The notes under the pieces: generated by a model
The model's database searches: none
The model's input: only the letters and a program-made list of their open reading frames with translations
Told to the model about the DNA's origin: nothing
Shown: piece after piece, positions 1 to 64,000 of the stretch
Position numbering within the stretch: the first letter of the stretch is position 1
Layout: each line of letters starts with the position of its first letter
Origin: Ignatzschineria larvae DSM 13226
GTDB lineage: Bacteria; Pseudomonadota; Gammaproteobacteria; Cardiobacteriales; Wohlfahrtiimonadaceae
Reading direction: 5' to 3'
NCBI RefSeq assembly: GCF_038500265.1
Contig: NZ_CP150637.1
Span: forward strand, 1,525,001 to 1,589,000
DNA: 64,000 bases
Translations under genes and position numbers: made by a program

Positions 1-333
1 ATTGCTTATGAGCCTAATAGCTATAATGAATGGACTGAAGCGCGGCATCTACAAGAGCCAGAATTAAGCTTAATGGGACCTGCAAGTCGTTGGAATTTCC
101 ATGAAGATGATAACAATTATTTTGAACAGCCTGGTAAGCTTTTTATGCTAATGAATGATGATGAAAAAGCCCGTTTATTTGCAAATACGGCTCGTAATAT
201 GAATGGTTGCGAAACACACATTAAAGAGCGTCATATTAAACATTGTTATCAAGCTCACCCTGATTATGGTCGCGGTGTTGCCGAAGCGATGGGGATCCAG
301 ATTGAACCACTTATTGCTTCATTGAAAAATTAG
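1..333 (+). CDS. Catalase, C-terminal part (5' end outside window)
   Basis: The frame is open from base 1, so only about the last 110 residues of a monofunctional haem catalase are present. The fragment includes RHLQEPELSL and PASRWNFHEDDNNYFEQPG, typical of the C-terminal part of clade 3 small-subunit catalases, and ends with a helical ERHIKHCYQAHPDYG segment. The haem pocket and catalytic His/Asn are outside the window. The product would break down hydrogen peroxide in the cytoplasm. An intrinsic terminator follows, so this is the end of its transcript. Confidence 0.9.
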   Translation: MAYEPNSYNEWTEARHLQEPELSLMGPASRWNFHEDDNNYFEQPGKLFMLMNDDEKARLFANTARNMNGCETHIKERHIKHCYQAHPDYGRGVAEAMGIQIEPLIASLKN

Positions 334-399
334 TAGCTAGTAATAACAATTAATTAGTATATTATAGTTTACTCTTATCTAATTTAAAAACATCATAAC

Positions 400-436
400 A
401 AAAGGGAGGTTACGATTAGCGTGATCTCCTTTTTTC
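400..436 (+). terminator. Intrinsic terminator after catalase
   Basis: An imperfect stem (AAAAGGGAGGTTACG against CGTGATCTCCTTTTT, closed with G-U pairs) is followed by a T-run. It lies about 70 bp after the catalase stop. The rest of the 334-658 gap is AT-rich and presumably holds the acetyltransferase promoter; no other feature is seen. Confidence 0.75.
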
Positions 437-658
437 AATATCAATAGAAGATCTCAATGAGATAGATCAATAAGACTGAAAAGTGCTAGAATAAGCTCCG
501 TAATTATCATTCTAAGAAATGATTAAAATAATCTAACTCTTGATACCTATTTATAATCAAATAATTAACTTTAAAAGTAACATCCTATTTTTAAAAAAGA
601 ATATCAATTTTCAATTGTGGCTTGCCATATTTTATTTCATCTATTGACAGAGGTTTTT

Positions 659-1186
659 ATGTTCTATCAACTTGCTAAACATCGCGTCCTAGAAACGGAG
701 CGCCTTATCCTTCGCCCGATTACTCTCGATGATGCAGCTGATCTTTTTGAGTATGCTAGCGATTCTGAGAATACAAAACATACCTTTCCTACACATAAAA
801 CGATTGAAGAGACTGAGTGGATTATTGCCAATCTATTTATGAGTAGTCCTCTAGGAAACTTTGCAATAGAACTCAAAGAGAATGGCAAAATGATTGGTAC
901 CTGTGATCTTCGTGTGAATGAAGGCGAAAAATCAGCTGAGCTTGCTTATGCCATTAATAAAAAATATTGGGGTAAAGGCTATGCACCTGAAGCCGCTCAA
1001 AAACTGTTAGATTTTGCTTTTAATACCTTAAAAGTTGAGCGTCTTTGGGCTAAATATGCAGCGGAAAATGGGGCTTCAGGACGTGTAATGGAAAAAATTG
1101 GTATGGAAAAAGAAGGAGTTCTGCGTCACACGAAAAACCTTTGCGGAGACTTTGTTGATCAAGTTGTCTACAGCAGAGTAATCTAA
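659..1186 (+). CDS. GNAT family N-acetyltransferase (RimJ/RimL type)
   Basis: A single-domain acetyl-CoA-dependent N-acetyltransferase of about 175 residues. The N-terminal LETERLILRPI strand and the later KKYWGKGYAPEA segment (the acetyl-CoA pyrophosphate-binding loop, Q/RxxGxG/A type) mark the RimJ/RimL-like GNAT branch, whose members acetylate ribosomal protein N-termini or small amines; the substrate here cannot be told. An upstream ATG at 617 is in frame, but the ATG at 659 has an AGAGG ribosome-binding site 5 bases away and places the conserved LETERL at the usual distance from the N-terminus, so that start is preferred. It stands alone. Confidence 0.85.
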   Translation: MFYQLAKHRVLETERLILRPITLDDAADLFEYASDSENTKHTFPTHKTIEETEWIIANLFMSSPLGNFAIELKENGKMIGTCDLRVNEGEKSAELAYAINKKYWGKGYAPEAAQKLLDFAFNTLKVERLWAKYAAENGASGRVMEKIGMEKEGVLRHTKNLCGDFVDQVVYSRVI

Positions 1187-1333
1187 AAATATTAATGTGG
1201 AGATCTATATGGAGCTATCTTTGTAGATAACAACTACTTATTTTATCAACTATTTATTCTTTAATTTCTTATTTTAACGCATAATTATTACCATATTAAT
1301 GAATGCAATTTCCCATCAACCTGAGGTTCTCTT

Positions 1334-2356
1334 ATGATGAATCAAGATGATCGCGCGAATTATAATTTTCAAAAAATTATTCTCCTAGTCGCTATTCTTC
1401 TCTTTCTAATTAAATTTGCCGCTTGGTATATCACCTCTTCTGTCGCAATCTTAACAGATGCGCTAGAGAGTATTACCAACATGCTTGCCGGCGCTTTTAC
1501 ACTTTTTAGTTTATATTTATCAGCTAAACCTAAAGATCATAATCACCCACATGGCCATGGTAAAATTGAGTTTGTCTCAGCAAGTGTCGAGGGAATGCTG
1601 ATTCTCTTTGCCGGGATTATTATTATCTACGAGGGTGTAAAACGACTTTTAATGGATGATAGTTCGCTCTCTAGTTTAGGTTCAGGATTAATATTAATTC
1701 TGTTTACAGCTATTGTGAATTATGGGGTGGGCTATGTCGCTATTCAACGAGGTAAAAAATATAATGTATTACCGCTAATTGCCGGTGGTAAACACCTCCA
1801 TTCAGATACCTACTCTACTGTCGGCATCATTGTAGGATTAGTGCTCGTGTGGATTACCGGCTGGCAATGGCTTGATGCGGCAATTGCGCTTCTATTTGGT
1901 GGTATTATTATCAATTCAGGAATTAAAATTATTCGGGAATCTATCGCCGGTATTATGGATGAAGCTGACGAAAATTTGATTGAGGAATTTGTCACTGTCG
2001 CTAATGAAAATCGATCAGATAAATGGATTGATATTCATAAAGTCCGTTTCATTAAATATGGCAATCACGTTCATCTCGATGCGCATTTGACACTTCCTTG
2101 GTATTTCAATTTACGAGAAGCACATGTGGAACTCGATAAGATGACACACATTCTTAAACAAAAATTTGGCAGTAAACATGAGATGTACATTCATACAGAT
2201 GATTGTCGCCCCACTTCTTGTGAAATTTGTCCTATTGAATCTTGCGCCCATAGACAATTCAAATATATTGATAAAATCACATGGACGGCAGCATTAGTGG
2301 CAGAAGATCATCGTCACAATATCAAAGATCTAGTGGAACAAAAGAGCCCACTATAG
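1334..2356 (+). CDS. Cation diffusion facilitator family transporter
   Basis: 340 residues with about six membrane helices in the first 210 residues and a cytoplasmic C-terminal domain. It exports a divalent metal (Zn, Fe, Mn or Co) by proton antiport across the inner membrane. The transport-site residues include D42 in helix II and an HLHSD (H-x3-D) motif in helix V. The position of the second helix-II aspartate of FieF is Ser (E45 is nearby), so specificity may differ. A His-rich loop (DHNHPHGHGK) follows helix II. The C-terminus has an unusual Cys cluster (C-x4-C-x2-C-x4-C) that could bind metal. Monocistronic between a catalase-side gap and a convergent terminator. Confidence 0.9.
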   Translation: MMNQDDRANYNFQKIILLVAILLFLIKFAAWYITSSVAILTDALESITNMLAGAFTLFSLYLSAKPKDHNHPHGHGKIEFVSASVEGMLILFAGIIIIYEGVKRLLMDDSSLSSLGSGLILILFTAIVNYGVGYVAIQRGKKYNVLPLIAGGKHLHSDTYSTVGIIVGLVLVWITGWQWLDAAIALLFGGIIINSGIKIIRESIAGIMDEADENLIEEFVTVANENRSDKWIDIHKVRFIKYGNHVHLDAHLTLPWYFNLREAHVELDKMTHILKQKFGSKHEMYIHTDDCRPTSCEICPIESCAHRQFKYIDKITWTAALVAEDHRHNIKDLVEQKSPL

Positions 2357-2420
2357 ATCGAGTCTTCAAGAAATATTCATATTTGCATCTCATATTTACT
2401 TTAAAAGCATCCAACATAGA

Positions 2421-2446
2421 AAAGCGCTTCAGGTCTGAAGCGCTTT
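2421..2446. terminator. Bidirectional terminator, CDF transporter / cytochrome c peroxidase
   Basis: A perfect 11-bp stem, AAAGCGCTTCA against TGAAGCGCTTT, with a very short loop lies between two convergent genes and has T-rich sequence on the plus side. Confidence 0.8.
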
Positions 2447-2519
2447 ATTTTTAGATTTTTTCCAATACATCCATAAAATTTAACTACTATTAAATCCACT
2501 AGATGATAATTCCTCCCTC

Positions 2520-3554
2520 TCATTCAGCGCTAAATGGCTTTGGAAGAGGGGTTTCATTTGTCGATGGGGGCAATATTGGCATCATCATTTGGGGTTGTTC
2601 ACCTGTTAATGTGCCGTAAAAAGCAACAATTTTTTGTACTTCTTCATCACTAAAATCACGACCTAATTGTAAACGCCCCATGATTTTAGTTGCTTCTTCT
2701 AACGTATTTACCTGACCATCATGGAAGTACGGATAGGTTAAAACGATATTACGAAGCGTTGGTACTTTAAAAAACATCGCATCTGAATCTTTACCGGTAA
2801 AGTCAGCTAAACCTTTAGCAAGATTCTCTGTTTTATACTCTTCAAGTAATCCCATTTTTTGGAAGCTTGATCCACCAATACCTTCCCCGTAGTGACAAGC
2901 AACGCAACCACTATTTCTAAAGAGTTCATAACCCTCTTTCTCTTCAGCGGTAATCGCATTATCATCACCCCGTAACCATTGGTCAAATCGTGAATTTGGT
3001 GTAATCAAAGTCTCCTCAAATACAGCAATCGCATCTGTAATACGATCAATATTGACACCACCATCACCATATACTTTATCAAACTCTTCTACATACCCCG
3101 GGATAGAAGCTATTACATTCACCACTAAATCATGATCAGAAGCCATCTCTTTGGGGTTTGCAATAGGACCAGCGGCTTGCTCTTTCAAATCTTTAGCGCG
3201 ACCATCCCAAAATTGAACAAAGTTCAAACTAGAATTCAGCACCGTTGGTGAGTTAATAGATCCTTCTTGCCATTGATGTCCAATTGATGTAGGAAGATTA
3301 TCTGATCCTCCCATACTAAGGTTATGACAAGAATTACAAGAGATAAAACCTGACTTAGAAAGTCTTGGATCAAACCATAACTTACGCCCTAAATCTGCTT
3401 TTTGTGTATCAACTTTGACCTCTTGCTTGAGAGGAATGATGGGTTCTTGACGTACAGAACCATTATTATCAACCTGTGCAAATGATAAGCTTGATAAAAA
3501 TGCAGCAGTGATAAGTGTAATTGAAAAAAGTCCCTTTCTTTTCTGCCTAGTCAT
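2520..3554 (-). CDS. Di-haem cytochrome c peroxidase
   Basis: 344 residues. A signal peptide (basic MTRQKRK then a hydrophobic stretch ending near SLSFAQ) directs it to the periplasm, where this family reduces hydrogen peroxide with electrons from cytochromes c. Two haem-binding motifs are visible: CNSCH (C73, C76, H77) and CVACH (C217, C220, H221), the standard N- and C-terminal haem domains of the CcpA/MauG superfamily. The length matches bacterial CcpA. The start codon lies at the 3' edge of a 7-bp inverted repeat whose loop is the AGGAGA ribosome-binding site, which could tune translation. No clear FNR or OxyR box was found by eye upstream. Confidence 0.93.
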   Translation of the reverse strand: MTRQKRKGLFSITLITAAFLSSLSFAQVDNNGSVRQEPIIPLKQEVKVDTQKADLGRKLWFDPRLSKSGFISCNSCHNLSMGGSDNLPTSIGHQWQEGSINSPTVLNSSLNFVQFWDGRAKDLKEQAAGPIANPKEMASDHDLVVNVIASIPGYVEEFDKVYGDGGVNIDRITDAIAVFEETLITPNSRFDQWLRGDDNAITAEEKEGYELFRNSGCVACHYGEGIGGSSFQKMGLLEEYKTENLAKGLADFTGKDSDAMFFKVPTLRNIVLTYPYFHDGQVNTLEEATKIMGRLQLGRDFSDEEVQKIVAFYGTLTGEQPQMMMPILPPSTNETPLPKPFSAE

Positions 3555-3573
3555 TGATAATCTCCTTTATCAA
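3554..3573 (-). promoter_or_regulatory. Hairpin presenting the peroxidase RBS
   Basis: On the minus strand TTGATAA-AGGAGA-TTATCAA forms a 7-bp stem with the Shine-Dalgarno sequence as the 6-base loop, and the last A of the stem is the first base of the ATG. Confidence 0.45.
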
Positions 3574-3838
3574 TTAGTGAGTTATATTTTATGCACTACA
3601 GCAATATCATAAAAGAACCCTATGATTTTGAACATTACAAAAATGAATAATTCACTTAACATTCACTTAGGTCAAAATTTGATTGACTAGAGTTGCTATA
3701 TTTAAGTTTTTCTATCAAAAATCAGACATTATTACAATAACTTATCATGTTAGCTTATCTGTCGTTGGTGCTGATTTTGTTATACTATATATTAATATCT
3801 AAGCCCTAATAAATATGGAATTGGTATGATCAATAAAA

Positions 3839-3865
3839 AGCCCTCAATATTGAGTATTGAAGGCT
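3839..3865 (-). terminator. Intrinsic terminator of the dnaX-ebfC-recR-hinT run
   Basis: Minus-strand stem AGCCTTCAATA / TATTGAGGGCT (one G-U pair) with a 5-base loop, followed by a T5 run, 40 bp after the hinT stop. The remainder of the 3574-3838 gap is AT-rich and should carry the peroxidase promoter; nothing else is seen. Confidence 0.8.
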
Positions 3866-3905
3866 TATATGAGTTTTTCTACTTAATTATGTATGCAAAA
3901 TACTC

Positions 3906-4247
3906 CTAACCTGGAGGCCAAGTTAATGAGCGACCTGCTAATAAATGAAGATGAATATGGTTGACTGTCTGCCCCCCATCCTCATTGCAATTAAAAACTG
4001 TTCGATAACCATTCTCCGCAAAACCTTGCTCTTTTGCAATTTTTTGCGCCGCTAAAAATAGTTTCCCCATCAATTCGGCATCTGCTTCAGTGAGATCATT
4101 TAATGTTGGGATCTCTTTTTTGGGAATTACTAAAATATGGATTGGTGCTTGAGGTTCAATATCCTCAAATGCCAATACATCATTATCTTCATAGACAATT
4201 TTAGCGGGAATCTCTTTGCGGATAATTTTACTAAAAATTGTACTCAT
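3906..4247 (-). CDS. hinT: HIT family purine nucleoside phosphoramidase (HinT-like)
   Basis: 113 residues, the usual size of HinT. The histidine triad is HIHLH at about residues 97-101, inside the conserved segment [11 protein letters not shown]. HinT hydrolyses adenosine 5'-phosphoramidates in the cytoplasm. The C-terminal Trp-Pro-Pro-Gly tail is typical of proteobacterial HinT. It is the last gene of the dnaX-ebfC-recR cluster, 9 bp after recR, and is followed by an intrinsic terminator. Confidence 0.9.
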
Positions 4248-4256
4248 ATATACTCC

Positions 4257-4859
4257 TTAGTAGCTTTTGCGCGCCGCAAATGCATGAGATAAAGTACCAC
4301 CATCTAGGTATTCTAATTCTCCACCAAGTGGAATACCCTGAGCAATACGACTAACGGCAATACCATACTGTTTTGCTATCTCTGAAATATAGTGCGCCGT
4401 TGCTTCACCCTCGACTGTGGAATTCATTGCTAATATAATCTCACGAATGCTCTCATCTTTGAAACGTTGCTCAAGTAGATCAAGCCCAAGCTCAGAAGGG
4501 CCAATACCATCTAAAGGCGACAACCGACCATAAAGCACAAAATAGCGTCCTTTATATTCAACATTTTGTCTTAAAGCAAAGACATCCGCTGGATTTTCGA
4601 CAATACATAATAAACTATCATCTTTTTTAGGATTCGCACAATCCACACAAACATCTTCATCCGTTAAATTACGACATACTCGGCATTTATGAATATGTTC
4701 CAATGCATCACTCAATGACCGAGCCATCTTCTCTGCTCCTTTACGATTACGATCTAATAGATAGAGTGCCATCCTTAAGGCGCTTTTCTGACCAATTCCT
4801 GGTAAAAGACGCAAGGCATCTATTAAATCTTGTAATGCTTTAGGATACATAGAGATCAA
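4257..4859 (-). CDS. recR: Recombination mediator RecR
   Basis: 200 residues, full length. N-terminal helix-hairpin-helix (LPGIGQKSA), a four-Cys zinc site (C59, C62, C71, C74), then a Toprim domain (CIVENPADVFAL, LYGRLSPLDGIGP) and the C-terminal ARGIPLGGELEYLD-like segment (here AQGIPLGGELEYLD). RecR works with RecF/RecO to load RecA on gapped DNA. An internal ATG at residue 4 is also possible. The order dnaX-ebfC-recR is the conserved bacterial arrangement, and the gap to ebfC is only 3 bp, so translation is probably coupled. Confidence 0.95.
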   Translation of the reverse strand: MISMYPKALQDLIDALRLLPGIGQKSALRMALYLLDRNRKGAEKMARSLSDALEHIHKCRVCRNLTDEDVCVDCANPKKDDSLLCIVENPADVFALRQNVEYKGRYFVLYGRLSPLDGIGPSELGLDLLEQRFKDESIREIILAMNSTVEGEATAHYISEIAKQYGIAVSRIAQGIPLGGELEYLDGGTLSHAFAARKSY

Positions 4860-4862
4860 TCC

Positions 4863-5192
4863 TTAGAACCCAGGAATTTTCATGCCGGCAGGAAGTCCTA
4901 AACCACCAGTCACTTCTGCCATTTTTTCAGCAGAGGTTTTCTCTACTTTTGATAATGCATCATTAAAAGCGGCACCAAGTAGATCTTCTAACATCTCTTT
5001 ATCATCTGACATCAGTGAATCATCGATACGGATTGAACGAACTACATGACGGCAGCTCATCTCAATTTTCACTAAGCCCGCTCCAGACTCACCTACCACA
5101 TTCACATCACCTAATGCTTCTTGCGCTTTTTCCATCTCTTTTTGCATCTTTTGCGCTTTTTGCATCATGCCTGCAATACCACCTTTAAACAT
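4863..5192 (-). CDS. ebfC: YbaB/EbfC nucleoid-associated protein
   Basis: 109 residues. An N-terminal amphipathic helix (MMQKAQKMQKEMEKAQEAL) and the C-terminal GGLGLPAGMKIPGF tail are diagnostic of the YbaB/EbfC family, small dimeric DNA-binding proteins that coat the nucleoid. It sits between dnaX and recR as in most proteobacteria. Confidence 0.95.
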   Translation of the reverse strand: MFKGGIAGMMQKAQKMQKEMEKAQEALGDVNVVGESGAGLVKIEMSCRHVVRSIRIDDSLMSDDKEMLEDLLGAAFNDALSKVEKTSAEKMAEVTGGLGLPAGMKIPGF

Positions 5193-5277
5193 AAATCTTT
5201 TCTCCTTCCTAATTGATATTTCTATCTCTATAATCGTGTATATGTAAAAGAATAAACTAAACCCTAAGCTTACAATA

Positions 5278-7401
5278 TTAGTGCTTTGCTTTCAGAGTTT
5301 TTTCTAATAATTGCGCATTCCACTCGTTCGTAAGATATTGTACCACTTGATCAGATTTAAAGTCAGCGAGCATCTTCTGATACTGCTCTTCATCTAAACG
5401 TTCAGTTCTTTCATGGAGGTTTTCACCATGTAATGTTTCAACATACTCAATCTGACAAGTGATTGACTGTTCTAAATAATCTGAAATCGCCATCGCTAAA
5501 CGTGTTTCGGTTTCATCTACACGAAAATCTTTCACCGACAAAGGGCGCTCTAATGACAAATGCTTGCCATCAAATTGTTTAAATACCAAGCTATGGGCGA
5601 TACCAGATAAAACACTTTCCAATTTAAGTTGTGATACCAGCTGCAACCATACTTCATTATTAGTCAATGTAGCCGCAGTAACTACTAGATCATTCTCCAC
5701 TGGTGCAATATCACCTGCTGATTCAATCACTAACTCTGATGATTGATCTTGATTCTTTATATGATCAATACCATTTTTTTGAACAAAATTTTGAGTATCA
5801 ACTTCTGGCACATGATTTTGTAACGTACTAGCGTGGATATCATTTTGGACAGTATTTTGAATAATCTCTTCATGAGATCCTAGATCGAAATTGTGAGTAT
5901 TTTCTCTTTCGACATTTTGATCTTCAGTAAAATTTTCATCCGCATTAAAACGACCTGGATCATGTGCATTCTCTTGTGTTAACTCCGACTGTACAGAATC
6001 CGACGCCGCTGCCATTACAGTACTCGCAGATTCTCCATTTTGCGCTGAAATACTCAATTCTAGAGGAGAGTCTAACACCTTGGCTTTTGAAGAATCGACC
6101 ATTGGTTCCCATGGCAGATCAACCGGTGGCAATATCTCTTTTTTTGGAGCAGATATCTCTTCTGCTACTGCATGAGATTCAGGTACCGATAAAGCATGCG
6201 TCTTATTTTCTATCGTTACTATTGCAACATCGCCAGGATCTGATGATACTTGCCGCTCTACAGAAGCCACTACTGATTCAGTAGAAACTTTACTTTTTTT
6301 TTCTGTATCCTCTGGCAAGATTGGTGCCGTTGGAGAAAACAGTACCATTCGTAACAGAGTCATTTCAAAGCCAACACTACTATTGGGATGATTCTGTAAA
6401 TCCTTGCGCCCTGTCAAAGCGATTTGATAGAAAAGTTGTAGATCTTCTGCACTCAATCTCTGCGACAATTGTTGCATCTCGATAGATTCATTCTCTTTTA
6501 AGGTATCAGAGAGTTGCATCATGGTTAAGAGATGAAATGCATCAATCAGATCTTCTAAGAAACGATGATAATCAATACCATTCGCTTTTAACTGCCCTAA
6601 AACAGTGATGATATTATCCGTATTCTTAGTTGCCAAGGCTTCTAATACATTGATGAGATAATGAGTATCAATTAATCCAAGCATCTCGTGAGTACGTTGA
6701 TACTCAACTTTCTGTCCACCATAAGCAATAGCTTGATCAAGCAGAGACAAGGCGTCACGCATACTTCCATCGCCGGCTTTAGCAATGAGTTTTAATGCAT
6801 TCTCTTCAAAAGGAATATTTTCCGCAGTTAAAATATGTGAAAGCTGCCCTGCAATCTCTTGATCTTGAATCCGTTTTAATTGAAAACGCAAACAACGAGA
6901 TAAAACTGTTACCGGAAGTTTTTGTGGATCTGTCGTTGCTAGAAGAAATTTCACATGCGCAGGTGGCTCTTCTAATGTTTTGAGAAGCGCATTGAAGCTA
7001 CTATTAGAGAGCATATGAACTTCATCGATTAAATAGATTTTATAACGCCCTCTTGTAGGCGCATACTGTACATTGTCTAAGATCTCACGGGTATCTTCTA
7101 CTCGGGTTCTTGACGCAGCATCAATCTCAATAAGATCTACAAAACGTCCTTCATCAACCTCTTTACAGATCGAGCAGACACCACAAGGCGTTGATGATAC
7201 ACCTTTTTCACAATTGAGGGATTTTGCAAAGATTCTTGCGAGAGTAGTCTTCCCAACACCACGGGTGCCGGTAAATAGAAAGGCATGATGCAATCTATTA
7301 TTATCTAAACCATTAGAGAGTGCTTGTACAACATGAGGCTGACCGATGACTTCACTAAAGGTTCGAGGGCGCCATTTTAATGCGAGAACTTGTTGAGTCA
7401 T
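5278..7401 (-). CDS. dnaX: DNA polymerase III tau subunit (gamma by frameshift)
   Basis: 707 residues from the chosen ATG. The AAA+ clamp-loader ATPase occupies the first 370 residues: Walker A GTRGVGKTT, zinc-binding Cys cluster (CGVCSIC), DEVHML Walker B, and an arginine-finger SRC motif. A long acidic, low-complexity linker follows, then the tau-specific C-terminal domain that contacts DnaB and the polymerase. The open frame runs 19 codons further upstream into the 4.5S RNA gene; the ATG at 7401 is chosen because it gives the standard MTQQVLALKWRPRTF start and has GAAGG 6-7 bases upstream. A frameshift site lies just after domain III (separate entry). First gene of dnaX-ebfC-recR-hinT. Confidence 0.95.
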   Translation of the reverse strand: MTQQVLALKWRPRTFSEVIGQPHVVQALSNGLDNNRLHHAFLFTGTRGVGKTTLARIFAKSLNCEKGVSSTPCGVCSICKEVDEGRFVDLIEIDAASRTRVEDTREILDNVQYAPTRGRYKIYLIDEVHMLSNSSFNALLKTLEEPPAHVKFLLATTDPQKLPVTVLSRCLRFQLKRIQDQEIAGQLSHILTAENIPFEENALKLIAKAGDGSMRDALSLLDQAIAYGGQKVEYQRTHEMLGLIDTHYLINVLEALATKNTDNIITVLGQLKANGIDYHRFLEDLIDAFHLLTMMQLSDTLKENESIEMQQLSQRLSAEDLQLFYQIALTGRKDLQNHPNSSVGFEMTLLRMVLFSPTAPILPEDTEKKSKVSTESVVASVERQVSSDPGDVAIVTIENKTHALSVPESHAVAEEISAPKKEILPPVDLPWEPMVDSSKAKVLDSPLELSISAQNGESASTVMAAASDSVQSELTQENAHDPGRFNADENFTEDQNVERENTHNFDLGSHEEIIQNTVQNDIHASTLQNHVPEVDTQNFVQKNGIDHIKNQDQSSELVIESAGDIAPVENDLVVTAATLTNNEVWLQLVSQLKLESVLSGIAHSLVFKQFDGKHLSLERPLSVKDFRVDETETRLAMAISDYLEQSITCQIEYVETLHGENLHERTERLDEEQYQKMLADFKSDQVVQYLTNEWNAQLLEKTLKAKH
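6290..6312 (-). other. dnaX slippery site for gamma subunit
   Basis: On the minus strand, nine A residues followed by G (6302-6293) are read in frame as GAA AAA AAA AGT. A -1 shift on A AAA AAA gives AAG and then TAA at 6292-6290, so a product of about 370 residues ends right at the end of clamp-loader domain III. An AGAGGA Shine-Dalgarno-like element lies a few bases upstream, as in the E. coli dnaX stimulator. Confidence 0.75.
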
Positions 7402-7433
7402 TGGGCCTTCACTTATAAACAAATGTGGAGATA

Positions 7434-7538
7434 GCCCGTACCAGCCGACCCATAACACATGAATTTCTTGCTAGTGCTGCTTCCTTCCGGACCTGACACG
7501 GTTTACAATAGTTCATTGTTAGGAAACCAATACAGACC
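7434..7538 (-). ncRNA. ffs: 4.5S signal recognition particle RNA
   Basis: The minus strand carries the invariant SRP domain IV core GTCAGGTCCGGAAGGAAGC (within 7476-7496), which binds Ffh. The outer helix is supported by GTCTGTA (7531-7537) pairing with TACGGGC (7434-7440) through Watson-Crick and G-U pairs, giving an RNA of about 105 nt; the exact ends are estimated. The location directly upstream of dnaX matches many gammaproteobacteria. Confidence 0.93.
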
Positions 7539-7560
7539 ACCATAGAACAAGCTATAAATT

Positions 7561-7634
7561 TGGAGGCTGGAGCCAGAATCGAACTGGCGTCTACGGATTT
7601 GCAATCCGCTGCATAACCATTTTGCTATCCAGCC
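7561..7634 (-). tRNA. tRNA-Cys (GCA)
   Basis: 74 nt cloverleaf on the minus strand. The acceptor stem starts GGCTGGA, the anticodon loop TTGCAAA holds GCA at 7602-7600, the T-loop is GTTCGATTC, and the CCA end is encoded. Confidence 0.96.
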
Positions 7635-7642
7635 TATATAAT

Positions 7643-7718
<76 letters not shown>

Positions 7719-7877
7719 GAAGTGAAGATATGTATTATAGCGAGATATCCTCTTTAGTCAACATATCGATTACTATTTATACAGATAAAACTATTACATT
7801 ACCAATAGTCTGATGGATAACTCTCTGAAAAAACTTATGCATATTCGTTGTATAACCACAACTTCCTTAGTACTCAA

Positions 7878-8165
7878 TTAAGATAGCAGTGTTTTTACTT
7901 GGTATAAATCAAGCAATTGCTCTAAATTTTCCGGAATAGCTGTAATATTCAGATCATATTGTTGCTTCTTGATCTCAACAAGTAGCGCAATCAAAGCACT
8001 ATCACATTCCTCTACTTCTGATAAATTTACTACATTAGCCGGTGTCGCTTGCAATGCGGGTTGCAGTTTTTTCCAAAGATTTGGAATCGTAAACTTATCA
8101 AAACATCCTTGAAAATAACATACTTTATCCGATATTTTAAAATGGGCATCTAATGATTGTTTCAT
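7878..8165 (-). CDS. STAS domain protein, MlaB-like
   Basis: 95 residues forming one STAS fold; the segment VNLSEVEECDSALIALLVEI matches the MlaB helix with a Ser after Asp (DSA). MlaB is the cytoplasmic regulatory subunit of the MlaFEDB complex, which moves phospholipids between the inner and outer membranes. The upstream neighbour on the same strand is mlaC, as in mla operons, although mlaFED are not in this window. The 192-bp gap to mlaC contains a large hairpin, so the two may be expressed at different levels. Confidence in the STAS fold is good; the Mla role rests on context. Confidence 0.8.
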   Translation of the reverse strand: MKQSLDAHFKISDKVCYFQGCFDKFTIPNLWKKLQPALQATPANVVNLSEVEECDSALIALLVEIKKQQYDLNITAIPENLEQLLDLYQVKTLLS

Positions 8166-8270
8166 AAACTCCCCTAATAGATTGATGCAACAGAATGTTG
8201 CTTTTGATGATGCACTTTAAATCTTATACACTTTAGATCTAAATCAATATATTAACAAGCTACTAAAAAA

Positions 8271-8316
8271 TAGATCACAGAAAAGCTCTCAGTCTCCGCT
8301 TTTAATCTGTGATCTA
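8271..8316. repeat. Long inverted repeat between mlaC and mlaB-like genes
   Basis: TAGATCACAGA (8271-8281) and TCTGTGATCTA (8306-8316) are perfect 11-base arms. A second inner pairing AAAGC/GCTTT extends the stem. It could be an attenuator, a processing site or a terminator for mlaC; the 3' side lacks a strong T-run. Confidence 0.6.
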
Positions 8317-8357
8317 TTAGATAAATGTAATTTCAGATCTATATAGGCTAGATGATC

Positions 8358-8969
8358 CTACTTATTCTTACTTTTAAGAACTTTAATCATTCCATCAATA
8401 CCATTACGAGATACTAACTCTCTAATTTCAGAGCGGTAATTTGCAACAATACTGACACCTTCTACCGATACATCATAAACCATCCAACGATTATTTGCTT
8501 TAATCATAGAGTAATTAATAGCAATAGGCGGACGATCTTTAGAGATAATCTCTGAACGAACTGTCACCTCATCCCCTTTTGCTGCATTGGGTGGAAGCGG
8601 TAAAACATTGAGTTTTTCATCACTATAATCAAGCAATACGCCTGCATAAGTATTGATGAGAAGTCGTTTAAACTCTGCTGTAAATTCATCCCGCTGTGCC
8701 GGTGTTGCTGTGCGCCAAGAGCGCCCCATAACCCATTGAGAAATGGTACCAAAATCGAATCGAGGAACTAGGATATTTTCTACAATTCCATAGACCTTAT
8801 TCGGATTCTTCGTCAAAACAGTTTTCTGCTCTTTAAGCGTTTTAAACAGCTGATCAGATGTATTTTTAATCACGCTGACAGGATCTTCCTGTGCACTCAC
8901 TGTTTGAAAAAGAGACATCACAGCAATAAAAAAACTAAACATCATGAACTTTCTAAAATTATATTTCAT
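8358..8969 (-). CDS. mlaC: Phospholipid-binding protein MlaC
   Basis: 203 residues. A cleavable signal peptide (MKYNFRKFMMFSFF... ending near TVSAQ) is followed by a Tol_Tol_Ttg2/MlaC domain: VLTKNPNKVYGIVENILVPR, FDFGTISQWVMGRSWRTATP, and WMVYDVSVEGVSIVANYR are characteristic. MlaC is the periplasmic shuttle that carries phospholipids between the MlaA-OmpC outer-membrane complex and the MlaFEDB inner-membrane transporter. Placement immediately before an MlaB-like STAS protein supports this. The rest of the operon (mlaF, E, D) is not upstream here; murB is 150 bp away on the same strand. Confidence 0.92.
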   Translation of the reverse strand: MKYNFRKFMMFSFFIAVMSLFQTVSAQEDPVSVIKNTSDQLFKTLKEQKTVLTKNPNKVYGIVENILVPRFDFGTISQWVMGRSWRTATPAQRDEFTAEFKRLLINTYAGVLLDYSDEKLNVLPLPPNAAKGDEVTVRSEIISKDRPPIAINYSMIKANNRWMVYDVSVEGVSIVANYRSEIRELVSRNGIDGMIKVLKSKNK

Positions 8970-9125
8970 ACTAATTCCCTATTATTTCCTAAGTGATCAC
9001 TGACAAATAAGATTCGAATTATAAAATATCCCTTGCCAGTCAAGATTTATCAGATACGATCCATAATATTTTCATAAATAGTAACCTATCTATCTCATTA
9101 TTAGCTCGCTTATAATGAGTTCTAT

Positions 9126-10136
9126 TTATAATATTAAAGGTTCAGCTTCCAACATTATACCAAATTGTGACCAAATCTTCTTCTGTACTTTTTCAGAGAA
9201 TTGCCATAATTCATTTCCCGTAGCATTGCCGTAATTCACAAGTATCAACGCTTGATCTTTATGCATACCGACATCCCCTTCCCGCTTTCCTTTAAAGCCG
9301 GCAATATCAATTAACTGCCCTGCTGCTAATTTTATTTTATAGGGATCTTCTTGCGAATAATGCACTAATTGCGGGTAATCTTGTTGCAAAGATTGCCATT
9401 TTTCTAAAGAGATAACAGGGTTTTTAAAGAAACTTCCGGCATTACTTAATATGACAGGATCTGGCAATTTACTACGCCTAATTGCCATTACCGCCGACAA
9501 GATATCTGCAGCCTCAATCTTATCATTTTCAATGCCCTGCTCATTAAGGTAACGCTGTAAAACTTGATAAGAGAGGTTAATGACCGGTAACTTTGATAAC
9601 TTAAATGTCACTGCAGTAATAAAAAATCGCCCAGGATTTTGTTTAAAAAAACTATCTCGATACCCAAAATTACATTCCTCTTTAGTAAATGTAACGCAGC
9701 TATCTTTATGACAATCAAAAGCCTCTACAGACTCGATAAAGTCTTTCACTTCAAATCCATAAGCGCCAATATTTTGTACAGGAGAAGCACCGACTGTCCC
9801 GGGAATGAGCGCAAGATACTCAAGACCATAGAATCCCTGCTGGTGCATCTGTACAACAAAATCATGCCACACCTCCCCACCCATAGCACGCACAAATACA
9901 AAACCTTGCTCTTGATGAAGGAACTCTACTCCTTTGAGTTGATTGTAGACAATAGTTCCCGAATATTCTTGGGTAAACAGGATATTACTGCCCCCACCTA
10001 GAAAGAGTATTGGGGATATTAACGATCGTAATTTAGATAAATCAGCTAGATGATCTATTGTTGCAAAATAATCCGCCGACACATCAACCCCTAAAGTATT
10101 AAAAGCCTTTAAATTTTGTTTTTGTGTGATTTTCAT
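9126..10136 (-). CDS. murB: UDP-N-acetylmuramate dehydrogenase
   Basis: 336 residues, a type I MurB. The FAD-binding domain has FLGGGSNILF and the substrate domain has YGLEYLALIPGTVGASPVQNIGAYG. The catalytic serine lies in NAGSFFKNP, and the terminal glutamate in LEAEPLIL. It reduces UDP-GlcNAc-enolpyruvate to UDP-MurNAc with NADPH in cytoplasmic peptidoglycan precursor synthesis. A terminator for the upstream ppiD gene lies in the gap, so murB probably has its own promoter. Confidence 0.95.
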   Translation of the reverse strand: MKITQKQNLKAFNTLGVDVSADYFATIDHLADLSKLRSLISPILFLGGGSNILFTQEYSGTIVYNQLKGVEFLHQEQGFVFVRAMGGEVWHDFVVQMHQQGFYGLEYLALIPGTVGASPVQNIGAYGFEVKDFIESVEAFDCHKDSCVTFTKEECNFGYRDSFFKQNPGRFFITAVTFKLSKLPVINLSYQVLQRYLNEQGIENDKIEAADILSAVMAIRRSKLPDPVILSNAGSFFKNPVISLEKWQSLQQDYPQLVHYSQEDPYKIKLAAGQLIDIAGFKGKREGDVGMHKDQALILVNYGNATGNELWQFSEKVQKKIWSQFGIMLEAEPLIL

Positions 10137-10190
10137 CGCATTACATTCTCAATTATTTTAAATTACCAAATTTGGCCATTCTCATAACAA

Positions 10191-10218
10191 GAAAGGTTGG
10201 CAATCATACCAACCTTTC
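10191..10218 (-). terminator. Terminator after ppiD
   Basis: Perfect 10-bp stem GAAAGGTTGG / CCAACCTTTC with an 8-base loop, followed on the minus strand by a T-rich TTGTTATG segment. It lies 90 bp after the ppiD stop. Confidence 0.7.
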
Positions 10219-10307
10219 CTCATTATATTTCCCTTTAACTGTGGTTTTGCAATTCTATCAGTACCATTCTAGAAATGTTCTCCAAAAGTTATCTCCAGAG
10301 AATATTC

Positions 10308-12221
10308 TTAATTGAAGAAACTACTATTATAGAGTTTGATGTTGCTATGATTTTTAATATAGAGCAACAATGCTTGATATTCATAACTACCAGAACGTGC
10401 ATCAAGATATTCACGTAGCTGTGCTTTCATTTCATCAGAAAAATCAGCGCTTTTTCCTTTCTTGATATTATTCACAGCAACCACAACAATATGACCATCG
10501 ATGTCTTCTACCAGATACTCAGGTTTATTATCTTTTAGCTGTTTTACTTTTTCAAAACCATTCGAAATTGCGACTTGTTCAACCGGCTTTGTTTGTAAGT
10601 TACCGATAGAAGTAATCGCTAAATCATTATATTGGTTATAAGCAAAGCCTAACTGTTCAATATCATTTTGAAAACTTTCAACATCTCCCGCCTCTAACAT
10701 CGCATTTACTCGGGCAGTAATAGATGATTTAGCTTTTTCCATCGCAAGTTCAGCTTTGATCTCACCATAGCTTTCATCGAGTGATTTTTGTCTGCGCTCT
10801 TCTTGATCTGCAATTCGCACAATCATCGCATGGTTATCTTGATTATTAAATGCAAATGGTAATGAATTACGATGATTTTCACGCACATCAACCGTATTTA
10901 GAGCATCCCAAACCGTAGGGTTTGCAATAAACCCTTCAGGCTGATCTACATTAAGCCAATCAGTCTCTTTGAGTGGCACGCCTAAATCCTGTGCAATCTC
11001 ATCAAGTGATTCAGTATATGTTTCTGCTAGTTGCTGCATTCTTGCTTCAGCTTGTAAATATTGATCTGTCTGCTGCTTCTGCTTCAAGTTATTAACTGCT
11101 GCTGTTTTGAGATCACTCTCGTTTGCAAAAGGTGTTGTAATACCCAATAAATGAACGAGATGAACTTCACCGTCTGTTGCAAAAGGCTCAGAATAAGGAT
11201 CTGCTTCAGTTAATGCAAAAAGCGCATCATCAAATTGAGGAATGCCGGCAGCTCCATATTTGAAGTTACCATTTTTATTATAATAAGCATTATTCACATC
11301 TTGCATTTGTGCTTTAGCTTCATCAAAGGTCATTACACCCGACACAAGTGCAGCTCTCAAATCGGCTAATAATTGAAGTGCCGCTGCTTTTTCTGCATCA
11401 TTGCTATACTCAATCGTAAATTGCTCAGAGGCACGTTGCTCATTCTCTTTTTTGAGCTTAGCCATCTCACCAGCAATCTCATCCTCACTAGGCTCAACTG
11501 CTGTCTTTTCCTCAAAGAGCGCTGGAAAGAGCTCAATATATTGAACTTTAACTCTATCCGGCGTTACAAATTGATCTTTATGCTTTTCATAATAAGTAGT
11601 AACCTCATCATTTGATACTGCAACATCATTGAGCTTATCTTTGTAATTATAAGTTGCAATAGCAAGATCACGAGTTTGCCCCATATATTCTAGCTCCTCA
11701 ATCACTGCCTTCTCAGAAGTAAAAGCGCTCAACGTAAAGGCTTCCCGAATAATTTGATCCTCCACATCCCGGCGAACATTGTCTTCAAATGATTCAATAT
11801 TGTAACCGGAATAGAATAATGCTTGCTTATAAGTCTCTTGATCAAAAACACCATTCTTTTGAAAAGCAGGAACCTCTATAATTTTTTCAGCAACCGCTCG
11901 ATCTGATGCACGAATCTTCCAATCTTCAGCTTGCTTATTTAGGGCTCTACGTTGAATTAAATCTTCTCGCGCAATCAATTTATATTGACGTTGCATCTGC
12001 TCAGTCAACTCGACATCTTGTGCATTATTGTTAAGCAATAATTGGTATTGCGCCTCGACTTCTTGCAACGTGATTTTACTACCATCAACGCTTGCAACCG
12101 CATCTGCACTAGGGCCACTAAAAATCTGTGTTCCACCGATGCCTGCAAGAGAAACACCGACTCCGATTAATAAAATTTTTGCCCACACACTATTGGCATG
12201 ATCCCGGATGAATTGCATCAT
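10308..12221 (-). CDS. ppiD: Periplasmic folding chaperone PpiD (SurA_N/parvulin type)
   Basis: 637 residues, close to E. coli PpiD (623). A short cytoplasmic N-terminus (MMQFIRDHANSVWAKILLIG) leads into one membrane anchor. Then come the SurA-N-like chaperone region (SADAVASVDGSKITLQEVEAQY), a central parvulin-type domain, and a C-terminal domain. PpiD sits at the SecYEG exit and helps newly exported proteins fold. The parvulin segment looks divergent, as is usual in PpiD, which has little isomerase activity. Two adjacent ATG codons make the exact start uncertain by one residue. Confidence 0.88.
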   Translation of the reverse strand: MMQFIRDHANSVWAKILLIGVGVSLAGIGGTQIFSGPSADAVASVDGSKITLQEVEAQYQLLLNNNAQDVELTEQMQRQYKLIAREDLIQRRALNKQAEDWKIRASDRAVAEKIIEVPAFQKNGVFDQETYKQALFYSGYNIESFEDNVRRDVEDQIIREAFTLSAFTSEKAVIEELEYMGQTRDLAIATYNYKDKLNDVAVSNDEVTTYYEKHKDQFVTPDRVKVQYIELFPALFEEKTAVEPSEDEIAGEMAKLKKENEQRASEQFTIEYSNDAEKAAALQLLADLRAALVSGVMTFDEAKAQMQDVNNAYYNKNGNFKYGAAGIPQFDDALFALTEADPYSEPFATDGEVHLVHLLGITTPFANESDLKTAAVNNLKQKQQTDQYLQAEARMQQLAETYTESLDEIAQDLGVPLKETDWLNVDQPEGFIANPTVWDALNTVDVRENHRNSLPFAFNNQDNHAMIVRIADQEERRQKSLDESYGEIKAELAMEKAKSSITARVNAMLEAGDVESFQNDIEQLGFAYNQYNDLAITSIGNLQTKPVEQVAISNGFEKVKQLKDNKPEYLVEDIDGHIVVVAVNNIKKGKSADFSDEMKAQLREYLDARSGSYEYQALLLYIKNHSNIKLYNSSFFN

Positions 12222-12409
12222 AATTCAGAGTTATCCTTTCGTCTATTTAATCTATTGAGCCTATTATTAAATTCAATTCTCACTACTTTTATACAATTGA
12301 AGTTTGTGATAGGCTGATTTCTTGTATCAAAGCCATCAAATTTTGATAATTGACAAGAAGTATATACTATTTTCTCATAATAAATAAACTGCTTGCACAT
12401 TATATTACA

Positions 12410-12500
12410 TTCATATTGATCTACTTACTGCTACTTGCTACTACTTACTACCACTTATTATTTCTAGCAGCAAGCTAAGTAAGCTGTTCATTATTAGCAA
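12410..12500. repeat. Degenerate CTACTTACT repeats in ppiD upstream gap
   Basis: The 335-bp gap between ppiD and the GT39 gene holds no convincing gene. It contains a run of related 7-9 base units (CTACTTACTG, CTACTTG, CTACTACTTACTAC, CACTTATTA) followed by a GCAGCAAGCTAAGTAAGC stretch that is roughly complementary to the run and could fold onto it. Confidence 0.5.
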
Positions 12501-12556
12501 GCGCAACCCAAGCCTATCAAATACTTTCAATAACAACCTCTTTTTCACTTTCTCCT

Positions 12557-14209
12557 TTAGTATAACCTCAACTCTACTAAATCTTTAGGGTATAAAGCCT
12601 TACCTTCTGTTTGAATTTCCTCTAAAGTTTTGAGAAGTTGATCTGCACGCATAATCACTAAGTAGCGGCCCCTAAAAGGTTGCCAATATTCAATAATATC
12701 ATCTTCAAAAAGCGCCTTGTCCTCCACATAAATAATCATTCTTGCATATGCATCGCGCTCCACTAATTCTCTGAGCGCTTGGGAAGAATTAACCTCTATA
12801 ATAGGAGTAGTTAATCGTCCTTCAAAATGCAAATGCCCTCGATATATTGAAGCATTACCAATCGTAAAACCTTTACTTTGATACCAAGAAATACGCTCTC
12901 CTACAGGCTTTAAATCATAAAAATCCAGAGCAACTCTTACAACACCAAAATTAAGTGCTAAAGTTAAAGCAACACTCATTAATGCTAAGGTCATAATTCT
13001 AGTATGTGCTGCATTAAATAGTAATGTAATACTAAAAAGAATAAGCCCGGCTCCCCAAAAAGGTGAAACGGCTCCAACCCACTGAGGCAAGCTAAGAAGC
13101 TGGTAATAATGTGGAATTAAGATTAACAGTAAGCCCGCACCTACCATAATCACAATAATAAGCGCAATATCTTGTTTGGTACTCAAACCATTACGGTATA
13201 TCCGTGCGATAATAAGCCCCAATGCAGGATATAAAGGCAATAGTGCATCTAAAAAAGTGAGACTCAATATTCCCAATATTACTATTAGACATAAAAACCA
13301 AATTACCACAAAACGAAATGAATCATCCCATTCGACTTCCCGATAGAGACGATAAATTCTAAGCCAAAATAGCCATGGAAAAAGAATAACAATAAGATTA
13401 AAAAAGTAGAGGTAAAATGGCGTAGTATTATTAAGAGCCTTTAAAAGATAGCTTAATCCGAGCGCATCAATTAATGAAAAGCCTAATGTTGATGAGGCAA
13501 TGATCGCCCATATTGCAAATAGGATTAATGCAACAATAATAGATAGTGACCCCCAGAGATAGATTCGCTTCCATCGGTTTTTCGCCCAATAAGGTGCTAA
13601 ATAAATAATAGGTATCGCCACTAACAAGAAAATAAGACCTGCAGAATAGAGTCCTAGAGTCAAACTGAACGCATAACCTATCCACCATACATCCTGTTTA
13701 AAACGCCACGCACGAATCAAAAAGTTCATTGCTAGCATTAGATAGAAAGTAAAATAGAGATAATCAAGGTTAGCTGTGGCAAAAATAGTCCACATCAGGC
13801 TACCAATCAACACAAATGGCGCATTAGCTCTTACATCTCGTCTATCAGGCCATAATTGATAAGCAGCCCAAGCTGTTAAAAATAGTGTTCCTAGACTAAA
13901 AAAGCTCGCTAACGCTCGAAGCGAGAACTCAGAGACACCAAATAACTTCCAAATAACAAGCCCTAACCAATAATTCAGGGGATAACTCGCATGTTGGTAA
14001 ACCCCATTAATTTGAGGATAGAGCCATTCACCACTTTGATATAACTCCCAAACAATACCTGAGAAAAGTGTTTCTTGAAAAGGAATGAGAGGTCTTGAAA
14101 ACCACGTAGAAAAGATAAGGATTAGCCAAATACTAACCCAAATAAAAGCATAACGTCGAGTTGTAAACTCTTGCCGTAAAAAGACTATTTTTCTCTGCAT
14201 TTTGCACAA
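12557..14209 (-). CDS. GT39 (ArnT-like) membrane glycosyltransferase
   Basis: 550 residues with about eleven to twelve hydrophobic segments and a short soluble C-terminal domain, the layout of PMT/ArnT family transferases. The first periplasmic loop has RPLIPFQETLFSGIVWELYQ, in the place where ArnT carries its catalytic acidic residues, followed by GEWLYPQINGVYQHASYPL. Family members move a sugar from a polyprenyl phosphate carrier to lipid A or protein in the periplasm; no lipid A modification genes lie nearby, so the acceptor is unknown. The start overlaps the end of fur by up to 25 bp (an inner ATG at 14200 overlaps less), suggesting translational coupling to fur. Confidence 0.82.
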   Translation of the reverse strand: MCKMQRKIVFLRQEFTTRRYAFIWVSIWLILIFSTWFSRPLIPFQETLFSGIVWELYQSGEWLYPQINGVYQHASYPLNYWLGLVIWKLFGVSEFSLRALASFFSLGTLFLTAWAAYQLWPDRRDVRANAPFVLIGSLMWTIFATANLDYLYFTFYLMLAMNFLIRAWRFKQDVWWIGYAFSLTLGLYSAGLIFLLVAIPIIYLAPYWAKNRWKRIYLWGSLSIIVALILFAIWAIIASSTLGFSLIDALGLSYLLKALNNTTPFYLYFFNLIVILFPWLFWLRIYRLYREVEWDDSFRFVVIWFLCLIVILGILSLTFLDALLPLYPALGLIIARIYRNGLSTKQDIALIIVIMVGAGLLLILIPHYYQLLSLPQWVGAVSPFWGAGLILFSITLLFNAAHTRIMTLALMSVALTLALNFGVVRVALDFYDLKPVGERISWYQSKGFTIGNASIYRGHLHFEGRLTTPIIEVNSSQALRELVERDAYARMIIYVEDKALFEDDIIEYWQPFRGRYLVIMRADQLLKTLEEIQTEGKALYPKDLVELRLY

Positions 14210-14628
14210 ATACCGTGCAGAATAGTGCGAGCATCGGTCAATTCATAACCTAATTCAGCAGCAATCTGCGCTTGTTTTTCATGTATTTTTGCATGGGAAA
14301 ACTCACCAATATGCCCGCAGTTAATGCAGATTATATGATCATGTTGATCACCATCATCAATTTCGAACATTGATTGCCCACCGTCAAAAAAGTGACGACG
14401 AACCAACCCTGCTTGCTCGAACTGTGTCAATACACGATATACCGTCGCAAGCCCGACCTCTTCTCCCGAACTACTTAACTGCATGTAGATCTCTTCTGCT
14501 GTTAAATGGCAAACAGGTGTTGCGGATGCCTTAGCTAAAATATCTAAAATTTTAAGGCGAGGTAAAGTAACTTTTAGACCTGCATTTTTTAATTCTGTTG
14601 AACTCATAATCTTATTTGATTCCCCCAT
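14185..14628 (-). CDS. fur: Ferric uptake regulator Fur
   Basis: 147 residues. N-terminal winged helix with LKVTLPRLKILDIL and GLATVYRVLTQFEQAGLV, then the metal-binding dimerisation domain with HFFDGGQSMFEI, the QHDHIICINCGHIGEF motif (His cluster plus CxxC) and a second CxxC (CAKC) near the end. With Fe(II) it represses iron-uptake genes. The first ATG has AGGG four bases upstream; an inner ATG at 14607 gives an N-terminus that aligns better with E. coli Fur. Divergent from fbp and overlapping the GT39 gene. Confidence 0.95.
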   Translation of the reverse strand: MGESNKIMSSTELKNAGLKVTLPRLKILDILAKASATPVCHLTAEEIYMQLSSSGEEVGLATVYRVLTQFEQAGLVRRHFFDGGQSMFEIDDGDQHDHIICINCGHIGEFSHAKIHEKQAQIAAELGYELTDARTILHGICAKCREK

Positions 14629-14873
14629 TAGACCCTATCGCTACACCTGAAAAATCCGGTTAGTGAGATGTTGATAATACCTTAATTTGATGAGTATAAC
14701 GGCAAACAGCCTCAATTCCAATAAAAGCTGTTGACTATTTTTTGGCAGATTAAAGAAACACAAAAACTACACACCTACTACAAAAACACTTTCACTCATA
14801 ACGTAAAAAGTATATCATAAGCTCAATTTTTTATTATCTTAAATCAGAATTTACTCAAAATCTGGAGATTTCA

Positions 14874-15926
14874 ATGACTCATTTTGGTGTTACGCTCTCA
14901 CAATATATCATGGAAGAGCAACGTCGATACCCCGATGCTACAGGCAACTTCACCCTTCTACTCAATGATATTGCCGTCTCCTGCAAAATGATTGCAGCTG
15001 CAGTCCAAAAAGGACAACTCGCAAATGTGCTAGGTGCAACAGAAAACGAAAACTGTCAAGGTGAGACTCAGCAAATTTTAGATGTTATCGCAAATGACCT
15101 CTTTATCAAAAACAATGCAAAACGGGGTCATGTAGCCGCTATGGCTAGTGAAGAGATGGATGATGTTTATCCTATTCCTGATGGGCAACCCCGTGGTAAC
15201 TATCTATTAATTTTTGATCCACTAGATGGATCTAGTAATATTGAGATTAATGGTCCTATTGGTACTATTTTCTCTATTCTTAAAACGGACAAAAAACATC
15301 CGACTGAAGCTGACTTTCTTCAAGAGGGAGCTAAGCAAGTTTGCGCTGGCTACTGCCTTTATGGCTCTGCGACCATGATGGTATTAACCATTGGCCACGG
15401 AACTCATGGATTTACGCTTGATCCATCAATCGGAGAGTTTATCCTCACTCATCCTGACATGAAAATTCCAGAAACTACCGCAGAATATGCAATTAACCAA
15501 GCAAATCGTAACCTTTGGGAACCACCGGTACGTCAATATGTAGATGACTGTGATCTAGGTGTAGATGGCCCCCGTAAGAAGAAATATACGATGCGCTGGG
15601 TCGGTGCTATGGTAATGGATATTCATCGTCTTATTCAAAGAGGTGGTATATTTGCCTATCCCATGGACTCAAGCCTTACTCAAAAAGGTGGCCGTTTACG
15701 CCTAATGTATGAAGCCAATCCTATGGCATTCCTAGTAGAGCAAGCTGGCGGCATTGCAACAACAGGGTATGAGCGAATTTTAAACTTAGCTCCTCAAAAA
15801 TTACATCAGCGTGTACCCGTCATTATGGGGTCAAAAGAAGATATGGCCATCCTATTGAATAACCATAAAGCTTACGCAAAAGAGACCGGTAAAGCATTTA
15901 AACACCAATGCCCACAGTATCAATAA
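14874..15926 (+). CDS. fbp: Class I fructose-1,6-bisphosphatase
   Basis: 350 residues. The metal-binding motif FDPLDGSSNIEIN near residue 120 and the earlier EEMDD acidic site define class I FBPase; KKYTMRWVGAMVMDIHR and RGGIFAYPMD form the substrate site. It makes fructose 6-phosphate in gluconeogenesis, which fits an organism that imports organic acids (TRAP system next door) rather than sugars. An intrinsic terminator follows at 16181. The 245-bp gap to the divergent fur gene should hold both promoters. Confidence 0.96.
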   Translation: MTHFGVTLSQYIMEEQRRYPDATGNFTLLLNDIAVSCKMIAAAVQKGQLANVLGATENENCQGETQQILDVIANDLFIKNNAKRGHVAAMASEEMDDVYPIPDGQPRGNYLLIFDPLDGSSNIEINGPIGTIFSILKTDKKHPTEADFLQEGAKQVCAGYCLYGSATMMVLTIGHGTHGFTLDPSIGEFILTHPDMKIPETTAEYAINQANRNLWEPPVRQYVDDCDLGVDGPRKKKYTMRWVGAMVMDIHRLIQRGGIFAYPMDSSLTQKGGRLRLMYEANPMAFLVEQAGGIATTGYERILNLAPQKLHQRVPVIMGSKEDMAILLNNHKAYAKETGKAFKHQCPQYQ

Positions 15927-16180
15927 ATGAGACGATTCGTACCACTGATATAGATCATCTCATTACCCTGGGATCTATATCATAAATACGGAGATCCCCA
16001 TGCGAATACCACAAGTTTCGACATTACGCCTAAAACCACATGTAATGCTAAAATTAAAAACAGGTTAGAAAACTTCGTTTTTCTTCTATTTTATTTAGTA
16101 ATTATTCAATAAAAATCAACCAACTATATTGTTAAAATAAAGTATTGGCAATTTTGATAATATGAAGTACATTAACAAAA

Positions 16181-16211
16181 GGTATGCAAGCAAATTGCAT
16201 ACCTCTTTTTG
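16181..16211 (+). terminator. Intrinsic terminator after fbp
   Basis: GGTATGCAA pairs with TTGCATACC and is followed by T5. The rest of the 15927-16350 gap is AT-rich with no other clear element. Confidence 0.85.
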
Positions 16212-16350
16212 TAGGTTATAACATTACTGTAGATACTTATCATAAATAAACCTAAAACTACTAACCAAAATCACTAAATATTGAATAAATATTGAATAGA
16301 TATTAAATATAAATTAAATATACCTATGTGAATTACAATACTCTTTAATC

Positions 16351-16896
16351 ATGAACATACTACATAAAATTTCGCATACAATTGATTCGATCAATATTTT
16401 TTTAGGCAAAATAGCGATCGTCGCTATTTTTTTAGCGACCTTAATTTCTGCTGGAAATGCACTGTTTAGATACATTTTTCACTTAAGCTCCAATGGAATG
16501 CTTGAAAGCCAGTGGTATCTATTTGCCGTAGTATTTTTACTTGCGTCGGGCTATACCTATCTAAAAGACCAACACATTCGGATAGATATTATCTCTTCTC
16601 GTTTCTCGCCAAAAACAAGAGCGATTATGGAGATTATTGGTATTGTCTTTTTTCTCTTCCCGGCGTTCTCAATGCTTTTTTACCTCACAATTAGCCCTGC
16701 TATCAGCTCTTGGCAAATTTGGGAAATTTCCCCTAATCCAGGTGGACTCCCTCGAGCGCCTATTAAAGCGTTAATCCCTATTGGAATCTTCTTCCTACTT
16801 CTACAAGGGGTATCTGAACTTTGCAAAGCGATTATTACGCTGCGTACATCTTCAAATAATAACGTGACTCAGCCGGAGCAACAGCAACAATGTTAG
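16351..16896 (+). CDS. dctQ: TRAP transporter small permease DctQ
   Basis: 181 residues with four membrane helices, the DctQ layout. The conserved SQWYLFAVVFLLASGYTYLKD-like segment and DQHIRIDI are family marks. DctQ pairs with DctM in the inner membrane to take up a carboxylate using the sodium gradient. It overlaps dctM by 7 bp. The two following binding proteins are of the TakP class, pointing to 2-oxo acids as substrates. Confidence 0.9.
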   Translation: MNILHKISHTIDSINIFLGKIAIVAIFLATLISAGNALFRYIFHLSSNGMLESQWYLFAVVFLLASGYTYLKDQHIRIDIISSRFSPKTRAIMEIIGIVFFLFPAFSMLFYLTISPAISSWQIWEISPNPGGLPRAPIKALIPIGIFFLLLQGVSELCKAIITLRTSSNNNVTQPEQQQQC

Positions 16897-18296
16897 AATT
16901 TTTACCACCATTAATGTTTATTACGCTAATCCTTTTTTTATTAAAGGGTTATCCAATTGCCTTCTCCCTTGCGGCGACCGGCCTACTTTTTTCACTCATC
17001 GGCATCTCGATGGGACACCTTGATTTTGCCCTCTTAGGGGCTCTAAGTGACCGTTTCTTTGGTATTATCAGTAACGAAACACTGCTTGCGATCCCTTTCT
17101 TTACCTTGATGGGATTAATTTTAGAACGTACTGGTATGGCCGAAGATCTTCTCAATACTATGGGACAACTATTTGGGAAACTTCGAGGGGGTCTTGCCTA
17201 CTCTGTTATTTTTGTAGGCACAATGCTAGCCGCAACAACCGGCATTGTCTCCGCATCAGTGATTGCTATGGGGTTAATCTCTCTCCCTATAATGCTCCGT
17301 TATGGTTATTCTAAGCGAATTGCTTCAGGCGTCATCGCAGCCTCCGGTACGCTAGCGCAGATCGTACCACCAAGTTTAGTGCTTATTGTGCTAGGAGATC
17401 AATTAGGGGTTTCTATTGGCTCAATGTATAAAGCAGCCCTTATCCCAAGCATGTTGCTGATAGGTGTCTATATCCTCTTTATCTTGGTAATGACTATTGT
17501 CAAACCTCAATCTATGCCGGCAATTCCTGATCATGAGCGCACGTTATTTGGTTTTCAACTCTTCAAGAAAGTAATCACTAGCGTTATTCCACCGGTCACC
17601 CTAATTTTCTTAGTACTTGGAACAGTATTTATGGGAATGGCAACACCGACAGAGGCCGGAGCAATTGGTGCTGGCGGAGCTATGATTCTTGCGCTTATTC
17701 GTAAAGCGCTATCGAAAGAACTTCTCTTCCAAGCACTTGATCAGAGTGTAAAGATTACCACTTTCGTAGTCTTTATCATGATTGGCTCGATGTTTTTCTC
17801 TCTAGCATTCACTAGCCTTAATGGAGGTATCTGGATTGAAAATATTTTAGGCAGCCTCCCTGGAGGTACATTAGGCTTTATCATTGCCGTTAATGTTTTA
17901 ATCTTCTTTGTGGCTTTCTTCTTAGACTTCTTTGAAATTGCGCTGATTCTTGTCCCGCTATTAGTTCCGATTGCTACAGCACTTGGCATCGATCTCACTT
18001 GGTTTGGGATTATTCTTGCGATGAATATGCAAACTTCATTTATGCACCCACCATTTGGCTTCTCTTTATTCTACTTACGTTCAGTAGCGCCGAAAGAAGT
18101 ATCCACTAAAGATATCTATTATGGCGCAATGCCATTTCTACTTCTTCAAATCTTGATGGTTATTATCTTGATCTCATTCCCCGATATCATTAAATCAGAA
18201 AAGGTAGAAAAATTTGAGGGTTCAGGGTCTGATATCGAGTTTAATTTAGATATCGATGGATTTGATGATTTTGATGATTTTGGTGTCGATTTTTAA
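16890..18296 (+). CDS. dctM: TRAP transporter large permease DctM
   Basis: 468 residues with about twelve hydrophobic helices. TGIVSASVIAMGLISLPIM and IPPSLVLIVLGDQLG are typical DctM signatures, and a later GMATPTEAGAIGAGG segment is the sodium-site region. Forms the transport channel with DctQ. Unusual: after the last helix there is an acidic low-complexity tail of about 30 residues, SDIEFNLDIDGFDDFDDF and on, which ordinary DctM proteins (about 430 residues) lack. A hairpin follows before the binding-protein genes. Confidence 0.92.
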   Translation: MLEFLPPLMFITLILFLLKGYPIAFSLAATGLLFSLIGISMGHLDFALLGALSDRFFGIISNETLLAIPFFTLMGLILERTGMAEDLLNTMGQLFGKLRGGLAYSVIFVGTMLAATTGIVSASVIAMGLISLPIMLRYGYSKRIASGVIAASGTLAQIVPPSLVLIVLGDQLGVSIGSMYKAALIPSMLLIGVYILFILVMTIVKPQSMPAIPDHERTLFGFQLFKKVITSVIPPVTLIFLVLGTVFMGMATPTEAGAIGAGGAMILALIRKALSKELLFQALDQSVKITTFVVFIMIGSMFFSLAFTSLNGGIWIENILGSLPGGTLGFIIAVNVLIFFVAFFLDFFEIALILVPLLVPIATALGIDLTWFGIILAMNMQTSFMHPPFGFSLFYLRSVAPKEVSTKDIYYGAMPFLLLQILMVIILISFPDIIKSEKVEKFEGSGSDIEFNLDIDGFDDFDDFGVDF

Positions 18297-18308
18297 ATAT
18301 CCTATTTT

Positions 18309-18347
18309 GGAAGAATCAGTGCCCCGAATAGAGGCATTGATTCTTCC
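18309..18347 (+). terminator. Stem-loop between dctM and the binding-protein genes
   Basis: GGAAGAATCA(G)TGCC pairs with GGCA(T)TGATTCTTCC, giving a long stem. The T-run after it is weak, so it may be a partial terminator or an RNA-stability element that uncouples binding-protein expression from the permease. The rest of the 18297-18601 gap appears to be a promoter region. Confidence 0.65.
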
Positions 18348-18601
18348 GCTTAAGCTATTAACCATTCTCTGCCTGCAACTAGCATCATGAATATATCGTT
18401 ACGCAACAGAATCTACATTGATAATTCAACTCAAGTTATGTTATCACTATAGTTAATCAATAATACTATTTGCAATAAATGTCACCGATAGTACAGATGC
18501 TACAAGCAACAATTATAACAACATGCTTGATTTATAATGAATCACGCTTGCATTATAACTACATAATAAAATAACACTTAAAATAACAATGGAGAATTGA
18601 G

Positions 18602-19696
18602 ATGAAACGCCGGCAATTTATAGCAAAAGCAGGAGTAATCGCAGGCGCTACAATGGCTTCAAGCGCGATTGCACAAACCAATACCCCCAAAATTAAATGG
18701 CGTATGACCACGAGCTTCCCGAGAAACTTAGATCTACTCTATGGAACATCTCAGCGGCTCGCTGATTCTGTCTATGCTATGACTAATGGAGAGTTTGAAA
18801 TTCAAGTCTTTGCACCAGGAGAGATTGTCCCCTCAACACAAGTATTTGATGCGGTACAAAATGGTACTGTTGAAATGGGTCACTCTACCTCTAATTACTA
18901 CCATGGTAAAAATAAAGCCCTCTCTATTGATACTTGCTTACCCTTTGGACTAACTACTCGTATGCAAAATGCCTGGTATTATGCTGGAGGCGGTACAGAA
19001 ATTCTTCGGGAACTCTTTGCAAAATATAATATTGTCAACTTCCCTGGCGGTAACTCTAATACTCAAATGGGAGGTTGGTTTCGTAAAGAGGTGAAGACAG
19101 TTGCCGATCTTAAAGGCCTTAAATTCCGCATCCCAGGATTTGGTGGAGAGATCTTTTCTCGCTTAGGAGCAATTCCCCAAAATATCGCAGTCGGCGATAT
19201 CTACTCATCGTTAGAGAAAGGCACCATTGATGCAACCGAGTTTGTAGGTCCTTATGATGATGAAAAATTAGGTCTGCAATCAGTGGCTCCGTACTACTAT
19301 ACGCCGGGATTCTGGGAAGGATCAGCGATGCTCACTTTCTATGTCAATCAAGATGCATGGGGGGCACTGCCGGAGCAGTATAAGATCATCTTTGAAAGGG
19401 CCGCAGCGGAAGCGAATATGTGGATGTCCGCTCAATATGATGCAAAAAGCCCTGAAGCCTTAGCAACAGTCATCCAAAATGGCGCCAAACTTCGCTCGTT
19501 CTCCAAAGAGATTCTCCAAGCCGCTTATGATGTTGCACAGGAGATCTATGCTGAAGAGTCTGAAGTAAATGAGGATTTCCGCAAAATATATAGCCATTGG
19601 AAAGATTTTCTCAACAAAGAGTATCAATGGTTTAGGGTCAATGAAAACATTTTCCAACAATTTATGTTTTCACAACTGAGAAAACAGAGAGCTTAA
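18602..19696 (+). CDS. TRAP substrate-binding protein, TakP-like (first copy)
   Basis: 364 residues. The N-terminus MKRRQFIAKAGVIAGATM is a twin-arginine-type signal, so it is likely exported folded. The mature protein has the DctP fold and the marks of TakP, the 2-oxo acid-binding member: NFPGGNSNTQMGGWFRKEV, GLKFRIPGFGGEI, and EFVGPYDDEKLGLQSVAPYYYTPGFWEG. It delivers substrate to DctQM. A second, very similar copy follows 256 bp later, and both lie downstream of the permease genes with their own leader. Confidence 0.92.
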   Translation: MKRRQFIAKAGVIAGATMASSAIAQTNTPKIKWRMTTSFPRNLDLLYGTSQRLADSVYAMTNGEFEIQVFAPGEIVPSTQVFDAVQNGTVEMGHSTSNYYHGKNKALSIDTCLPFGLTTRMQNAWYYAGGGTEILRELFAKYNIVNFPGGNSNTQMGGWFRKEVKTVADLKGLKFRIPGFGGEIFSRLGAIPQNIAVGDIYSSLEKGTIDATEFVGPYDDEKLGLQSVAPYYYTPGFWEGSAMLTFYVNQDAWGALPEQYKIIFERAAAEANMWMSAQYDAKSPEALATVIQNGAKLRSFSKEILQAAYDVAQEIYAEESEVNEDFRKIYSHWKDFLNKEYQWFRVNENIFQQFMFSQLRKQRA

Positions 19697-19952
19697 TATG
19701 ACACCTATATACTGTTATCTCTATTTATTAGAGTGGTAACAGCTATTCTTCCCGTACATTTATTTAGAGTATCTATTAAGATACAGTGGTTAAAATAGAC
19801 CACAGTATAAATAAAAATGATTATTGATCCCCAATAAAGCTGATCTATATCATATTATTTGGATTCTTATTGCATAGAATAGATAATGCGGGAATAAATA
19901 GACTCACAATCGCTATTACAATAAAAACTAACAATAAATCTGGAGCAATAAC

Positions 19953-21056
19953 ATGAAACGTCGATCTTTTATCAAGACAGCAGGGACAACCGCAGCACTC
20001 TCCGGAGTGATCGCCGCAAGCAGTATCAGCCGTGCAGATTCCTTGCCTAAAATTCGTTGGCGTTTAACCGCTGGATTTCCTAAAAACCTTGATATTTTAT
20101 TCGCAGCTTCCACTATGCTTGCGGATAAACTTGCGCGATTAACCAATGGTCAATTCGAAATTCAAGTCTTTGCCCCTGGAGAACTCGTTCCTGCTAATCA
20201 AGTATTTGATGCAGTATCACAAGGTACCGTAGAAATTGGGCATACTGCCTCTTATTACTATCACGGCAAAAATTCTGCTCTTTCTATTGACACCGTGCTC
20301 CCCTTTGGAATGAGCGCAAGAATGCAAAATGCTTGGTTTTATGCCGGTGGTGGATTAGAGATCCTCCGCAAAGTCTTTGCACAATACAATATTATTAACT
20401 TTCCCGGCGGTAATACAACCGCACAAATGGGAGGCTGGTTCCGTAAAGAAGTTAAAACACTTGAAGATCTCAAAGGTTTAAAATTCCGCATCCCTGGTTT
20501 TGGTGGGGAGATTCTTTCTCGACTCGGCGTTATTCCCCAAAGTATTCCTGCGAGTGATGTCTACTCATCCTTAGAAAAAGGCACCATTGATGCAGCAGAA
20601 TTTGTCGGGCCTTATGATGATGAAAAACTAGGATTACAATCTGTTGCCCCCTATTACTACACGCCAGGATTTTGGGAAGGCTCTGCTACAACCTCCTTTT
20701 ATGTCAATCAAGACAAATGGCAAGAGTTGCCCCCACTCTACCAAGAACTCTTTACGACAGTATGTGCTGAAATTAATCAATGGATGATTGCCCAATATGA
20801 TGCAAAAAATCCTCCGGCACTTGCCACCCTAACACAAAATGGTGCTAAACTACGTTCCTTTTCTAAAGAGATTTTGGAGGCATCTTACAATGTTGCCCAA
20901 AAAATCTATGAAGAAGAATGTAACAAGAATCCTGACTTCAAAATGGTCTATGACCATTGGAGAGCTTTTCTAAACCAAGAATACCAATGGTTTAGAATCA
21001 ATGAAAATATCTTCCAAAGTTTCATGGCCTCGCAAATTCGTAAGCAAAATAGATAA
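19953..21056 (+). CDS. TRAP substrate-binding protein, TakP-like (second copy)
   Basis: 367 residues with an RR signal (MKRRSFIKTAGTTAALSGV). It matches the first copy along its whole length, with the same NFPGGN...QMGGWFRKEVKT, GFGGEI and EFVGPYDDEKLGLQSVAPYYY blocks, but differs at many positions in the N-terminal lobe and signal. The pair therefore arose by tandem duplication and has diverged, perhaps giving two specificities for one permease. The 256-bp gap before it has no gene. Confidence 0.92.
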   Translation: MKRRSFIKTAGTTAALSGVIAASSISRADSLPKIRWRLTAGFPKNLDILFAASTMLADKLARLTNGQFEIQVFAPGELVPANQVFDAVSQGTVEIGHTASYYYHGKNSALSIDTVLPFGMSARMQNAWFYAGGGLEILRKVFAQYNIINFPGGNTTAQMGGWFRKEVKTLEDLKGLKFRIPGFGGEILSRLGVIPQSIPASDVYSSLEKGTIDAAEFVGPYDDEKLGLQSVAPYYYTPGFWEGSATTSFYVNQDKWQELPPLYQELFTTVCAEINQWMIAQYDAKNPPALATLTQNGAKLRSFSKEILEASYNVAQKIYEEECNKNPDFKMVYDHWRAFLNQEYQWFRINENIFQSFMASQIRKQNR

Positions 21057-21133
21057 GATGTAAGCTGAATTTAAATTAGAGTTCAGGTATAATCTGCATA
21101 GAATTTTTTTTATCAAAATATAGTGATTATAAA

Positions 21134-21700
21134 ATGGCAACATATACAACAAATCAATTTAAAAGTGGGTTAAAAATCATGCTTGATGGAGATCCTTGCT
21201 CTATCATCGAAAATGAGATGGTTAAACCTGGCAAAGGTCAAGCTTTTAACCGCGTTAAAATTCGTAACCTCAAAACAGGTCGCGTCATCGAAAAAACTTT
21301 CCGTTCGGGCGAATCTGTGGAGGGCGCAGATGTGATCGACGTGGAATTACAATATCTCTACAATGATGGCGAGTTTTGGCACTTCATGAATCCTGCAACA
21401 TTTGATCAAGTTGCAGCGAATGAAAGCGCAGTTACTGATACTAAAAAGTGGCTCAAAGAGCAAGATATGTGTACCGTAACGCTCTATAACGGCACACCGC
21501 TCTCTGTAACACCTCCTAATTTTATTGAAATGGCCATTATTGAAACGGATCCTGGTTTAAAAGGGGATACTGCTGGAACAGGTGGTAAGCCAGCAACGTT
21601 AGAGTCAGGCGCTGTTGTACGAGTACCGCTTTTTGTACAAATTGGTGAAGTAATTAAAGTCGATACCCGCACGGGCGAGTATGTGTCACGTGTAAAATAA
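21134..21700 (+). CDS. efp: Elongation factor P
   Basis: 188 residues, full length. The N-terminal KOW-like domain carries the tip loop [13 protein letters not shown] whose lysine (K34 in E. coli) is beta-lysylated by EpmA/EpmB; the C-terminal signature [19 protein letters not shown] is present. EF-P rescues ribosomes stalled at polyproline. Only about 30 bp separate it from petA, so efp may be cotranscribed with the bc1 genes, which is not the usual neighbourhood. Confidence 0.97.
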
Positions 21701-21733
21701 ATAAAAGTAAAATTTTAAATGGAGACGAAGAAC

Positions 21734-22333
21734 ATGAGTTCGGAGAATGTGAATCATAAAAGGAGACGAGTCCTAAGCTACGCAACTGTTGCTGTAGCCG
21801 CCTTTGGTGCAGGATTCTTGGGGGTTCCTTTTGTAAAATCGTGGATGCCTAGCCAACGTGCTAAAAGTGCAGGTGCCCCCGTTGAAGTAGATCTTTCTAA
21901 ACTCTCTCCCGGAGAATTACTCCGTGTTGAGTGGCAAGGAAAGCCTGTTTGGGTTTTAAACCGTACTGAAGCTATGCTCGAACGCTTATCAACCGCGCCT
22001 GCTGATGCATTAGTAGATCCTACTTCTAAAAGTGATCAACAACCTCCGTATGCACAAAATGAGTTTCGTTCTATTAAACCTGAATACCTCATCTTAGTAG
22101 GTATTTGTACGCATTTAGGATGTTCACCCACCTTTAGACCTGAAGTTGCACCTGCAGATTTGGGTCCTAACTGGCGTGGTGGATTCTTCTGTGCATGTCA
22201 TGGCTCAAGATTTGATTTAGCGGGGCGCGTTTTCAAAAACCTCCCTGCCCCAATTAACCTTCTTGTTCCTGATCACTACTACAAAACAGATAACTTAATT
22301 GTTGTCGGTACTAGCGGGGAGGGAGTTGCGTAA
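21734..22333 (+). CDS. petA: Ubiquinol-cytochrome c reductase Rieske Fe-S subunit
   Basis: About 199 residues. An N-terminal membrane anchor with a twin-arginine-like KRRRVLSYATVAVAAFGAGF segment is followed by the periplasmic Rieske domain with CTHLGC and CACHGSRFD, the ligands of the 2Fe-2S cluster. It takes the first electron from ubiquinol in the bc1 complex. The frame also opens at 21719, but the ATG at 21734 has GGAG about ten bases upstream. Its stop overlaps the start of petB (TAATG). Confidence 0.95.
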   Translation: MSSENVNHKRRRVLSYATVAVAAFGAGFLGVPFVKSWMPSQRAKSAGAPVEVDLSKLSPGELLRVEWQGKPVWVLNRTEAMLERLSTAPADALVDPTSKSDQQPPYAQNEFRSIKPEYLILVGICTHLGCSPTFRPEVAPADLGPNWRGGFFCACHGSRFDLAGRVFKNLPAPINLLVPDHYYKTDNLIVVGTSGEGVA

Positions 22334-23616
22334 TGGCTACGACTAAAACAAATGGAAAATCAAGATTAGAGCGTTTAGGGGATTGGATTGATTATCGTAT
22401 CCCGTATAAACGTGCTCTAAAAACACACGTCACTGAATATTATGCGCCTAAGAACTTTAACTGGCTCTATGTCTTCGGTGTTTTAGCGGGTGTTGTACTA
22501 GTAAATCAAATCCTAACAGGTATCTGGTTAGTAATGTATTATAAGCCCGATGGCGCTTTAGGTCCTACTGGGATTCCTATTGCCTATGCTTCGCTTGAAA
22601 CGGCTGTGATGCGAGATGCAAACTGGACTTGGCTCATACGCTATATGCATGCAGTCGGTGCATCGATGTTCTTTATCGTCATCTATATGCATATGTTCCG
22701 CGGTTTAATTTACGGTTCACATCGTAAACCTCGCGAACTTGTATGGATCTTCGGTATGTTAATCTACCTCGTACTGATGGCTGAGGCCTTTATGGGATAC
22801 GTTCTGCCCTATGGTCAGATGTCATTCTGGGGTGCACAGGTTATTATATCTCTCTTTGGTGCAATCCCTTACATTGGAGATACATTAGTAACGGGTATCC
22901 GTGGTGACTTCGTGATCTCTGAAGCAACCTTAAGCCGTTTCTTTGCGCTTCATGTGATTGCACTGCCACTTGTCTTAGTAGGCTTAGTTGTGGCACATAT
23001 CCTTGCACTTCACCAAGTAGGTTCTAATAATCCAGATGGTATCGAAATTAAAGATAATCTCGATGAAAATGGCAAACCGCTTGATGGTATTCCGTTCCAT
23101 CCTTACTACACAGTACATGATACTTTTGCAGTAGGTATTTTCCTCATCTTCTTCGCATTAATCATCTTCTATATGCCAGATATGTATGGATTATTCCTCG
23201 AATCTCCAAACTTTGAGCCAGCTAACCCATTGGCAACCCCGGCACATATTGCACCTGTTTGGTACTTTACGCCTTACTATACAATTTTACGTGCGGTTCC
23301 ATCATGGTTCGGTACACAAATTTGGGGTGTTATAGCAATGGGCGCTTCAATTGCAGTTCTATTTGCCCTTCCTTGGTTAGATAGAAGCCCAGTACGTTCG
23401 ATTCGCTATAAAGGTGCATTTATTAAAATCATGATCGCACTCTTTGTAATCTGCTTTATCGTACTTGGTTACTTAGGTGTTGTACCTGCTAACGATACTC
23501 GTACACTCGTTGCTCGTATCTGTACTGTCTACTATTTTGTCTTCTTCCTTGGTATGCCATGGTGGTCAAGATGGGGTAAAGTTAAACCAGTTCCAACAAG
23601 GGTGACAATGAAATGA
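22333..23616 (+). CDS. petB: Ubiquinol-cytochrome c reductase cytochrome b
   Basis: 427 residues with eight membrane helices and paired haem histidines (RYMHAVGAS and HVIALPL regions), plus the Qo-site PEWY-equivalent, here APVWYFTPYYTILRAVPS. It carries haems bL and bH and recycles quinol in the inner membrane. Translational overlap of 4 bp with petC. Confidence 0.96.
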   Translation: MATTKTNGKSRLERLGDWIDYRIPYKRALKTHVTEYYAPKNFNWLYVFGVLAGVVLVNQILTGIWLVMYYKPDGALGPTGIPIAYASLETAVMRDANWTWLIRYMHAVGASMFFIVIYMHMFRGLIYGSHRKPRELVWIFGMLIYLVLMAEAFMGYVLPYGQMSFWGAQVIISLFGAIPYIGDTLVTGIRGDFVISEATLSRFFALHVIALPLVLVGLVVAHILALHQVGSNNPDGIEIKDNLDENGKPLDGIPFHPYYTVHDTFAVGIFLIFFALIIFYMPDMYGLFLESPNFEPANPLATPAHIAPVWYFTPYYTILRAVPSWFGTQIWGVIAMGASIAVLFALPWLDRSPVRSIRYKGAFIKIMIALFVICFIVLGYLGVVPANDTRTLVARICTVYYFVFFLGMPWWSRWGKVKPVPTRVTMK

Positions 23617-24440
23617 GAAAAATCATAACATTACTTACTAGTAGCCTTCTGATGGTTTTGGCCGCAGCTACGGCCAATGCACAGACATCTGAAGCACTGA
23701 CAGCTCAAGCACTTGATGCTTTAGGTGAACCACAAATCAATATCAAAAACTATGAGTCATTACAATCTGGTGCTCGTCTTTACGTTGACTACTGCTTAGC
23801 TTGTCACTCATTAGAGTTTCAACGCTATAACATTACAGCTAGAGATATTGGCTTACAAGAAGAAGATATTCAGAAGTTAGTCAATACAGGTAGCTATGAT
23901 CCTCGTGAAGCTGAGTTTATTAAAACAAAAGATGGTGATTTAATTCATACAGCTATGGATCGTCGCGATGCAAAAGTCTGGTTAGGTGTTTCTCCTCCTG
24001 ATCTTTCGACCATTGCTCGCGCTAAAGGTCCTGACTATGTATTTAAGTATCTTCTCTCTTTCTATGAAGATCCTAGTCGCCCTACGGGTATGAATAATAT
24101 TGCCTTCCCAAATGCCGGGATGCCAAACGTATTAGCTGAATTACAAGGGATTCATCAACCTGTCATTGAGAAAGTTGCGATTGGTGAATGTGATATGAAT
24201 AATCCTGATGAGTGTCAATTTGAAGATGTAGTTATCGGCGTTGAAAAGGTTTCAGATGGCGCGATGACTGAACTTGAATTCCGTAAAGCTGTAAATGATG
24301 TCACTAACTTCTTAACCTATGTTTCAGAGCCAGCGCAATTAGAGCGCCAAAAATATGGCCCATGGGTTCTTGGCTTCTTAGTGATCTTTACTATTCTTGC
24401 TTACGCACTTAACCGTGAATATTGGAAAGATGTTAAGTAA
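23613..24440 (+). CDS. petC: Ubiquinol-cytochrome c reductase cytochrome c1
   Basis: 275 residues. A signal peptide (MRKIITLLTSSLLMVLAAAT) precedes a haem c motif CLACH near residue 60; a methionine ligand is likely in NNIAFPNAGMPNVL. A C-terminal membrane helix (GFLVIFTILAYALNREYWKDV) anchors it. It passes electrons from the Rieske protein to soluble cytochromes c, including possibly the peroxidase at 2.5 kb. Last gene of petABC, followed by a strong terminator. Confidence 0.96.
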   Translation: MRKIITLLTSSLLMVLAAATANAQTSEALTAQALDALGEPQINIKNYESLQSGARLYVDYCLACHSLEFQRYNITARDIGLQEEDIQKLVNTGSYDPREAEFIKTKDGDLIHTAMDRRDAKVWLGVSPPDLSTIARAKGPDYVFKYLLSFYEDPSRPTGMNNIAFPNAGMPNVLAELQGIHQPVIEKVAIGECDMNNPDECQFEDVVIGVEKVSDGAMTELEFRKAVNDVTNFLTYVSEPAQLERQKYGPWVLGFLVIFTILAYALNREYWKDVK

Positions 24441-24478
24441 TTTACATTTTTTCATGTTACAACAGGAACTATAAATCA

Positions 24479-24511
24479 GTAAGGAGCAATTATTTTTAGT
24501 TGCTCCTTACT
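24479..24511 (+). terminator. Hairpin between petC and sspA
   Basis: Perfect stem GTAAGGAGCAA / TTGCTCCTTAC with a 10-base loop ends the pet transcript. The 3' side is followed by TTGTGATT, only modestly T-rich, so some read-through into sspA is possible. Confidence 0.75.
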
Positions 24512-24534
24512 TGTGATTAAGGAGATCATAAATT

Positions 24535-25143
24535 ATGTCAACAAGACGAACAGGTTTTACACTATTTACAGAAAAGAATTCTTTAGATGGTGATCGAGTT
24601 AAGGTAACCTTGCTAGAAAAAAATATTACTTGTGAAACAGTGGTTGTCGATCCTAATAATCCGCCGGGAGATTTGTTAGAAGTTAACCCTCAAGTTATTC
24701 TTCCAACCCTTATTACTCGAGAAATTGCGATTTATCATACAGACACAATTTTAGAATTTTTAGATGAACGCTTCCCTCATCCACCACTTTTACCCAATGA
24801 TCCAATTTTGAGAGCTAAATTCCGTTTAACCCTTAAAACCATTGTAAATGATTGGTATCCTCTCATCGAGAAGCTCATTGGCCGGAAAACAGCAGATAAT
24901 AAGACTAACAAAGCCATTGCTGATCTTTTAGTTGCTTATGCCCCCCTTTTTAGTCAGACGAACTATTTTCAAAGTGACGATTTCTCACTGATTGATGCCA
25001 CAATTGCACCTTTTCTCTGGTGGGTAAAATATCTAGATATTCCACTTCCTAAAAAAGCACAGCCAGTACTAGACTATTACGATCGCTTGCAAGAAAAAGA
25101 GAGTGTCAAATTAGCTTTTGATAAAAAAGAGAAGACTGTCTAA
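24535..25143 (+). CDS. sspA: Stringent starvation protein A
   Basis: 202 residues with a thioredoxin-like N-terminal domain and an all-alpha GST-like C-terminal domain (LEFLDERFPHPPLLPNDP is typical). SspA binds RNA polymerase-sigma70 and helps cells survive starvation and acid; it has no glutathione transferase activity. petABC-sspA-sspB is the standard gammaproteobacterial order. Confidence 0.92.
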   Translation: MSTRRTGFTLFTEKNSLDGDRVKVTLLEKNITCETVVVDPNNPPGDLLEVNPQVILPTLITREIAIYHTDTILEFLDERFPHPPLLPNDPILRAKFRLTLKTIVNDWYPLIEKLIGRKTADNKTNKAIADLLVAYAPLFSQTNYFQSDDFSLIDATIAPFLWWVKYLDIPLPKKAQPVLDYYDRLQEKESVKLAFDKKEKTV

Positions 25144-25321
25144 TCCCACACCTCTTCTACCTAATAGTAGAGACTCAAGAGTACTCATCATATAAATAGT
25201 AGTAATATAATAAATATAGACATAAATCTACTCCACAATATTGGAGTAGATCTATTTTAATTCATTGATGAAATTTAGCATTCACCCATTTTTCAAAAGC
25301 TTTAATAAGATAACTGATATG

Positions 25322-25834
25322 ATGACTTCCAATAAGCCCTATTTTATACGCGCATTATATGAATGGATTTTAGATAATGATTGCACTCCCTACATTGTTG
25401 TCGATGCAACGCTACCCTTTGTCGATGTTCCCCGGCAATTTGTTCATGATGGCAAAATTATCTTAAATATTCTCCCCTCTGCAACGCATAACTTGAATTT
25501 AGGCGATGACTGGATTACTTTCTCTGCCCGTTTTTCTGGAGTACCTCAGAATATCAACATTCCTATTGGTGCAGTTGCAGCCATCTATGCACAGGAAAAT
25601 GGCGAAGGAATGGGATTCCAGACAGAAGCACTTAACGAAGAGAATCTTGACATTATCAAAGAAAATCAATCTCTCTCCATAAGCAAAAAAGAGAAAGCAA
25701 AGCAGAAAGGGCCTAAATTAGGGATTATCTCCTCGAAACAAGATGAAGAGCATAAAAAAAGTGAAGATGATAATACACCGTCTCCTAATGACAAAGGCCC
25801 AGGTCCTAAAGGTGGCTTGAAAATTGTCAAATAA
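25322..25834 (+). CDS. sspB: ClpXP adaptor SspB
   Basis: About 170 residues. The substrate-binding domain begins TSNKPYFIRALYEWILDN and includes PYIVVDATLPFVDVP and IPIGAVAAIYAQENGEGM. An acidic, flexible linker with Lys/Pro leads to the C-terminal ClpX-binding tail (GGLKIVK), so both functional ends are intact. It tethers ssrA-tagged proteins to ClpXP. The frame extends 19 codons upstream, but comparison with known SspB favours one of the two ATGs at 25319/25322. Confidence 0.92.
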   Translation: MTSNKPYFIRALYEWILDNDCTPYIVVDATLPFVDVPRQFVHDGKIILNILPSATHNLNLGDDWITFSARFSGVPQNINIPIGAVAAIYAQENGEGMGFQTEALNEENLDIIKENQSLSISKKEKAKQKGPKLGIISSKQDEEHKKSEDDNTPSPNDKGPGPKGGLKIVK

Positions 25835-25848
25835 GCTGAGGTACTACC

Positions 25849-26541
25849 ATGAATGAGCGTTCAAAGTCCAATCAGCTTGAGCCCAAAGATCATGCTGCAC
25901 TACAAGATCTCATTCTCATTCATGGGCTCTATCAAAATAGCTGGGTAATGCGTATTTTAGGAAAACGCCTTAATCAGTTAGGCTATAGAATCCATTATTT
26001 CAATTATCCTACACTACGCGCAGATATAAATCACAATGTCGAACTATTTCATCAATATCTACAAACATTCACCAAACCTTATGCGATTATTGCTCATAGT
26101 TTAGGGGGACTGATCACCTACCAGGTTGCACATCAATATCAGCCATCGCTATTGCAAAAAGTAATCGCAATTACACCGCCTTTTCAAGGATCAGATATTG
26201 CTCAATATTTAGTAGATCATCATGCAGATTACCTTCTAGGAAAAGCTAAAACAGCATTATTAAAACGGGATAACAAACTAAAATGGGAATTATCAACAAC
26301 CCCTCTAGGAGTCATTGCCGGCACACAAAATATTGGCCCTTCCTATCTATTATTAGAACAAATTGTTAAAAGCCATAGTCATGATGAGCTGAGTGATGGA
26401 ACTGTCTATCTCAAAGAGACTCAAATTGAAGGGATGACTGACTTTACCACTATCAATCGCTCTCACACGATGACGCTTTTCGATAACCGCACTCCCCTAT
26501 TATGCGATCACTTTCTTCGTTACAATTCCTTTAAGTACTAG
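25849..26541 (+). CDS. Alpha/beta hydrolase (lipase-like)
   Basis: 230 residues. An oxyanion-side motif LILIHGLYQNSW and the nucleophile elbow AHSLGG are clear; a catalytic His is likely in NRSHTM near the C-terminus, and an Asp in LSDGTVYL. No signal peptide, so it is cytoplasmic. The LSDGTV...H arrangement is like small esterases and PGAP1-type lipases, but the substrate is unknown. It lies 14 bp after sspB and is probably cotranscribed. Confidence 0.8.
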   Translation: MNERSKSNQLEPKDHAALQDLILIHGLYQNSWVMRILGKRLNQLGYRIHYFNYPTLRADINHNVELFHQYLQTFTKPYAIIAHSLGGLITYQVAHQYQPSLLQKVIAITPPFQGSDIAQYLVDHHADYLLGKAKTALLKRDNKLKWELSTTPLGVIAGTQNIGPSYLLLEQIVKSHSHDELSDGTVYLKETQIEGMTDFTTINRSHTMTLFDNRTPLLCDHFLRYNSFKY

Positions 26542-26646
26542 AATACTTCTATCTGATCAATTTCTAATTCATATCCAATATATTCCATACCCAATATAAT
26601 TGGATCGTAACCTAAAACCTTAACAAGACTCCATCGCAAGCAATAT

Positions 26647-28062
26647 CTACTCTACCCCTAGAACCTTCGCATTAATAATACCATCTGCAACTTTAATCGA
26701 TAATTGATCGCCGCTTTGTACCTGGGTAATACTCTTCACAATCTTGGTCGTCTCTTCTGAAGTTGTTACGGAATACCCTCGCAATAATACATTCAATGGA
26801 CTCAGCAACGTCAATTTTTCAACACTAAATTGGAACGCTTGCCGGTATTGTTCTAGTTTCATTTGCATTGATCTCGTTAAGTGTAATGCTAGCTCCTCTT
26901 TTGTACTGGCTAGTAGCTGATATTTCCGTTGTAATAGCTGTAACGTTAAGCGCTGTTCTAACGTCGATAACTTCTGCTTGTCTTTAGAAAGGCGAGATTG
27001 CAATTGATGATTAAGTCGGTGTTGATGATAAATCAATTGCTGACGAAAGTGTTGTAACTGTAGTTTTGGCTCTTTGAGCTGTAAGCGATGATAATAATAT
27101 TGGACCTTCGAACGTTGAGCCTCGATTTTAGTGACTATTCTTGCAATTAACTGCTCCTGATATTCGGCTAATATCTGATATAACTCATCCTTTGATTGTG
27201 AAGAATATTTAGCCGCAATCGAGGGTGTTGGCGCTCTAAGATCAGCGACAAAATCAGCAATTGTAGTATCCGTTTCATGACCCACGCCGGTAATAATCGG
27301 AATATGAGATGCAAAAATCGCACGAGCAACGACCTCTTCATTGAAACACCATAAATCTTCAATACTACCGCCCCCACGGATCACTAACAGTAGATCGCAA
27401 CTATTCTCACGATTAGCTCTTTCAATGGCACTTGCGATCTCCATTTCCGCACCGTTACCCTGCACTCTTGTTTCATAAAACGTTAAAGGAATATCCGGTC
27501 GGTGTTGCCGAAATACATTCAATACATCTTGTAGAGCTGCCGCCGTCGGAGATGTAATGATCCCAATTCTCTTTGGGTGTTTAGGAACGGCTTTCTTGTG
27601 TTCAAGTGCGAATAGACCTTCTTGTGCTAACTTTAGTTTCAGCGCTTCAAATTGTAGATGTAGATCTCCTTTGCCCGCTTCTTCCACACGAGAAATCACT
27701 AATTGATATTCTCCTCTCGGAGCATAGACAGTGATTTTGCCTGTGACTTTCACTTTTTGTCCATTTTGAATAAGCGCACGATAAAGCATAGCTTGGGAAC
27801 GCCAGATAACGCCTTTGACAACGGCTTGATCATCTTTTAAATTAAAATAGATATGCCCAGATTGCGGAAAAGCGGCATTAGAAATCTCCCCTTCGACTTG
27901 GCAGTAGAAAAGATTCCCTTCTAATAGCTCCCGAATAGTGGCATTTAATTTTGAGACACTCATCACAGAAGAGGGACCTAATGAATTATCAATAGCGTCA
28001 TCTCTATCAACTATTGATTGACTTGTTCTCTGATCCCATAGATCTGGGCGTTTTCCTACCAT
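26647..28062 (-). CDS. xseA: Exodeoxyribonuclease VII large subunit
   Basis: 471 residues. N-terminal OB fold (VEGEISNAAFPQSGHIYFNLKDD), catalytic core with GIITSPTAAALQD, RGGGSIEDLWCFNEE and GVGHETDTTIADFVADLRAPTPS, then a long coiled coil. With XseB it degrades single-stranded DNA. The chosen start adds about 30 residues before the usual N-terminus; it has AAGGA 8 bases upstream, while the inner ATG at 27963 has no good ribosome-binding site. Confidence 0.95.
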   Translation of the reverse strand: MVGKRPDLWDQRTSQSIVDRDDAIDNSLGPSSVMSVSKLNATIRELLEGNLFYCQVEGEISNAAFPQSGHIYFNLKDDQAVVKGVIWRSQAMLYRALIQNGQKVKVTGKITVYAPRGEYQLVISRVEEAGKGDLHLQFEALKLKLAQEGLFALEHKKAVPKHPKRIGIITSPTAAALQDVLNVFRQHRPDIPLTFYETRVQGNGAEMEIASAIERANRENSCDLLLVIRGGGSIEDLWCFNEEVVARAIFASHIPIITGVGHETDTTIADFVADLRAPTPSIAAKYSSQSKDELYQILAEYQEQLIARIVTKIEAQRSKVQYYYHRLQLKEPKLQLQHFRQQLIYHQHRLNHQLQSRLSKDKQKLSTLEQRLTLQLLQRKYQLLASTKEELALHLTRSMQMKLEQYRQAFQFSVEKLTLLSPLNVLLRGYSVTTSEETTKIVKSITQVQSGDQLSIKVADGIINAKVLGVE

Positions 28063-28164
28063 TTATACAATCCTTCAGCTGATCAAATCTAAATATCTAA
28101 GTGAAAAATATCTAAGTGAATTAGAGTAATTATAGTCATTTTGACAAATTCTAGTGAGTCAATA

Positions 28165-28962
28165 TTAACGCTTCTCATCCGCTTTTGCTTCTTCCCAATA
28201 TCGATCTAATTCGGCTAATGTAAGTGTCGTTAAAGGCCGATTAGCATGTCGCTCAATATAGTTAAATCGGCGTTTAAATTTCTGATTAGTTCTATTGAGT
28301 GCTGTTGAAGCATCTATCTCTAAAAACCGAGAGAGATTCACAATTGAAAAGAGTAAATCCCCTAATTCTGCCTCAATTTCATTCTTGTCCTTCAAGGCGA
28401 TCGCTTCCATCAATTCGAGCTTCTCTTCATCCACTTTTGCAATCACATCTTCAATATTATCCCAATCAAATCCTACTTTAGCAGCCCGAGCTTGTAATTT
28501 TGTTGCTTGATCTAAGGCGGCTAATGCATTCGGAATACCCGATAATAGCGACTGATCCGCTAAAGCAGGTAATCCTTTCTCAGCACGTTCTTCGGCTTTA
28601 ATTCGCTGCCAATCAGTTTTCTGCTCTTCAATAGATTGATACTTTTTATCGGCAAATACATGCGGATGGCGCCGGATGAGTTTCTGCTCTAACAAATGCA
28701 TGACATCTTGAAAATCAAAATGACCTAGCTCAGCCTCAATCTGGCTATGTAGCAGAACTTGAAATAGCAGATCAGCGAGCTCCTCTTTAAGTGATTCTGG
28801 ATGGTACTCCTCAATGGCATCAATCACCTCAGCACTCTCTTCTTGTAGAAAAGGAATCAAAGTTTGATGAGTCTGAGCCCGATCCCACGGGCATCCTCCT
28901 TCTTTTGATCGTAATTGTACAATTACTTTCAAGAGCTTATTCAATTGTTCTCTCTTTTCCAT
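28165..28962 (-). CDS. mazG: Nucleoside triphosphate pyrophosphohydrolase MazG
   Basis: 265 residues with two MazG domains. The first has GGCPWDRAQTHQTLIPFLQEES and EELADLLFQVLLHSQ with the EExxE..ExxD metal site; the second repeats with EAELGDLLFSIVNLSRFL. It hydrolyses non-canonical and canonical NTPs. The ATG at 28962 with AAGGA six bases upstream is preferred to the TTG one codon earlier. Confidence 0.95.
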   Translation of the reverse strand: MEKREQLNKLLKVIVQLRSKEGGCPWDRAQTHQTLIPFLQEESAEVIDAIEEYHPESLKEELADLLFQVLLHSQIEAELGHFDFQDVMHLLEQKLIRRHPHVFADKKYQSIEEQKTDWQRIKAEERAEKGLPALADQSLLSGIPNALAALDQATKLQARAAKVGFDWDNIEDVIAKVDEEKLELMEAIALKDKNEIEAELGDLLFSIVNLSRFLEIDASTALNRTNQKFKRRFNYIERHANRPLTTLTLAELDRYWEEAKADEKR

Positions 28963-29089
28963 CAACTATCCTTAATCTTATCTATTCTTAATTCTTATCT
29001 ATTCTTCTACAATCGTTAGCCATCATAACAAAAAAAATATAAAAAAATCTGGACAGATAACAAAAAGCTGATTACTTGACTTTTATAGT

Positions 29090-29320
29090 TTTATCGATCT
29101 ATTAAAAGATACCCACAGATCTTGTGGATAACATTGGGGATAAATAACTTAAAAAGATCAAAAGGGTAATACAAATGCTTACTTTGAATCATTGTCTAAA
29201 ATTTAGGCATCTCTGTAACCCTCTAATAGCAGTGGGTTTCAAGAATTGTAAAATCACTTTCTTGTAATATGAGGGAAGGTCACTAGTTATCTAAACTTTC
29301 AAACATTGTGAATAAGTCAA
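29090..29320. other. DnaA-box cluster in divergent gap (candidate replication origin)
   Basis: The 593-bp gap between mazG and kdsB has no convincing gene. It holds TGTGGATAA (29123-29131) and TGTGAATAA (29307-29315), both exact matches to the DnaA consensus TTATNCACA on the other strand, plus TGGGGATAA (29135-29143, one mismatch) three bases after the first. An opposed weaker box (ATACCCACA, 29109-29117) flanks a GATC. A 13-mer-like GATCTATTAAAAG precedes them and TTAAAAAGATCAAAAG follows, as beside box R1 in E. coli oriC. No dnaA, gyrB or mnmG lies nearby, so the call is tentative. Confidence 0.45.
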
Positions 29321-29558
29321 GCCCTAAAAATGGAAAATTGAACCTAAATTTTTCCTCTCTGGCTTCTTATCAAAATTGCTCAATTTTTACGATAAAGATC
29401 AATTTTTTTATCTCTCCCAAAAAGGAGGATTTTTTCCTTCAAGACAATCTACCCATTCATCTATCAAGGAATCTAGAAATCAACCTATTCTATAATTCTA
29501 TTCTATAATATTAATTTGCTATAATTGCTCTTTTGATCCTCAATAAAAGGTTCTCTCA

Positions 29559-30341
29559 ATGGATTATATTGTTGTTATTCCAGCAAGACTTAAGTCTTCC
29601 CGCCTCCCACAAAAAATGCTACGTTCTTTAAATGGTAAACCGCTTATAGAGTGGACTTGGCGAGCAGCCTTAAAAAGCAGCGCCAAACAAGTGATCGTTG
29701 CCACTGATAATCAAGCTATTTACGATCATCTTACAACCCTTGGTGCAACAGTGGTCATGACAGCTGATCATCATGAATCTGGCACTGATCGGCTGAGTGA
29801 GGTTGCACAAAAGTTATCGTTTAATCCCAATGAGGTAATCGTTAATTGGCAAGGAGATGAACCTTTTCTCCCCACGCACTTTATTGACCTTGTTGCAGAA
29901 TCGTTAGCCAATAATCCATCAGTCGCAATGAGCACGCTTGCAACGCCGATTTACGACTGGGCTGAAATTCAAGATCCTAATGCGGTGAAAGTCGTACTAA
30001 ATGAGGTCGATGAAGCGCTTTACTTCTCTCGTGCGCCGATTCCTTATCAACGTGGTGAAATGAAAATAGAAGGAAGAATTATCGGTGAAACACCTTATCT
30101 TCGCCACCTTGGCCTCTATGCTTATCGCGCTGATTTTCTCTGTCAATATCCTCATTTGATCCCTTCGCCACTAGAATCACTGGAAAAATTAGAGCAGTTA
30201 AGAGCGCTTGCTAATAATTATAAAATCGCAGTAGCCATCTCTTTAGAATCTCCTCCGCCCGGTATTGATACTGAAGAGGATCTAGAGAAAGCCATAAATT
30301 GGCTGTTAGAACATCAAGCGCAGCCATTAAAACAGAAATAG
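29559..30341 (+). CDS. kdsB: 3-deoxy-manno-octulosonate cytidylyltransferase
   Basis: 260 residues. IPARLKSSRLPQKML is the CTP-binding signature, and NWQGDEPFLP and FSRAPIPYQR are conserved in KdsB. It activates Kdo as CMP-Kdo for lipopolysaccharide core synthesis. It is 13 bp from psd, so they probably form an operon concerned with envelope building. Confidence 0.95.
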   Translation: MDYIVVIPARLKSSRLPQKMLRSLNGKPLIEWTWRAALKSSAKQVIVATDNQAIYDHLTTLGATVVMTADHHESGTDRLSEVAQKLSFNPNEVIVNWQGDEPFLPTHFIDLVAESLANNPSVAMSTLATPIYDWAEIQDPNAVKVVLNEVDEALYFSRAPIPYQRGEMKIEGRIIGETPYLRHLGLYAYRADFLCQYPHLIPSPLESLEKLEQLRALANNYKIAVAISLESPPPGIDTEEDLEKAINWLLEHQAQPLKQK

Positions 30342-30354
30342 GATAGATCCAGTT

Positions 30355-31206
30355 ATGTTCAAAAATAATTCAATTCAGCGTGCCTCTTCATGGCTATTTC
30401 GAAAACTCACCCGCATTAAAACGGCCTGGTTGAAAAATCTATTCATTACCCAATTCGCCAAACTCTATAAAATCGATTGGCAAGATTGTGTAAGGCAAAA
30501 GCCACAAGAGTATCTCAGTTTCAATGACTTTTTTACAAGAGAGCTTAAAAAAGGCGCCCGCCCTATTGCTGACAATGCCATTGTTTCTCCAGCAGATGGC
30601 CGAATTGCGGCAGCAGGATCTCTCTCTAACACGCGTTTTGTCAGAGCCAAAGGTCATGATTTTACATTAGAAGCGCTCATTGCGGATCCATCTCTTGCAG
30701 AACGCTTTCGGGATGGTCATTTTGCCACCGTTTATCTCTCACCTCGTGATTACCATCGCATTCATATGCCTGTCACTGGCAAGCTATTAAAAACAATCCA
30801 TATTCCCGGAAAGCTCTACAGTGTTTCCATGAAGATGGCGGATAAAATCCCGACACTTTTTGCTGAAAATGAACGTCTTGTATCCCTTTTTGAGACAGAA
30901 TATGGCAAAGTGATGGTCATTCTAGTGGGCGCGATTAATGTTTCAAGCATTGAAACTATTTGGGCCGGTACAATCACGCCACCTTACGGTAAAGTACTGC
31001 AATATAGCGATTACCAACATGAAAATATCATCATCGAAAAAGGACAAGAGATGGGCCGCTTTAATATGGGTTCTACTGCTATTGTAATAACCGAGAAAGA
31101 AGGGTTATCTCTCCTTACAAATATCCAAGAAGGTGCCGTCATTCGATTAGGTGAAGGGTTGTTAGATTCTGCAATGAATTCAAATAACGTAATAACACCT
31201 GAATAG
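30355..31206 (+). CDS. psd: Phosphatidylserine decarboxylase proenzyme
   Basis: 283 residues. The self-cleavage motif, usually LGST, is MGST near residue 240; the Ser becomes the pyruvoyl group. Conserved SPADGRIAAAG and FATVYLSPRDYHRIHMP are present with the catalytic Asp/His. It makes phosphatidylethanolamine at the inner membrane. The Met in place of Leu before GST is a mild change that should not prevent processing. Confidence 0.95.
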   Translation: MFKNNSIQRASSWLFRKLTRIKTAWLKNLFITQFAKLYKIDWQDCVRQKPQEYLSFNDFFTRELKKGARPIADNAIVSPADGRIAAAGSLSNTRFVRAKGHDFTLEALIADPSLAERFRDGHFATVYLSPRDYHRIHMPVTGKLLKTIHIPGKLYSVSMKMADKIPTLFAENERLVSLFETEYGKVMVILVGAINVSSIETIWAGTITPPYGKVLQYSDYQHENIIIEKGQEMGRFNMGSTAIVITEKEGLSLLTNIQEGAVIRLGEGLLDSAMNSNNVITPE

Positions 31207-31259
31207 AAATAAACAATCCTTACTCATTTCACTAATCACACTTCCCTTTCAAGGAAAGA

Positions 31260-31345
31260 AGCGATATAATGCCGAGCTTGATTTTGACCTTTTATAGATA
31301 CGCATAAACATGATTAAATCATGTTCGTTCTATAAAAGGGCTTGG
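31260..31345 (+). promoter_or_regulatory. rpsF promoter and structured leader
   Basis: A TATAAT -10 box (31265-31270) starts a leader that folds into a long hairpin: CCTTTTATAG (31288-31297) with CTATAAAAGG (31330-31339), and an inner perfect stem AACATGAT / ATCATGTT (31307-31314, 31318-31325). Bases GACC and GGGCTTGGTC outside can extend it. S6:S18 feedback-binding leaders are known before rpsF in many bacteria, so this is probably such a site; the match to the published motif was not verified. Confidence 0.55.
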
Positions 31346-31410
31346 TCTCCTTGTCTTTTGTTTGGTGCAAAAGACTTTAAATATTTTTAAATCCATAAGG
31401 AGCATGAATA

Positions 31411-31815
31411 ATGCGTCATTACGAAGTAGTTTTCCTGGTTCATCCAGATCAAAGTGAACAAGTTCCTGCAATGGTTGAGCGTTACAAAGCCATTGTGACT
31501 GACAATGGTGGTGCTATCCATCGTTTAGAAGATTGGGGTCGTCGTCAACTTGCTTACCCTATCCAAAAAATTCATAAAGCTCATTATATTCTAATGAACA
31601 TTGAGTGTGGCAAAGAAGCTTTGGCTGAACTTCAAAGCGCGTTCCGTTTCAATGATGCGGTCATCCGTGACTTAATCATCAACAAAGAAGAAGCGATCAC
31701 TGAAGTTTCTGCAATCTCAGCAAAACCTGAGCGTACTACTGAAGTTCGCGAAGAGATCGAAGTTGAAGAAGGTAGTGAAGAAGCAAAAGATGCTGATGAC
31801 AGCACTGAAGCTTAA
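31411..31815 (+). CDS. rpsF: 30S ribosomal protein S6
   Basis: 134 residues. [19 protein letters not shown] and [21 protein letters not shown] are typical S6. The C-terminal tail is acidic ([16 protein letters not shown]), the region where RimK adds glutamates in E. coli. First gene of rpsF-rpsR-rplI; here priB is absent between rpsF and rpsR. Confidence 0.97.
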
Positions 31816-31861
31816 TATTTCTTCACTATTTCTTAAATCTATTACAAAAGGTAAATAAATT

Positions 31862-32086
31862 ATGTCACGTTTTGTTCGTCGTAGAAAATATTGTCGTTTT
31901 ACCGCTGAAGGCGTTAAAGAGATTGATTACAAAGATGTTAACCTCTTAAAAAACTACATCACAGAAACTGGTAAAATTGTACCAAGCCGCGTAACTGGTA
32001 CAAGCGCACGTTATCAGCGTCAACTTGCAACTGCAATCAAACGCGCACGCTACATTGCATTGCTCCCATATACTGATCAACACTAA
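31862..32086 (+). CDS. rpsR: 30S ribosomal protein S18
   Basis: 74 residues. [22 protein letters not shown] and [23 protein letters not shown] are the S18 hallmarks. It binds 16S rRNA as a dimer with S6 and is encoded right after it. Confidence 0.98.
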
Positions 32087-32106
32087 TCGTCCAAAGGGAG
32101 ATATCA

Positions 32107-32553
32107 ATGAAAGTTATTCTTTTAGAAAAAATTGAAAATTTAGGTTCTCTTGGTGATACTGTCGATGTAAAACCAGGATATGCGCGTAACTATCTTTTAC
32201 CACAAGGCAAAGCAACTGAAGCAACACCTGCAAATATTGAGCGCTTTGAAGCTCGTCGTGCTGAGCTTGAAATGAGACAATCAGATCTTCTTGCATCAGC
32301 AACTGCTCGTGGCGAGAAATTATCTGGTTTAGTGATGACTGTTGCTGCAAATGCGGGTTCTGAAGGCCGTTTATTCGGTTCAGTAACTGCACAAGATATT
32401 GCAACTCATATCACTGAAGCAGGCGTTCCTGTTGACCGTAAAGAAGTGCGTATCAATGATGGTGCTATCCGTCATTTAGGTGAGCATATCGTTACACTTC
32501 ACCTCCATGCAGATGTGAATGTAGAGATCACTGTAAACGTTATCGCAGAATAA
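32107..32553 (+). CDS. rplI: 50S ribosomal protein L9
   Basis: 148 residues. MKVILLEKIENLGSLGDTV and VKPGYARNYLLPQGKA form the N-terminal rRNA-binding domain, followed by the central helix and the C-terminal domain. Last gene of the S6 operon, with a terminator 100 bp after it. Confidence 0.98.
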   Translation: MKVILLEKIENLGSLGDTVDVKPGYARNYLLPQGKATEATPANIERFEARRAELEMRQSDLLASATARGEKLSGLVMTVAANAGSEGRLFGSVTAQDIATHITEAGVPVDRKEVRINDGAIRHLGEHIVTLHLHADVNVEITVNVIAE

Positions 32554-32646
32554 ATTATTGAAATTGTGCCCTACTCTTCATACGGTAAGGTACAATCATT
32601 CAAACTTAAAAATTAATAAAAATTCATCCTAAGACAATGAATCAAC

Positions 32647-32676
32647 AAAAACCACTGATACGCTCAGTGGTTTTTT
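32647..32676 (+). terminator. Terminator of the rpsF-rpsR-rplI operon
   Basis: AAAAACCACTGA pairs with TCAGTGGTTTTT around a 5-base loop, then a T6 run. Confidence 0.9.
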
Positions 32677-32818
32677 ATTATCGAGGAGTTTATTCTCTAA
32701 CTGTCTAGATCTTTAAATCTAATACCTACAGTTAACCATAATAAAAGGCCACTCTATTTGATTAGAATGACCTCTATCTCTGTGCTCTATAAGAGCAACT
32801 ATTCAAACTTCACTTATA

Positions 32819-33568
32819 TTAATTCGCTTTACTCTTTTTCTCACGCGCATTACGGAAACGTTCAAAAAGTGCCGGGAAATTATTTAAAGACACTAAATGG
32901 GCAAATATCCACCCCAACATACCTTGTTTATTCAATGTGTGAAGTGTCTCACCATCTAATTCCATAAATTTAGCTTCATCAACGATATACACATTCTGTA
33001 CTGCGAATGTTTCACCATCTGGACTTTGAATAGTCACATTTTTACTCTCGAACAAATTTTTCTCGGCTAATATTTTCACAAATTCTTGTGTACGTTTCAT
33101 GTCAATATTATAGCTAGAGAGTAATGCTAAAGCATTTTCTAAAAACGGGGTATTCTCACCCTCTTTTGTGAAAAGTGCTTCCCCTTTTTTCTTATCCCAA
33201 CCTTCATAGTCAACATCGATACAAACTGTTAGCTGATTCTCATCATCACCCGTTTCAGCTAAAATGAATGGATAACGACGGATAAATGCAGGAATATATG
33301 CATCTTCTTCCCATTTACCTGTTGCATCAATAAAGAGGTTTTTATCTTCTTCTAAGCCTGTTAATGCAACAGGAATATAGCTCTCGCCTTCTTTTAAAAA
33401 GATGACCGGATATTTAGTCGATGCGCTAAAAAACTCAATTCCTGCTAATGGCACACAATGATTTTTGAGTGCAAAATTATATTGTTTGGTAGGTTGTAAT
33501 TTTAAATCAACATGAATTTCTTTTGATAATGGTTCTACATTTTTATAAAAAAATACACTATTGGCCAT
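32819..33568 (-). CDS. SapC family protein
   Basis: 249 residues with the SapC family pattern: FYKNVEPLSKEIHVDLKLQP near the start, the block PVIFLKEGESYIPVALTGLEEDKNLFID, and AYIPAFIRRYPFILAE. The name comes from a Campylobacter S-layer-locus protein; function is not established, and no S-layer gene is seen here. No signal peptide. Upstream, between this gene and the molybdenum hydroxylase operon, are four copies of the pentamer AAGTT. Confidence 0.8.
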   Translation of the reverse strand: MANSVFFYKNVEPLSKEIHVDLKLQPTKQYNFALKNHCVPLAGIEFFSASTKYPVIFLKEGESYIPVALTGLEEDKNLFIDATGKWEEDAYIPAFIRRYPFILAETGDDENQLTVCIDVDYEGWDKKKGEALFTKEGENTPFLENALALLSSYNIDMKRTQEFVKILAEKNLFESKNVTIQSPDGETFAVQNVYIVDEAKFMELDGETLHTLNKQGMLGWIFAHLVSLNNFPALFERFRNAREKKSKAN

Positions 33569-33640
33569 CTTTTTTATCTCCTAGATAAATTTTCAACTAT
33601 ACATATAAAATTTAAGAGGCTATCTTATTGATATTTCAAC

Positions 33641-33664
33641 AAGTTAAGTTAAGTTAAGTTAATT
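33641..33664. repeat. AAGTT pentanucleotide repeat
   Basis: Four tandem AAGTT units (33651-33670 region) lie upstream of the SapC-family gene. Too short to prove phase variation. Confidence 0.5.
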
Positions 33665-33748
33665 ATATAACCCTCTCATATAAACAATAATAACTATCAG
33701 TTTATCATTGTGCTATGAATCAAAAAATAATTGCACATATTGATATCG

Positions 33749-33786
33749 CTATACTATCGCTTCTAGAATAGCGATCATTAGTATAG
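33749..33786 (-). terminator. Hairpin after the molybdenum hydroxylase operon
   Basis: CTATACTA and TAGTATAG flank an inner ATCGCT / AGCGAT stem, giving a nested hairpin 6 bp after the stop of the 2Fe-2S subunit. Confidence 0.65.
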
Positions 33787-33791
33787 TTATA

Positions 33792-34451
33792 TTACTCTTC
33801 GATTACGCAGCCAGGCGTTGCTAAAGCAACATCCCGAATTGCTTCATAATATCGGACATATCCCGTACAACGGCAGATATGAGGATCTAATGCCTCCTCA
33901 ATAGCCTGCTCTAAATGAGCTCGCTTAATAGGCTCTCTATTCAATTTATCTAAAAATACTGTCGCACCAGCCACAAACCCCGGCGCACAATAACCACATT
34001 GGAAAGCAAAATTATCAATAAAGGCTTGCTGAATAGGCGTTAATTGCAACTCACCATTCTTATCCTCTATTGCTTGCCCTTCAATTGTCACAATATTTTT
34101 ACCCGCAAAAAAATGAGCACCATAAATGCAAGTTCGTAACTCTTCTTTACTGCCATCAGGTAGAATCTCGACAACGGTACAAGCATGACAAACCCCCTGC
34201 CCGCAACCAAAGTGGGTTCCCGTTAAATCTAGATACTCATGTAGAAAATCGATCATTAACATATTTTCAGGAACATCCATCGGCCCGATCAATTTACCAT
34301 TAATCGTTAAGCTTAAGGGCAATTTACCATTAATCGTTAAGCTTAAGGGCTTTTTCACTAATAATGCCGAGATCTCTTGATTGACCTGCTCACGATCTTT
34401 CGCTGTTAAATCCGTAATTTGTGACACAGATGTTGATGTTATCTCTTTCAT
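33792..34451 (-). CDS. 2Fe-2S subunit of a molybdenum hydroxylase (XDH/IorA type)
   Basis: 219 residues. Two 2Fe-2S clusters are visible: the plant-type one (FGCGQGVCHACTV with a later LRTC) and the helical one (FQCGYCAPGF and HICRCTGY). It passes electrons away from the molybdopterin subunit encoded directly upstream, whose stop overlaps its start. The N-terminal region contains an exact 30-bp tandem duplication, so the peptide PLSLTINGKL occurs twice in a row. This adds one beta-strand copy before the usual domain start and probably does not disturb the fold. Confidence 0.9.
   Translation of the reverse strand: MKEITSTSVSQITDLTAKDREQVNQEISALLVKKPLSLTINGKLPLSLTINGKLIGPMDVPENMLMIDFLHEYLDLTGTHFGCGQGVCHACTVVEILPDGSKEELRTCIYGAHFFAGKNIVTIEGQAIEDKNGELQLTPIQQAFIDNFAFQCGYCAPGFVAGATVFLDKLNREPIKRAHLEQAIEEALDPHICRCTGYVRYYEAIRDVALATPGCVIEE
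34291..34350. repeat. Exact 30-bp tandem duplication inside the 2Fe-2S subunit gene
   Basis: Bases 34291-34320 and 34321-34350 are identical (begin AATTTACCATTAATCG, end TTAAGGGC) and in frame, duplicating ten residues. Confidence 0.98.
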
Positions 34452-37387
34452 TATGCGTTATCCTCTTCTGCTAAAGCCGCTAAAACCTTCTCTGCTGTCA
34501 CAGGGAACTGGTAGAACCGTTTACCTGTTGCATGCGTCAACGCATTTCCTACTGCCGGTAAAATAGGAATCATCCCTAATTCAGCCATTCCTTTGGGCGG
34601 AGAGGTTTCTGATAAAGGCGGGAGATAATCTGCACTTTGGCTCCAAACGGCGACTTCACTTGCTCGTGGTAAATGATAACGGTTAAAATTCCAAGTCCCA
34701 TCACCAGGTCCATCTGCATATAGAGGAAGTTCTTCGTAAAGCGCATGTCCAATACCCATCGCTGTTCCTCCTTGTACCTGTCCTGACACCAACTCTGGCA
34801 CAATCATTTTCCCAGGATTCATCATCATATGGTGGTGTAAAATTTTCACCTCTCCTGAGGCACGATCTACATCTAACGCTACGATACAAGATGCCGGGGT
34901 TACTGTCGTAGGATCAGCACCTGAACGATCTGTCGGCGGGAAGAATGCTTCTGTACGCTTAATAAAATCATAGCCACCCGTTGTCATTCGATCTTTCAAT
35001 TTTTGTGGTGCACCATCTCCATATTTAACAGCAAGCGCATCTAAGGGTAATCGTCTATTACCGACTGTTGGAATCTCAAATTCCGCCTCAGCCCATTGCC
35101 AGCTTGAATAAGCATGTACAGCAACGCCGGTAATAAGTCCCATCTCGTGTGCTTTTTTCGCTAAAATTTCAAATGGAATCGGAGGCATTCCCCCTCCCGT
35201 TAGCCCCTCTTCTGTGACTCGTAGATCTTCAAGTGTGACATGTAGACTATTCATCACACCGCCACCATACCCCTCACTCCAAATAGCTTTTGCCGCAGGC
35301 CAGAGGCTATTTTCAAGCAAAAACTTACCCGCTTGTCGTGTACCAAATCCAATATAGTAAACACCACTCGAAGAGCTCATATCCGGAATTAGGCCTGGAG
35401 TCCAATAAGGATCTGTTTTTGCAAGCTTATCTTGTTGTTGCTGATCTGCCCAACTTGTATGAAGCGGCAATTCCTCAAATTCTGTAACACCAAACTCCAC
35501 ATAATCTGGTGCTTTTCCTAATGCTTGCCATACCATCACTTGTTGCGAAGTCGTTCCCCCCGTTCCTATCTCTTGCACACAATGACGCATAGCGAGGTGT
35601 CCATTAGCATCAAACTCTAAAGAGAGAATAGTCGGTACCCCACTTGAACCATAAACCTGCTGAACATGGGCAAAACCAACGCCATATAGATGACCCGGAT
35701 ATTTTGCTTCATAAGCCCTTTTATCAGATTCTCGATTCTGCCATAAGGGATATTGAGCCGCCATATCAAGCATTTCAATATTACGAGGATCGCCGGCAAA
35801 AACACCGCCTTGCGTATTCACATACCCAGTTTTTACCGCATTTCGACGTCGAAGCTCAATGGGATCTATTTTTAACTCATGAGCAATTTCATCTACCATC
35901 AACTCTGTAATGGCCATCGATTGCAAGGAACCAAAACCTCGCATTGAGCCCGCTTCAACTGCCGGCGTTGCCATTGCTAGTGCGGTAAGATCGGATTTTG
36001 GGAAATAGTAGATGGATTGCGCACCACGAACCGCTACATGAGAGACAGCAACAGACAAATTCTCTCGACCACCCCCATTACAACTGTAGGTTCCTTTTAA
36101 GATCTCAAATTGCCCGCTTTTACGATCGACACTCATCGCTACATCCATCTCAACAGCATGACGCTTCATTCCCATTTGGAACTGTTCATAACGATTATTG
36201 GCCATTCTGACAGGCAATCCATCGCTATAGAAACTCGCGGCCATCGCGTAAATCGGATAGACAGAGTAATCTTTAGAACCATAGCCCACCGTCGAGCCAG
36301 TTAATAGCACGATATTTTTTACATCTGAATGAAAATGACTATTCTTAACTAGATCAGCGGCCATAGTAGCAACACCCGCCGGTGATTGAGTGGCGGTTAA
36401 AATATGAAGCGTTTGAGTTGAAGCATCATACCAACTATTACAGTTATCTGGTTCCATCGCCGATGGGTCAATTGATTGCGAAAAACCTTGGCGCTGTAAT
36501 ACAAATTTATCAGGATTATGAGTCGCTGCTTCTAACTCCTGACTAATCGCCTCGGCATGCTCCATCGCAACACGTTGAATCTCAGGTTTTTCATCTGCTT
36601 TTTTGAGGGCACGAATAAACCCACCGCTACGCTCTTTATGCAATAAACTCGGTACTAACATTGGAGCCGCAATAGCTTCAGGAGGCCAAACTACACTATT
36701 CCCATCAAATACCCCTTTAATCGCCGAATCTTGATAAGGTGAGAAAACAGAAGGTGAGGTTGGTGTTTCACCACCAACACGGACATATCGTGCAGCACCA
36801 TAATTTTTAGGAGGTTTAATCCCTGTTTCTTCGCCATACAGCACGACATCATCTCGAAATTGTAACCGACGATAAGCAGCACTATAACGATCAAAATCTT
36901 TATAGATTAAAATTGCAACAGGATGACCATAAATAGGGGGCGTTTCCCCTTTAGGCACTAAAATATTCTCCCCGTAGAACTCAGATCCCATTCCGGTATC
37001 TCGTGGAATATTAAGACCATCTTGAATAAGATCTTCCTGTAAAACTAATCGATCTGGTTGTAACTCATCCCCTAAAAGAGAGAGATTAATTCCCTCAAAA
37101 GTCCGATCAGCTTGAGTACTTTTTAACATAAAAGCATACGCTTGTTCCTGTGGCCAACCGGGGATATCTTTAGCACGATAATCTCTAGCAAAGTTCTTCT
37201 GCCCTGTGACTTTGCGAATCGCATCCCATCGATACTTCACCTTTCCATCCCGGCCAATCCAATTAGTAGAGGTTGCGCCAGAATTCATTTCTGTTGCATA
37301 AGTCATAGGTAACTTCCCTACCATAACGGTAATCCCGGCAAATACACCCAATTTAATAAAGCCCCGACGTGATATCTGTAAGCTCAT
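34451..37387 (-). CDS. Molybdopterin-binding subunit of an aldehyde oxidase/XDH family enzyme
   Basis: 978 residues. A twin-arginine signal (SRRGFIKLGVFAGITVMVG) indicates folded export to the periplasm, as in IorB-type enzymes. The MPT-binding region includes GSMRGFGSLQSMAITE, a QEIGTGGTTSQQV segment and the catalytic-Glu motif KGMAELG near the C-terminus. The protein is larger than typical IorB (about 750). With the 2Fe-2S subunit it would hydroxylate an aldehyde or N-heterocycle; electrons probably go to a cytochrome c. No MobA/XdhC-type maturation gene is next to it. Confidence 0.88.
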   Translation of the reverse strand: MSLQISRRGFIKLGVFAGITVMVGKLPMTYATEMNSGATSTNWIGRDGKVKYRWDAIRKVTGQKNFARDYRAKDIPGWPQEQAYAFMLKSTQADRTFEGINLSLLGDELQPDRLVLQEDLIQDGLNIPRDTGMGSEFYGENILVPKGETPPIYGHPVAILIYKDFDRYSAAYRRLQFRDDVVLYGEETGIKPPKNYGAARYVRVGGETPTSPSVFSPYQDSAIKGVFDGNSVVWPPEAIAAPMLVPSLLHKERSGGFIRALKKADEKPEIQRVAMEHAEAISQELEAATHNPDKFVLQRQGFSQSIDPSAMEPDNCNSWYDASTQTLHILTATQSPAGVATMAADLVKNSHFHSDVKNIVLLTGSTVGYGSKDYSVYPIYAMAASFYSDGLPVRMANNRYEQFQMGMKRHAVEMDVAMSVDRKSGQFEILKGTYSCNGGGRENLSVAVSHVAVRGAQSIYYFPKSDLTALAMATPAVEAGSMRGFGSLQSMAITELMVDEIAHELKIDPIELRRRNAVKTGYVNTQGGVFAGDPRNIEMLDMAAQYPLWQNRESDKRAYEAKYPGHLYGVGFAHVQQVYGSSGVPTILSLEFDANGHLAMRHCVQEIGTGGTTSQQVMVWQALGKAPDYVEFGVTEFEELPLHTSWADQQQQDKLAKTDPYWTPGLIPDMSSSSGVYYIGFGTRQAGKFLLENSLWPAAKAIWSEGYGGGVMNSLHVTLEDLRVTEEGLTGGGMPPIPFEILAKKAHEMGLITGVAVHAYSSWQWAEAEFEIPTVGNRRLPLDALAVKYGDGAPQKLKDRMTTGGYDFIKRTEAFFPPTDRSGADPTTVTPASCIVALDVDRASGEVKILHHHMMMNPGKMIVPELVSGQVQGGTAMGIGHALYEELPLYADGPGDGTWNFNRYHLPRASEVAVWSQSADYLPPLSETSPPKGMAELGMIPILPAVGNALTHATGKRFYQFPVTAEKVLAALAEEDNA

Positions 37388-37565
37388 CTATATCCCCTCT
37401 TCTCAATAGTGTGAGAATCGTTAACCAATTAATTGATTTTATAAATATAAAAATATCAGCTACTTCGCCGAATAGCTGATATTTTACCGTAATCATCAGA
37501 TTTTATAAATATATATTTATAAATATAAAATTTTATCTAAACAATATTTACAATTATGGTACGAA

Positions 37566-38756
37566 TTATTTTTCTGGTTTTTGATACCAAATCACAGGTT
37601 CAGAACGATCTGTATGGGGAAGTGCTTCAGCTTCTTCTAAAGTTAAGTTCAGATGATCTGCCACAATTTGTGTCGGCGTACTTGCAAGCCAAGCATTCAA
37701 AGAGATATCTGAATAACGTGAGATAGGATAAGCATCCGGGCGTTTAAATACTTCAATGAAGCGTACAGGTTCATCCCCAATATTTTGGATATAGTGACCC
37801 GCTACAATCGGTACAACACCGACATCCCCTGCTTGATAGTTAAAGGTTCTTGCGGTTCCTTGAGAGTTAAAAACAGTCATACGTGCCTTACCCTCTAAGA
37901 AATAGAGCCATTCAGAAGCTCTTGGGTGCCAATGGATCTCACGCATTCCCCCTGGTTCAATCTCAACAAAAGCAGCTGAAATAGTTTTCGCCGCCGGGAA
38001 ATTACGCTCATCGACAAAATAGACGCTACCTGCTTCGCTCTTATAAGGAGTGACACTATCTCTATGGAAAGTAAAGGGCGAAGGTACATCGCCATGTTGA
38101 TTATGCTTACGCACCACATTAATCGGTCCCGGCACTTCCCCTTTAAAGATATACTTCTCAACTTGTGGTAACTTTTTGATTGTCTCTAAATCGCTCTTAA
38201 AGTTTGCAGCTAAAACATCTTGGGGAATATGTGCGACAAGCTCTGTTAAAAGGAAAGTATTATTTTCAGAGAAATCGGCTTCACTAAAGACTAATAAAAA
38301 CTCACAACCCTCTTCTAACCCTTGAATTGAATGGGGAATCCCTGCTTCAAAGTTCCAAATATCCCCGGCTTTTACATCATCAATAAAGATACGACCATCT
38401 TCATCAATCGCTGTCACACGCGCACTCCCATAGAGCATATACCCCCATTCAGCTTCTTTGTGCCAATGTAACTCCCGATACGCACCGGGCTCAAGTGACA
38501 TATTCACACCGGCTACATCTAAGGATGCCGGCAATTCACGATTCGTCACTTCCCGAGTCCAACCGCCCTCTTCAAGCCGCATATGTGCATCTGAAAAACT
38601 AAAACGAAGATTTGGAATTGTGCCATGATCCGTTTTGGGTGGCACCATAAGATCTGGATTCTCTCGATCACGCGTTAAGTTACGAGGACCATGATCAATC
38701 CAACCTTTACCATCAGATTCTCTAAAGGGCTGTGGAATATTTGTATCTTTCGACAT
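37566..38756 (-). CDS. oxdC: Oxalate decarboxylase (bicupin, OxdC type)
   Basis: 396 residues with two cupin domains. The first manganese site is H97, H99, E103 and H142 (ELHWHKEAEW then GIPHSI), matching B. subtilis OxdC numbering within two residues. The active-site lid is S163-E164-N165-N166-T167; the glutamate there is the proton donor that separates decarboxylases from oxalate oxidases. The second site is HWHPRASEW. Unlike B. subtilis OxdC no export signal is seen, so it should act in the cytoplasm. It makes formate and CO2 from oxalate with proton consumption. It is flanked by a molybdenum hydroxylase and a YoaK-type protein; B. subtilis oxdD/yoaN-yoaK associations make the latter notable. 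Confidence 0.93.
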   Translation of the reverse strand: MSKDTNIPQPFRESDGKGWIDHGPRNLTRDRENPDLMVPPKTDHGTIPNLRFSFSDAHMRLEEGGWTREVTNRELPASLDVAGVNMSLEPGAYRELHWHKEAEWGYMLYGSARVTAIDEDGRIFIDDVKAGDIWNFEAGIPHSIQGLEEGCEFLLVFSEADFSENNTFLLTELVAHIPQDVLAANFKSDLETIKKLPQVEKYIFKGEVPGPINVVRKHNQHGDVPSPFTFHRDSVTPYKSEAGSVYFVDERNFPAAKTISAAFVEIEPGGMREIHWHPRASEWLYFLEGKARMTVFNSQGTARTFNYQAGDVGVVPIVAGHYIQNIGDEPVRFIEVFKRPDAYPISRYSDISLNAWLASTPTQIVADHLNLTLEEAEALPHTDRSEPVIWYQKPEK

Positions 38757-38908
38757 ATTTATTTCTCCTTATCAATTAAAATACACAGAAAATATCCGTT
38801 TGAATCTATGTGAAATTGAGTGAAAAATAACCGCTTCCCTGCTTATCATTTTTCAGTGACACTACGACGCTACAATGGCTATATAATTAACGCACCAATA
38901 TTCAATCA

Positions 38909-39667
38909 TTAAGTGGGATCTACAGCTTCTGCTTTCTCTACTTTCATAAAGAAAGTATAAATGGCCAATAACACTAACATCCCTGCCGGCAATAATAGCG
39001 ATAACTCATTATATTTGAGTGTTGTTAATGTCCCAATTAATCCACCCGCTGCAAACCCCAATAATACTAAGAAAAAGAGGGCTGCCGTTTTTAGAGCTGC
39101 TCGCTGTCCTCCGATAAATTGCATAAGATAATTGAACGCTAGTTGCACCACTAAAGTAACAGCCACATTGCCGTAAAGCATTCCTTTAATCTTATGGAAA
39201 CCATTCCCCTGCATTCCTGCGATAAATGAGATCACCATACAGATCTGAACAATTGTTAGAGCCTCATTTAATAAACCTAATGCAATCACTCCTAAAATCG
39301 CAGCTTCAATTAATAGAATGATATAAGTCCAAGTATGACGACTCTTAATATTGATTAAAATCTCCACTAACATCGTAAACATCGAACCTAAACCGAAAGC
39401 CAAAACTGTCATCGCAATGGTTCGCAATCGCTCCCAATCTTGCGTAGCTATCGTTTCCCCTAGCAGAATAATATTACCTGACTGAACGGTACTAAATACA
39501 TGTGAAACATGGTAGGTATAACCATTCATCATGCCGGCAATAATCGCCAAAATAAAGGCGATATAAGGGCGCTCCATTAATGGCAATGCGCCTACTAAAG
39601 CACTTACAGACTTTTTCTCCTTCATCATCTCTCCTTCATCATTATCAATGTTGATTAAACTGATCAC
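38909..39667 (-). CDS. YoaK/DUF1275 family membrane protein
   Basis: 252 residues with about six membrane helices. FILAIIAGMMNGYTYHVSHVFSTVQSGNIILLGE and GMQGNGFHKIKGMLYGNVAVT are DUF1275 marks. Function unknown; often suggested to be a transporter. Its 5' end overlaps the nitrilase gene by 23 bp, so an inner ATG (after GGAGAG) may be used. Confidence 0.85.
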   Translation of the reverse strand: MISLINIDNDEGEMMKEKKSVSALVGALPLMERPYIAFILAIIAGMMNGYTYHVSHVFSTVQSGNIILLGETIATQDWERLRTIAMTVLAFGLGSMFTMLVEILINIKSRHTWTYIILLIEAAILGVIALGLLNEALTIVQICMVISFIAGMQGNGFHKIKGMLYGNVAVTLVVQLAFNYLMQFIGGQRAALKTAALFFLVLLGFAAGGLIGTLTTLKYNELSLLLPAGMLVLLAIYTFFMKVEKAEAVDPT

Positions 39668-41462
39668 TCACAAGTGGAGGAAACCAAATCGCTTCTTGCC
39701 CATGAATCAGTCGTTCCTGATTAATCCAAGTAAAAGGGGCCGGCACACGACTCTCTAATGAAACGCGCTTATCACCCGGTGCAGCTAGTAGAGTCGGGTT
39801 CAATACAATCGGCTCTGGCCCATAAATGCCACTTGAAGTAAAAGCTCCTACTTCACGACCACCACAAACAACCCAAAGCTGTTGTAATGTTGCTGTTGCA
39901 TAAGGATAATATTCCGCAACCCCTGTCGGTGCGGGCGATACTGCATAAAGCCTTGCATCCGCCTCTACTTTTAGGGTATTAGGTGCGCCTGATGGAACAG
40001 CTACAATATCCGCTCTTAAAGCGCTATATAGCCCAGAAAAATCCACAATTTCTAGCTCATAAGAGGCGGCTAAGGCAATTCTACCAATCGCCGTCTCAAC
40101 AACCGTTGGTTGATGACCGGCTTTTGCCCATCCTTGATCCCGCTCATTAAGATGCGTGACACGATGTCTTGCAAGAACAGTTCCCTCAGGACCTACTAAT
40201 ACTACAGTATGATAGAGATGATCCTCCTCGATTTCAGGATAACTCCCCACCACATAACCTTGTCCTTTACCTGCAATCGCCATGAGTTGCTGTTCAAATA
40301 GGCCATTAGGATGATCACTCGCTTCTAAAATATCCCCTTGACTCTCTGACAGCGCTATTGCGGAAAACTCCGGCAATACTAATAACTGATCCTTCCCAAC
40401 ACTAATTTCACCCCGATCAACTAGATCTTGTAGCTTATCTTGTGGTTGCCACTGAGCGCTGATCATCGTAATTTGAGCAGGAGTCTCCCACACTGCCGAG
40501 CGATTGCTATCCGTTGGCGCTCGGTGCAAAGCTAATAAGGGTCGATAGAGCTCAGGGCGACGTCTTTGTAAAATCGCCATACGGGCATTATCAGCATCTT
40601 TTAAATCAATAATCGCAGTATAGATCCCATTCAAACCGGGCGTAATCTCAACAGGCGGGATAACCGGCGCTTGTGTCACTTTATGCCCTTCCGGCGACCA
40701 AATACTTGAACCACCATTGTAATAGAGTGCCTCTTTGGTTAGAGGATTACGTTCAATGCCACTACGGGTTGCACAAACTGCCCAGACACCATTCATCGCA
40801 CTCAAATGCTGTACATGCGCAACAGTTGAATGATCCCCCAATTTCTCGATTGGACTCGCTGTTGGCATTACACGATCGGACACAGAGTGCCAACCAATAA
40901 TCTGCGCCCCTTTCAACATCGCAATGCGGGGATATTGCCAATAAGTATCGTCATAGCAGATCAGAAGCCCAATGCGGCCAATCGGCGTATCAAAGACTTC
41001 AACATCGCAATTACCCGGTGCAAATAATTTTTGATCTTGAGAATTCAGCCCAATCTTACGATATTTCCCAATAATCCCTTCAGGCCCCATTAAAACAGCA
41101 CTGTTATAAGCAACACCTGTGGCAACATCTAACTCGGCAATTCCAATACTGATATAGAGATTATAAGTCTTTAATAAGGGTAAGATCGCCTCAGTTGTCT
41201 TACCTGGAATCGTATCTAGATAAGGATAAATCTCTTCATAATCTGAAAAGAGATAACCACAAAGGGCTGTTTCAGGAAAGACGGCATAATCAACATCCTC
41301 TTTCGCAACTTGCTCCACCGCAGTCACTAAACGCGTAATATTTCCCGATAAATCTCCCCAAGCGGGAATAAAATCAACCGCAGCAACTTTAATCGGCTCC
41401 GATCTCTGCATTTCACTATCAATGCTCTGTTTATTAAAATTGTTATGATTTTGATTGGCCAT
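39645..41462 (-). CDS. Tandem carbon-nitrogen hydrolase (nitrilase superfamily)
   Basis: 605 residues made of two nitrilase-fold domains. The first has all three catalytic residues: Glu in FPETALCGY, Lys in GKYRKIGL, Cys in LLICYDDTYW. The second keeps Glu (LPEFSAIAL) but has ARHRVTHL at the lysine and AASYELEIV where ICYD is expected, so the nucleophilic cysteine is lost and this half is probably inactive. It would hydrolyse an amide or nitrile in the cytoplasm. It is the first gene of a run toward the YoaK-type gene, with which it overlaps. Confidence 0.87.
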   Translation of the reverse strand: MANQNHNNFNKQSIDSEMQRSEPIKVAAVDFIPAWGDLSGNITRLVTAVEQVAKEDVDYAVFPETALCGYLFSDYEEIYPYLDTIPGKTTEAILPLLKTYNLYISIGIAELDVATGVAYNSAVLMGPEGIIGKYRKIGLNSQDQKLFAPGNCDVEVFDTPIGRIGLLICYDDTYWQYPRIAMLKGAQIIGWHSVSDRVMPTASPIEKLGDHSTVAHVQHLSAMNGVWAVCATRSGIERNPLTKEALYYNGGSSIWSPEGHKVTQAPVIPPVEITPGLNGIYTAIIDLKDADNARMAILQRRRPELYRPLLALHRAPTDSNRSAVWETPAQITMISAQWQPQDKLQDLVDRGEISVGKDQLLVLPEFSAIALSESQGDILEASDHPNGLFEQQLMAIAGKGQGYVVGSYPEIEEDHLYHTVVLVGPEGTVLARHRVTHLNERDQGWAKAGHQPTVVETAIGRIALAASYELEIVDFSGLYSALRADIVAVPSGAPNTLKVEADARLYAVSPAPTGVAEYYPYATATLQQLWVVCGGREVGAFTSSGIYGPEPIVLNPTLLAAPGDKRVSLESRVPAPFTWINQERLIHGQEAIWFPPLVSDQFNQH

Positions 41463-41661
41463 TGAATCCCTTTAATTAGCAACTAAATATCAAAAATATT
41501 AATAAGTTATACTTAAATATCTAATAACTAAAATTAAGACTATTTAAAACATAATTAAATTTATAATAATTAAATATTTTTTTCAATTGTTTTAATTTTA
41601 TAATTTTAATTATAAAAAATAATCTATCAATTCACAGCTATTCACTCAGAAATTTAATAAA

Positions 41662-41685
41662 AAAGGAATCTCGTAAGATTCCTTT
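41662..41685 (-). terminator. Terminator after the MscS-type gene
   Basis: AAAGGAATC / GATTCCTTT stem with a 6-base loop; on the minus strand the 3' arm runs into T6. It lies 120 bp after the channel gene. The remaining bases of 41463-41805 are AT-rich with no gene. Confidence 0.8.
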
Positions 41686-41805
41686 CAAGGTTTCAAATGT
41701 TTTGACTATCTTATGCACTCATACCTAGATCATCATTAAAGAGTAGATCTTCAGGAAATAGATAGTAAGATCAGCTCATTGGACCCATTCTCTACTTTTT
41801 ACTCT

Positions 41806-43530
41806 TTAATCATTCTCTAGCGCCACATTTTTTCGAGGTAAACGCCAGCCTTTTTCTCGTGCTACGGTTAGAGCCGCTCTCTGTAATAATCGAGGAACAG
41901 CATAATAAGAACCCTCAGCGCCAGCACTCATTCCCATACTCATCCCAAAGACCAAATCTCCATAGATATTAAAACCTTGATAATTAGCGCCAATAGAAGT
42001 GACTTTATCTGCAAGCTCTGAATCTTTAGTCACTTCCGCTTCTGCTGCCGATTTCAAAATCTCGATAATCTGATCAATATCATCTCCATAGTGGCTATAA
42101 TCAAGAATAAATTTAGTGCTCGCAAGATATCCCACAGAGATATTCTTAGGCTTTCGATTCACAAAATCAGCAGTATCATACTCAATCGCAGAACCATAAT
42201 TATCTAAATAAATCGTTTCTGGCGTTTGCCGTACAATTTTGGCATAGACGCCATCAATAATGACGGTATCGCCGGCCATTGTCGGATAAAAGGCTTCACT
42301 ATGCGCCACTTCCCGAGAAATCATATTTTCTAAACAATCGATCGTTAGACGGATACGACCATTATCTAAAAGAGGATTGATTAAATAGACGGAATAGAGA
42401 TTAATATGCTCAATTTCCCAAGGAATCCCTTGATAAATCACCCGCTCCCCTTCTCGTGCAAGCCCCATATTGAGAAACGTTCTCAGCCGTTTAAAATAGG
42501 CCGGTACAGAGTTTCTAAAGCTGATAATCATCGCTAAGATAATCAAAATGGCAAAGCCGAAAAGCACCATATCGCCCGATGAATGCAAAATTACGAGCAT
42601 CGCCGTAAAGGCAATAATAAATGAAAAGATCTCATAAAGTAGCAACATCAAACGCCACGCCAGGCTTGTTTTACGATGTTGTCTGTGTGCTTGTAGTTTC
42701 TTCTCGTGACGCTGTACTAACTTACGCAAGATCCAAGAGAAGATATAGAGTAAGCCGAAGAAAGCCCCCAAGCTAAAGAGTAAGGTCTTCCCTTGATTAC
42801 TAATAAAATTCCACGCGCCTTGGGATACACGTTCCGCAAAGGTTCCCTCTTTCTCAAGCTCCCGATATTGTAAATTAATCAAATCTAGCTGATTAGCATA
42901 ATAGGTACGTTTTAACTCCCAACTATTTTTAATCTTATCAAGCTGTTTGATAGACGCTTCTGAGAGTTGGGATTCATCAATCTCGTTCAGATGTTCAAGC
43001 GCATCATCAATGGCCACAAGATTTTGCTGTAACTCTGAACGAGTTGTACGGATAAAATCCCGCTTTCGTTGTGATTCTGTCAAATTTTGTAGAGAACTGA
43101 ATACCGGTTGAACAATCTTAATCAACTCTTTTTGCCAATCATAATGAAGAATCTCCTCCTCTTCATTATCAGAGACATCATAGAGTTCAACCTCGAGCCC
43201 ACCTAAAGCTGTTTTTTCAAACATCCGCTCAAAATTACGCTTCTGCTGATCGAGTTGCGATAACGTAAATTCAAGGCTCTCTTTCTGCTCAGGATCATCC
43301 ACTACTTTAAGCTCTTCAATTACCTCTGCCCGCTTCTGATTGACACCATCGAGATTCCCTCGAATCTGATTCAAAGATAAGGTCGTCTCCTCAATAGCAA
43401 CATTATTAGCAGCAGCACTATTCCCCGCCTTCATCTCCTGAGAAAACCCAGGAGAGAGTAGAGATAACAGTGTCCCAAGTAGAAAAACCGTTATATATGT
43501 AATACGCTTTTGTTGTGTTAGCAAAATCAT
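41806..43530 (-). CDS. MscS-type mechanosensitive channel
   Basis: 574 residues. A signal peptide (ITYITVFLLGTLLSLLSPGFSQ) precedes a long periplasmic coiled coil (residues about 40-230), then three or four membrane helices, then the MscS beta-domain with RNSVPAYFKRLRTFLNMGLAREGERVIYQGIPWEIEHI. The large N-terminal domain makes it more like MscK/YbiO than MscS. It would open under membrane tension during osmotic downshift. It is the last core gene before the prophage. Confidence 0.8.
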   Translation of the reverse strand: MILLTQQKRITYITVFLLGTLLSLLSPGFSQEMKAGNSAAANNVAIEETTLSLNQIRGNLDGVNQKRAEVIEELKVVDDPEQKESLEFTLSQLDQQKRNFERMFEKTALGGLEVELYDVSDNEEEEILHYDWQKELIKIVQPVFSSLQNLTESQRKRDFIRTTRSELQQNLVAIDDALEHLNEIDESQLSEASIKQLDKIKNSWELKRTYYANQLDLINLQYRELEKEGTFAERVSQGAWNFISNQGKTLLFSLGAFFGLLYIFSWILRKLVQRHEKKLQAHRQHRKTSLAWRLMLLLYEIFSFIIAFTAMLVILHSSGDMVLFGFAILIILAMIISFRNSVPAYFKRLRTFLNMGLAREGERVIYQGIPWEIEHINLYSVYLINPLLDNGRIRLTIDCLENMISREVAHSEAFYPTMAGDTVIIDGVYAKIVRQTPETIYLDNYGSAIEYDTADFVNRKPKNISVGYLASTKFILDYSHYGDDIDQIIEILKSAAEAEVTKDSELADKVTSIGANYQGFNIYGDLVFGMSMGMSAGAEGSYYAVPRLLQRAALTVAREKGWRLPRKNVALEND

Positions 43531-43854
43531 TTCATCCTATATTTCATATTATTAATTTATAAATATAGAGCATATTTTACATATATTGATATTAATTACA
43601 AAGATCAATGCATTGCGTCAAAGGAATTGCTCTCTTTTAGCAGTTTTTTAATTTTAAAGGAATAGCTGTAGCGATTTAATATGTCTAAGTAAAAAGCAAT
43701 TAATTCAATTGAAGTTTTTAAAAAATTCCCTAAAACCTTTTCTAATTTTCTTTATTAATTATTCTTTCATTTGTCGCATCACCATATACCAGAAATTAAG
43801 GTTTATTTATTATTACCTCTACTTATCTTTTATTCATTGACTAATTGAGGTACA

Positions 43855-44117
43855 GGGTACCGTAGAGGGTACGTCTTTTTGCAGATAACAAAAAATCCTT
43901 GTAATTCAATGAATTAAACAAGGGTTTTTGATAAATATGGCGGAAAAGGAGTCCGTCAAGCTTTGTCACAGCTTATATTTATGTGTATTATTTATCTCTC
44001 AAACACTTCTATTTTACTGATTTAAATAGCATTAAATATTTGTCCGTAATATTACATCATCTATCTTTGAGGGTAAATTAGAGGGTAACGCTAAAATTAC
44101 AACTCGTTTAAGGGTAA
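43855..44117. repeat. GGGTAM direct repeats before the integrase
   Basis: GGGTAC at 43855 and 43867 and GGGTAA at 44071, 44083 and 44112. In both pairs the copies are 12 bp apart and share the wider pattern GGGTAnnnTAGAGGGTA. They bracket a hairpin and end just before the integrase start, so they could be arm-type integrase sites or part of attL. Confidence 0.6.
43889..43930. terminator. Bidirectional hairpin at the prophage edge
   Basis: AAAAATCCTTGT / ACAAGGGTTTTT with an inner AATTCAATGAATT near-palindrome makes a strong stem with T-rich tails on both strands. The flanking 43531-44122 gap has no gene. Confidence 0.7.
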
Positions 44118-44122
44118 ATAAT

Positions 44123-44740
44123 ATGCCAAGAGCTTCTCGAATAAAACCGCTTAGTGATACTGAGATCAAAAACGCAAAACCAAAAGAAAAAACATATCGT
44201 CTTTATGATGGTAAGGGTTTATGTCTTAGAATCATGAAAACAGGATCAAAGCACTGGGAATTTCGTTTTAAAAATCCTGAAACACTTAAGGATGATACTA
44301 TAATAATAGGAGAGTATCCATACATATCATTATCTCAAGCTAGAGAGATGCATCAAGATTTAAGAGTGCAAATTGAAAATGGTATAAACCCCAAACAAAG
44401 ATCTAGTGAAACAACGTTTAAACATGTATTTGAAATTTGGTGGCTTCGGTGGTCTGAAACAAAAACAAAACGATACTCTGTACAAGTCAAGAATGCTATT
44501 GAAAAAAACTGTATGCCGATATTAGGCAAGCTTGAAATGACTGAGATAAAGCCATCGCATATAGCTTCTGCCCTACAACCCTTTGAAGATAGGGGTGTTT
44601 TAGAATACCTACATAGAACTAGATCTGCACTCAACCAAATGTTCTCTTTTGCTTTAGCGAGGGGTATCTGTGAACTAAATCCAGTCATGATGGTGACTCG
44701 TGATGCATTTAAGCGACCCAAATCGGAAAATCACATGTAA
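44123..44740 (+). pseudogene. Tyrosine integrase, 5' fragment cut by IS
   Basis: 205 residues remain. They cover the N-terminal arm-binding domain (LSDTEIKNAKPKEKTYRLYDGKGLCL, a DUF4102-type domain) and the SAM-like core-binding domain; a full P4/P22-like integrase is about 400 residues. The C-terminal catalytic domain with the R-H-R-Y residues is missing. The last codons are ...CAC ATG TAA, and TGTAA is the end of the IS, so the stop comes from the insertion. The remaining half of the integrase is not found on the far side of the IS, so the prophage probably cannot excise by itself. Confidence 0.92.
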
Positions 44741-44789
44741 TCCTCCCCTTTTTAGGGCTATTTAAAAGTAGAAGGTTTCTCTTGGTTTA

Positions 44790-45644
44790 TTAAAGTTGAC
44801 ACGGTGGCACAGATCCAATGGCTGAATGGGGTCTTTCATTATTATAACTCCATAGCCATTTAGTGGAGTAAATTTGTGCTTCATTGATTGTTCCAAACAG
44901 ATAATTCGATAGTAACTCCTCTCTTACGGTGCGGTTAAATCGCTCAATATAAGCATTTTGTGTGGGTTTCCCCGGTTGAGTATAGATCAGAGTGATCTTC
45001 TTTGAATTAGCCCAATCAATTAATTTCTGGCTAATATATTCAGGGCCATTATCACATCGAATCGCTGCAGGCTTTCCTCTCCATTCAATAATTCTCTCTA
45101 AGGAGCGAATCACTTTTTCTGTCGGTAAACTAAAATCAATATCCACGCAAAGACCTTCTCGATTATAATCATCAATCACATTAAAAGTTCGGAAATAACG
45201 TCCATTTTGCAAGCTGTCAGACATAAAATCCATCGACCATATTTGATTAATATCTGTCGCTAATCCCAATGCTTCGGGGCAATTTCTGATGATTCGTTTT
45301 TTAGGTTTAATTCTGAGATTAAGCTCTAATTCCCGATAAACTCTTAAAACTCGTTTATGATTCCATCGGAACTTTTGAATATTTCTCAAATAATCAAAAC
45401 ATAAACCAAAACCCCAACGCTTATGAGCTTTAGTTAACTTCAGTAACCAAGTTTCAATGAGTCTGTTTTCGGAAGAGGCTTTGGCCTGATAGTGAAAAGC
45501 CGTTTTGCTAATCCCAAATATCTCACAAACCAAACGAATGGAGATATCTTGAGTCTTTAAAACAGCTTTAGCCATCTCTTTTCGTTGAGATGGCTTTACC
45601 ACTTTCCCTCTAAAGCTTCTTGGCGGATACGGGACTTTAAACAT
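44790..45644 (-). CDS. IS3-family transposase OrfB (DDE domain)
   Basis: 284 residues. The DDE integrase core is intact: first Asp in WSMDFMSDSL, second Asp in AIRCDNGPEYIS, Glu in AYIERFNRTVREELL. OrfA-OrfB fusion by -1 frameshifting normally makes the active transposase. The C-terminus ends at IGSVPPCQL, slightly short of the usual P-x-x-F/Y tail, perhaps natural. The element appears intact and could still move. Confidence 0.92.
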   Translation of the reverse strand: MFKVPYPPRSFRGKVVKPSQRKEMAKAVLKTQDISIRLVCEIFGISKTAFHYQAKASSENRLIETWLLKLTKAHKRWGFGLCFDYLRNIQKFRWNHKRVLRVYRELELNLRIKPKKRIIRNCPEALGLATDINQIWSMDFMSDSLQNGRYFRTFNVIDDYNREGLCVDIDFSLPTEKVIRSLERIIEWRGKPAAIRCDNGPEYISQKLIDWANSKKITLIYTQPGKPTQNAYIERFNRTVREELLSNYLFGTINEAQIYSTKWLWSYNNERPHSAIGSVPPCQL

Positions 45645-45862
45645 TCTTCAGCATACATTTTTTTGAGCCTTGCATTCTCAGCTTCTAGCTCTTTTAAGCG
45701 AGTAATCATCGAGGCATCCATACCACCATATTTTGAACGCCACTTATAAAATGTCGCCGAACTAATCCCATGCTCTCGACATAAATCGGTCACTTTCACG
45801 CCTGATTCATTCTGCTTTAAGATTGACATGATTTGTGTGTCTGTGAATTTTGATTTTTTCAT
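45596..45862 (-). CDS. IS3-family transposase OrfA (helix-turn-helix)
   Basis: 88 residues. VTDLCREHGISSATFYKWRSKYGGMD is the HTH that binds the terminal repeats, and LKELEAENARLKKMYAEE the leucine zipper. It ends 49 bp inside orfB. The sequence is very like IS407-group OrfA. Confidence 0.93.
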   Translation of the reverse strand: MKKSKFTDTQIMSILKQNESGVKVTDLCREHGISSATFYKWRSKYGGMDASMITRLKELEAENARLKKMYAEECLKSRIRQEALEGKW

Positions 45863-45935
45863 AGTTAATTTCTCCTAAGTAAATAATACGAGAAAATTCT
45901 ACTTATAGTCGGTATTATTTTTAGGGAGGATTACA

Positions 45936-46283
45936 GATGAATGGAATACCTCAAAGGAATACTTAAGCCAAGAGTACAAAGCCCAAAAAAAAGAAGGTGA
46001 ACAAGATCTTCATGCATGGGTCGGGTTAAATGGCGATATTATTATAGACTTTGCTCTCCCCGAAAGACTTTGGGCGAGATTTCAATACCCTCAGGATATT
46101 TATTTCCCAGTAGGATATGCTGGTTTTTTCACAGATGTATTAAATATACAGTATAAACCTATCCTAACTGGATCAGATTTTTTTACTCAAACCAATGTGT
46201 ATAACCCTCTAGATTGCAAACTTCAAAGACTATTTCAACGATGGTTTAAACCTATTAATTTTAATAAAATTACCCTCCCTTAA
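45936..46283 (+). pseudogene. 3' remnant of an unknown gene next to the IS
   Basis: An open frame of about 115 codons begins exactly at the IS end without a start codon and ends in TAA. Its translation has DLHAWVGLNGDIIIDFALP and a Trp/Phe-rich second half, with normal codon use, so it was a real gene; it does not resemble an integrase. A HAWV-x-L-x-G-x-IIDF pattern is seen in some transglutaminase-like and uncharacterised proteins, but no family is claimed. The 5' part has been lost together with the 3' part of the integrase. Confidence 0.65.
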
Positions 46284-46481
46284 TTATCAAGGCTACTAAA
46301 ATAGTATTCAATAGATTTTTAATGTTATCCCTTTATTTTTAATCCTCTATGTTTAAGTTTCTTCATGAACTATATTCGATACTGGACGCGACAAGTCGCC
46401 GAATCGGTTCATGATAATTAGACTAATTTAACGTTACAATTACAACAACGCTGTTGAAATTTAATCCAATAGCGGTTCTTT

Positions 46482-47285
46482 TTAGATGTTAAGCAAGTAT
46501 AAAAGTTCAGTGTACTTTCTTCCGGCTCCACTACTTGTCTCATACTCAATTCGCTTCACATTCTTATAGTCAAAGTAGAGATTTATCAAGTCATCAGTTT
46601 CTGACTTAGTACTTGAAAATAACAATGCTTTTTTACCCTCCAAAGAGGATAACAGTTGCAACATCTCCTTTAGTTTAAAAGGCTCATTCTTTCGAGAATA
46701 ACCTTGTTGATCTGTCATGATGTAAGGAGGATCACATAAGTAAACAGTGTCCTCTCTCGTTTGACATTGTTCAAGTAACTCCCTGAAGTCTTTTTGAACC
46801 CTTGTTACTCCTGATAGATAATCAGTTGCATCTAATGAATTTTGGGTGACTCGGACATAAAACGTTCTTGAAATGAGGTCTTCATAGCTATGAGCATAGT
46901 TCCCACTAAACAATAACCAACTACTAATTGTTATCCAGTCAGCCTGATTGTATTTTGCTAAATGAAGATCGATCTCTTTAATAATTTGTATCTTAATATC
47001 GCTATCAGCTCTTTTCATAGAGCGTTGATATTTACTTAGATTTATACGCAAAGCTTCGGTTTCAGAGATTATCTTTAGCCTAGCTTCATAATTATCGAAA
47101 TCATTCCAGATGACTTCTTTTGCAGTACTACAGCATTTAACTGTATGTGACAGTAGACCACTTCCTCCGAATAAATCAACCACTGTTTGCCCATTAAATG
47201 TCTCAGATCTAGAGATGATTTCTTTAATCCAATTACGCTTTTGACCTTGAAAAGGTAGCGGTGCTTTTTTAAATAAAAGTGCCAT
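46482..47285 (-). CDS. Phage D12-class N6-adenine DNA methyltransferase
   Basis: 267 residues. Motif I (VVDLFGGSGLLSH, SAM binding), the Asp motif VIWNDFDNYEARL, and the catalytic DPPY (YLCDPPYIMTD) are in the D12/Dam order. The N-terminal FQGQKRNWIKEII gives the usual F-x-G-x-K start. It methylates adenine in DNA, probably protecting the phage genome from host restriction. It is the last gene of the late region and follows a Com-family gene. Its start lies in an inverted repeat that could block translation (separate entry). Confidence 0.92.
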   Translation of the reverse strand: MALLFKKAPLPFQGQKRNWIKEIISRSETFNGQTVVDLFGGSGLLSHTVKCCSTAKEVIWNDFDNYEARLKIISETEALRINLSKYQRSMKRADSDIKIQIIKEIDLHLAKYNQADWITISSWLLFSGNYAHSYEDLISRTFYVRVTQNSLDATDYLSGVTRVQKDFRELLEQCQTREDTVYLCDPPYIMTDQQGYSRKNEPFKLKEMLQLLSSLEGKKALLFSSTKSETDDLINLYFDYKNVKRIEYETSSGAGRKYTELLYLLNI

Positions 47286-47337
47286 GCAAGTTCCTTATAT
47301 GGCACCCTTGGTGCTCTCGTTAAGAAGCTCGCATGGC
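47281..47337 (-). promoter_or_regulatory. Inverted repeat hiding the methylase start codon
   Basis: On the minus strand GCCATGC (47337-47331) and GCATGGC (47287-47281) are perfect 7-base arms; the second includes the methylase ATG (47285-47283). An inner hairpin GCACC / GGTGC (47314-47302) and the AAGGAA ribosome-binding site lie between. The layout recalls the translation-inhibiting stem of Mu mom that Com opens. Confidence 0.6.
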
Positions 47338-47355
47338 TTTCAAATAATATTTTTA

Positions 47356-47478
47356 TTAATTATATGCGCACATTGTCTTACAGCGCGGGCATTTGATCTC
47401 TAGACGAATAATAGACCCAACTGCCAATTTTTTACTACATTTGAGACATCTGAATTCCCTAGTTTTCGACTCCTTCAT
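47356..47478 (-). CDS. com: Com family zinc-finger translational activator
   Basis: 40 residues: MKESKTREFRCLKCSKKL, then a short spacer, then EIKCPRCKTMCAYN. The pattern CxxC-x(14-16)-CPRC is that of Mu Com, a zinc-finger RNA-binding protein that switches on translation of the mom DNA-modification gene. The ATG at 47478 lies inside the last codons of the fibre-assembly gene (overlap of 20 bp), as is typical of coupled phage genes. A methylase gene with a hidden start codon follows 70 bp later, which supports the role. Confidence 0.85.
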   Translation of the reverse strand: MKESKTREFRCLKCSKKLAVGSIIRLEIKCPRCKTMCAYN

Positions 47479-47848
47479 CAACCATGTTCACCTCCTCAAG
47501 ATTTTTGATTGCTCTGTACAGATGGGTTGATTCATCAATCAACTGATCAAGCTCTTGCTCTTCTAATTCTGTACGTTGTTTTATACGTTCAAGACGTGTA
47601 ATTTGAAGTTCAATAAATTCAAGTTTTCTCTGTTTATTTAAGACTCTTAGCTTTTTTTCAAAAGCTATTTTTTCATCTTGAGAAATTTTTTGAACATCGT
47701 CATCAACCCATTTTTGTAAAACTAAATCATAATATTTATCTCCCCCTTCAAAATCAGCAGGCACTTCTAATTCAATAGTTTCCCATGCAACGTCCGAAGA
47801 TAAAGCATATGAACGCATATCTTCTTTATTTAAATAAATTTTTTTCAC
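47459..47848 (-). CDS. Tail-fibre assembly-type protein
   Basis: 129 residues, placed right after the tail fibre gene where fibre chaperones normally lie. The N-terminal half has VAWETIELEVPADFEGGDKYYDL and the second half is a long charged helix, likely coiled coil, from residue 55 to 115. No clear Tfa/GpU signature is seen, so the role rests on position. Confidence 0.55.
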   Translation of the reverse strand: MKKIYLNKEDMRSYALSSDVAWETIELEVPADFEGGDKYYDLVLQKWVDDDVQKISQDEKIAFEKKLRVLNKQRKLEFIELQITRLERIKQRTELEEQELDQLIDESTHLYRAIKNLEEVNMVDEGVEN

Positions 47849-47852
47849 TTTT

Positions 47853-49415
47853 TTACCTCACAGACCAAATTTTGACTCGAACTTTTGCAGAAGAAACAAA
47901 ACCGGCCGCTTGATTGGGAGAGTAATTTTTTGTCCAACTTAAACCATTTGTACCCGTTACCACCCTCACCATATTCCCATCTAAATATGCATCTGCGCCG
48001 TAAGCGTAACCTCCATAGTTATTACTGATAACTGTCCAGCCAGCTAACATCCACTTATTTTCAGTATAGATTTCAGTAACAGTTAAGATAGGAGCTGTTC
48101 CATATGGGCTTGAAATAGTTTTTGTCTGCCCTCCTTTCATTTCACCAAAGTCTAACAATGCATACCGCATTGTTCCTGCAAGATCATCTATCCCCAAATT
48201 CTTTCTCGCATTTGCGGCAGTAGTGGCTCCAGTTCCACCCTCTGTAATCGGCTTGGTTTTTGAGTCCACACTCTTCACCAGCGCTTGACTCGCAACAAGC
48301 GACTTAGAATTTCCCAGAACATTTGTTATGTGTGCATCTTTTAAAGAACTCGCCCAAGCTGACCATTTGTTGCCGTAATTGTTACGGGTATATATTTCAT
48401 TAATACCGTTGTATGCGATATAGATCTGCGTTACGCCCGCTGAATCCAAAACAAAAAGTGTTCCTGCACGGGTAGTCGGATAATTTCGCGCTATTGTTGC
48501 ATTTGCGTTTGCTGTTTGAAAATAGACACCGACATGTACACTGTTATTTAATGTGTCTAAATTTGTTGTGCTTAGATTCCCTTTTTGTGGTAAAGCTTGT
48601 TCTGCAAGTGTGTATGCAGAATCTGCTCTTTTTTTTGCATTTGTTGCATTTGTATTCGCAGTATCTGCTGTTGATTGCGCCTTCACTGCTTTTGAATCTG
48701 CTGTTGCTGCCGCACTTTTTGCTTGATTTGCAGTAGTTTGAGCTGCATTCGCTTTATCATTCGCTGTGTTTGCACTCGTTTGAGCATTGTTTGCAGTTCG
48801 ATTCACATCATTCACAACTTTTATCGTTGCGGCTTGATCTGTTCGATCGCTCAATGAACTTGTTGAGTTTAATGTTGCTGATGTGCCAAGACCGAGATTA
48901 TTTCTAGCTACTGTTACGTTCGTGAGATCACTCAAATTCTTGGACTTTTCAAGTCGAGTATTTGCGTTATTGTTTGCTAGTTTACTGATATCGTTCACCA
49001 TTTTTGGTGTTACAGCCAAATCTTCTCTATCAGTCAAAGCACTTGTAAGTTGCACGATGCCTTGTTGCGATGTTGTAGCTTTTGTGATCAATAAAGACCA
49101 TTTTTCAGAGTTTAAATGAGGTTCATTATTCTCATTTTCAGCAAGACAGATATAGATTTTACCGTTATTTTTAACAACAGCACTTTCAGGATATCTAACA
49201 GATTTATGCCATTCAGGAATTCCTTGTTGTAGATGATAGAGATTGTTTACATCAATACGCTTAAATGCATCATTCATCCATTCAAGCGGTGGTTTACCTT
49301 GTGTTTGCTCTAACGTTACACCCCACCCCCGCAAAATATCGGGAAATTTGAGCACTTCACCCGTTTTTGCTTCGCTTGCAAATACCTGAAAATCAGGCTG
49401 TTTTACTATTTCCAT
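47853..49415 (-). CDS. Tail fibre protein
   Basis: 520 residues. The N-terminal part includes TTSQQGIVQLTSALTDREDLAVTP, a phage tail-fibre repeat, followed by VARNNLGLGTSATLNSTSSLSDRTDQAAT, a second copy of the same type. The centre is a stretch of alanine-rich heptads (TANDKANAAQTTANQAKSAA) that should form a trimeric coiled coil. The C-terminus, after NARKNLGIDDLAG, is a globular tip that should bind the host surface. It overlaps the DUF2612 gene by 23 bp. Confidence 0.88.
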   Translation of the reverse strand: MEIVKQPDFQVFASEAKTGEVLKFPDILRGWGVTLEQTQGKPPLEWMNDAFKRIDVNNLYHLQQGIPEWHKSVRYPESAVVKNNGKIYICLAENENNEPHLNSEKWSLLITKATTSQQGIVQLTSALTDREDLAVTPKMVNDISKLANNNANTRLEKSKNLSDLTNVTVARNNLGLGTSATLNSTSSLSDRTDQAATIKVVNDVNRTANNAQTSANTANDKANAAQTTANQAKSAAATADSKAVKAQSTADTANTNATNAKKRADSAYTLAEQALPQKGNLSTTNLDTLNNSVHVGVYFQTANANATIARNYPTTRAGTLFVLDSAGVTQIYIAYNGINEIYTRNNYGNKWSAWASSLKDAHITNVLGNSKSLVASQALVKSVDSKTKPITEGGTGATTAANARKNLGIDDLAGTMRYALLDFGEMKGGQTKTISSPYGTAPILTVTEIYTENKWMLAGWTVISNNYGGYAYGADAYLDGNMVRVVTGTNGLSWTKNYSPNQAAGFVSSAKVRVKIWSVR

Positions 49416-50064
49416 TAATTTTTACCTCTTGTAATCTCACAAATGAACCAATTCCAAACCCGTAAGATGCCGGATCTCCGCTAAAACCGAACGGTTTATC
49501 GGTTGTTAAAACTATGTAGTTGTACATAACGCCGATCGGCCTCACGCAAATATCAAGCTTAGATACTGCATATAAAATCAATGAGTTCAGTTTCTTTTTA
49601 TTGATCAAAATATTCATTGTCATATTCTGTAAATCGACAACATTACTGCTCTCACCGAACAAAAACCGCACCGAATCGACAATGTTTGCAATTGTTCCGT
49701 CTTGATAATTCTTCAGGATTTTCGCTTTAATGAAAAACCTGTAATCTGAATCAGTTAATCGAACAGTGCCGGTCAATGAATCGCCGAATCGGTAGAACTC
49801 ACCTTGGTTAAAGCCAAGCGAACCTAATGAATCGACAAAGCCAAAGTATTCCTTTGCGATTGCTTGATTCATCACTCGACTAATGCCGACATGACGACCG
49901 ATCAGATCAAGTGCATAACCCTCTGCTTCGTCAATATTTAAGACTTTCGCTAGGTCAATAACTGATTGAAATGTGTTTTTTGTCTCATCAGTTATCTCTC
50001 GAATTGTCGCTGTTGCTTTAGGCTTCTTGCGATATTGCCATATCAAAAAATCTTCTTTATTCAT
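49393..50064 (-). CDS. DUF2612 baseplate protein
   Basis: About 223 residues. The pattern DEAEGYALDLIGRHVGISR, with FGFVDSLGSLGFNQGEFYRFGD and a later FGFSGDPASYGFGIGSFVRL, is that of DUF2612 proteins found between baseplate J and tail fibre in Bcep- and Felix-like myoviruses. It probably joins the fibres to the baseplate, as gpI does in P2. Confidence 0.82.
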   Translation of the reverse strand: MNKEDFLIWQYRKKPKATATIREITDETKNTFQSVIDLAKVLNIDEAEGYALDLIGRHVGISRVMNQAIAKEYFGFVDSLGSLGFNQGEFYRFGDSLTGTVRLTDSDYRFFIKAKILKNYQDGTIANIVDSVRFLFGESSNVVDLQNMTMNILINKKKLNSLILYAVSKLDICVRPIGVMYNYIVLTTDKPFGFSGDPASYGFGIGSFVRLQEVKINGNSKTA

Positions 50065-51181
50065 CACTGAAAAGCACCTCGACCTTGTTAATTACTGCAT
50101 ATTCACGATCACCCGTTTCAACGATTGCACCGTTATTTACAGTAAGATTTGTTATGTAAAAGCCATTCGTTAGATTGATTGATGAGATGATTCTTGTTGC
50201 GTAAACGTTCTCACCGATCTCAAAATCAAGCGCTTTAAGGTTCTCTTTAATTGATTCAATATCAATATCTTCAAACGTTTTATAACGTGTGATTGTGAGT
50301 GACACAGTGACATTTCGTTTTTCAGGTCGATCATATTTCGCTTTTCTTAGTGCTTCTCTGTAGTAGATTTCGCCTTCGATTTGACCAAAGAAACCACAGC
50401 CACCTCGTTTTGCTTTTGTGAGTGTTTCGATAATCTCTTGATGATCGCCACCTAACACAACTGCATTCATTGAGTGTGGCGGAATACCCTTATCATCTGT
50501 TTCGCTTGTGTAATTCTCGTAAATAATGCACTTTTCAACGCCTTTAAGGTTCGATAATTTCGCTTGAATGCCCGCCTGATCTTCTGAATTATTAATTGCA
50601 TGAGATTTCATAAAACGAGCAACAAAATCAGCATCACTCTCTTCATCTGCACCGCCATAGCTATTTGAGTTTGCAGTAATCTTTTCTAATCCAATGATTA
50701 CTGTGCTCTGCTGTAATTCATCTGATTTTTTGAGATTAAATGCGCCTGCCTGCTCTGATCTGATCTTGACTCTTGCGCTACCTAGATCATTCAATTCAAC
50801 TCGATCAAGCGTGACCCATTTATTCTTGTTTTGATCGATGAAAATGGAATCTACGGGAATATTGGTCTTTGGTGTTCCTGTTAAAATCACGTCATCAACG
50901 TATGAATATGATGATCGTCTTCGCAATAGCCCTGCGTACATTGCTCGCTGTTCTAACCATGTGCCTTGCGCTTGATATGGATCGAGCATTTGAACAATAA
51001 ATGTGACTGCTTGATGAATATCGCTTAATTCTTGCGTAAATAAACCAAGCAATTGACCATCAGGCGTATCGCTGTCTAGGTTTACGTCTTGACCGTAAAT
51101 CGCTCTAAACTTCTCAACAAGTCGCTTATAGATCGTGTCAAAGTCATCAATCGCAATGCCTTTATCTGTCATTCTCAACAT
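50057..51181 (-). CDS. Baseplate J/gp47 family protein
   Basis: 374 residues. The family marks are the N-terminal IYGQDVNLDSDTPDGQLLGLFTQELSD, RYAGLLR-like AMYAGLLRRRSS, and the C-terminal ENVYATRIISSINLTNGFYITNLTV. It forms baseplate wedges. It overlaps the gp25-like gene by 20 bp (an inner ATG at residue 4 shortens this). Confidence 0.9.
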   Translation of the reverse strand: MLRMTDKGIAIDDFDTIYKRLVEKFRAIYGQDVNLDSDTPDGQLLGLFTQELSDIHQAVTFIVQMLDPYQAQGTWLEQRAMYAGLLRRRSSYSYVDDVILTGTPKTNIPVDSIFIDQNKNKWVTLDRVELNDLGSARVKIRSEQAGAFNLKKSDELQQSTVIIGLEKITANSNSYGGADEESDADFVARFMKSHAINNSEDQAGIQAKLSNLKGVEKCIIYENYTSETDDKGIPPHSMNAVVLGGDHQEIIETLTKAKRGGCGFFGQIEGEIYYREALRKAKYDRPEKRNVTVSLTITRYKTFEDIDIESIKENLKALDFEIGENVYATRIISSINLTNGFYITNLTVNNGAIVETGDREYAVINKVEVLFSDE

Positions 51182-51527
51182 TGAAATTTATACCTCTCTC
51201 TTTGTTGTATTTATCGTTGTACTCGACTTGTATCAGTAGCTCTCTTGTTTCTCGATTAAGCTTGATATCAAAAAAAGTAATCTCTTCAACACCATCAACA
51301 CTCAAAATCGCTCTCTTGCAATCGACCTCAAGTGCTTGCGTATTTGGGTTTTTCTCTAAATAGTCGAACCAAGCAATGCCGTCATCTCTATTCAAAAACC
51401 AATCATTCTTGAGTGATAAGAGCTTTGTTTTGACTGATTGCGCTATTGCTTCTGACTTCTCAAGATAGTTCGATTTACCTCTGCCGAACGTCCAATCATG
51501 GTTTTTATCTAATTCTCTAACTCTCAT
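51162..51527 (-). CDS. gp25-like baseplate wedge protein
   Basis: 121 residues with the gp25/GpW-type pattern EAIAQSVKTKLLSLKNDWFLNRDDGIAWFDYL. Partner of baseplate J in the wedge. The order gp25-J-DUF2612-fibre is the normal one. Confidence 0.8.
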   Translation of the reverse strand: MRVRELDKNHDWTFGRGKSNYLEKSEAIAQSVKTKLLSLKNDWFLNRDDGIAWFDYLEKNPNTQALEVDCKRAILSVDGVEEITFFDIKLNRETRELLIQVEYNDKYNKERGINFNVENDR

Positions 51528-51533
51528 AAGTAC

Positions 51534-52214
51534 CTACTTTGGCGGTGTAGTGTCGCCACCGATGCTGTCTGTGTGAATGTGTGTTTCAAGGTCTACGCCG
51601 TTCGCTGTAACTTTTTGAGCGCTCACCGATCCGCCGAATGTTGCGCCGTCACCACCGCTTTGAGTGAAACTGCCAAGTACATCCTGATTGCCGATCTGTT
51701 CGCTATTACCCTCTTGCTTACTGTTACCTTCGTGCTCAATATCGCCCTTAATGAGAATCTTGCCATTTGTGACTCGCAAATAAGTACTGCCATCGTCTGT
51801 TTGAATTGAAGCGCCACCACTAAAGAATTCCGGGATCTTGTTGGGTACACTATTAACACCGGGAATAAAGAATCCATCACTTAAATCATTAACTCGATTA
51901 TCCAGCGGTTTACCCTTACCACCTGATTGATACCATCCGTCAATGCAACGACTTGCAAAGATAACAAGTCCCTCATCACCACTAGAAATTGGTACTGTCA
52001 TGCAAAAACCACCAGCTCGCGGAAATTGCACCGGCACATCGACAAGAGGTGGAATAACCAAGTCTTTACCGTTTTCATCAATGCGATTAATCATTACTTC
52101 ACAAGTAACCGTATGACCATTAAATGAGATCACTTTCGCCGGCAAAGCAGTGTAAAAATCAGCTTGTTCTGATCTGATCGTGTTTATTAATAAGTCGTAT
52201 AGAGAATCATTCAT
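51534..52214 (-). CDS. Gp138-type membrane-puncturing spike
   Basis: About 226 residues. The OB-fold domain (ALPAKVISFNGHTVTCEVMIN, then PLVDVPVQFPRAGGF) is followed by SSGDEGLVIFASRCIDGWYQSGG and a glycine-rich C-terminal needle. Gp138 of phi92 pierces the outer membrane. An inner ATG with GGAG nine bases upstream is chosen over the first ATG at 52229. It is next to the hub gene. Confidence 0.85.
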   Translation of the reverse strand: MNDSLYDLLINTIRSEQADFYTALPAKVISFNGHTVTCEVMINRIDENGKDLVIPPLVDVPVQFPRAGGFCMTVPISSGDEGLVIFASRCIDGWYQSGGKGKPLDNRVNDLSDGFFIPGVNSVPNKIPEFFSGGASIQTDDGSTYLRVTNGKILIKGDIEHEGNSKQEGNSEQIGNQDVLGSFTQSGGDGATFGGSVSAQKVTANGVDLETHIHTDSIGGDTTPPK

Positions 52215-53025
52215 TTTTGAAATCTCCATTAATGCAAACTAAATGACTAAACCAATCATCAGCGAGAGTATCGCCGGAATGCTTGATTGATTCGATCTTG
52301 AAGTCACCGCTGTATTCCTTGAATCGTGATTGAATACGCACCAAACCACCGATTTTGTATTCGGGATTACATAGTGTTGTAACTTCAATGCCTTTATCTG
52401 TCTTGCGAGGGCTAGCGATCATGCCTGTGTCACTTGAGATGATGTAACCCTCATCTAATGCTTTATCTTTTGGCAAAACGATCAATTCACCGTCTTGAAT
52501 TGACCAATCAGCATTGTTGTTCTGCGCAACATCATTCATCAATTCACGAGTGTTACAGATGAAGACCTTGCCTCTTGGTAAAGCTCTATCATTAGGCAAT
52601 TCAACATAACCCCTTACAGCTTCAAAGTCTTTAATCGCTTCATTGACAAAGTCATTATCTGTCTGCCCTGCGCTCATTGTTCTAACTGTTTTCGCTTCTG
52701 TGTAAGCTTTGTAGCCATCTGCGCACTTTAAAGTCGTGATGATATCGAGATCATCTTTCTCATTAATAACCTTGATAATATCGCCCTTAAATATCAGTTT
52801 TGGTGAATCAGCAACGTAACCCACAGATAACTCAACTTGATCGTATTCTTTCGAGGTCAATAGATCCCGATTAGAATCGTTTAAGTTATAGATTGAGATT
52901 GTTGTGCTATTAGGCTCTGCTTTCTTTGTCTTCTCAACATCAAAAGCGATTCTTAAACCATTAATCTCGATACTTTCTTCTTCATTGCCAACTTTAAGAC
53001 TAATAACACGTCCGAACTGCTTCAT
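52207..53025 (-). CDS. Baseplate hub protein
   Basis: 272 residues. The N-terminal domain (GLRIAFDVEKTKKAEPNSTTISIYNLND, KLIFKGDIIKVINEKDDLD) and the IQDGELIVLPK segment are found in hub proteins of Bcep/Mu-like tails (gp44/GpD type). It connects the tube to the spike. Confidence 0.78.
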   Translation of the reverse strand: MKQFGRVISLKVGNEEESIEINGLRIAFDVEKTKKAEPNSTTISIYNLNDSNRDLLTSKEYDQVELSVGYVADSPKLIFKGDIIKVINEKDDLDIITTLKCADGYKAYTEAKTVRTMSAGQTDNDFVNEAIKDFEAVRGYVELPNDRALPRGKVFICNTRELMNDVAQNNNADWSIQDGELIVLPKDKALDEGYIISSDTGMIASPRKTDKGIEVTTLCNPEYKIGGLVRIQSRFKEYSGDFKIESIKHSGDTLADDWFSHLVCINGDFKNE

Positions 53026-53324
53026 ACTGCCACCGCTAACAATCTGATACGATTACGAAAATCATCTTTACTGACTGAATTGAGCTTGTTACCTGAACGA
53101 TCAACTAACGTGAAATAGAACGGTAATCCTTGCTCTATCAGTGATTTACCGCCGATTGCTATACCTTTATTTCTTACGATATATTCGCTTTTCGATACAT
53201 CAAAAAGATCAAACTGAAACCCCTTTAACACTCTGTTATAGCGCAATGTGAGCTTTAATCGCATACCTAAAAGCGTAAAAGTCTGCTCTTGAATGTCTTG
53301 ATTTAAAACTAGAATTTCATACAT
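53022..53324 (-). CDS. Baseplate plug protein
   Basis: 100 residues. The pattern QTFTLLGMRLKLTLRYN, GFQFDLFD and GLPFYFTLVDRSGN is that of the short phage baseplate plug family always found next to the hub. It overlaps the hub gene by 4 bp. The cargo region begins immediately upstream. Confidence 0.8.
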   Translation of the reverse strand: MYEILVLNQDIQEQTFTLLGMRLKLTLRYNRVLKGFQFDLFDVSKSEYIVRNKGIAIGGKSLIEQGLPFYFTLVDRSGNKLNSVSKDDFRNRIRLLAVAV

Positions 53325-53351
53325 TTCACTTTCCTTGTCTTTTTGAGATCG

Positions 53352-53492
53352 TTATTTCATAAGCCAAAACATTAAACCAACACCAACACTGCCGAGAAAT
53401 AGCAAAATAGCCAGACCAAGCAATGTGTAAAACCGTATTAACGCCTTTCCTGCATCTGCTTGCGATGCCTCACCGATTGGTTTTGATTCCAC
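53352..53492 (-). CDS. Small single-helix membrane protein
   Basis: 46 residues from a GTG at 53492 (another in-frame GTG at 53507 is possible). After a polar VESKPIGEASQADAGKA segment one membrane helix (YTLLGLAILLFLGSVGVGLM) ends in FWLMK. GGGG lies nine bases before the GTG. Unknown; the size and place between antirepressor and plug could suit a small lysis-type or lysogeny membrane protein, but that is a guess. Confidence 0.5.
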   Translation of the reverse strand: MESKPIGEASQADAGKALIRFYTLLGLAILLFLGSVGVGLMFWLMK

Positions 53493-53510
53493 TTTTATTT
53501 TCCCCACGAA

Positions 53511-53538
53511 AATAACCCCAATTAAGGGGCTATTTTTA
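53511..53538 (-). terminator. Terminator after the antirepressor gene
   Basis: AATAGCCCC / GGGGTTATT around TTAATT followed by a T4 run on the minus strand. Confidence 0.75.
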
Positions 53539-53561
53539 TTTACGTTATATTGGTTATACTG

Positions 53562-54407
53562 TTACTTAAGTAGCTTCTCTGATAGCTCTTTAGCCTGTTT
53601 AGTAGCTTCTGCGTAGATGTTTTTATCTAGCATTAAGTATATTTGAGATTCAGCAAGCCCATCATAGATGATTCCATCATTTCTACGAACTTCATTGATT
53701 GCCCTGCCGATTCCTTTTAGTCTCTCAGCTATCTCAAATACTTCATTTTGAAGTGACTCATATATCACATCATTATCTAAATGTTTTTTTAATGCTAATT
53801 TCATTAGACTTACTGCAAATATTTGATGCTTCTCTTTATCAGTGATTTCAGCTTTACCGCCTGCCATCTTGATTAAGAAATTAATCACATTCTTGTAATC
53901 GCTTGCTTTCAATTCTTGATAGCGTGGAACTTTGAAAGTTTGATACATTTTGGTGTAAATGTATTGGTAATGTTTTCCGGTCTTTCTACTTACTTCGTTT
54001 ACCAATGCTTTAACTTCTTGCTGTTGTTCAACATTAATTGTATTAGGGTGTTCATTAGCAACTGTCGGTAAGAAGTGTTTATAAAGTGCGTCATAGCATT
54101 CCAATTGATACAAATATAGAGTTTCTTTGATTTCCGGTTTAACTCTCTTAATATCAACACCTAATAGCCATCCGTTCAAATAACCAAGCGGTAAACAGAT
54201 AACTTCGCGCTCAAAATTAGCTTTATTCTCCGTTGTCATGATGACAACGGAACTGCTTAACACTTTGTTATTCTTGATTCTTCTGTATTGAGAAGCCCAA
54301 TCTAAGCCGATATTTTCACAGATAGAGCGCATCGCTACATAAGGCTTACCTTCGTAGTTTAAAACTTGGATTTCTTGGTTATGGAATTGTACTGTTTGAA
54401 TATTCAT
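53562..54407 (-). CDS. Phage antirepressor (P22_AR_N type)
   Basis: 281 residues. The N-terminal P22_AR_N domain is clear: VQFHNQEIQVLNYEGKPYVAMRSICENIGLDW and ICLPLGYLNGWLLGVDIKRVKPEIKE. The C-terminal half is helical, with repeated Lys/Glu. P22 Ant blocks the prophage repressor. A terminator follows, so it is its own transcription unit, and a c4-like leader lies upstream (separate entry). Its place within the late tail region is unusual; it is one of the cargo units. Confidence 0.85.
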   Translation of the reverse strand: MNIQTVQFHNQEIQVLNYEGKPYVAMRSICENIGLDWASQYRRIKNNKVLSSSVVIMTTENKANFEREVICLPLGYLNGWLLGVDIKRVKPEIKETLYLYQLECYDALYKHFLPTVANEHPNTINVEQQQEVKALVNEVSRKTGKHYQYIYTKMYQTFKVPRYQELKASDYKNVINFLIKMAGGKAEITDKEKHQIFAVSLMKLALKKHLDNDVIYESLQNEVFEIAERLKGIGRAINEVRRNDGIIYDGLAESQIYLMLDKNIYAEATKQAKELSEKLLK

Positions 54408-54640
54408 GTGCTGTTACCTCTGTTTAAATTAATAAAACCCATTAGGGTGATCAGGAGGTTAAGAAACAGCAACAAGTCTGTCGGACGTATTTCCCCGAAG
54501 GGTCTTTTATTAGTCGCCCTCCCGATCGCAAAGGTAATCGTTTGTACACATATCAAGGAAAGAGATATAAGATATGCACAAAAATACCGCTTTTAACGGG
54601 ATAGCGGTTGTCCGCTTGTTGTTAGGTTCTTACGCCTGTA
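54408..54640 (-). ncRNA. Candidate c4-type antisense leader RNA of the antirepressor
   Basis: Minus strand. CAACAAG (54621-54615) is complementary to CTTGTTG (54476-54470), and TTACCTTTG (54537-54529) is complementary, with one G-U pair, to CAGAGGTAA (54422-54414), which is the antirepressor ribosome-binding site. An AGCGG-ACAA-CCGCT hairpin (54616-54603) follows the first element and a CCC-TTCG-GGG hairpin lies between. GATCGGGAGG (54527-54518) also pairs with CCTCCTGATC (54458-54449). The two-site layout matches c4 RNA of P1/P7/P22-type phages. The boundaries are estimated. Confidence 0.55.
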
Positions 54641-54687
54641 CTAATAGAATACTCAAATTACTGCGAAGTTGCAAATTTTGGGTAATA

Positions 54688-54712
54688 AAAAAGCCCAGTT
54701 AAGGGCCTCATA
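54688..54712 (-). terminator. Terminator after the RexA/RexB-like pair
   Basis: AGGCCC / GGGCTT stem with a TTAACT loop then a T6 run on the minus strand, 12 bp after the membrane-protein stop. Confidence 0.7.
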
Positions 54713-54724
54713 ATAAATACAATG

Positions 54725-55270
54725 CTATTCATCAACACTTATATTATATGTGTCTACTAAACTAATGCATAAATCATACATACCGTATAGGCTAGAAAAA
54801 AGAATATAGAATAAAACCATGTCAGCTAAAAAATTGAATATACTCCCTACGTCTTTTGAAATAAAGATAAGCATCATCACTGTCACAGTTATATTAATGA
54901 ACAATAAGGTTGCAATAAATTTAACCTCTAGTATCACAGGATTGGGGTCGAACTCTCCATCGAATTCTTTTTTTAATTCCTTTAATCGATTAACCATTAA
55001 GATTATAGTTGGAATACATATAGCTAATAAAGTGATTAAAGCGATAAGCAAATCTTCTCTTAAAAATATAGATAAATAATTATTTTGTATCTGTAAAGAA
55101 ATAACAGCATATAAAAAACTTAATGCTATTAAGATAGAGATGGATTTTGTATGCTGTTGTCCATAACTTTTAATCTTATGCAAAAAAGCACTCTCCTTCA
55201 GAAAAGCATACATTAACTTCTTTAGCTTAAGCCGGCGCTCTTTTATTCGCATATAATCTCTTAGCCTCAC
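54725..55270 (-). CDS. Four-helix membrane protein of a cargo pair
   Basis: 181 residues. A strongly basic N-terminal 40 residues (MRLRDYMRIKERRLKLKKL) is followed by about four membrane helices: ISILIALSFLYAVISLQI, LIALITLLAICIPTIILMV, FIATLLFINITVTVMMLIF, and LADMVLFYILFSSLYGMYDL, with short acidic loops. No family is recognised. It starts 8 bp after the upstream gene's stop, so the two are surely made together. The pair (soluble protein about 290 residues, then small four-helix membrane protein) has the same sizes and order as lambda RexA/RexB, where RexB is a four-helix ion channel. A role as a membrane effector in phage exclusion is inferred only from layout. Confidence 0.6.
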   Translation of the reverse strand: MRLRDYMRIKERRLKLKKLMYAFLKESAFLHKIKSYGQQHTKSISILIALSFLYAVISLQIQNNYLSIFLREDLLIALITLLAICIPTIILMVNRLKELKKEFDGEFDPNPVILEVKFIATLLFINITVTVMMLIFISKDVGSIFNFLADMVLFYILFSSLYGMYDLCISLVDTYNISVDE

Positions 55271-55278
55271 AGTTTCGC

Positions 55279-56151
55279 TTATTTTATAATCTTTTTAAGT
55301 TTATCAAACAACTTTGTAGCAGTTTCTTTAAAAAAATCGCCTTGGGTATCCTCGTCCCTCACTGAAACAGTTACTGATCTTGGTTGCTTCTTTGTGGTAA
55401 TCACCCTTTCCCCTCTGGCTCTAATTTTAATTTCTCCACCACCTTCAGATGAGTAATCCACCATACCAGAAATATACTCATTATCTTCATTTAACGTCAA
55501 AGCAGCTCCTTTATCGGCCTCTAGCTCTACCAGTGTTTTTTTAGCATTGCATTCATCTCTAGCCAAGAGAACTTGCTTATCAAGGGTTTTTCTTATATTG
55601 CTAATATTCGGGGAAATCATCTCAAACTTAACTGAGTAAATTTTTCCTTTATGCTTTTCAACTATCTCCCAGAACCTTTTTTTATCAAAAAGCGGGTCCG
55701 CATATACAACTAACCCATAACTTTTCAAAATATCCTGAAGAGTCTCTATCATTACACCCACCACCCTATTTGATGAAGAAAATGCTTTAGTATTGGGAGA
55801 TACAGCTATTATTTGTACATTTGGCTTGTTGTTCACTACAACTGTTACATGTGGCCAATCGTCGGTAGTATTTTCCTGAAAGTTTTCATCAGTATATTTT
55901 AATGTTTTTCTTGCCCCAATCTTACAAACATAAAAATCGTCATCACTGTATATCGTTTCTGATATTATCTCTAGTTTTTTTGCAGGGTCCTTCCACTCAT
56001 TAATACTCCTCAGAGCCTCAAAAAAATACTCGTTCTTTTTTTCTCTTACATCTTCAGCCGGCTTCATATCTGAAAAAAATTGAACCATTTTCTGATCAGA
56101 AGTTAATAGTTGATATCTAAATAATTCAAATTTTATTTTTGTTACACTCAT
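55279..56151 (-). CDS. Soluble RexA-like protein of a cargo pair
   Basis: About 290 residues, not recognised as a known family. The chosen ATG (56151) has GGAG five bases upstream; a TTG three codons earlier is also in frame. The N-terminal half is mixed alpha/beta with Trp/Asp-rich blocks; the centre has VTVVVNNKPNVQIIAVSPNT then SSSNRVVGVMIETLQDIL; the C-terminal third has SSEGGGEIKIRARGERV and a basic end (KLFDKLKKIIK). The general order (strand-rich body, a VFGP-like IAVSP turn, then a helix and a basic region) is like lambda RexA, but no homology is claimed. The gene and its membrane partner are fenced by terminators, as a phage moron. Confidence 0.55.
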   Translation of the reverse strand: MSVTKIKFELFRYQLLTSDQKMVQFFSDMKPAEDVREKKNEYFFEALRSINEWKDPAKKLEIISETIYSDDDFYVCKIGARKTLKYTDENFQENTTDDWPHVTVVVNNKPNVQIIAVSPNTKAFSSSNRVVGVMIETLQDILKSYGLVVYADPLFDKKRFWEIVEKHKGKIYSVKFEMISPNISNIRKTLDKQVLLARDECNAKKTLVELEADKGAALTLNEDNEYISGMVDYSSEGGGEIKIRARGERVITTKKQPRSVTVSVRDEDTQGDFFKETATKLFDKLKKIIK

Positions 56152-56273
56152 TTTCTCCAATATCCTCTAATAATTTATACCGCATTAGATATTACAATAT
56201 ATTATTGATAATATAAAATTAATACCACACTATATTAGTACGCACCATAATCCTATCTCGGTACTTAGCTGGG

Positions 56274-56468
56274 TTAATAAGTCGTCATACCTTGTGCAAC
56301 AAAAATTGTCAGCCACTGTAATCCACTTTTATTGTCGGGAGTTACGCCCTGGATCTCATATAGATCGCCTCTAAATAAGATTCGCATCTTCGCATTGATA
56401 TAACCGTCACTAATACGCTGATCTATTGCGATTGAATTAACTTCTCTAGCTAAATATTTAAAATTCAT
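56274..56468 (-). CDS. Short head-tail joining-like protein
   Basis: 64 residues. KMRILFRGDLYEIQGVTPDNKSG and WLTIFVAQGMTTY match the C-terminal half of Phage_H_T_join head-tail adaptors, normally 100-115 residues. The N-terminal strand segment is missing, and the gene is far from the head genes, among cargo. It is therefore most likely a truncated remnant, although its ribosome-binding site (AGGTAAT) and open frame are intact. Confidence 0.6.
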   Translation of the reverse strand: MNFKYLAREVNSIAIDQRISDGYINAKMRILFRGDLYEIQGVTPDNKSGLQWLTIFVAQGMTTY

Positions 56469-56493
56469 TTATAATTACCTTTGTGTAGTTAAT

Positions 56494-56534
56494 AAAAAAC
56501 CCCTGACCAGCCCATCTGGAAAGGGGTTATTTTT
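56494..56534 (-). terminator. Strong intrinsic terminator
   Basis: AACCCCT / AGGGGTT with an inner CCAG / CTGG stem, then T6 on the minus strand. Confidence 0.8.
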
Positions 56535-56640
56535 TGCGAGTAGCTATCTCACAAAAAGCATTTGATAGCGTCTAAAGCATTGCGCTATCTGTGTTTTGAG
56601 CCTGCAAGGATTCTTTGCAAGTTGGAAATTCAGACATTAA
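56535..56640 (-). other. Structured non-coding segment between two terminators
   Basis: Between the terminators at 56641 and 56494 no open frame is evident. The minus strand has a GATAGCG / CGCTATC hairpin (56589-56564) and a partly paired GCAAAGAATCCTTGC stem. This could be a small RNA ending at the 56494 terminator; a promoter was not located with confidence. Confidence 0.4.
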
Positions 56641-56661
56641 AAAACCACCCGAAGGTGGCTA
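56641..56661 (-). terminator. Terminator of the EEP-nuclease cassette
   Basis: GCCACC-TTCG-GGTGGTT with a UUCG loop and T6, 26 bp after the stop of the 160-residue protein. Confidence 0.85.
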
Positions 56662-56686
56662 TTAAAAGATAATAGGTTGAATTAAA

Positions 56687-57166
56687 TTAATATTCGAGTA
56701 ATTTCTCTAATTCCTCTTCCTCATTACGAACTTTTTGGTAATGCTTTAATAACTCATTAAAAATCATCCCTATTTTAGGTGAACTTAACATATCGCTAAT
56801 AATTAACCTTAAAGACTGTTTATCTAAAGCTTCATTAGATTGGTTATCAAAAATAACCCTACAAGGATAACCACCGTTATCTGCCGTTTTAATCTCTGCT
56901 AATTCGTAGCTTTTTTGTTTAGAGTCTTGTTTTAAAACAATTGCGATTAGCGCAGTATATTGTTTCAAAAAATTTTCATCGCGCTTTTGGGTACCCCAGA
57001 TATTAACCCTAGTATTTTCTTTTATCTCAATACTAATAATTCCTTCCGTTGCATTTAAGATTTCTCTGTCAAGCTCTTTAAAAACTTCTTCAATTTCTCT
57101 CTTTTGCTTTTCTACCTTATTCGCATTTTCAATACCTTTTTGAAAAGATTCTGTAAATAACGACAT
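56687..57166 (-). CDS. Unknown partner of the EEP-family protein
   Basis: About 159 residues from the ATG at 57166, which has AGGGAG six bases upstream; a TTG six codons earlier is less likely. The N-terminus is a charged helix (KVEKQKREIEEVFKELDREI), the middle is a strand-rich segment with IEIKENTRVNIWGTQKR and ELAEIKTADNGGYPCRVIF, and the C-terminus is an acidic helix rich in Glu. No family is recognised. Its start lies one base after the stop of the nuclease-like gene, so translation is coupled; it is either an inhibitor/partner or a second effector. Confidence 0.55.
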   Translation of the reverse strand: MSLFTESFQKGIENANKVEKQKREIEEVFKELDREILNATEGIISIEIKENTRVNIWGTQKRDENFLKQYTALIAIVLKQDSKQKSYELAEIKTADNGGYPCRVIFDNQSNEALDKQSLRLIISDMLSSPKIGMIFNELLKHYQKVRNEEEELEKLLEY

Positions 57167-57167
57167 A

Positions 57168-58067
57168 TTAATCTCCCTTTTCAATCACGCCCATGATCGG
57201 CAGATGATCCAATTTTGATTTATTACTAGTTACTAATTCTAATATATCCGAATCAGCCAAAACTCTATTTTTTATATTCTTTATTTTCCAGCTATCGGCC
57301 ACAACAAATGAATGAGAATACATGATTTGATCAAATGTCCTCCACTTTGTAGTATCGCCGGCACGATGGAAATAAGTTCCTATATGTTCAGAGTTATCGC
57401 TTTCTGACATCTCTCCCCAAAATGGGTTAAAAAATAACTCTTCTCTTGTTAAAACTATATTTCTATCTCTAGTTGCCATGATCTTTTTAGATAAGCTAAC
57501 ATCAAATGGCTCGTCATTATAATCCCCCATTAAAATGATATTGGGGTGATTGCCGACATCTTGATAACCATCTTCAATATCACAAATATATTCTCTAAGC
57601 CTATCTGCAAGATACTCCCTTTTTTCTGATGCTTCAGACTGAAGTCTAGATGGCCAGTGTGATAAAAATAAATGAAATATACACCCTGTGACTTTAAAAA
57701 CAAAATCTAATCTAAATCCGATTTTGTAGGTTTTCTTGTTACGAGTAGTTGATAAATATTGTTCGTTGGCAATGTGTATACTGTCTCTTTTATAGATAAT
57801 ACAAAAATCAAACTGAGTTCTTCCTACTTCTCTACATGCTGATAATATTTCGTAACCAAATAAATTACACCTTTTCTTTATTTCAGAAATATCACCCTCG
57901 GATACCTCACATAGAGCGATAATATCTACAATTTGGTTATTAATTAGCCGATTAATGACTTGAAAAACAAGCTCCCTACCCTCTTCTTCTAGATTGGTTT
58001 GATCTCTATACGACATGCTTGTATTCCACCAAGCTAATGAAATGCTTGATTGCAAATTATTCTTCAT
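57168..58067 (-). CDS. Endonuclease/exonuclease/phosphatase family protein
   Basis: 299 residues of the EEP (DNase I-like) fold. Visible motifs in order: ISLAWWNTSM (Asn, strand 1), DIIALCEVSEGD (metal-binding Glu), LFLSHWPSRL (catalytic His region), IILMGDYNDEPFD (Asp-x-Asn), and SKLDHLPIMGVI (final Asp-His). So all catalytic residues are present. It could cut DNA or RNA or remove a phosphate; the substrate cannot be told. It is paired with an unknown acidic protein and lies in a cargo cassette, suggestive of defence. Confidence 0.82.
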   Translation of the reverse strand: MKNNLQSSISLAWWNTSMSYRDQTNLEEEGRELVFQVINRLINNQIVDIIALCEVSEGDISEIKKRCNLFGYEILSACREVGRTQFDFCIIYKRDSIHIANEQYLSTTRNKKTYKIGFRLDFVFKVTGCIFHLFLSHWPSRLQSEASEKREYLADRLREYICDIEDGYQDVGNHPNIILMGDYNDEPFDVSLSKKIMATRDRNIVLTREELFFNPFWGEMSESDNSEHIGTYFHRAGDTTKWRTFDQIMYSHSFVVADSWKIKNIKNRVLADSDILELVTSNKSKLDHLPIMGVIEKGD

Positions 58068-58100
58068 GCTCAGGTAGTCTTATAATAGATTTTTTTTGCA

Positions 58101-58301
58101 CTAAGGATAATCCTCTCCACCATTTGGATACTTGCATCGACAAATACGTTTAACGGCGAGCGTCGCCCCCTTTACGGTTCCATATTTTTCAATAGCTAAT
58201 ATGGCATATTCTGAACAGCTTGGTGTAAATCTACATACATTAACTCTCTTCTTGTGTTTACGGTAAAAATATATCAAGCTGATTAATATTCTCTTAATCA
58301 T
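58101..58301 (-). CDS. YidD-family protein encoded by the prophage
   Basis: 66 residues. The YidD signature is clear: CRFTPSCSEYAILAIEKYG and LAVKRICRCKYPNGGEDYP. YidD helps YidC insert membrane proteins and is normally encoded between rnpA and yidC in the chromosome. Here it is in phage cargo, overlapping a DUF4177 gene by 4 bp (ATGA). Conserved cysteines are in place. The cell should already have a chromosomal copy outside this window. Confidence 0.88.
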   Translation of the reverse strand: MIKRILISLIYFYRKHKKRVNVCRFTPSCSEYAILAIEKYGTVKGATLAVKRICRCKYPNGGEDYP

Positions 58302-58555
58302 TCAATTTCTTTCCGAAATGAGGCAACATAGCTAGATCGTTGTTTTTTTAGATCCTCACTTTTCCCACCAAAACACCCCGGCTTAGCTATTATTTCTTCT
58401 GTAAAGGTATCTACTCGATCAAACTCCCATCCTTCAACGGCGTGTTCATTGACAACCCTTTCAAGATACTGAGCCAATTCATTCCCTTTACGATCTTTTT
58501 CATTAATAGATAACATTGGGGCAATTTGAACCATTTTGTATGTGTATTTAGCCAT
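58298..58555 (-). CDS. DUF4177-like small protein
   Basis: 85 residues. TYKMVQIAP, LERVVNEHAVEGWEFDRVDTF and the SYVASFRKE end show the small beta-alpha-beta DUF4177 pattern. Function unknown. It is translationally coupled to the YidD gene. Confidence 0.7.
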   Translation of the reverse strand: MAKYTYKMVQIAPMLSINEKDRKGNELAQYLERVVNEHAVEGWEFDRVDTFTEEIIAKPGCFGGKSEDLKKQRSSYVASFRKEIE

Positions 58556-58609
58556 TATAATAACCTTTGTTGTTAGTAAGTTGCATTTAAATATTATATT
58601 ACATAATTC

Positions 58610-59221
58610 TTAAAACCCATCAGTAATAGATTCTTTCTCTTTTTGAATTTCTTCTGCTGTGGATTTTCCAAAGTAAGCTATCGCAAAAGTTGCATCTTGT
58701 GGTTCGCCTAACATCATCCCTTCATCATTAACATTAAAATTTAGAAAAACCTTTATTTGACCAACAGCATCTGATTTTGGGCTATTATTAGCAGAAACCT
58801 CTTTAATATCTCTCATAAATAGAGTTCCTGTTAGTCCAAGACTTGAATAGATACCTTTTGCTTTAGATTTATCAAATGATCCCCATCTCTTCTCTAAACT
58901 ATCGACAAACTGTTTGTAATCAGCAATAACCTTATCTTCCTGTAGTTTCATATTGGATAGCGTTATTGGATAGTTTTTCAAGAAAGCTATACCAATAACC
59001 TTATTGTCCTTATCTGTCTCAACCTCCATCTTGTCAAAAAATTTTACGTTTTCAGACAGCACATAATAGTTTTCACCTAAAGACTTGATGTCTTTTTTTA
59101 CAACCCCGTCACCACCTGTAAACTCACAACCAATTTTGATCCCCTGTATTTCTTCATAAGACGCTTCGCACGCAAAAGCAAAGGGAATAGATGTTAATAT
59201 AATTAAAAATAATCGCTTCAT
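58610..59221 (-). CDS. Exported protein of unknown function
   Basis: 203 residues. A signal peptide (MKRLFLIILTSIPFAFACEA) is clear; AFAC does not fit a lipobox well, so cleavage by signal peptidase I is more likely. The mature part has GIKIGCEFTGGDGVV, KRWGSFDKSKAKGIYSS and NFNVNDEGMMLGEP. No family is recognised. The AGGAA ribosome-binding site is good. An exported cargo protein like this could act in lysogenic conversion or superinfection exclusion. Confidence 0.6.
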   Translation of the reverse strand: MKRLFLIILTSIPFAFACEASYEEIQGIKIGCEFTGGDGVVKKDIKSLGENYYVLSENVKFFDKMEVETDKDNKVIGIAFLKNYPITLSNMKLQEDKVIADYKQFVDSLEKRWGSFDKSKAKGIYSSLGLTGTLFMRDIKEVSANNSPKSDAVGQIKVFLNFNVNDEGMMLGEPQDATFAIAYFGKSTAEEIQKEKESITDGF

Positions 59222-59298
59222 ATTGATTCCTATTCAGTTAATTTAATTTTAATATAATAACTGAATTAATCTATAAATAAAACTTAACCCTGCAAAGC

Positions 59299-60027
59299 CT
59301 AACCCCTTAATACTTTTAGTACGCTCTCTTCCTGTACAGGCTTTAGCGTAGTATTCCCCAAATTAACTTTCGATACCTGACTTGGCATATCCGTATCAGG
59401 AACAATTAAGCCAGATCCGATCTTACTCTCAACAATAAAAATCTCTCTCAATGTGATAGAAAATTCACCTGAAAACTCTTTATCTTGATCGAATGAGATT
59501 GATGTAATCATCATATTTTCATATTGTTTTGAGTAAGTCGTTAGGGTTACCGGCGTACCGCTTCTTTGCAGTGATAAGAGATTATCAAAAGCATTCTTTA
59601 CCCGATCACCGCCTGAAAAGTCCGCTAATGGTGTTTGAAAGTTTGGTAAAAACTCTGCTGCAATATTAATCGCTTGACCGCTCGCACCACTCATCAAACT
59701 ACCGGTAAAATCATTAGCGACATCTAAAGCCTTATCAAATACCGGTGACACATCGAACGGCAAGGAAAATTCAGGGAAGCTTAACCCAAGTGACCCGCTA
59801 GAGAAGCTAGGAGGCTTGTTATAAGCCACCATTACGCCATTTATCGTGATCTCTTTAGGCTCTAATACTGCATGATCTGAAATATTAGAACCGGTCTCGA
59901 TTGGATTTTCTGTCACTCTCAATGATGAAGTGTGACTTTCCATTGTCACAACATCAAAACTGAAAGAACCGCTATCGCCTGAAATCATGCCGAAACTGTT
60001 ATTTAAATTTAAAATACTCTCGAACAT
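59299..60027 (-). CDS. Dit-like baseplate protein
   Basis: 242 residues. The N-terminal SSLRVTENPIETGSNISDHAVLEPKEITING is a Dit-like tail-protein pattern (domain of about 170 residues), and EFSITLREIFIVES near the C-terminus is also typical. It forms the hub ring between the tube and baseplate. It overlaps the tape-measure stop by one base. Confidence 0.82.
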   Translation of the reverse strand: MFESILNLNNSFGMISGDSGSFSFDVVTMESHTSSLRVTENPIETGSNISDHAVLEPKEITINGVMVAYNKPPSFSSGSLGLSFPEFSLPFDVSPVFDKALDVANDFTGSLMSGASGQAINIAAEFLPNFQTPLADFSGGDRVKNAFDNLLSLQRSGTPVTLTTYSKQYENMMITSISFDQDKEFSGEFSITLREIFIVESKIGSGLIVPDTDMPSQVSKVNLGNTTLKPVQEESVLKVLRG

Positions 60028-61958
60028 TATCCCCTCACTGCTGATTTGTTGAAGTCACTAGCCTTGCCTATTTGATCTGCTAAGTAGTTTCCCGCTCGTT
60101 TAGCGCCGTCTAGCGAATCTGTGGCGTGAATCTCGATTTTAGAATCGACTTTAACATCGTTTCTAACCGTTGTGTTTTGGTTAGTCACCGGGCTTGGTAC
60201 ATTAATGCCGTTTGCAATTGAAGCAATTGAACCATACATCGCAAGAAAATCATCATTTTTGCTTTGATAATTGTTGGTTACATTATTACTGTAATCGTAA
60301 CTACCGTTATCGTTTGAACTATTGTCGTAATCATAAATAGGACTAACTCCTTCACCCTTAGAATCAGCAATCGCATTCATTGTCGACATAGCTAAACTAG
60401 GGCTTGCCGGCATATCGTTTTCATCTGCCCCATTAATTGGTGTGTATTCAATATTTACGCCGGGTATGTAATTCAATGCTTTTATTGCATTACCAACTAT
60501 AGTGTCAATAAAGCCACCGAACGTCTCTTTAATCCACTTCATTGCCTTTTTGAATGGACTAATCAGATAATCAAACACCGCAACAAAGCTCTCTTTAATC
60601 TTCTCTGGTACAGTCTTGCTATCATCGCCCCAGATCTCAAATAGATCCTTTACGAGGTCAAATGCAGCTTTAAATGGCGCAAAGATAAAGTCTGTGATAA
60701 GCGAAAAGAATCCTGCTATTGCATTAACAGTATCTTCAGCTCCCTCTTCAGACATGCCGAACCACATAAGCACATCTTTGATAGCATCTCTAACGTAGCC
60801 TGTAACCGCATTCCATGCTTCCTCAGCCCACTTTGAGATATTACCCCAAATGTTCTTGAACTGCTCGCACAGCCAATCCCAGTTGTCATAGATTAGATAA
60901 GCAACAACGGCAATTGCTGTCAATATCGCAATAATAGGGTTCGCCATCATTATCGCTCTTAGCGCTTTAAATGCCGTGCCGATTGATTTGATATTTTTGA
61001 CTATCGCTGAGAATAAGCCTTTACTGCCAAGCAATGTAAAGTAAGTCACTAACCCTACTAAGATCGGTTTCCATATCGCCTCGCCCTCTTGAAAGAACTT
61101 AATAACTGCTTTACCGCCTTTAATCAATGAGTCCCAGTATGTTCCGAAAAGGCTCTTACCGCCTCTCATGTAAACCATTAGATCATCAATGAGAAGCAAT
61201 AGAACGCCGAAAGCTGTGATTATCATGCCCACCGGGCTAAACAGAAAAGCACGATTCAGTACTGCCCAAGCCACACCAAGCGCAATAAATGCGTTTTTCC
61301 ACCCGATTGTCGAACTTATAACTTTATCAATGAATTTAATGAAGTTTGTAACGACTTGAATGCCTTTGCCGATCCATTCTACAGTTTTTGTAATGCCGTT
61401 GGTGATGAAGTCTTTATTGACCATTAGCCAACCATTAAACTTCTCACTAACAGCAGTTAATGTAGGTATAAGGTTGATTGCAATCTTTGTTTTGACGCTA
61501 TCAATTGAAAGCGATGTGCGCTCTAACGACTGCTTGTAGCGATCTACTTGCGATATCTCATCTTCTGATATCTGATAAAGTGCATTTTTAGACTGAAAGA
61601 GCGATTTTGCATTATCAATAGCATTATTAAAAGCAGAAGCGATCTTGTTACCAAAGAGCATTAAAGCACCTACAGAAGCCACGACAGCAAGCTTTAATTT
61701 ACTAAACTTACCGCCTGCTTTTTCTGCTGAATCGCCTGTTTTCGTGATGTCTTTAGAGGCTTTATCTGCGGTTTTAGAAGCGCCATCAAGTGAGCCACTG
61801 ACTTCATTTAACAATCCATCAAGCTTCTCATTGATAGCACTTGCGCTCTCGCCGATCTTATCAGCACCAGTTTGAAGCAAGTCAACATAACCGCTGATTT
61901 TCTGCGCTTGCGCACCATCTACGCCGATTTTTATTAGTAATTCATCTAATGTAATCAT
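60027..61958 (-). CDS. Tail tape measure protein
   Basis: 643 residues: N-terminal helical coiled coil (GADKIGESASAINEKL, ASKTADKASKDITKTG), then several hydrophobic segments between residues 95 and 380, an amphipathic Trp-rich region (WKDI-like repeats with GWKNAFIALG), and a low-complexity Asn/Ser/Tyr region near 560. By the known rule of about 1.5 angstrom per residue, the tail would be roughly 95 nm long. Its ATG overlaps the stop of the frameshifted chaperone (ATGA). Confidence 0.9.
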   Translation of the reverse strand: MITLDELLIKIGVDGAQAQKISGYVDLLQTGADKIGESASAINEKLDGLLNEVSGSLDGASKTADKASKDITKTGDSAEKAGGKFSKLKLAVVASVGALMLFGNKIASAFNNAIDNAKSLFQSKNALYQISEDEISQVDRYKQSLERTSLSIDSVKTKIAINLIPTLTAVSEKFNGWLMVNKDFITNGITKTVEWIGKGIQVVTNFIKFIDKVISSTIGWKNAFIALGVAWAVLNRAFLFSPVGMIITAFGVLLLLIDDLMVYMRGGKSLFGTYWDSLIKGGKAVIKFFQEGEAIWKPILVGLVTYFTLLGSKGLFSAIVKNIKSIGTAFKALRAIMMANPIIAILTAIAVVAYLIYDNWDWLCEQFKNIWGNISKWAEEAWNAVTGYVRDAIKDVLMWFGMSEEGAEDTVNAIAGFFSLITDFIFAPFKAAFDLVKDLFEIWGDDSKTVPEKIKESFVAVFDYLISPFKKAMKWIKETFGGFIDTIVGNAIKALNYIPGVNIEYTPINGADENDMPASPSLAMSTMNAIADSKGEGVSPIYDYDNSSNDNGSYDYSNNVTNNYQSKNDDFLAMYGSIASIANGINVPSPVTNQNTTVRNDVKVDSKIEIHATDSLDGAKRAGNYLADQIGKASDFNKSAVRG

Positions 61959-62173
61959 TTCTCTCTATCTCGTTTTTCTGCTAATAACTGCTCTGCTATC
62001 ATCTCGTGCATACCAATCACATCATCAAGCGAGTAGACAGTTTTTAATTCATTAAGACTCGTTAACCCTCTAGAAATCGGCGACCAAACAAACCAATCTA
62101 CATCACTTTGCCCGCCACTTCCTCCAAGTTCAAAGTACTTATCTTGGATTCGAGGCCACTCGGTAAAAAACCC
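61955..62173 (-). CDS. Tail assembly chaperone, -1 frameshift extension
   Basis: In the -1 frame of the chaperone gene, a 72-codon stretch runs to a TGA that overlaps the tape-measure ATG. It reads ...TEWPRIQDKYFELGGSGGQS then DVDWFVWSPISRGLTSLNEL and ends LLAEKRDREK, with no start codon of its own. The DW-x-x-W-x-P/G-I segment is like DUF6889-type second halves of tail chaperones. The fusion product would be about 183 residues (111 from the first frame). Frameshift sites are described separately. Confidence 0.75.
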   Translation of the reverse strand, partial: GFFTEWPRIQDKYFELGGSGGQSDVDWFVWSPISRGLTSLNELKTVYSLDDVIGMHEMIAEQLLAEKRDREK

Positions 62174-62505
62174 AAAAAATGGAATTTCAAGCCCTCGAAA
62201 ATCACTTGATAATAATGAGAGCGGTGCTTATTGAAGAATTTATTGATCTCTTCAGGCTTGTTAAATAGCACCTTTTCACCGTTTTCATCTGTAGCTGTTA
62301 AGTGATGAAGAATAAACTTCTCAACATTTGCAAACGATTCAGAGCCGATGTTTGAGATCAACTCACCTACATCAAAGCCTGTTTTGCCGTCTTGCATAGT
62401 AAAACAGCCCTTCATGAGGGCTGTTAATGTTTTGAGTTGTCTGTTCGCTTCAAAGAAACTTGATTGCTGAAACTCGTAAGTAATATCGTCAATTCTGATT
62501 TCCAT
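62098..62505 (-). CDS. Tail assembly chaperone, short product
   Basis: 135 residues ending at NLEEVAGKVM. Located between tail tube and tape measure, where lambda gpG/gpGT lie. The sequence DDITYEFQQSSFFEANRQLKTL and FDVGELISNIGSESFANVEKFIL is like phage tail assembly chaperones of DUF3277/DUF3383 phages. Its last 24 codons contain the slippery sites for the extended form. The first codon overlaps the tube stop. Confidence 0.8.
   Translation of the reverse strand: MEIRIDDITYEFQQSSFFEANRQLKTLTALMKGCFTMQDGKTGFDVGELISNIGSESFANVEKFILHHLTATDENGEKVLFNKPEEINKFFNKHRSHYYQVIFEGLKFHFLGFLPSGLESKISTLNLEEVAGKVM
62164..62179 (-). other. Two consecutive -1 slippery heptamers
   Basis: In frame, the minus strand reads CAT TTT TTG GGT TTT TTA. 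This gives T TTT TTG (62179-62173) and T TTT TTA (62170-62164), both exact X XXY YYZ heptamers, 9 bases apart. A -1 slip at either leads into the extension frame. Confidence 0.85.
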
Positions 62506-62939
62506 TAAATATAGCCCTCTGTAAGTTTAATCTCTGCTTTCACCGCTTTAAGCGTCCATGTGTTGCCGTTATGCGCAGTGCCTCGACCGTGTGTTGGTGG
62601 TGTTGTGAACCAGCAACCTGTCAATGTAAACTCATCGCCATTTCGTAAGTCTTTGAATGAGATAATATTGCCCGAAGCTGTGCGCATATTGTTGATTTGA
62701 CGTGAACGTAAATCGTTTAAAATGCGATTCATTTCAGAGTGTTGAAGTCCTTTAATTGCGATTGTTGCTCCCTTGTTACAAGAGCTTACAAATACGCCAT
62801 CGCCATTGATACCGTAAGTAATGTCGCCATCATCACCCACCGGCGTAATGACTACTGCATCTTGAGCATTCTCAAAACCTCGTAATTCGATTCCATTAAT
62901 TGTCAAAACGCAATCATCTAAAGAAAAAGCATGACTCAT
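62505..62939 (-). CDS. Tail tube protein (DUF3277)
   Basis: 144 residues. The DUF3277 pattern is clear: LTINGIELRGFENAQDAVVI, GDITYGINGDGVFVSSCNKGATIAI, and TGCWFTTPPTHGRGTAHNGNTW. It forms the inner tail tube. It lies directly after the sheath gene. Confidence 0.88.
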   Translation of the reverse strand: MSHAFSLDDCVLTINGIELRGFENAQDAVVITPVGDDGDITYGINGDGVFVSSCNKGATIAIKGLQHSEMNRILNDLRSRQINNMRTASGNIISFKDLRNGDEFTLTGCWFTTPPTHGRGTAHNGNTWTLKAVKAEIKLTEGYI

Positions 62940-62947
62940 AATTCCCC

Positions 62948-64000
62948 CTATCTATCCATCATTAATACGATATCTGCAAAGTGACCAGCGCCTGCAAGCT
63001 TTGCGCACACCATTATTGGCATCATCTTTCTTGATTCACGATCTGATTGATCTTGCATATCAAAAGATTCTGAATAGAAGTAGTAGCCATCTAACGTATC
63101 GCCGTCTTTTAATTCGCCAATATCGCCGTTCATCCAACGACCTTCACCTAAGAAACCGTTAGTCTTGAACTGCTCGCCCACAACTTTAAGAGAATCAATG
63201 AGAATTTGTTGTCCGCGATCTGTTTGCGGGATCTTCTCTGCTTTCTTGAGTCGATTGAATGCTTGAACTTGAAGCGCATCTGCAAAAGCATCTGTGCCGG
63301 TTGTTTCATCAATGAATTGACCGCCCAACATCGTACCCTCTGCCAACATGTTCACACTTGCATAATCGGTGTAGAAGTTAATACCTAACTTGCGACATTT
63401 TGTTGCTTCATTAAGCGTAATACGATCATCTGATTGAACGCTTGTTTGCTCTTTGAATTTCACTGTTTTAGCAGTGTTTACGCCATTCCAAATAGTCGTT
63501 ATTGCAATACCGAGAAGCTCTGCACCTGCATGAACATCGCCTGTATTGTTGTATTGCACCATCAAGCGTTTACTGTTCTTTTTCGCTAGTCGCTTATAGA
63601 TATTTGAATCAGTGTATTCAATATCTGCCGGTCGGACTGCTGTAACAGCCATTACCTTTTTATCAGCAGAAGCAACCCAATCATGAGCCTCTTCTAATTC
63701 ACCATCTGTTAAACGATCAGCAAAGTAAACACCGTAAAAGCCTGTGTTTGCATTGTTTAAAGCAGTTAATGCTTCTGACGGACTCTCTTTCTTAAACTCT
63801 TGAGAATCTTGGCCATTAATGATCGTTGCATACCCATCTGTAAGATTCAAAGCTGTACCGATATATGCGCCATCTAAGCCATCATCAAACACATAACCAA
63901 AGTTAGCGCCTGCACCTGCTTCTTTTCGAGTGAGGATAAAGCGATTACCGACCTCATCGAAAATCATCTCAATGCCAAGCTCTTCATTAATCGCTGTATT
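62948..64000 (-). CDS. Tail sheath protein (DUF3383), N-terminus outside window
   Basis: At least 350 residues; the frame is open to base 64000, so the ATG at 63967 is probably internal. DUF3383 marks: NANTGFYGVYFADRLTDGELEE, LAKKNSKRLMVQYNNTG and LGINFYTDYASVNMLAEGTM, ending SDRESRKMMPIMVCAKLAGAG. It is the contractile sheath, and shows that the prophage continues to the right. Confidence 0.88.
   Translation of the reverse strand, partial: NTAINEELGIEMIFDEVGNRFILTRKEAGAGANFGYVFDDGLDGAYIGTALNLTDGYATIINGQDSQEFKKESPSEALTALNNANTGFYGVYFADRLTDGELEEAHDWVASADKKVMAVTAVRPADIEYTDSNIYKRLAKKNSKRLMVQYNNTGDVHAGAELLGIAITTIWNGVNTAKTVKFKEQTSVQSDDRITLNEATKCRKLGINFYTDYASVNMLAEGTMLGGQFIDETTGTDAFADALQVQAFNRLKKAEKIPQTDRGQQILIDSLKVVGEQFKTNGFLGEGRWMNGDIGELKDGDTLDGYYFYSESFDMQDQSDRESRKMMPIMVCAKLAGAGHFADIVLMMDR

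Follow-up and report, generated by a model that had tools for sequence, protein, structure and literature searches.

A P22_AR_N antirepressor gene (ant) lies at 53562..54407 on the minus strand of the window, the 64,000-nt stretch of Ignatzschineria larvae DSM 13226 analyzed here, and the question that it raises is what kind of leader precedes it. The gene product matched PF10547 (E=3.3e-34) and phrog_524, anti-repressor Ant (E=8.6e-49), and ant is an independent module flanked by tail genes. A gene block at 54725-58555, likely cargo, separates ant from the tail genes and includes an endonuclease/exonuclease/phosphatase-like protein at 57168-58067. A small protein at 58101-58301 of the same block bears what we take to be a resemblance to YidD. 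The preliminary description presented the region upstream of ant as a c4-like antisense leader. The sequence elements on which it was based are present on the minus strand, on which all leader features described below are located. CAACAAG (54621-54615) is complementary to CTTGTTG (54476-54470), and TTACCTTTG (54537-54529) to CAGAGGTAA (54422-54414), which holds the antirepressor SD; hairpins with ACAA and TTCG loops occur at 54615-54604 and 54502-54493. The analysis supported a c4-like antisense leader before an antirepressor, with the order and geometry of P1 and a comparable terminator-bearing upstream module, whereas the roles of the elements had been swapped and the RNA had been placed wrongly.

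The family identity of the RNA was determined with Rfam covariance models. The segment 54527-54441 matched sRNA-Xcc1 (RF02221) over its full length (1-87) with 61.9 bits, the gathering score being 53. The C4 model (RF01695), which had been proposed as the check for a "divergent c4 RNA", gave no match at E<=10 in 54380-54740 and none in the genome. Likewise, c4-a1b1 (RF03163) gave no match at E<=10 upstream in the window leader, and isrK (RF01394) none in the window leader. By membership, as judged with these models, the window RNA is an sRNA-Xcc1 and not a C4 RNA, and RF02221 is placed outside the Rfam C4 clan (CL00128). The conserved RNA thus covers 54527-54441, the segment earlier taken as the target, and not 54640-54510. 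Of 398 Pseudomonadota genomes sampled, 58 carried RF02221, as did 4 of 18 genomes of Wohlfahrtiimonadaceae, the window genome included. A contig scan for relatives with a single ant protein as query returned nothing; with an alignment as query, loci were found. The window feature had no match in a plasmid DNA search, and its sole match in a phage DNA search was 42 nt in Vibrio phage VaK.

sRNA-Xcc1 was first described as a discrete 88-nt RNA in Xanthomonas campestris (PMC2996969) and also occurs upstream of symE in integron cassettes (PMC12444791). According to the literature, copies exist in Xylella, Aeromonas, Haemophilus and O157 E. coli. It is discussed as a virulence RNA (PMC12189769), and the published view comprises control by HrpG/HrpX and predicted targets (PMC2996969, PMC12189769). 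Our literature search found no paper that names both sRNA-Xcc1 and an antirepressor, and no antisense link between sRNA-Xcc1 and the adjacent gene. A reading of CCTAACAA as an integron attC site was set aside, as it had no visible partner and its conservation is accounted for by the structure of the RNA.

An independent alignment of 32 Xcc1 RNAs gave a fold in which an outer stem encloses two hairpins, and 17 of the 20 pairs of this three-way junction had changes on both sides. In the window, alignment A3 places hairpin 1, with its UUCG loop (CCC-TTCG-GGG, 54502-54493) and a conserved internal loop, at 54484..54515. Hairpin 2 (54466..54481; alignment A3 and pair counts) carries the hypervariable loop, termed b', and CTTGTTG lies within this loop region. 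The linker from hairpin 2 to the 3' outer strand (54459..54465; alignment A3) is a' and has the position of a' in P1 c4. For the free Xcc1 RNA, however, a fold more stable than the three-way junction was predicted (-26.2 vs -21.9 kcal/mol), a point against the antisense model preferred below. The internal loop of hairpin 1 (AUAnAAnAC ... GnAA; window 54515-54484) is nearly invariant in Xcc1 and was not seen in C4 RNAs; it may serve in protein binding or in a tertiary contact.

Upstream of the RNA, sequence reading revealed a promoter-like site, TTGCAA-17-TATTCT (54646..54674), from which a transcript would be expected to start near 54640. This site is weak, because a consensus promoter scan of the window leader gave no promoter at its cut-off. 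The nearest relative, L192, whose antirepressor is 49% identical to that of the window, has TTGACA-16-TATTCT at the equivalent place. The putative promoter is followed by the candidate targets a1, TAAGAA (54627..54632), with a' TTCTTA as its partner, and b1, CAACAAG (54615..54621), with b' CTTGTTG (54476-54470) as its partner. In L192, a1 is changed to TAGAAA together with a' to TTTCTA (two compensated pairs), and b1 to CACCAAA together with b' to CTTGGTG (one compensated pair), so that in total three pairs of the a and b elements are compensated and one is lost. These changes confirm the CAACAAG/CTTGTTG pairing and assign it to b1:b'. CAACAAG, formerly regarded as an antisense element, is the target or decoy, and CTTGTTG is located in the b' loop of the RNA.

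Within the window alone, the two 7-bp matches of the hairpin-2 region lie within chance when compared to dinucleotide shuffles (p about 0.30 for the upstream and 0.25 for the downstream one). The flank of the RNA and the SD form a pair of 9 bp, the strongest single pair of the locus, at a marginal p of about 0.015. The case therefore rests on the relatives. The downstream match in the window is one candidate b2, AACAGCA (54409..54415), between the SD and the ATG; it is complementary to TGCTGTT (54471-54465), with p=0.25 in this locus alone, and AAACAGC is equivalently placed in the relatives L034 and L035. An a2 in the window is doubtful, and the upstream and downstream sites of this locus have no word of 6 or more nt in common. 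Pairing of b' with the SD region is weak in the window.

For the family-wide tests, we defined L as the hairpin-2 loop with the linker after it, U as the upstream site and D as the site near the RBS of the next gene. From 75 RF02221 loci, 55 non-redundant ones were used for z tests, and a larger set with 94 non-redundant loci was used for shared words. The hairpin-2 loop is hypervariable among Xcc1 RNAs and yet complementary to both U and D. Compared to dinucleotide shuffles, complementarity to the own partner reached z=12.8 for L-U and z=9.8 for L-D, the latter bearing on a2/b2 sites over the RBS; compared to swapped partners, it reached z=11.1 (U) and 9.5 (D). Hairpin 1, used as a control, gave no signal (z about -0.7), and true C4 loci, used as a positive control, gave z=9 to 14 for L-D and z=5 to 7 for L-U. 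In 57 of the 94 loci, U and D had in common an exact word, 6 nt or longer, to which L is complementary (permuted mean 3.9, maximum 10), and in 36 this word had at least 7 nt (permuted mean 0.47, maximum 3); this shared-word signal was also seen in true C4 loci. Xcc1 copies within one genome usually differ in their loops, and co-resident copies fit U of their own locus better than U of the other copies (p about 8e-12); the preference for D is weaker (p 0.0015). The matches of the window gain their significance from these tests and from the compensatory changes of L192. Since the loop matches U as well as the region around the RBS of the gene that follows, Xcc1 most likely keeps that gene silent.

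The upstream module recurs among relatives as well. A GCGG-ACAA-CCGC hairpin (54604..54615) adjoins b1 in the window and is possibly an antiterminator; GCGG N2-9 CCGC is common in the upstream regions of relatives (35 of 94, with 0.85 expected). It is followed by a terminator-like hairpin, ACCGCT...AGCGGT with ATTTTTG (54579..54608), detected by scan. Among the 94 loci, 59 have a hairpin and T-run between U and Xcc1, compared to 14.8 in shuffles. This search for a stem with a T-run was clear, and hairpin energy alone gave a weak signal (-5.9 against -5.1 kcal/mol). The terminator stems vary with compensating changes, and their loop is often CCCG(U/A)CAG (in the window AUCCCGUUAAA, 54602-54592); this loop might pair with the GUCGGG arm of Xcc1.

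The preliminary description took TTACCTTTG as a second c4-type element. This arm (54529..54537) is located directly 5' of the Xcc1 RNA, and in the predicted fold of the leader it forms a 9-bp helix with CAGAGGTAA (54414..54422), which includes the SD GAGG, 9 nt before the ATG at 54407. The predicted helix hides the SD and stacks on the 10-bp outer stem. In 46 antirepressor loci, the 16 nt directly 5' of the Xcc1 RNA matched the downstream region (z=4.8 and 5.6), whereas nt 17-32 upstream of the RNA gave no pairing signal with D (z=-0.3). True C4 loci had no such flank signal (z about -0.9), and TTACCTTTG would be an added cis lock that they lack. The signal arises from a subclass with matching changes. 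Pairs of this subclass, to which others belong as well, are TTACCTTTG:CAGAGGTAA in the window, TGGTTTCCTA:TAGGAAACCA in L011, ATAACTAAGCTC:GAGTTTAGTTAT in L033 and L111, TTACTTCTTTTTG:TGAAAAGGAGTAA in L034, GAAGTTTTCTAT:GTAGGAAACTTC in L139 and CGTAATCCT:AGGATTACG in L108. Most relatives are without the lock and yet keep the b' complementarities. From these sequence comparisons, the second pair most probably serves, while the transcript is unprocessed, to lock the SD separately in cis. The L011 locus also has a weak match to c4-2 (RF02944) at 2890-2958 on the minus strand (34.8 bits vs the cut-off of 41), away from its Xcc1 RNA.

Linkage to the next gene was examined in other loci, where antirepressors and SymE toxins were frequent. 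Pfam assigned 25 chosen next genes to P22_AR_N, Bro-N, Rha, KilA-N, AntA and SymE, the remainder being unassigned. Nearly all of 164 fetched loci had P22_AR_N antirepressors, and the same slot was occupied by Xcc1 in 91 and by C4 in 17. In E. coli O157:H7 EDL933, the leader of a phage antirepressor has CAAATAAG upstream, CTTATTTG in the Xcc1 RNA and CAAATAAGGAGG over the SD. The EDL933 sRNA-Xcc1 was abundant and hardly ribosome-bound in RNA-seq and ribosome profiling (PMC5331693); the copy analyzed here was equated with the published one by its relative spacing to hok/sok across two genome versions, not by a shared coordinate. Tandem Xcc1 RNAs, ~200 to 260 nt apart and followed by one antirepressor, were seen in L113, L195 and L196, and five clustered copies are reported for Xylella (PMC12189769). 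CRISPR repeats (RF01317) lie 3' of the antirepressor at 2949-3216 of L113, a Gilliamella prophage region. In L006, L015 and L017, Xcc1 is followed after ~110-120 nt by a Bro-N-type gene, with an SD and an ATG of another frame in between, an arrangement that resembles icd of P1.

The closest parallel to these loci is the c4 antisense RNA of P1 and P7. The P1 record annotates a1 at 48255-48261, b1 at 48269-48276, the c4 RNA at 48343-48419, a2 at 48423-48429, b2 at 48452-48459 and icd at 48470. The order a1 b1, RNA with b' and a', then a2 and b2/SD is that of the Xcc1 loci, and b' in the hairpin-2 loop and a' in the following linker correspond to the variable loop and linker of RF02221. The P1 segment after b1, GTGCGGACAACCGC...GCGGTATTTTTGTG, is almost identical to that of the window, AAGCGGACAACCGC...GCGGTATTTTTGTG. 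The window RNA shares with C4 two hairpins enclosed by an outer stem, the placement of b' in the second of these hairpins and of a' in the linker, upstream a1/b1 (TAAGAA, CAACAAG) complementary to a'/b', the position before an antirepressor gene (here the PF10547 gene directly downstream) and a terminator-bearing upstream module; the statistical signature of the two families is the same. In contrast, C4 (RF01695, RF03163, CL00128) and RF02221 have no mutual covariance-model match, their hairpins 1 differ, the tested C4 loci are without the SD lock that a subclass of Xcc1 antirepressor leaders has, and Xcc1 is also linked to SymE toxins. The sRNA-Xcc1 of Xanthomonas integron cassettes belongs to the same family as the window RNA by covariance model, but is considered a virulence sRNA controlled by HrpG/HrpX. 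IsrK/STnc1160 of Gifsy-1 (RF01394) is similar in its terminated short upstream RNA, read-through transcript with hidden RBS and downstream antirepressor-like gene; however, it is a different RNA, and the short IsrK activates translation of the read-through mRNA (PMC4825925). The P4 CI RNA with seqA/seqC, as described in PMC4825925, is released by processing and has one complementary site upstream and another downstream, but it controls the termination of replication genes, which it promotes. P22, named earlier as a user of c4, silences ant with sar RNA (review PMC12197685); as described there, sar is likewise an antisense RNA against ant, but another RNA.

We consider it very probable, from sequence comparison, that the window leader exerts antisense control in the manner of P1 c4, with an RNA of the sRNA-Xcc1 type as its building block. 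Transcription from near 54640 would yield a1 and b1 and then reach the terminator-like hairpin; read-through would produce the Xcc1 RNA and then ant. The b' and a' elements of the Xcc1 three-way junction would be complementary to a1/b1 and to the ant RBS region. Bound at the RBS, Xcc1 would block ant translation; bound at a1/b1, it would promote termination, as P4 CI does, or be titrated by the short terminated RNA, as with IsrK. In the subclass that includes the window, the short arm 5' of the RNA would additionally pair with the SD in cis. The conserved structure, locus-specific complementarities and gene linkage in this model come from comparing the sequences of loci; transcription, processing, direction of control and a role in lysogeny are what we infer from them. 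The leader may be the lysogeny switch of the window prophage, as first suggested.

The leader could also act purely in cis, with the flank arm hiding the SD, the Xcc1 fold as a structural spacer and no separate antisense RNA. The predicted flank:SD helix, its standing as the strongest pair of the window locus (p=0.015) and its conservation with sequence changes in the subclass agree with this, but most relatives keep the b' complementarities without the lock, the b' loop, hypervariable as it is, matches two distant sites, and in Xanthomonas sRNA-Xcc1 exists as a discrete RNA with a length of about 88 nt (PMC2996969); we regard a cis-only leader as unlikely. We give still less credence to the view that sRNA-Xcc1 serves chiefly in host virulence, acting in trans on many targets in the chromosome or in plants, and is placed before ant incidentally. 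The reported HrpG/HrpX control and target predictions (PMC2996969, PMC12189769) would fit such an RNA; those targets were computational, however, and in many genera and gene contexts the match of the loop to the RBS region of the adjacent gene greatly exceeds chance. An ordinary leader with chance complementarities, which the p-values of 0.25 to 0.30 obtained for both L pairs within the window locus would allow, is hardly credible, being already contradicted by the RF02221 match, the family-wide statistics and the compensatory changes.

A further question, compatible with the antisense leader that we prefer, concerns its ancestry, namely whether Xcc1 is a true diverged homologue of C4 by common descent and not a mere analogue. 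The two are alike in topology, in the places of a' and b', in their upstream module and in their genomic slot, and of 14 weak Xcc1-model hits in C4 loci, 3 fell on the C4 RNA on the right strand, where about 0.2 were expected. On the other hand, neither Rfam model matches the RNA of the other family at E<=10, nothing in the cross-searches was significant (best cross hit E=0.5), hairpin 1 differs and its internal loop is conserved in Xcc1 only. Common descent is thus a serious possibility, toward which we do not quite lean.

The main interest of these observations appears to lie beyond the window, as an RNA family known for virulence looks, by its sequences, like a C4-type switch for the adjacent gene in many species. 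It is rather likely that sRNA-Xcc1, as an entire family, forms a second antisense system of the C4 type, which is widespread, has a specificity loop that can be exchanged, and serves prophage antirepressors and the SymE toxins of integron cassettes and other islands. One subclass would have two independent locks on the same SD, b' in trans and the 5' arm in cis, with the terminated upstream RNA as a decoy or attenuator. The loops of co-resident copies usually differ and best match the upstream sites of their own loci, which may insulate prophages of one genome from each other. This would give a concrete function to a widely annotated RNA so far discussed as a virulence or cross-kingdom RNA, and the target of an Xcc1 RNA would be predictable from sequence alone: the next gene.
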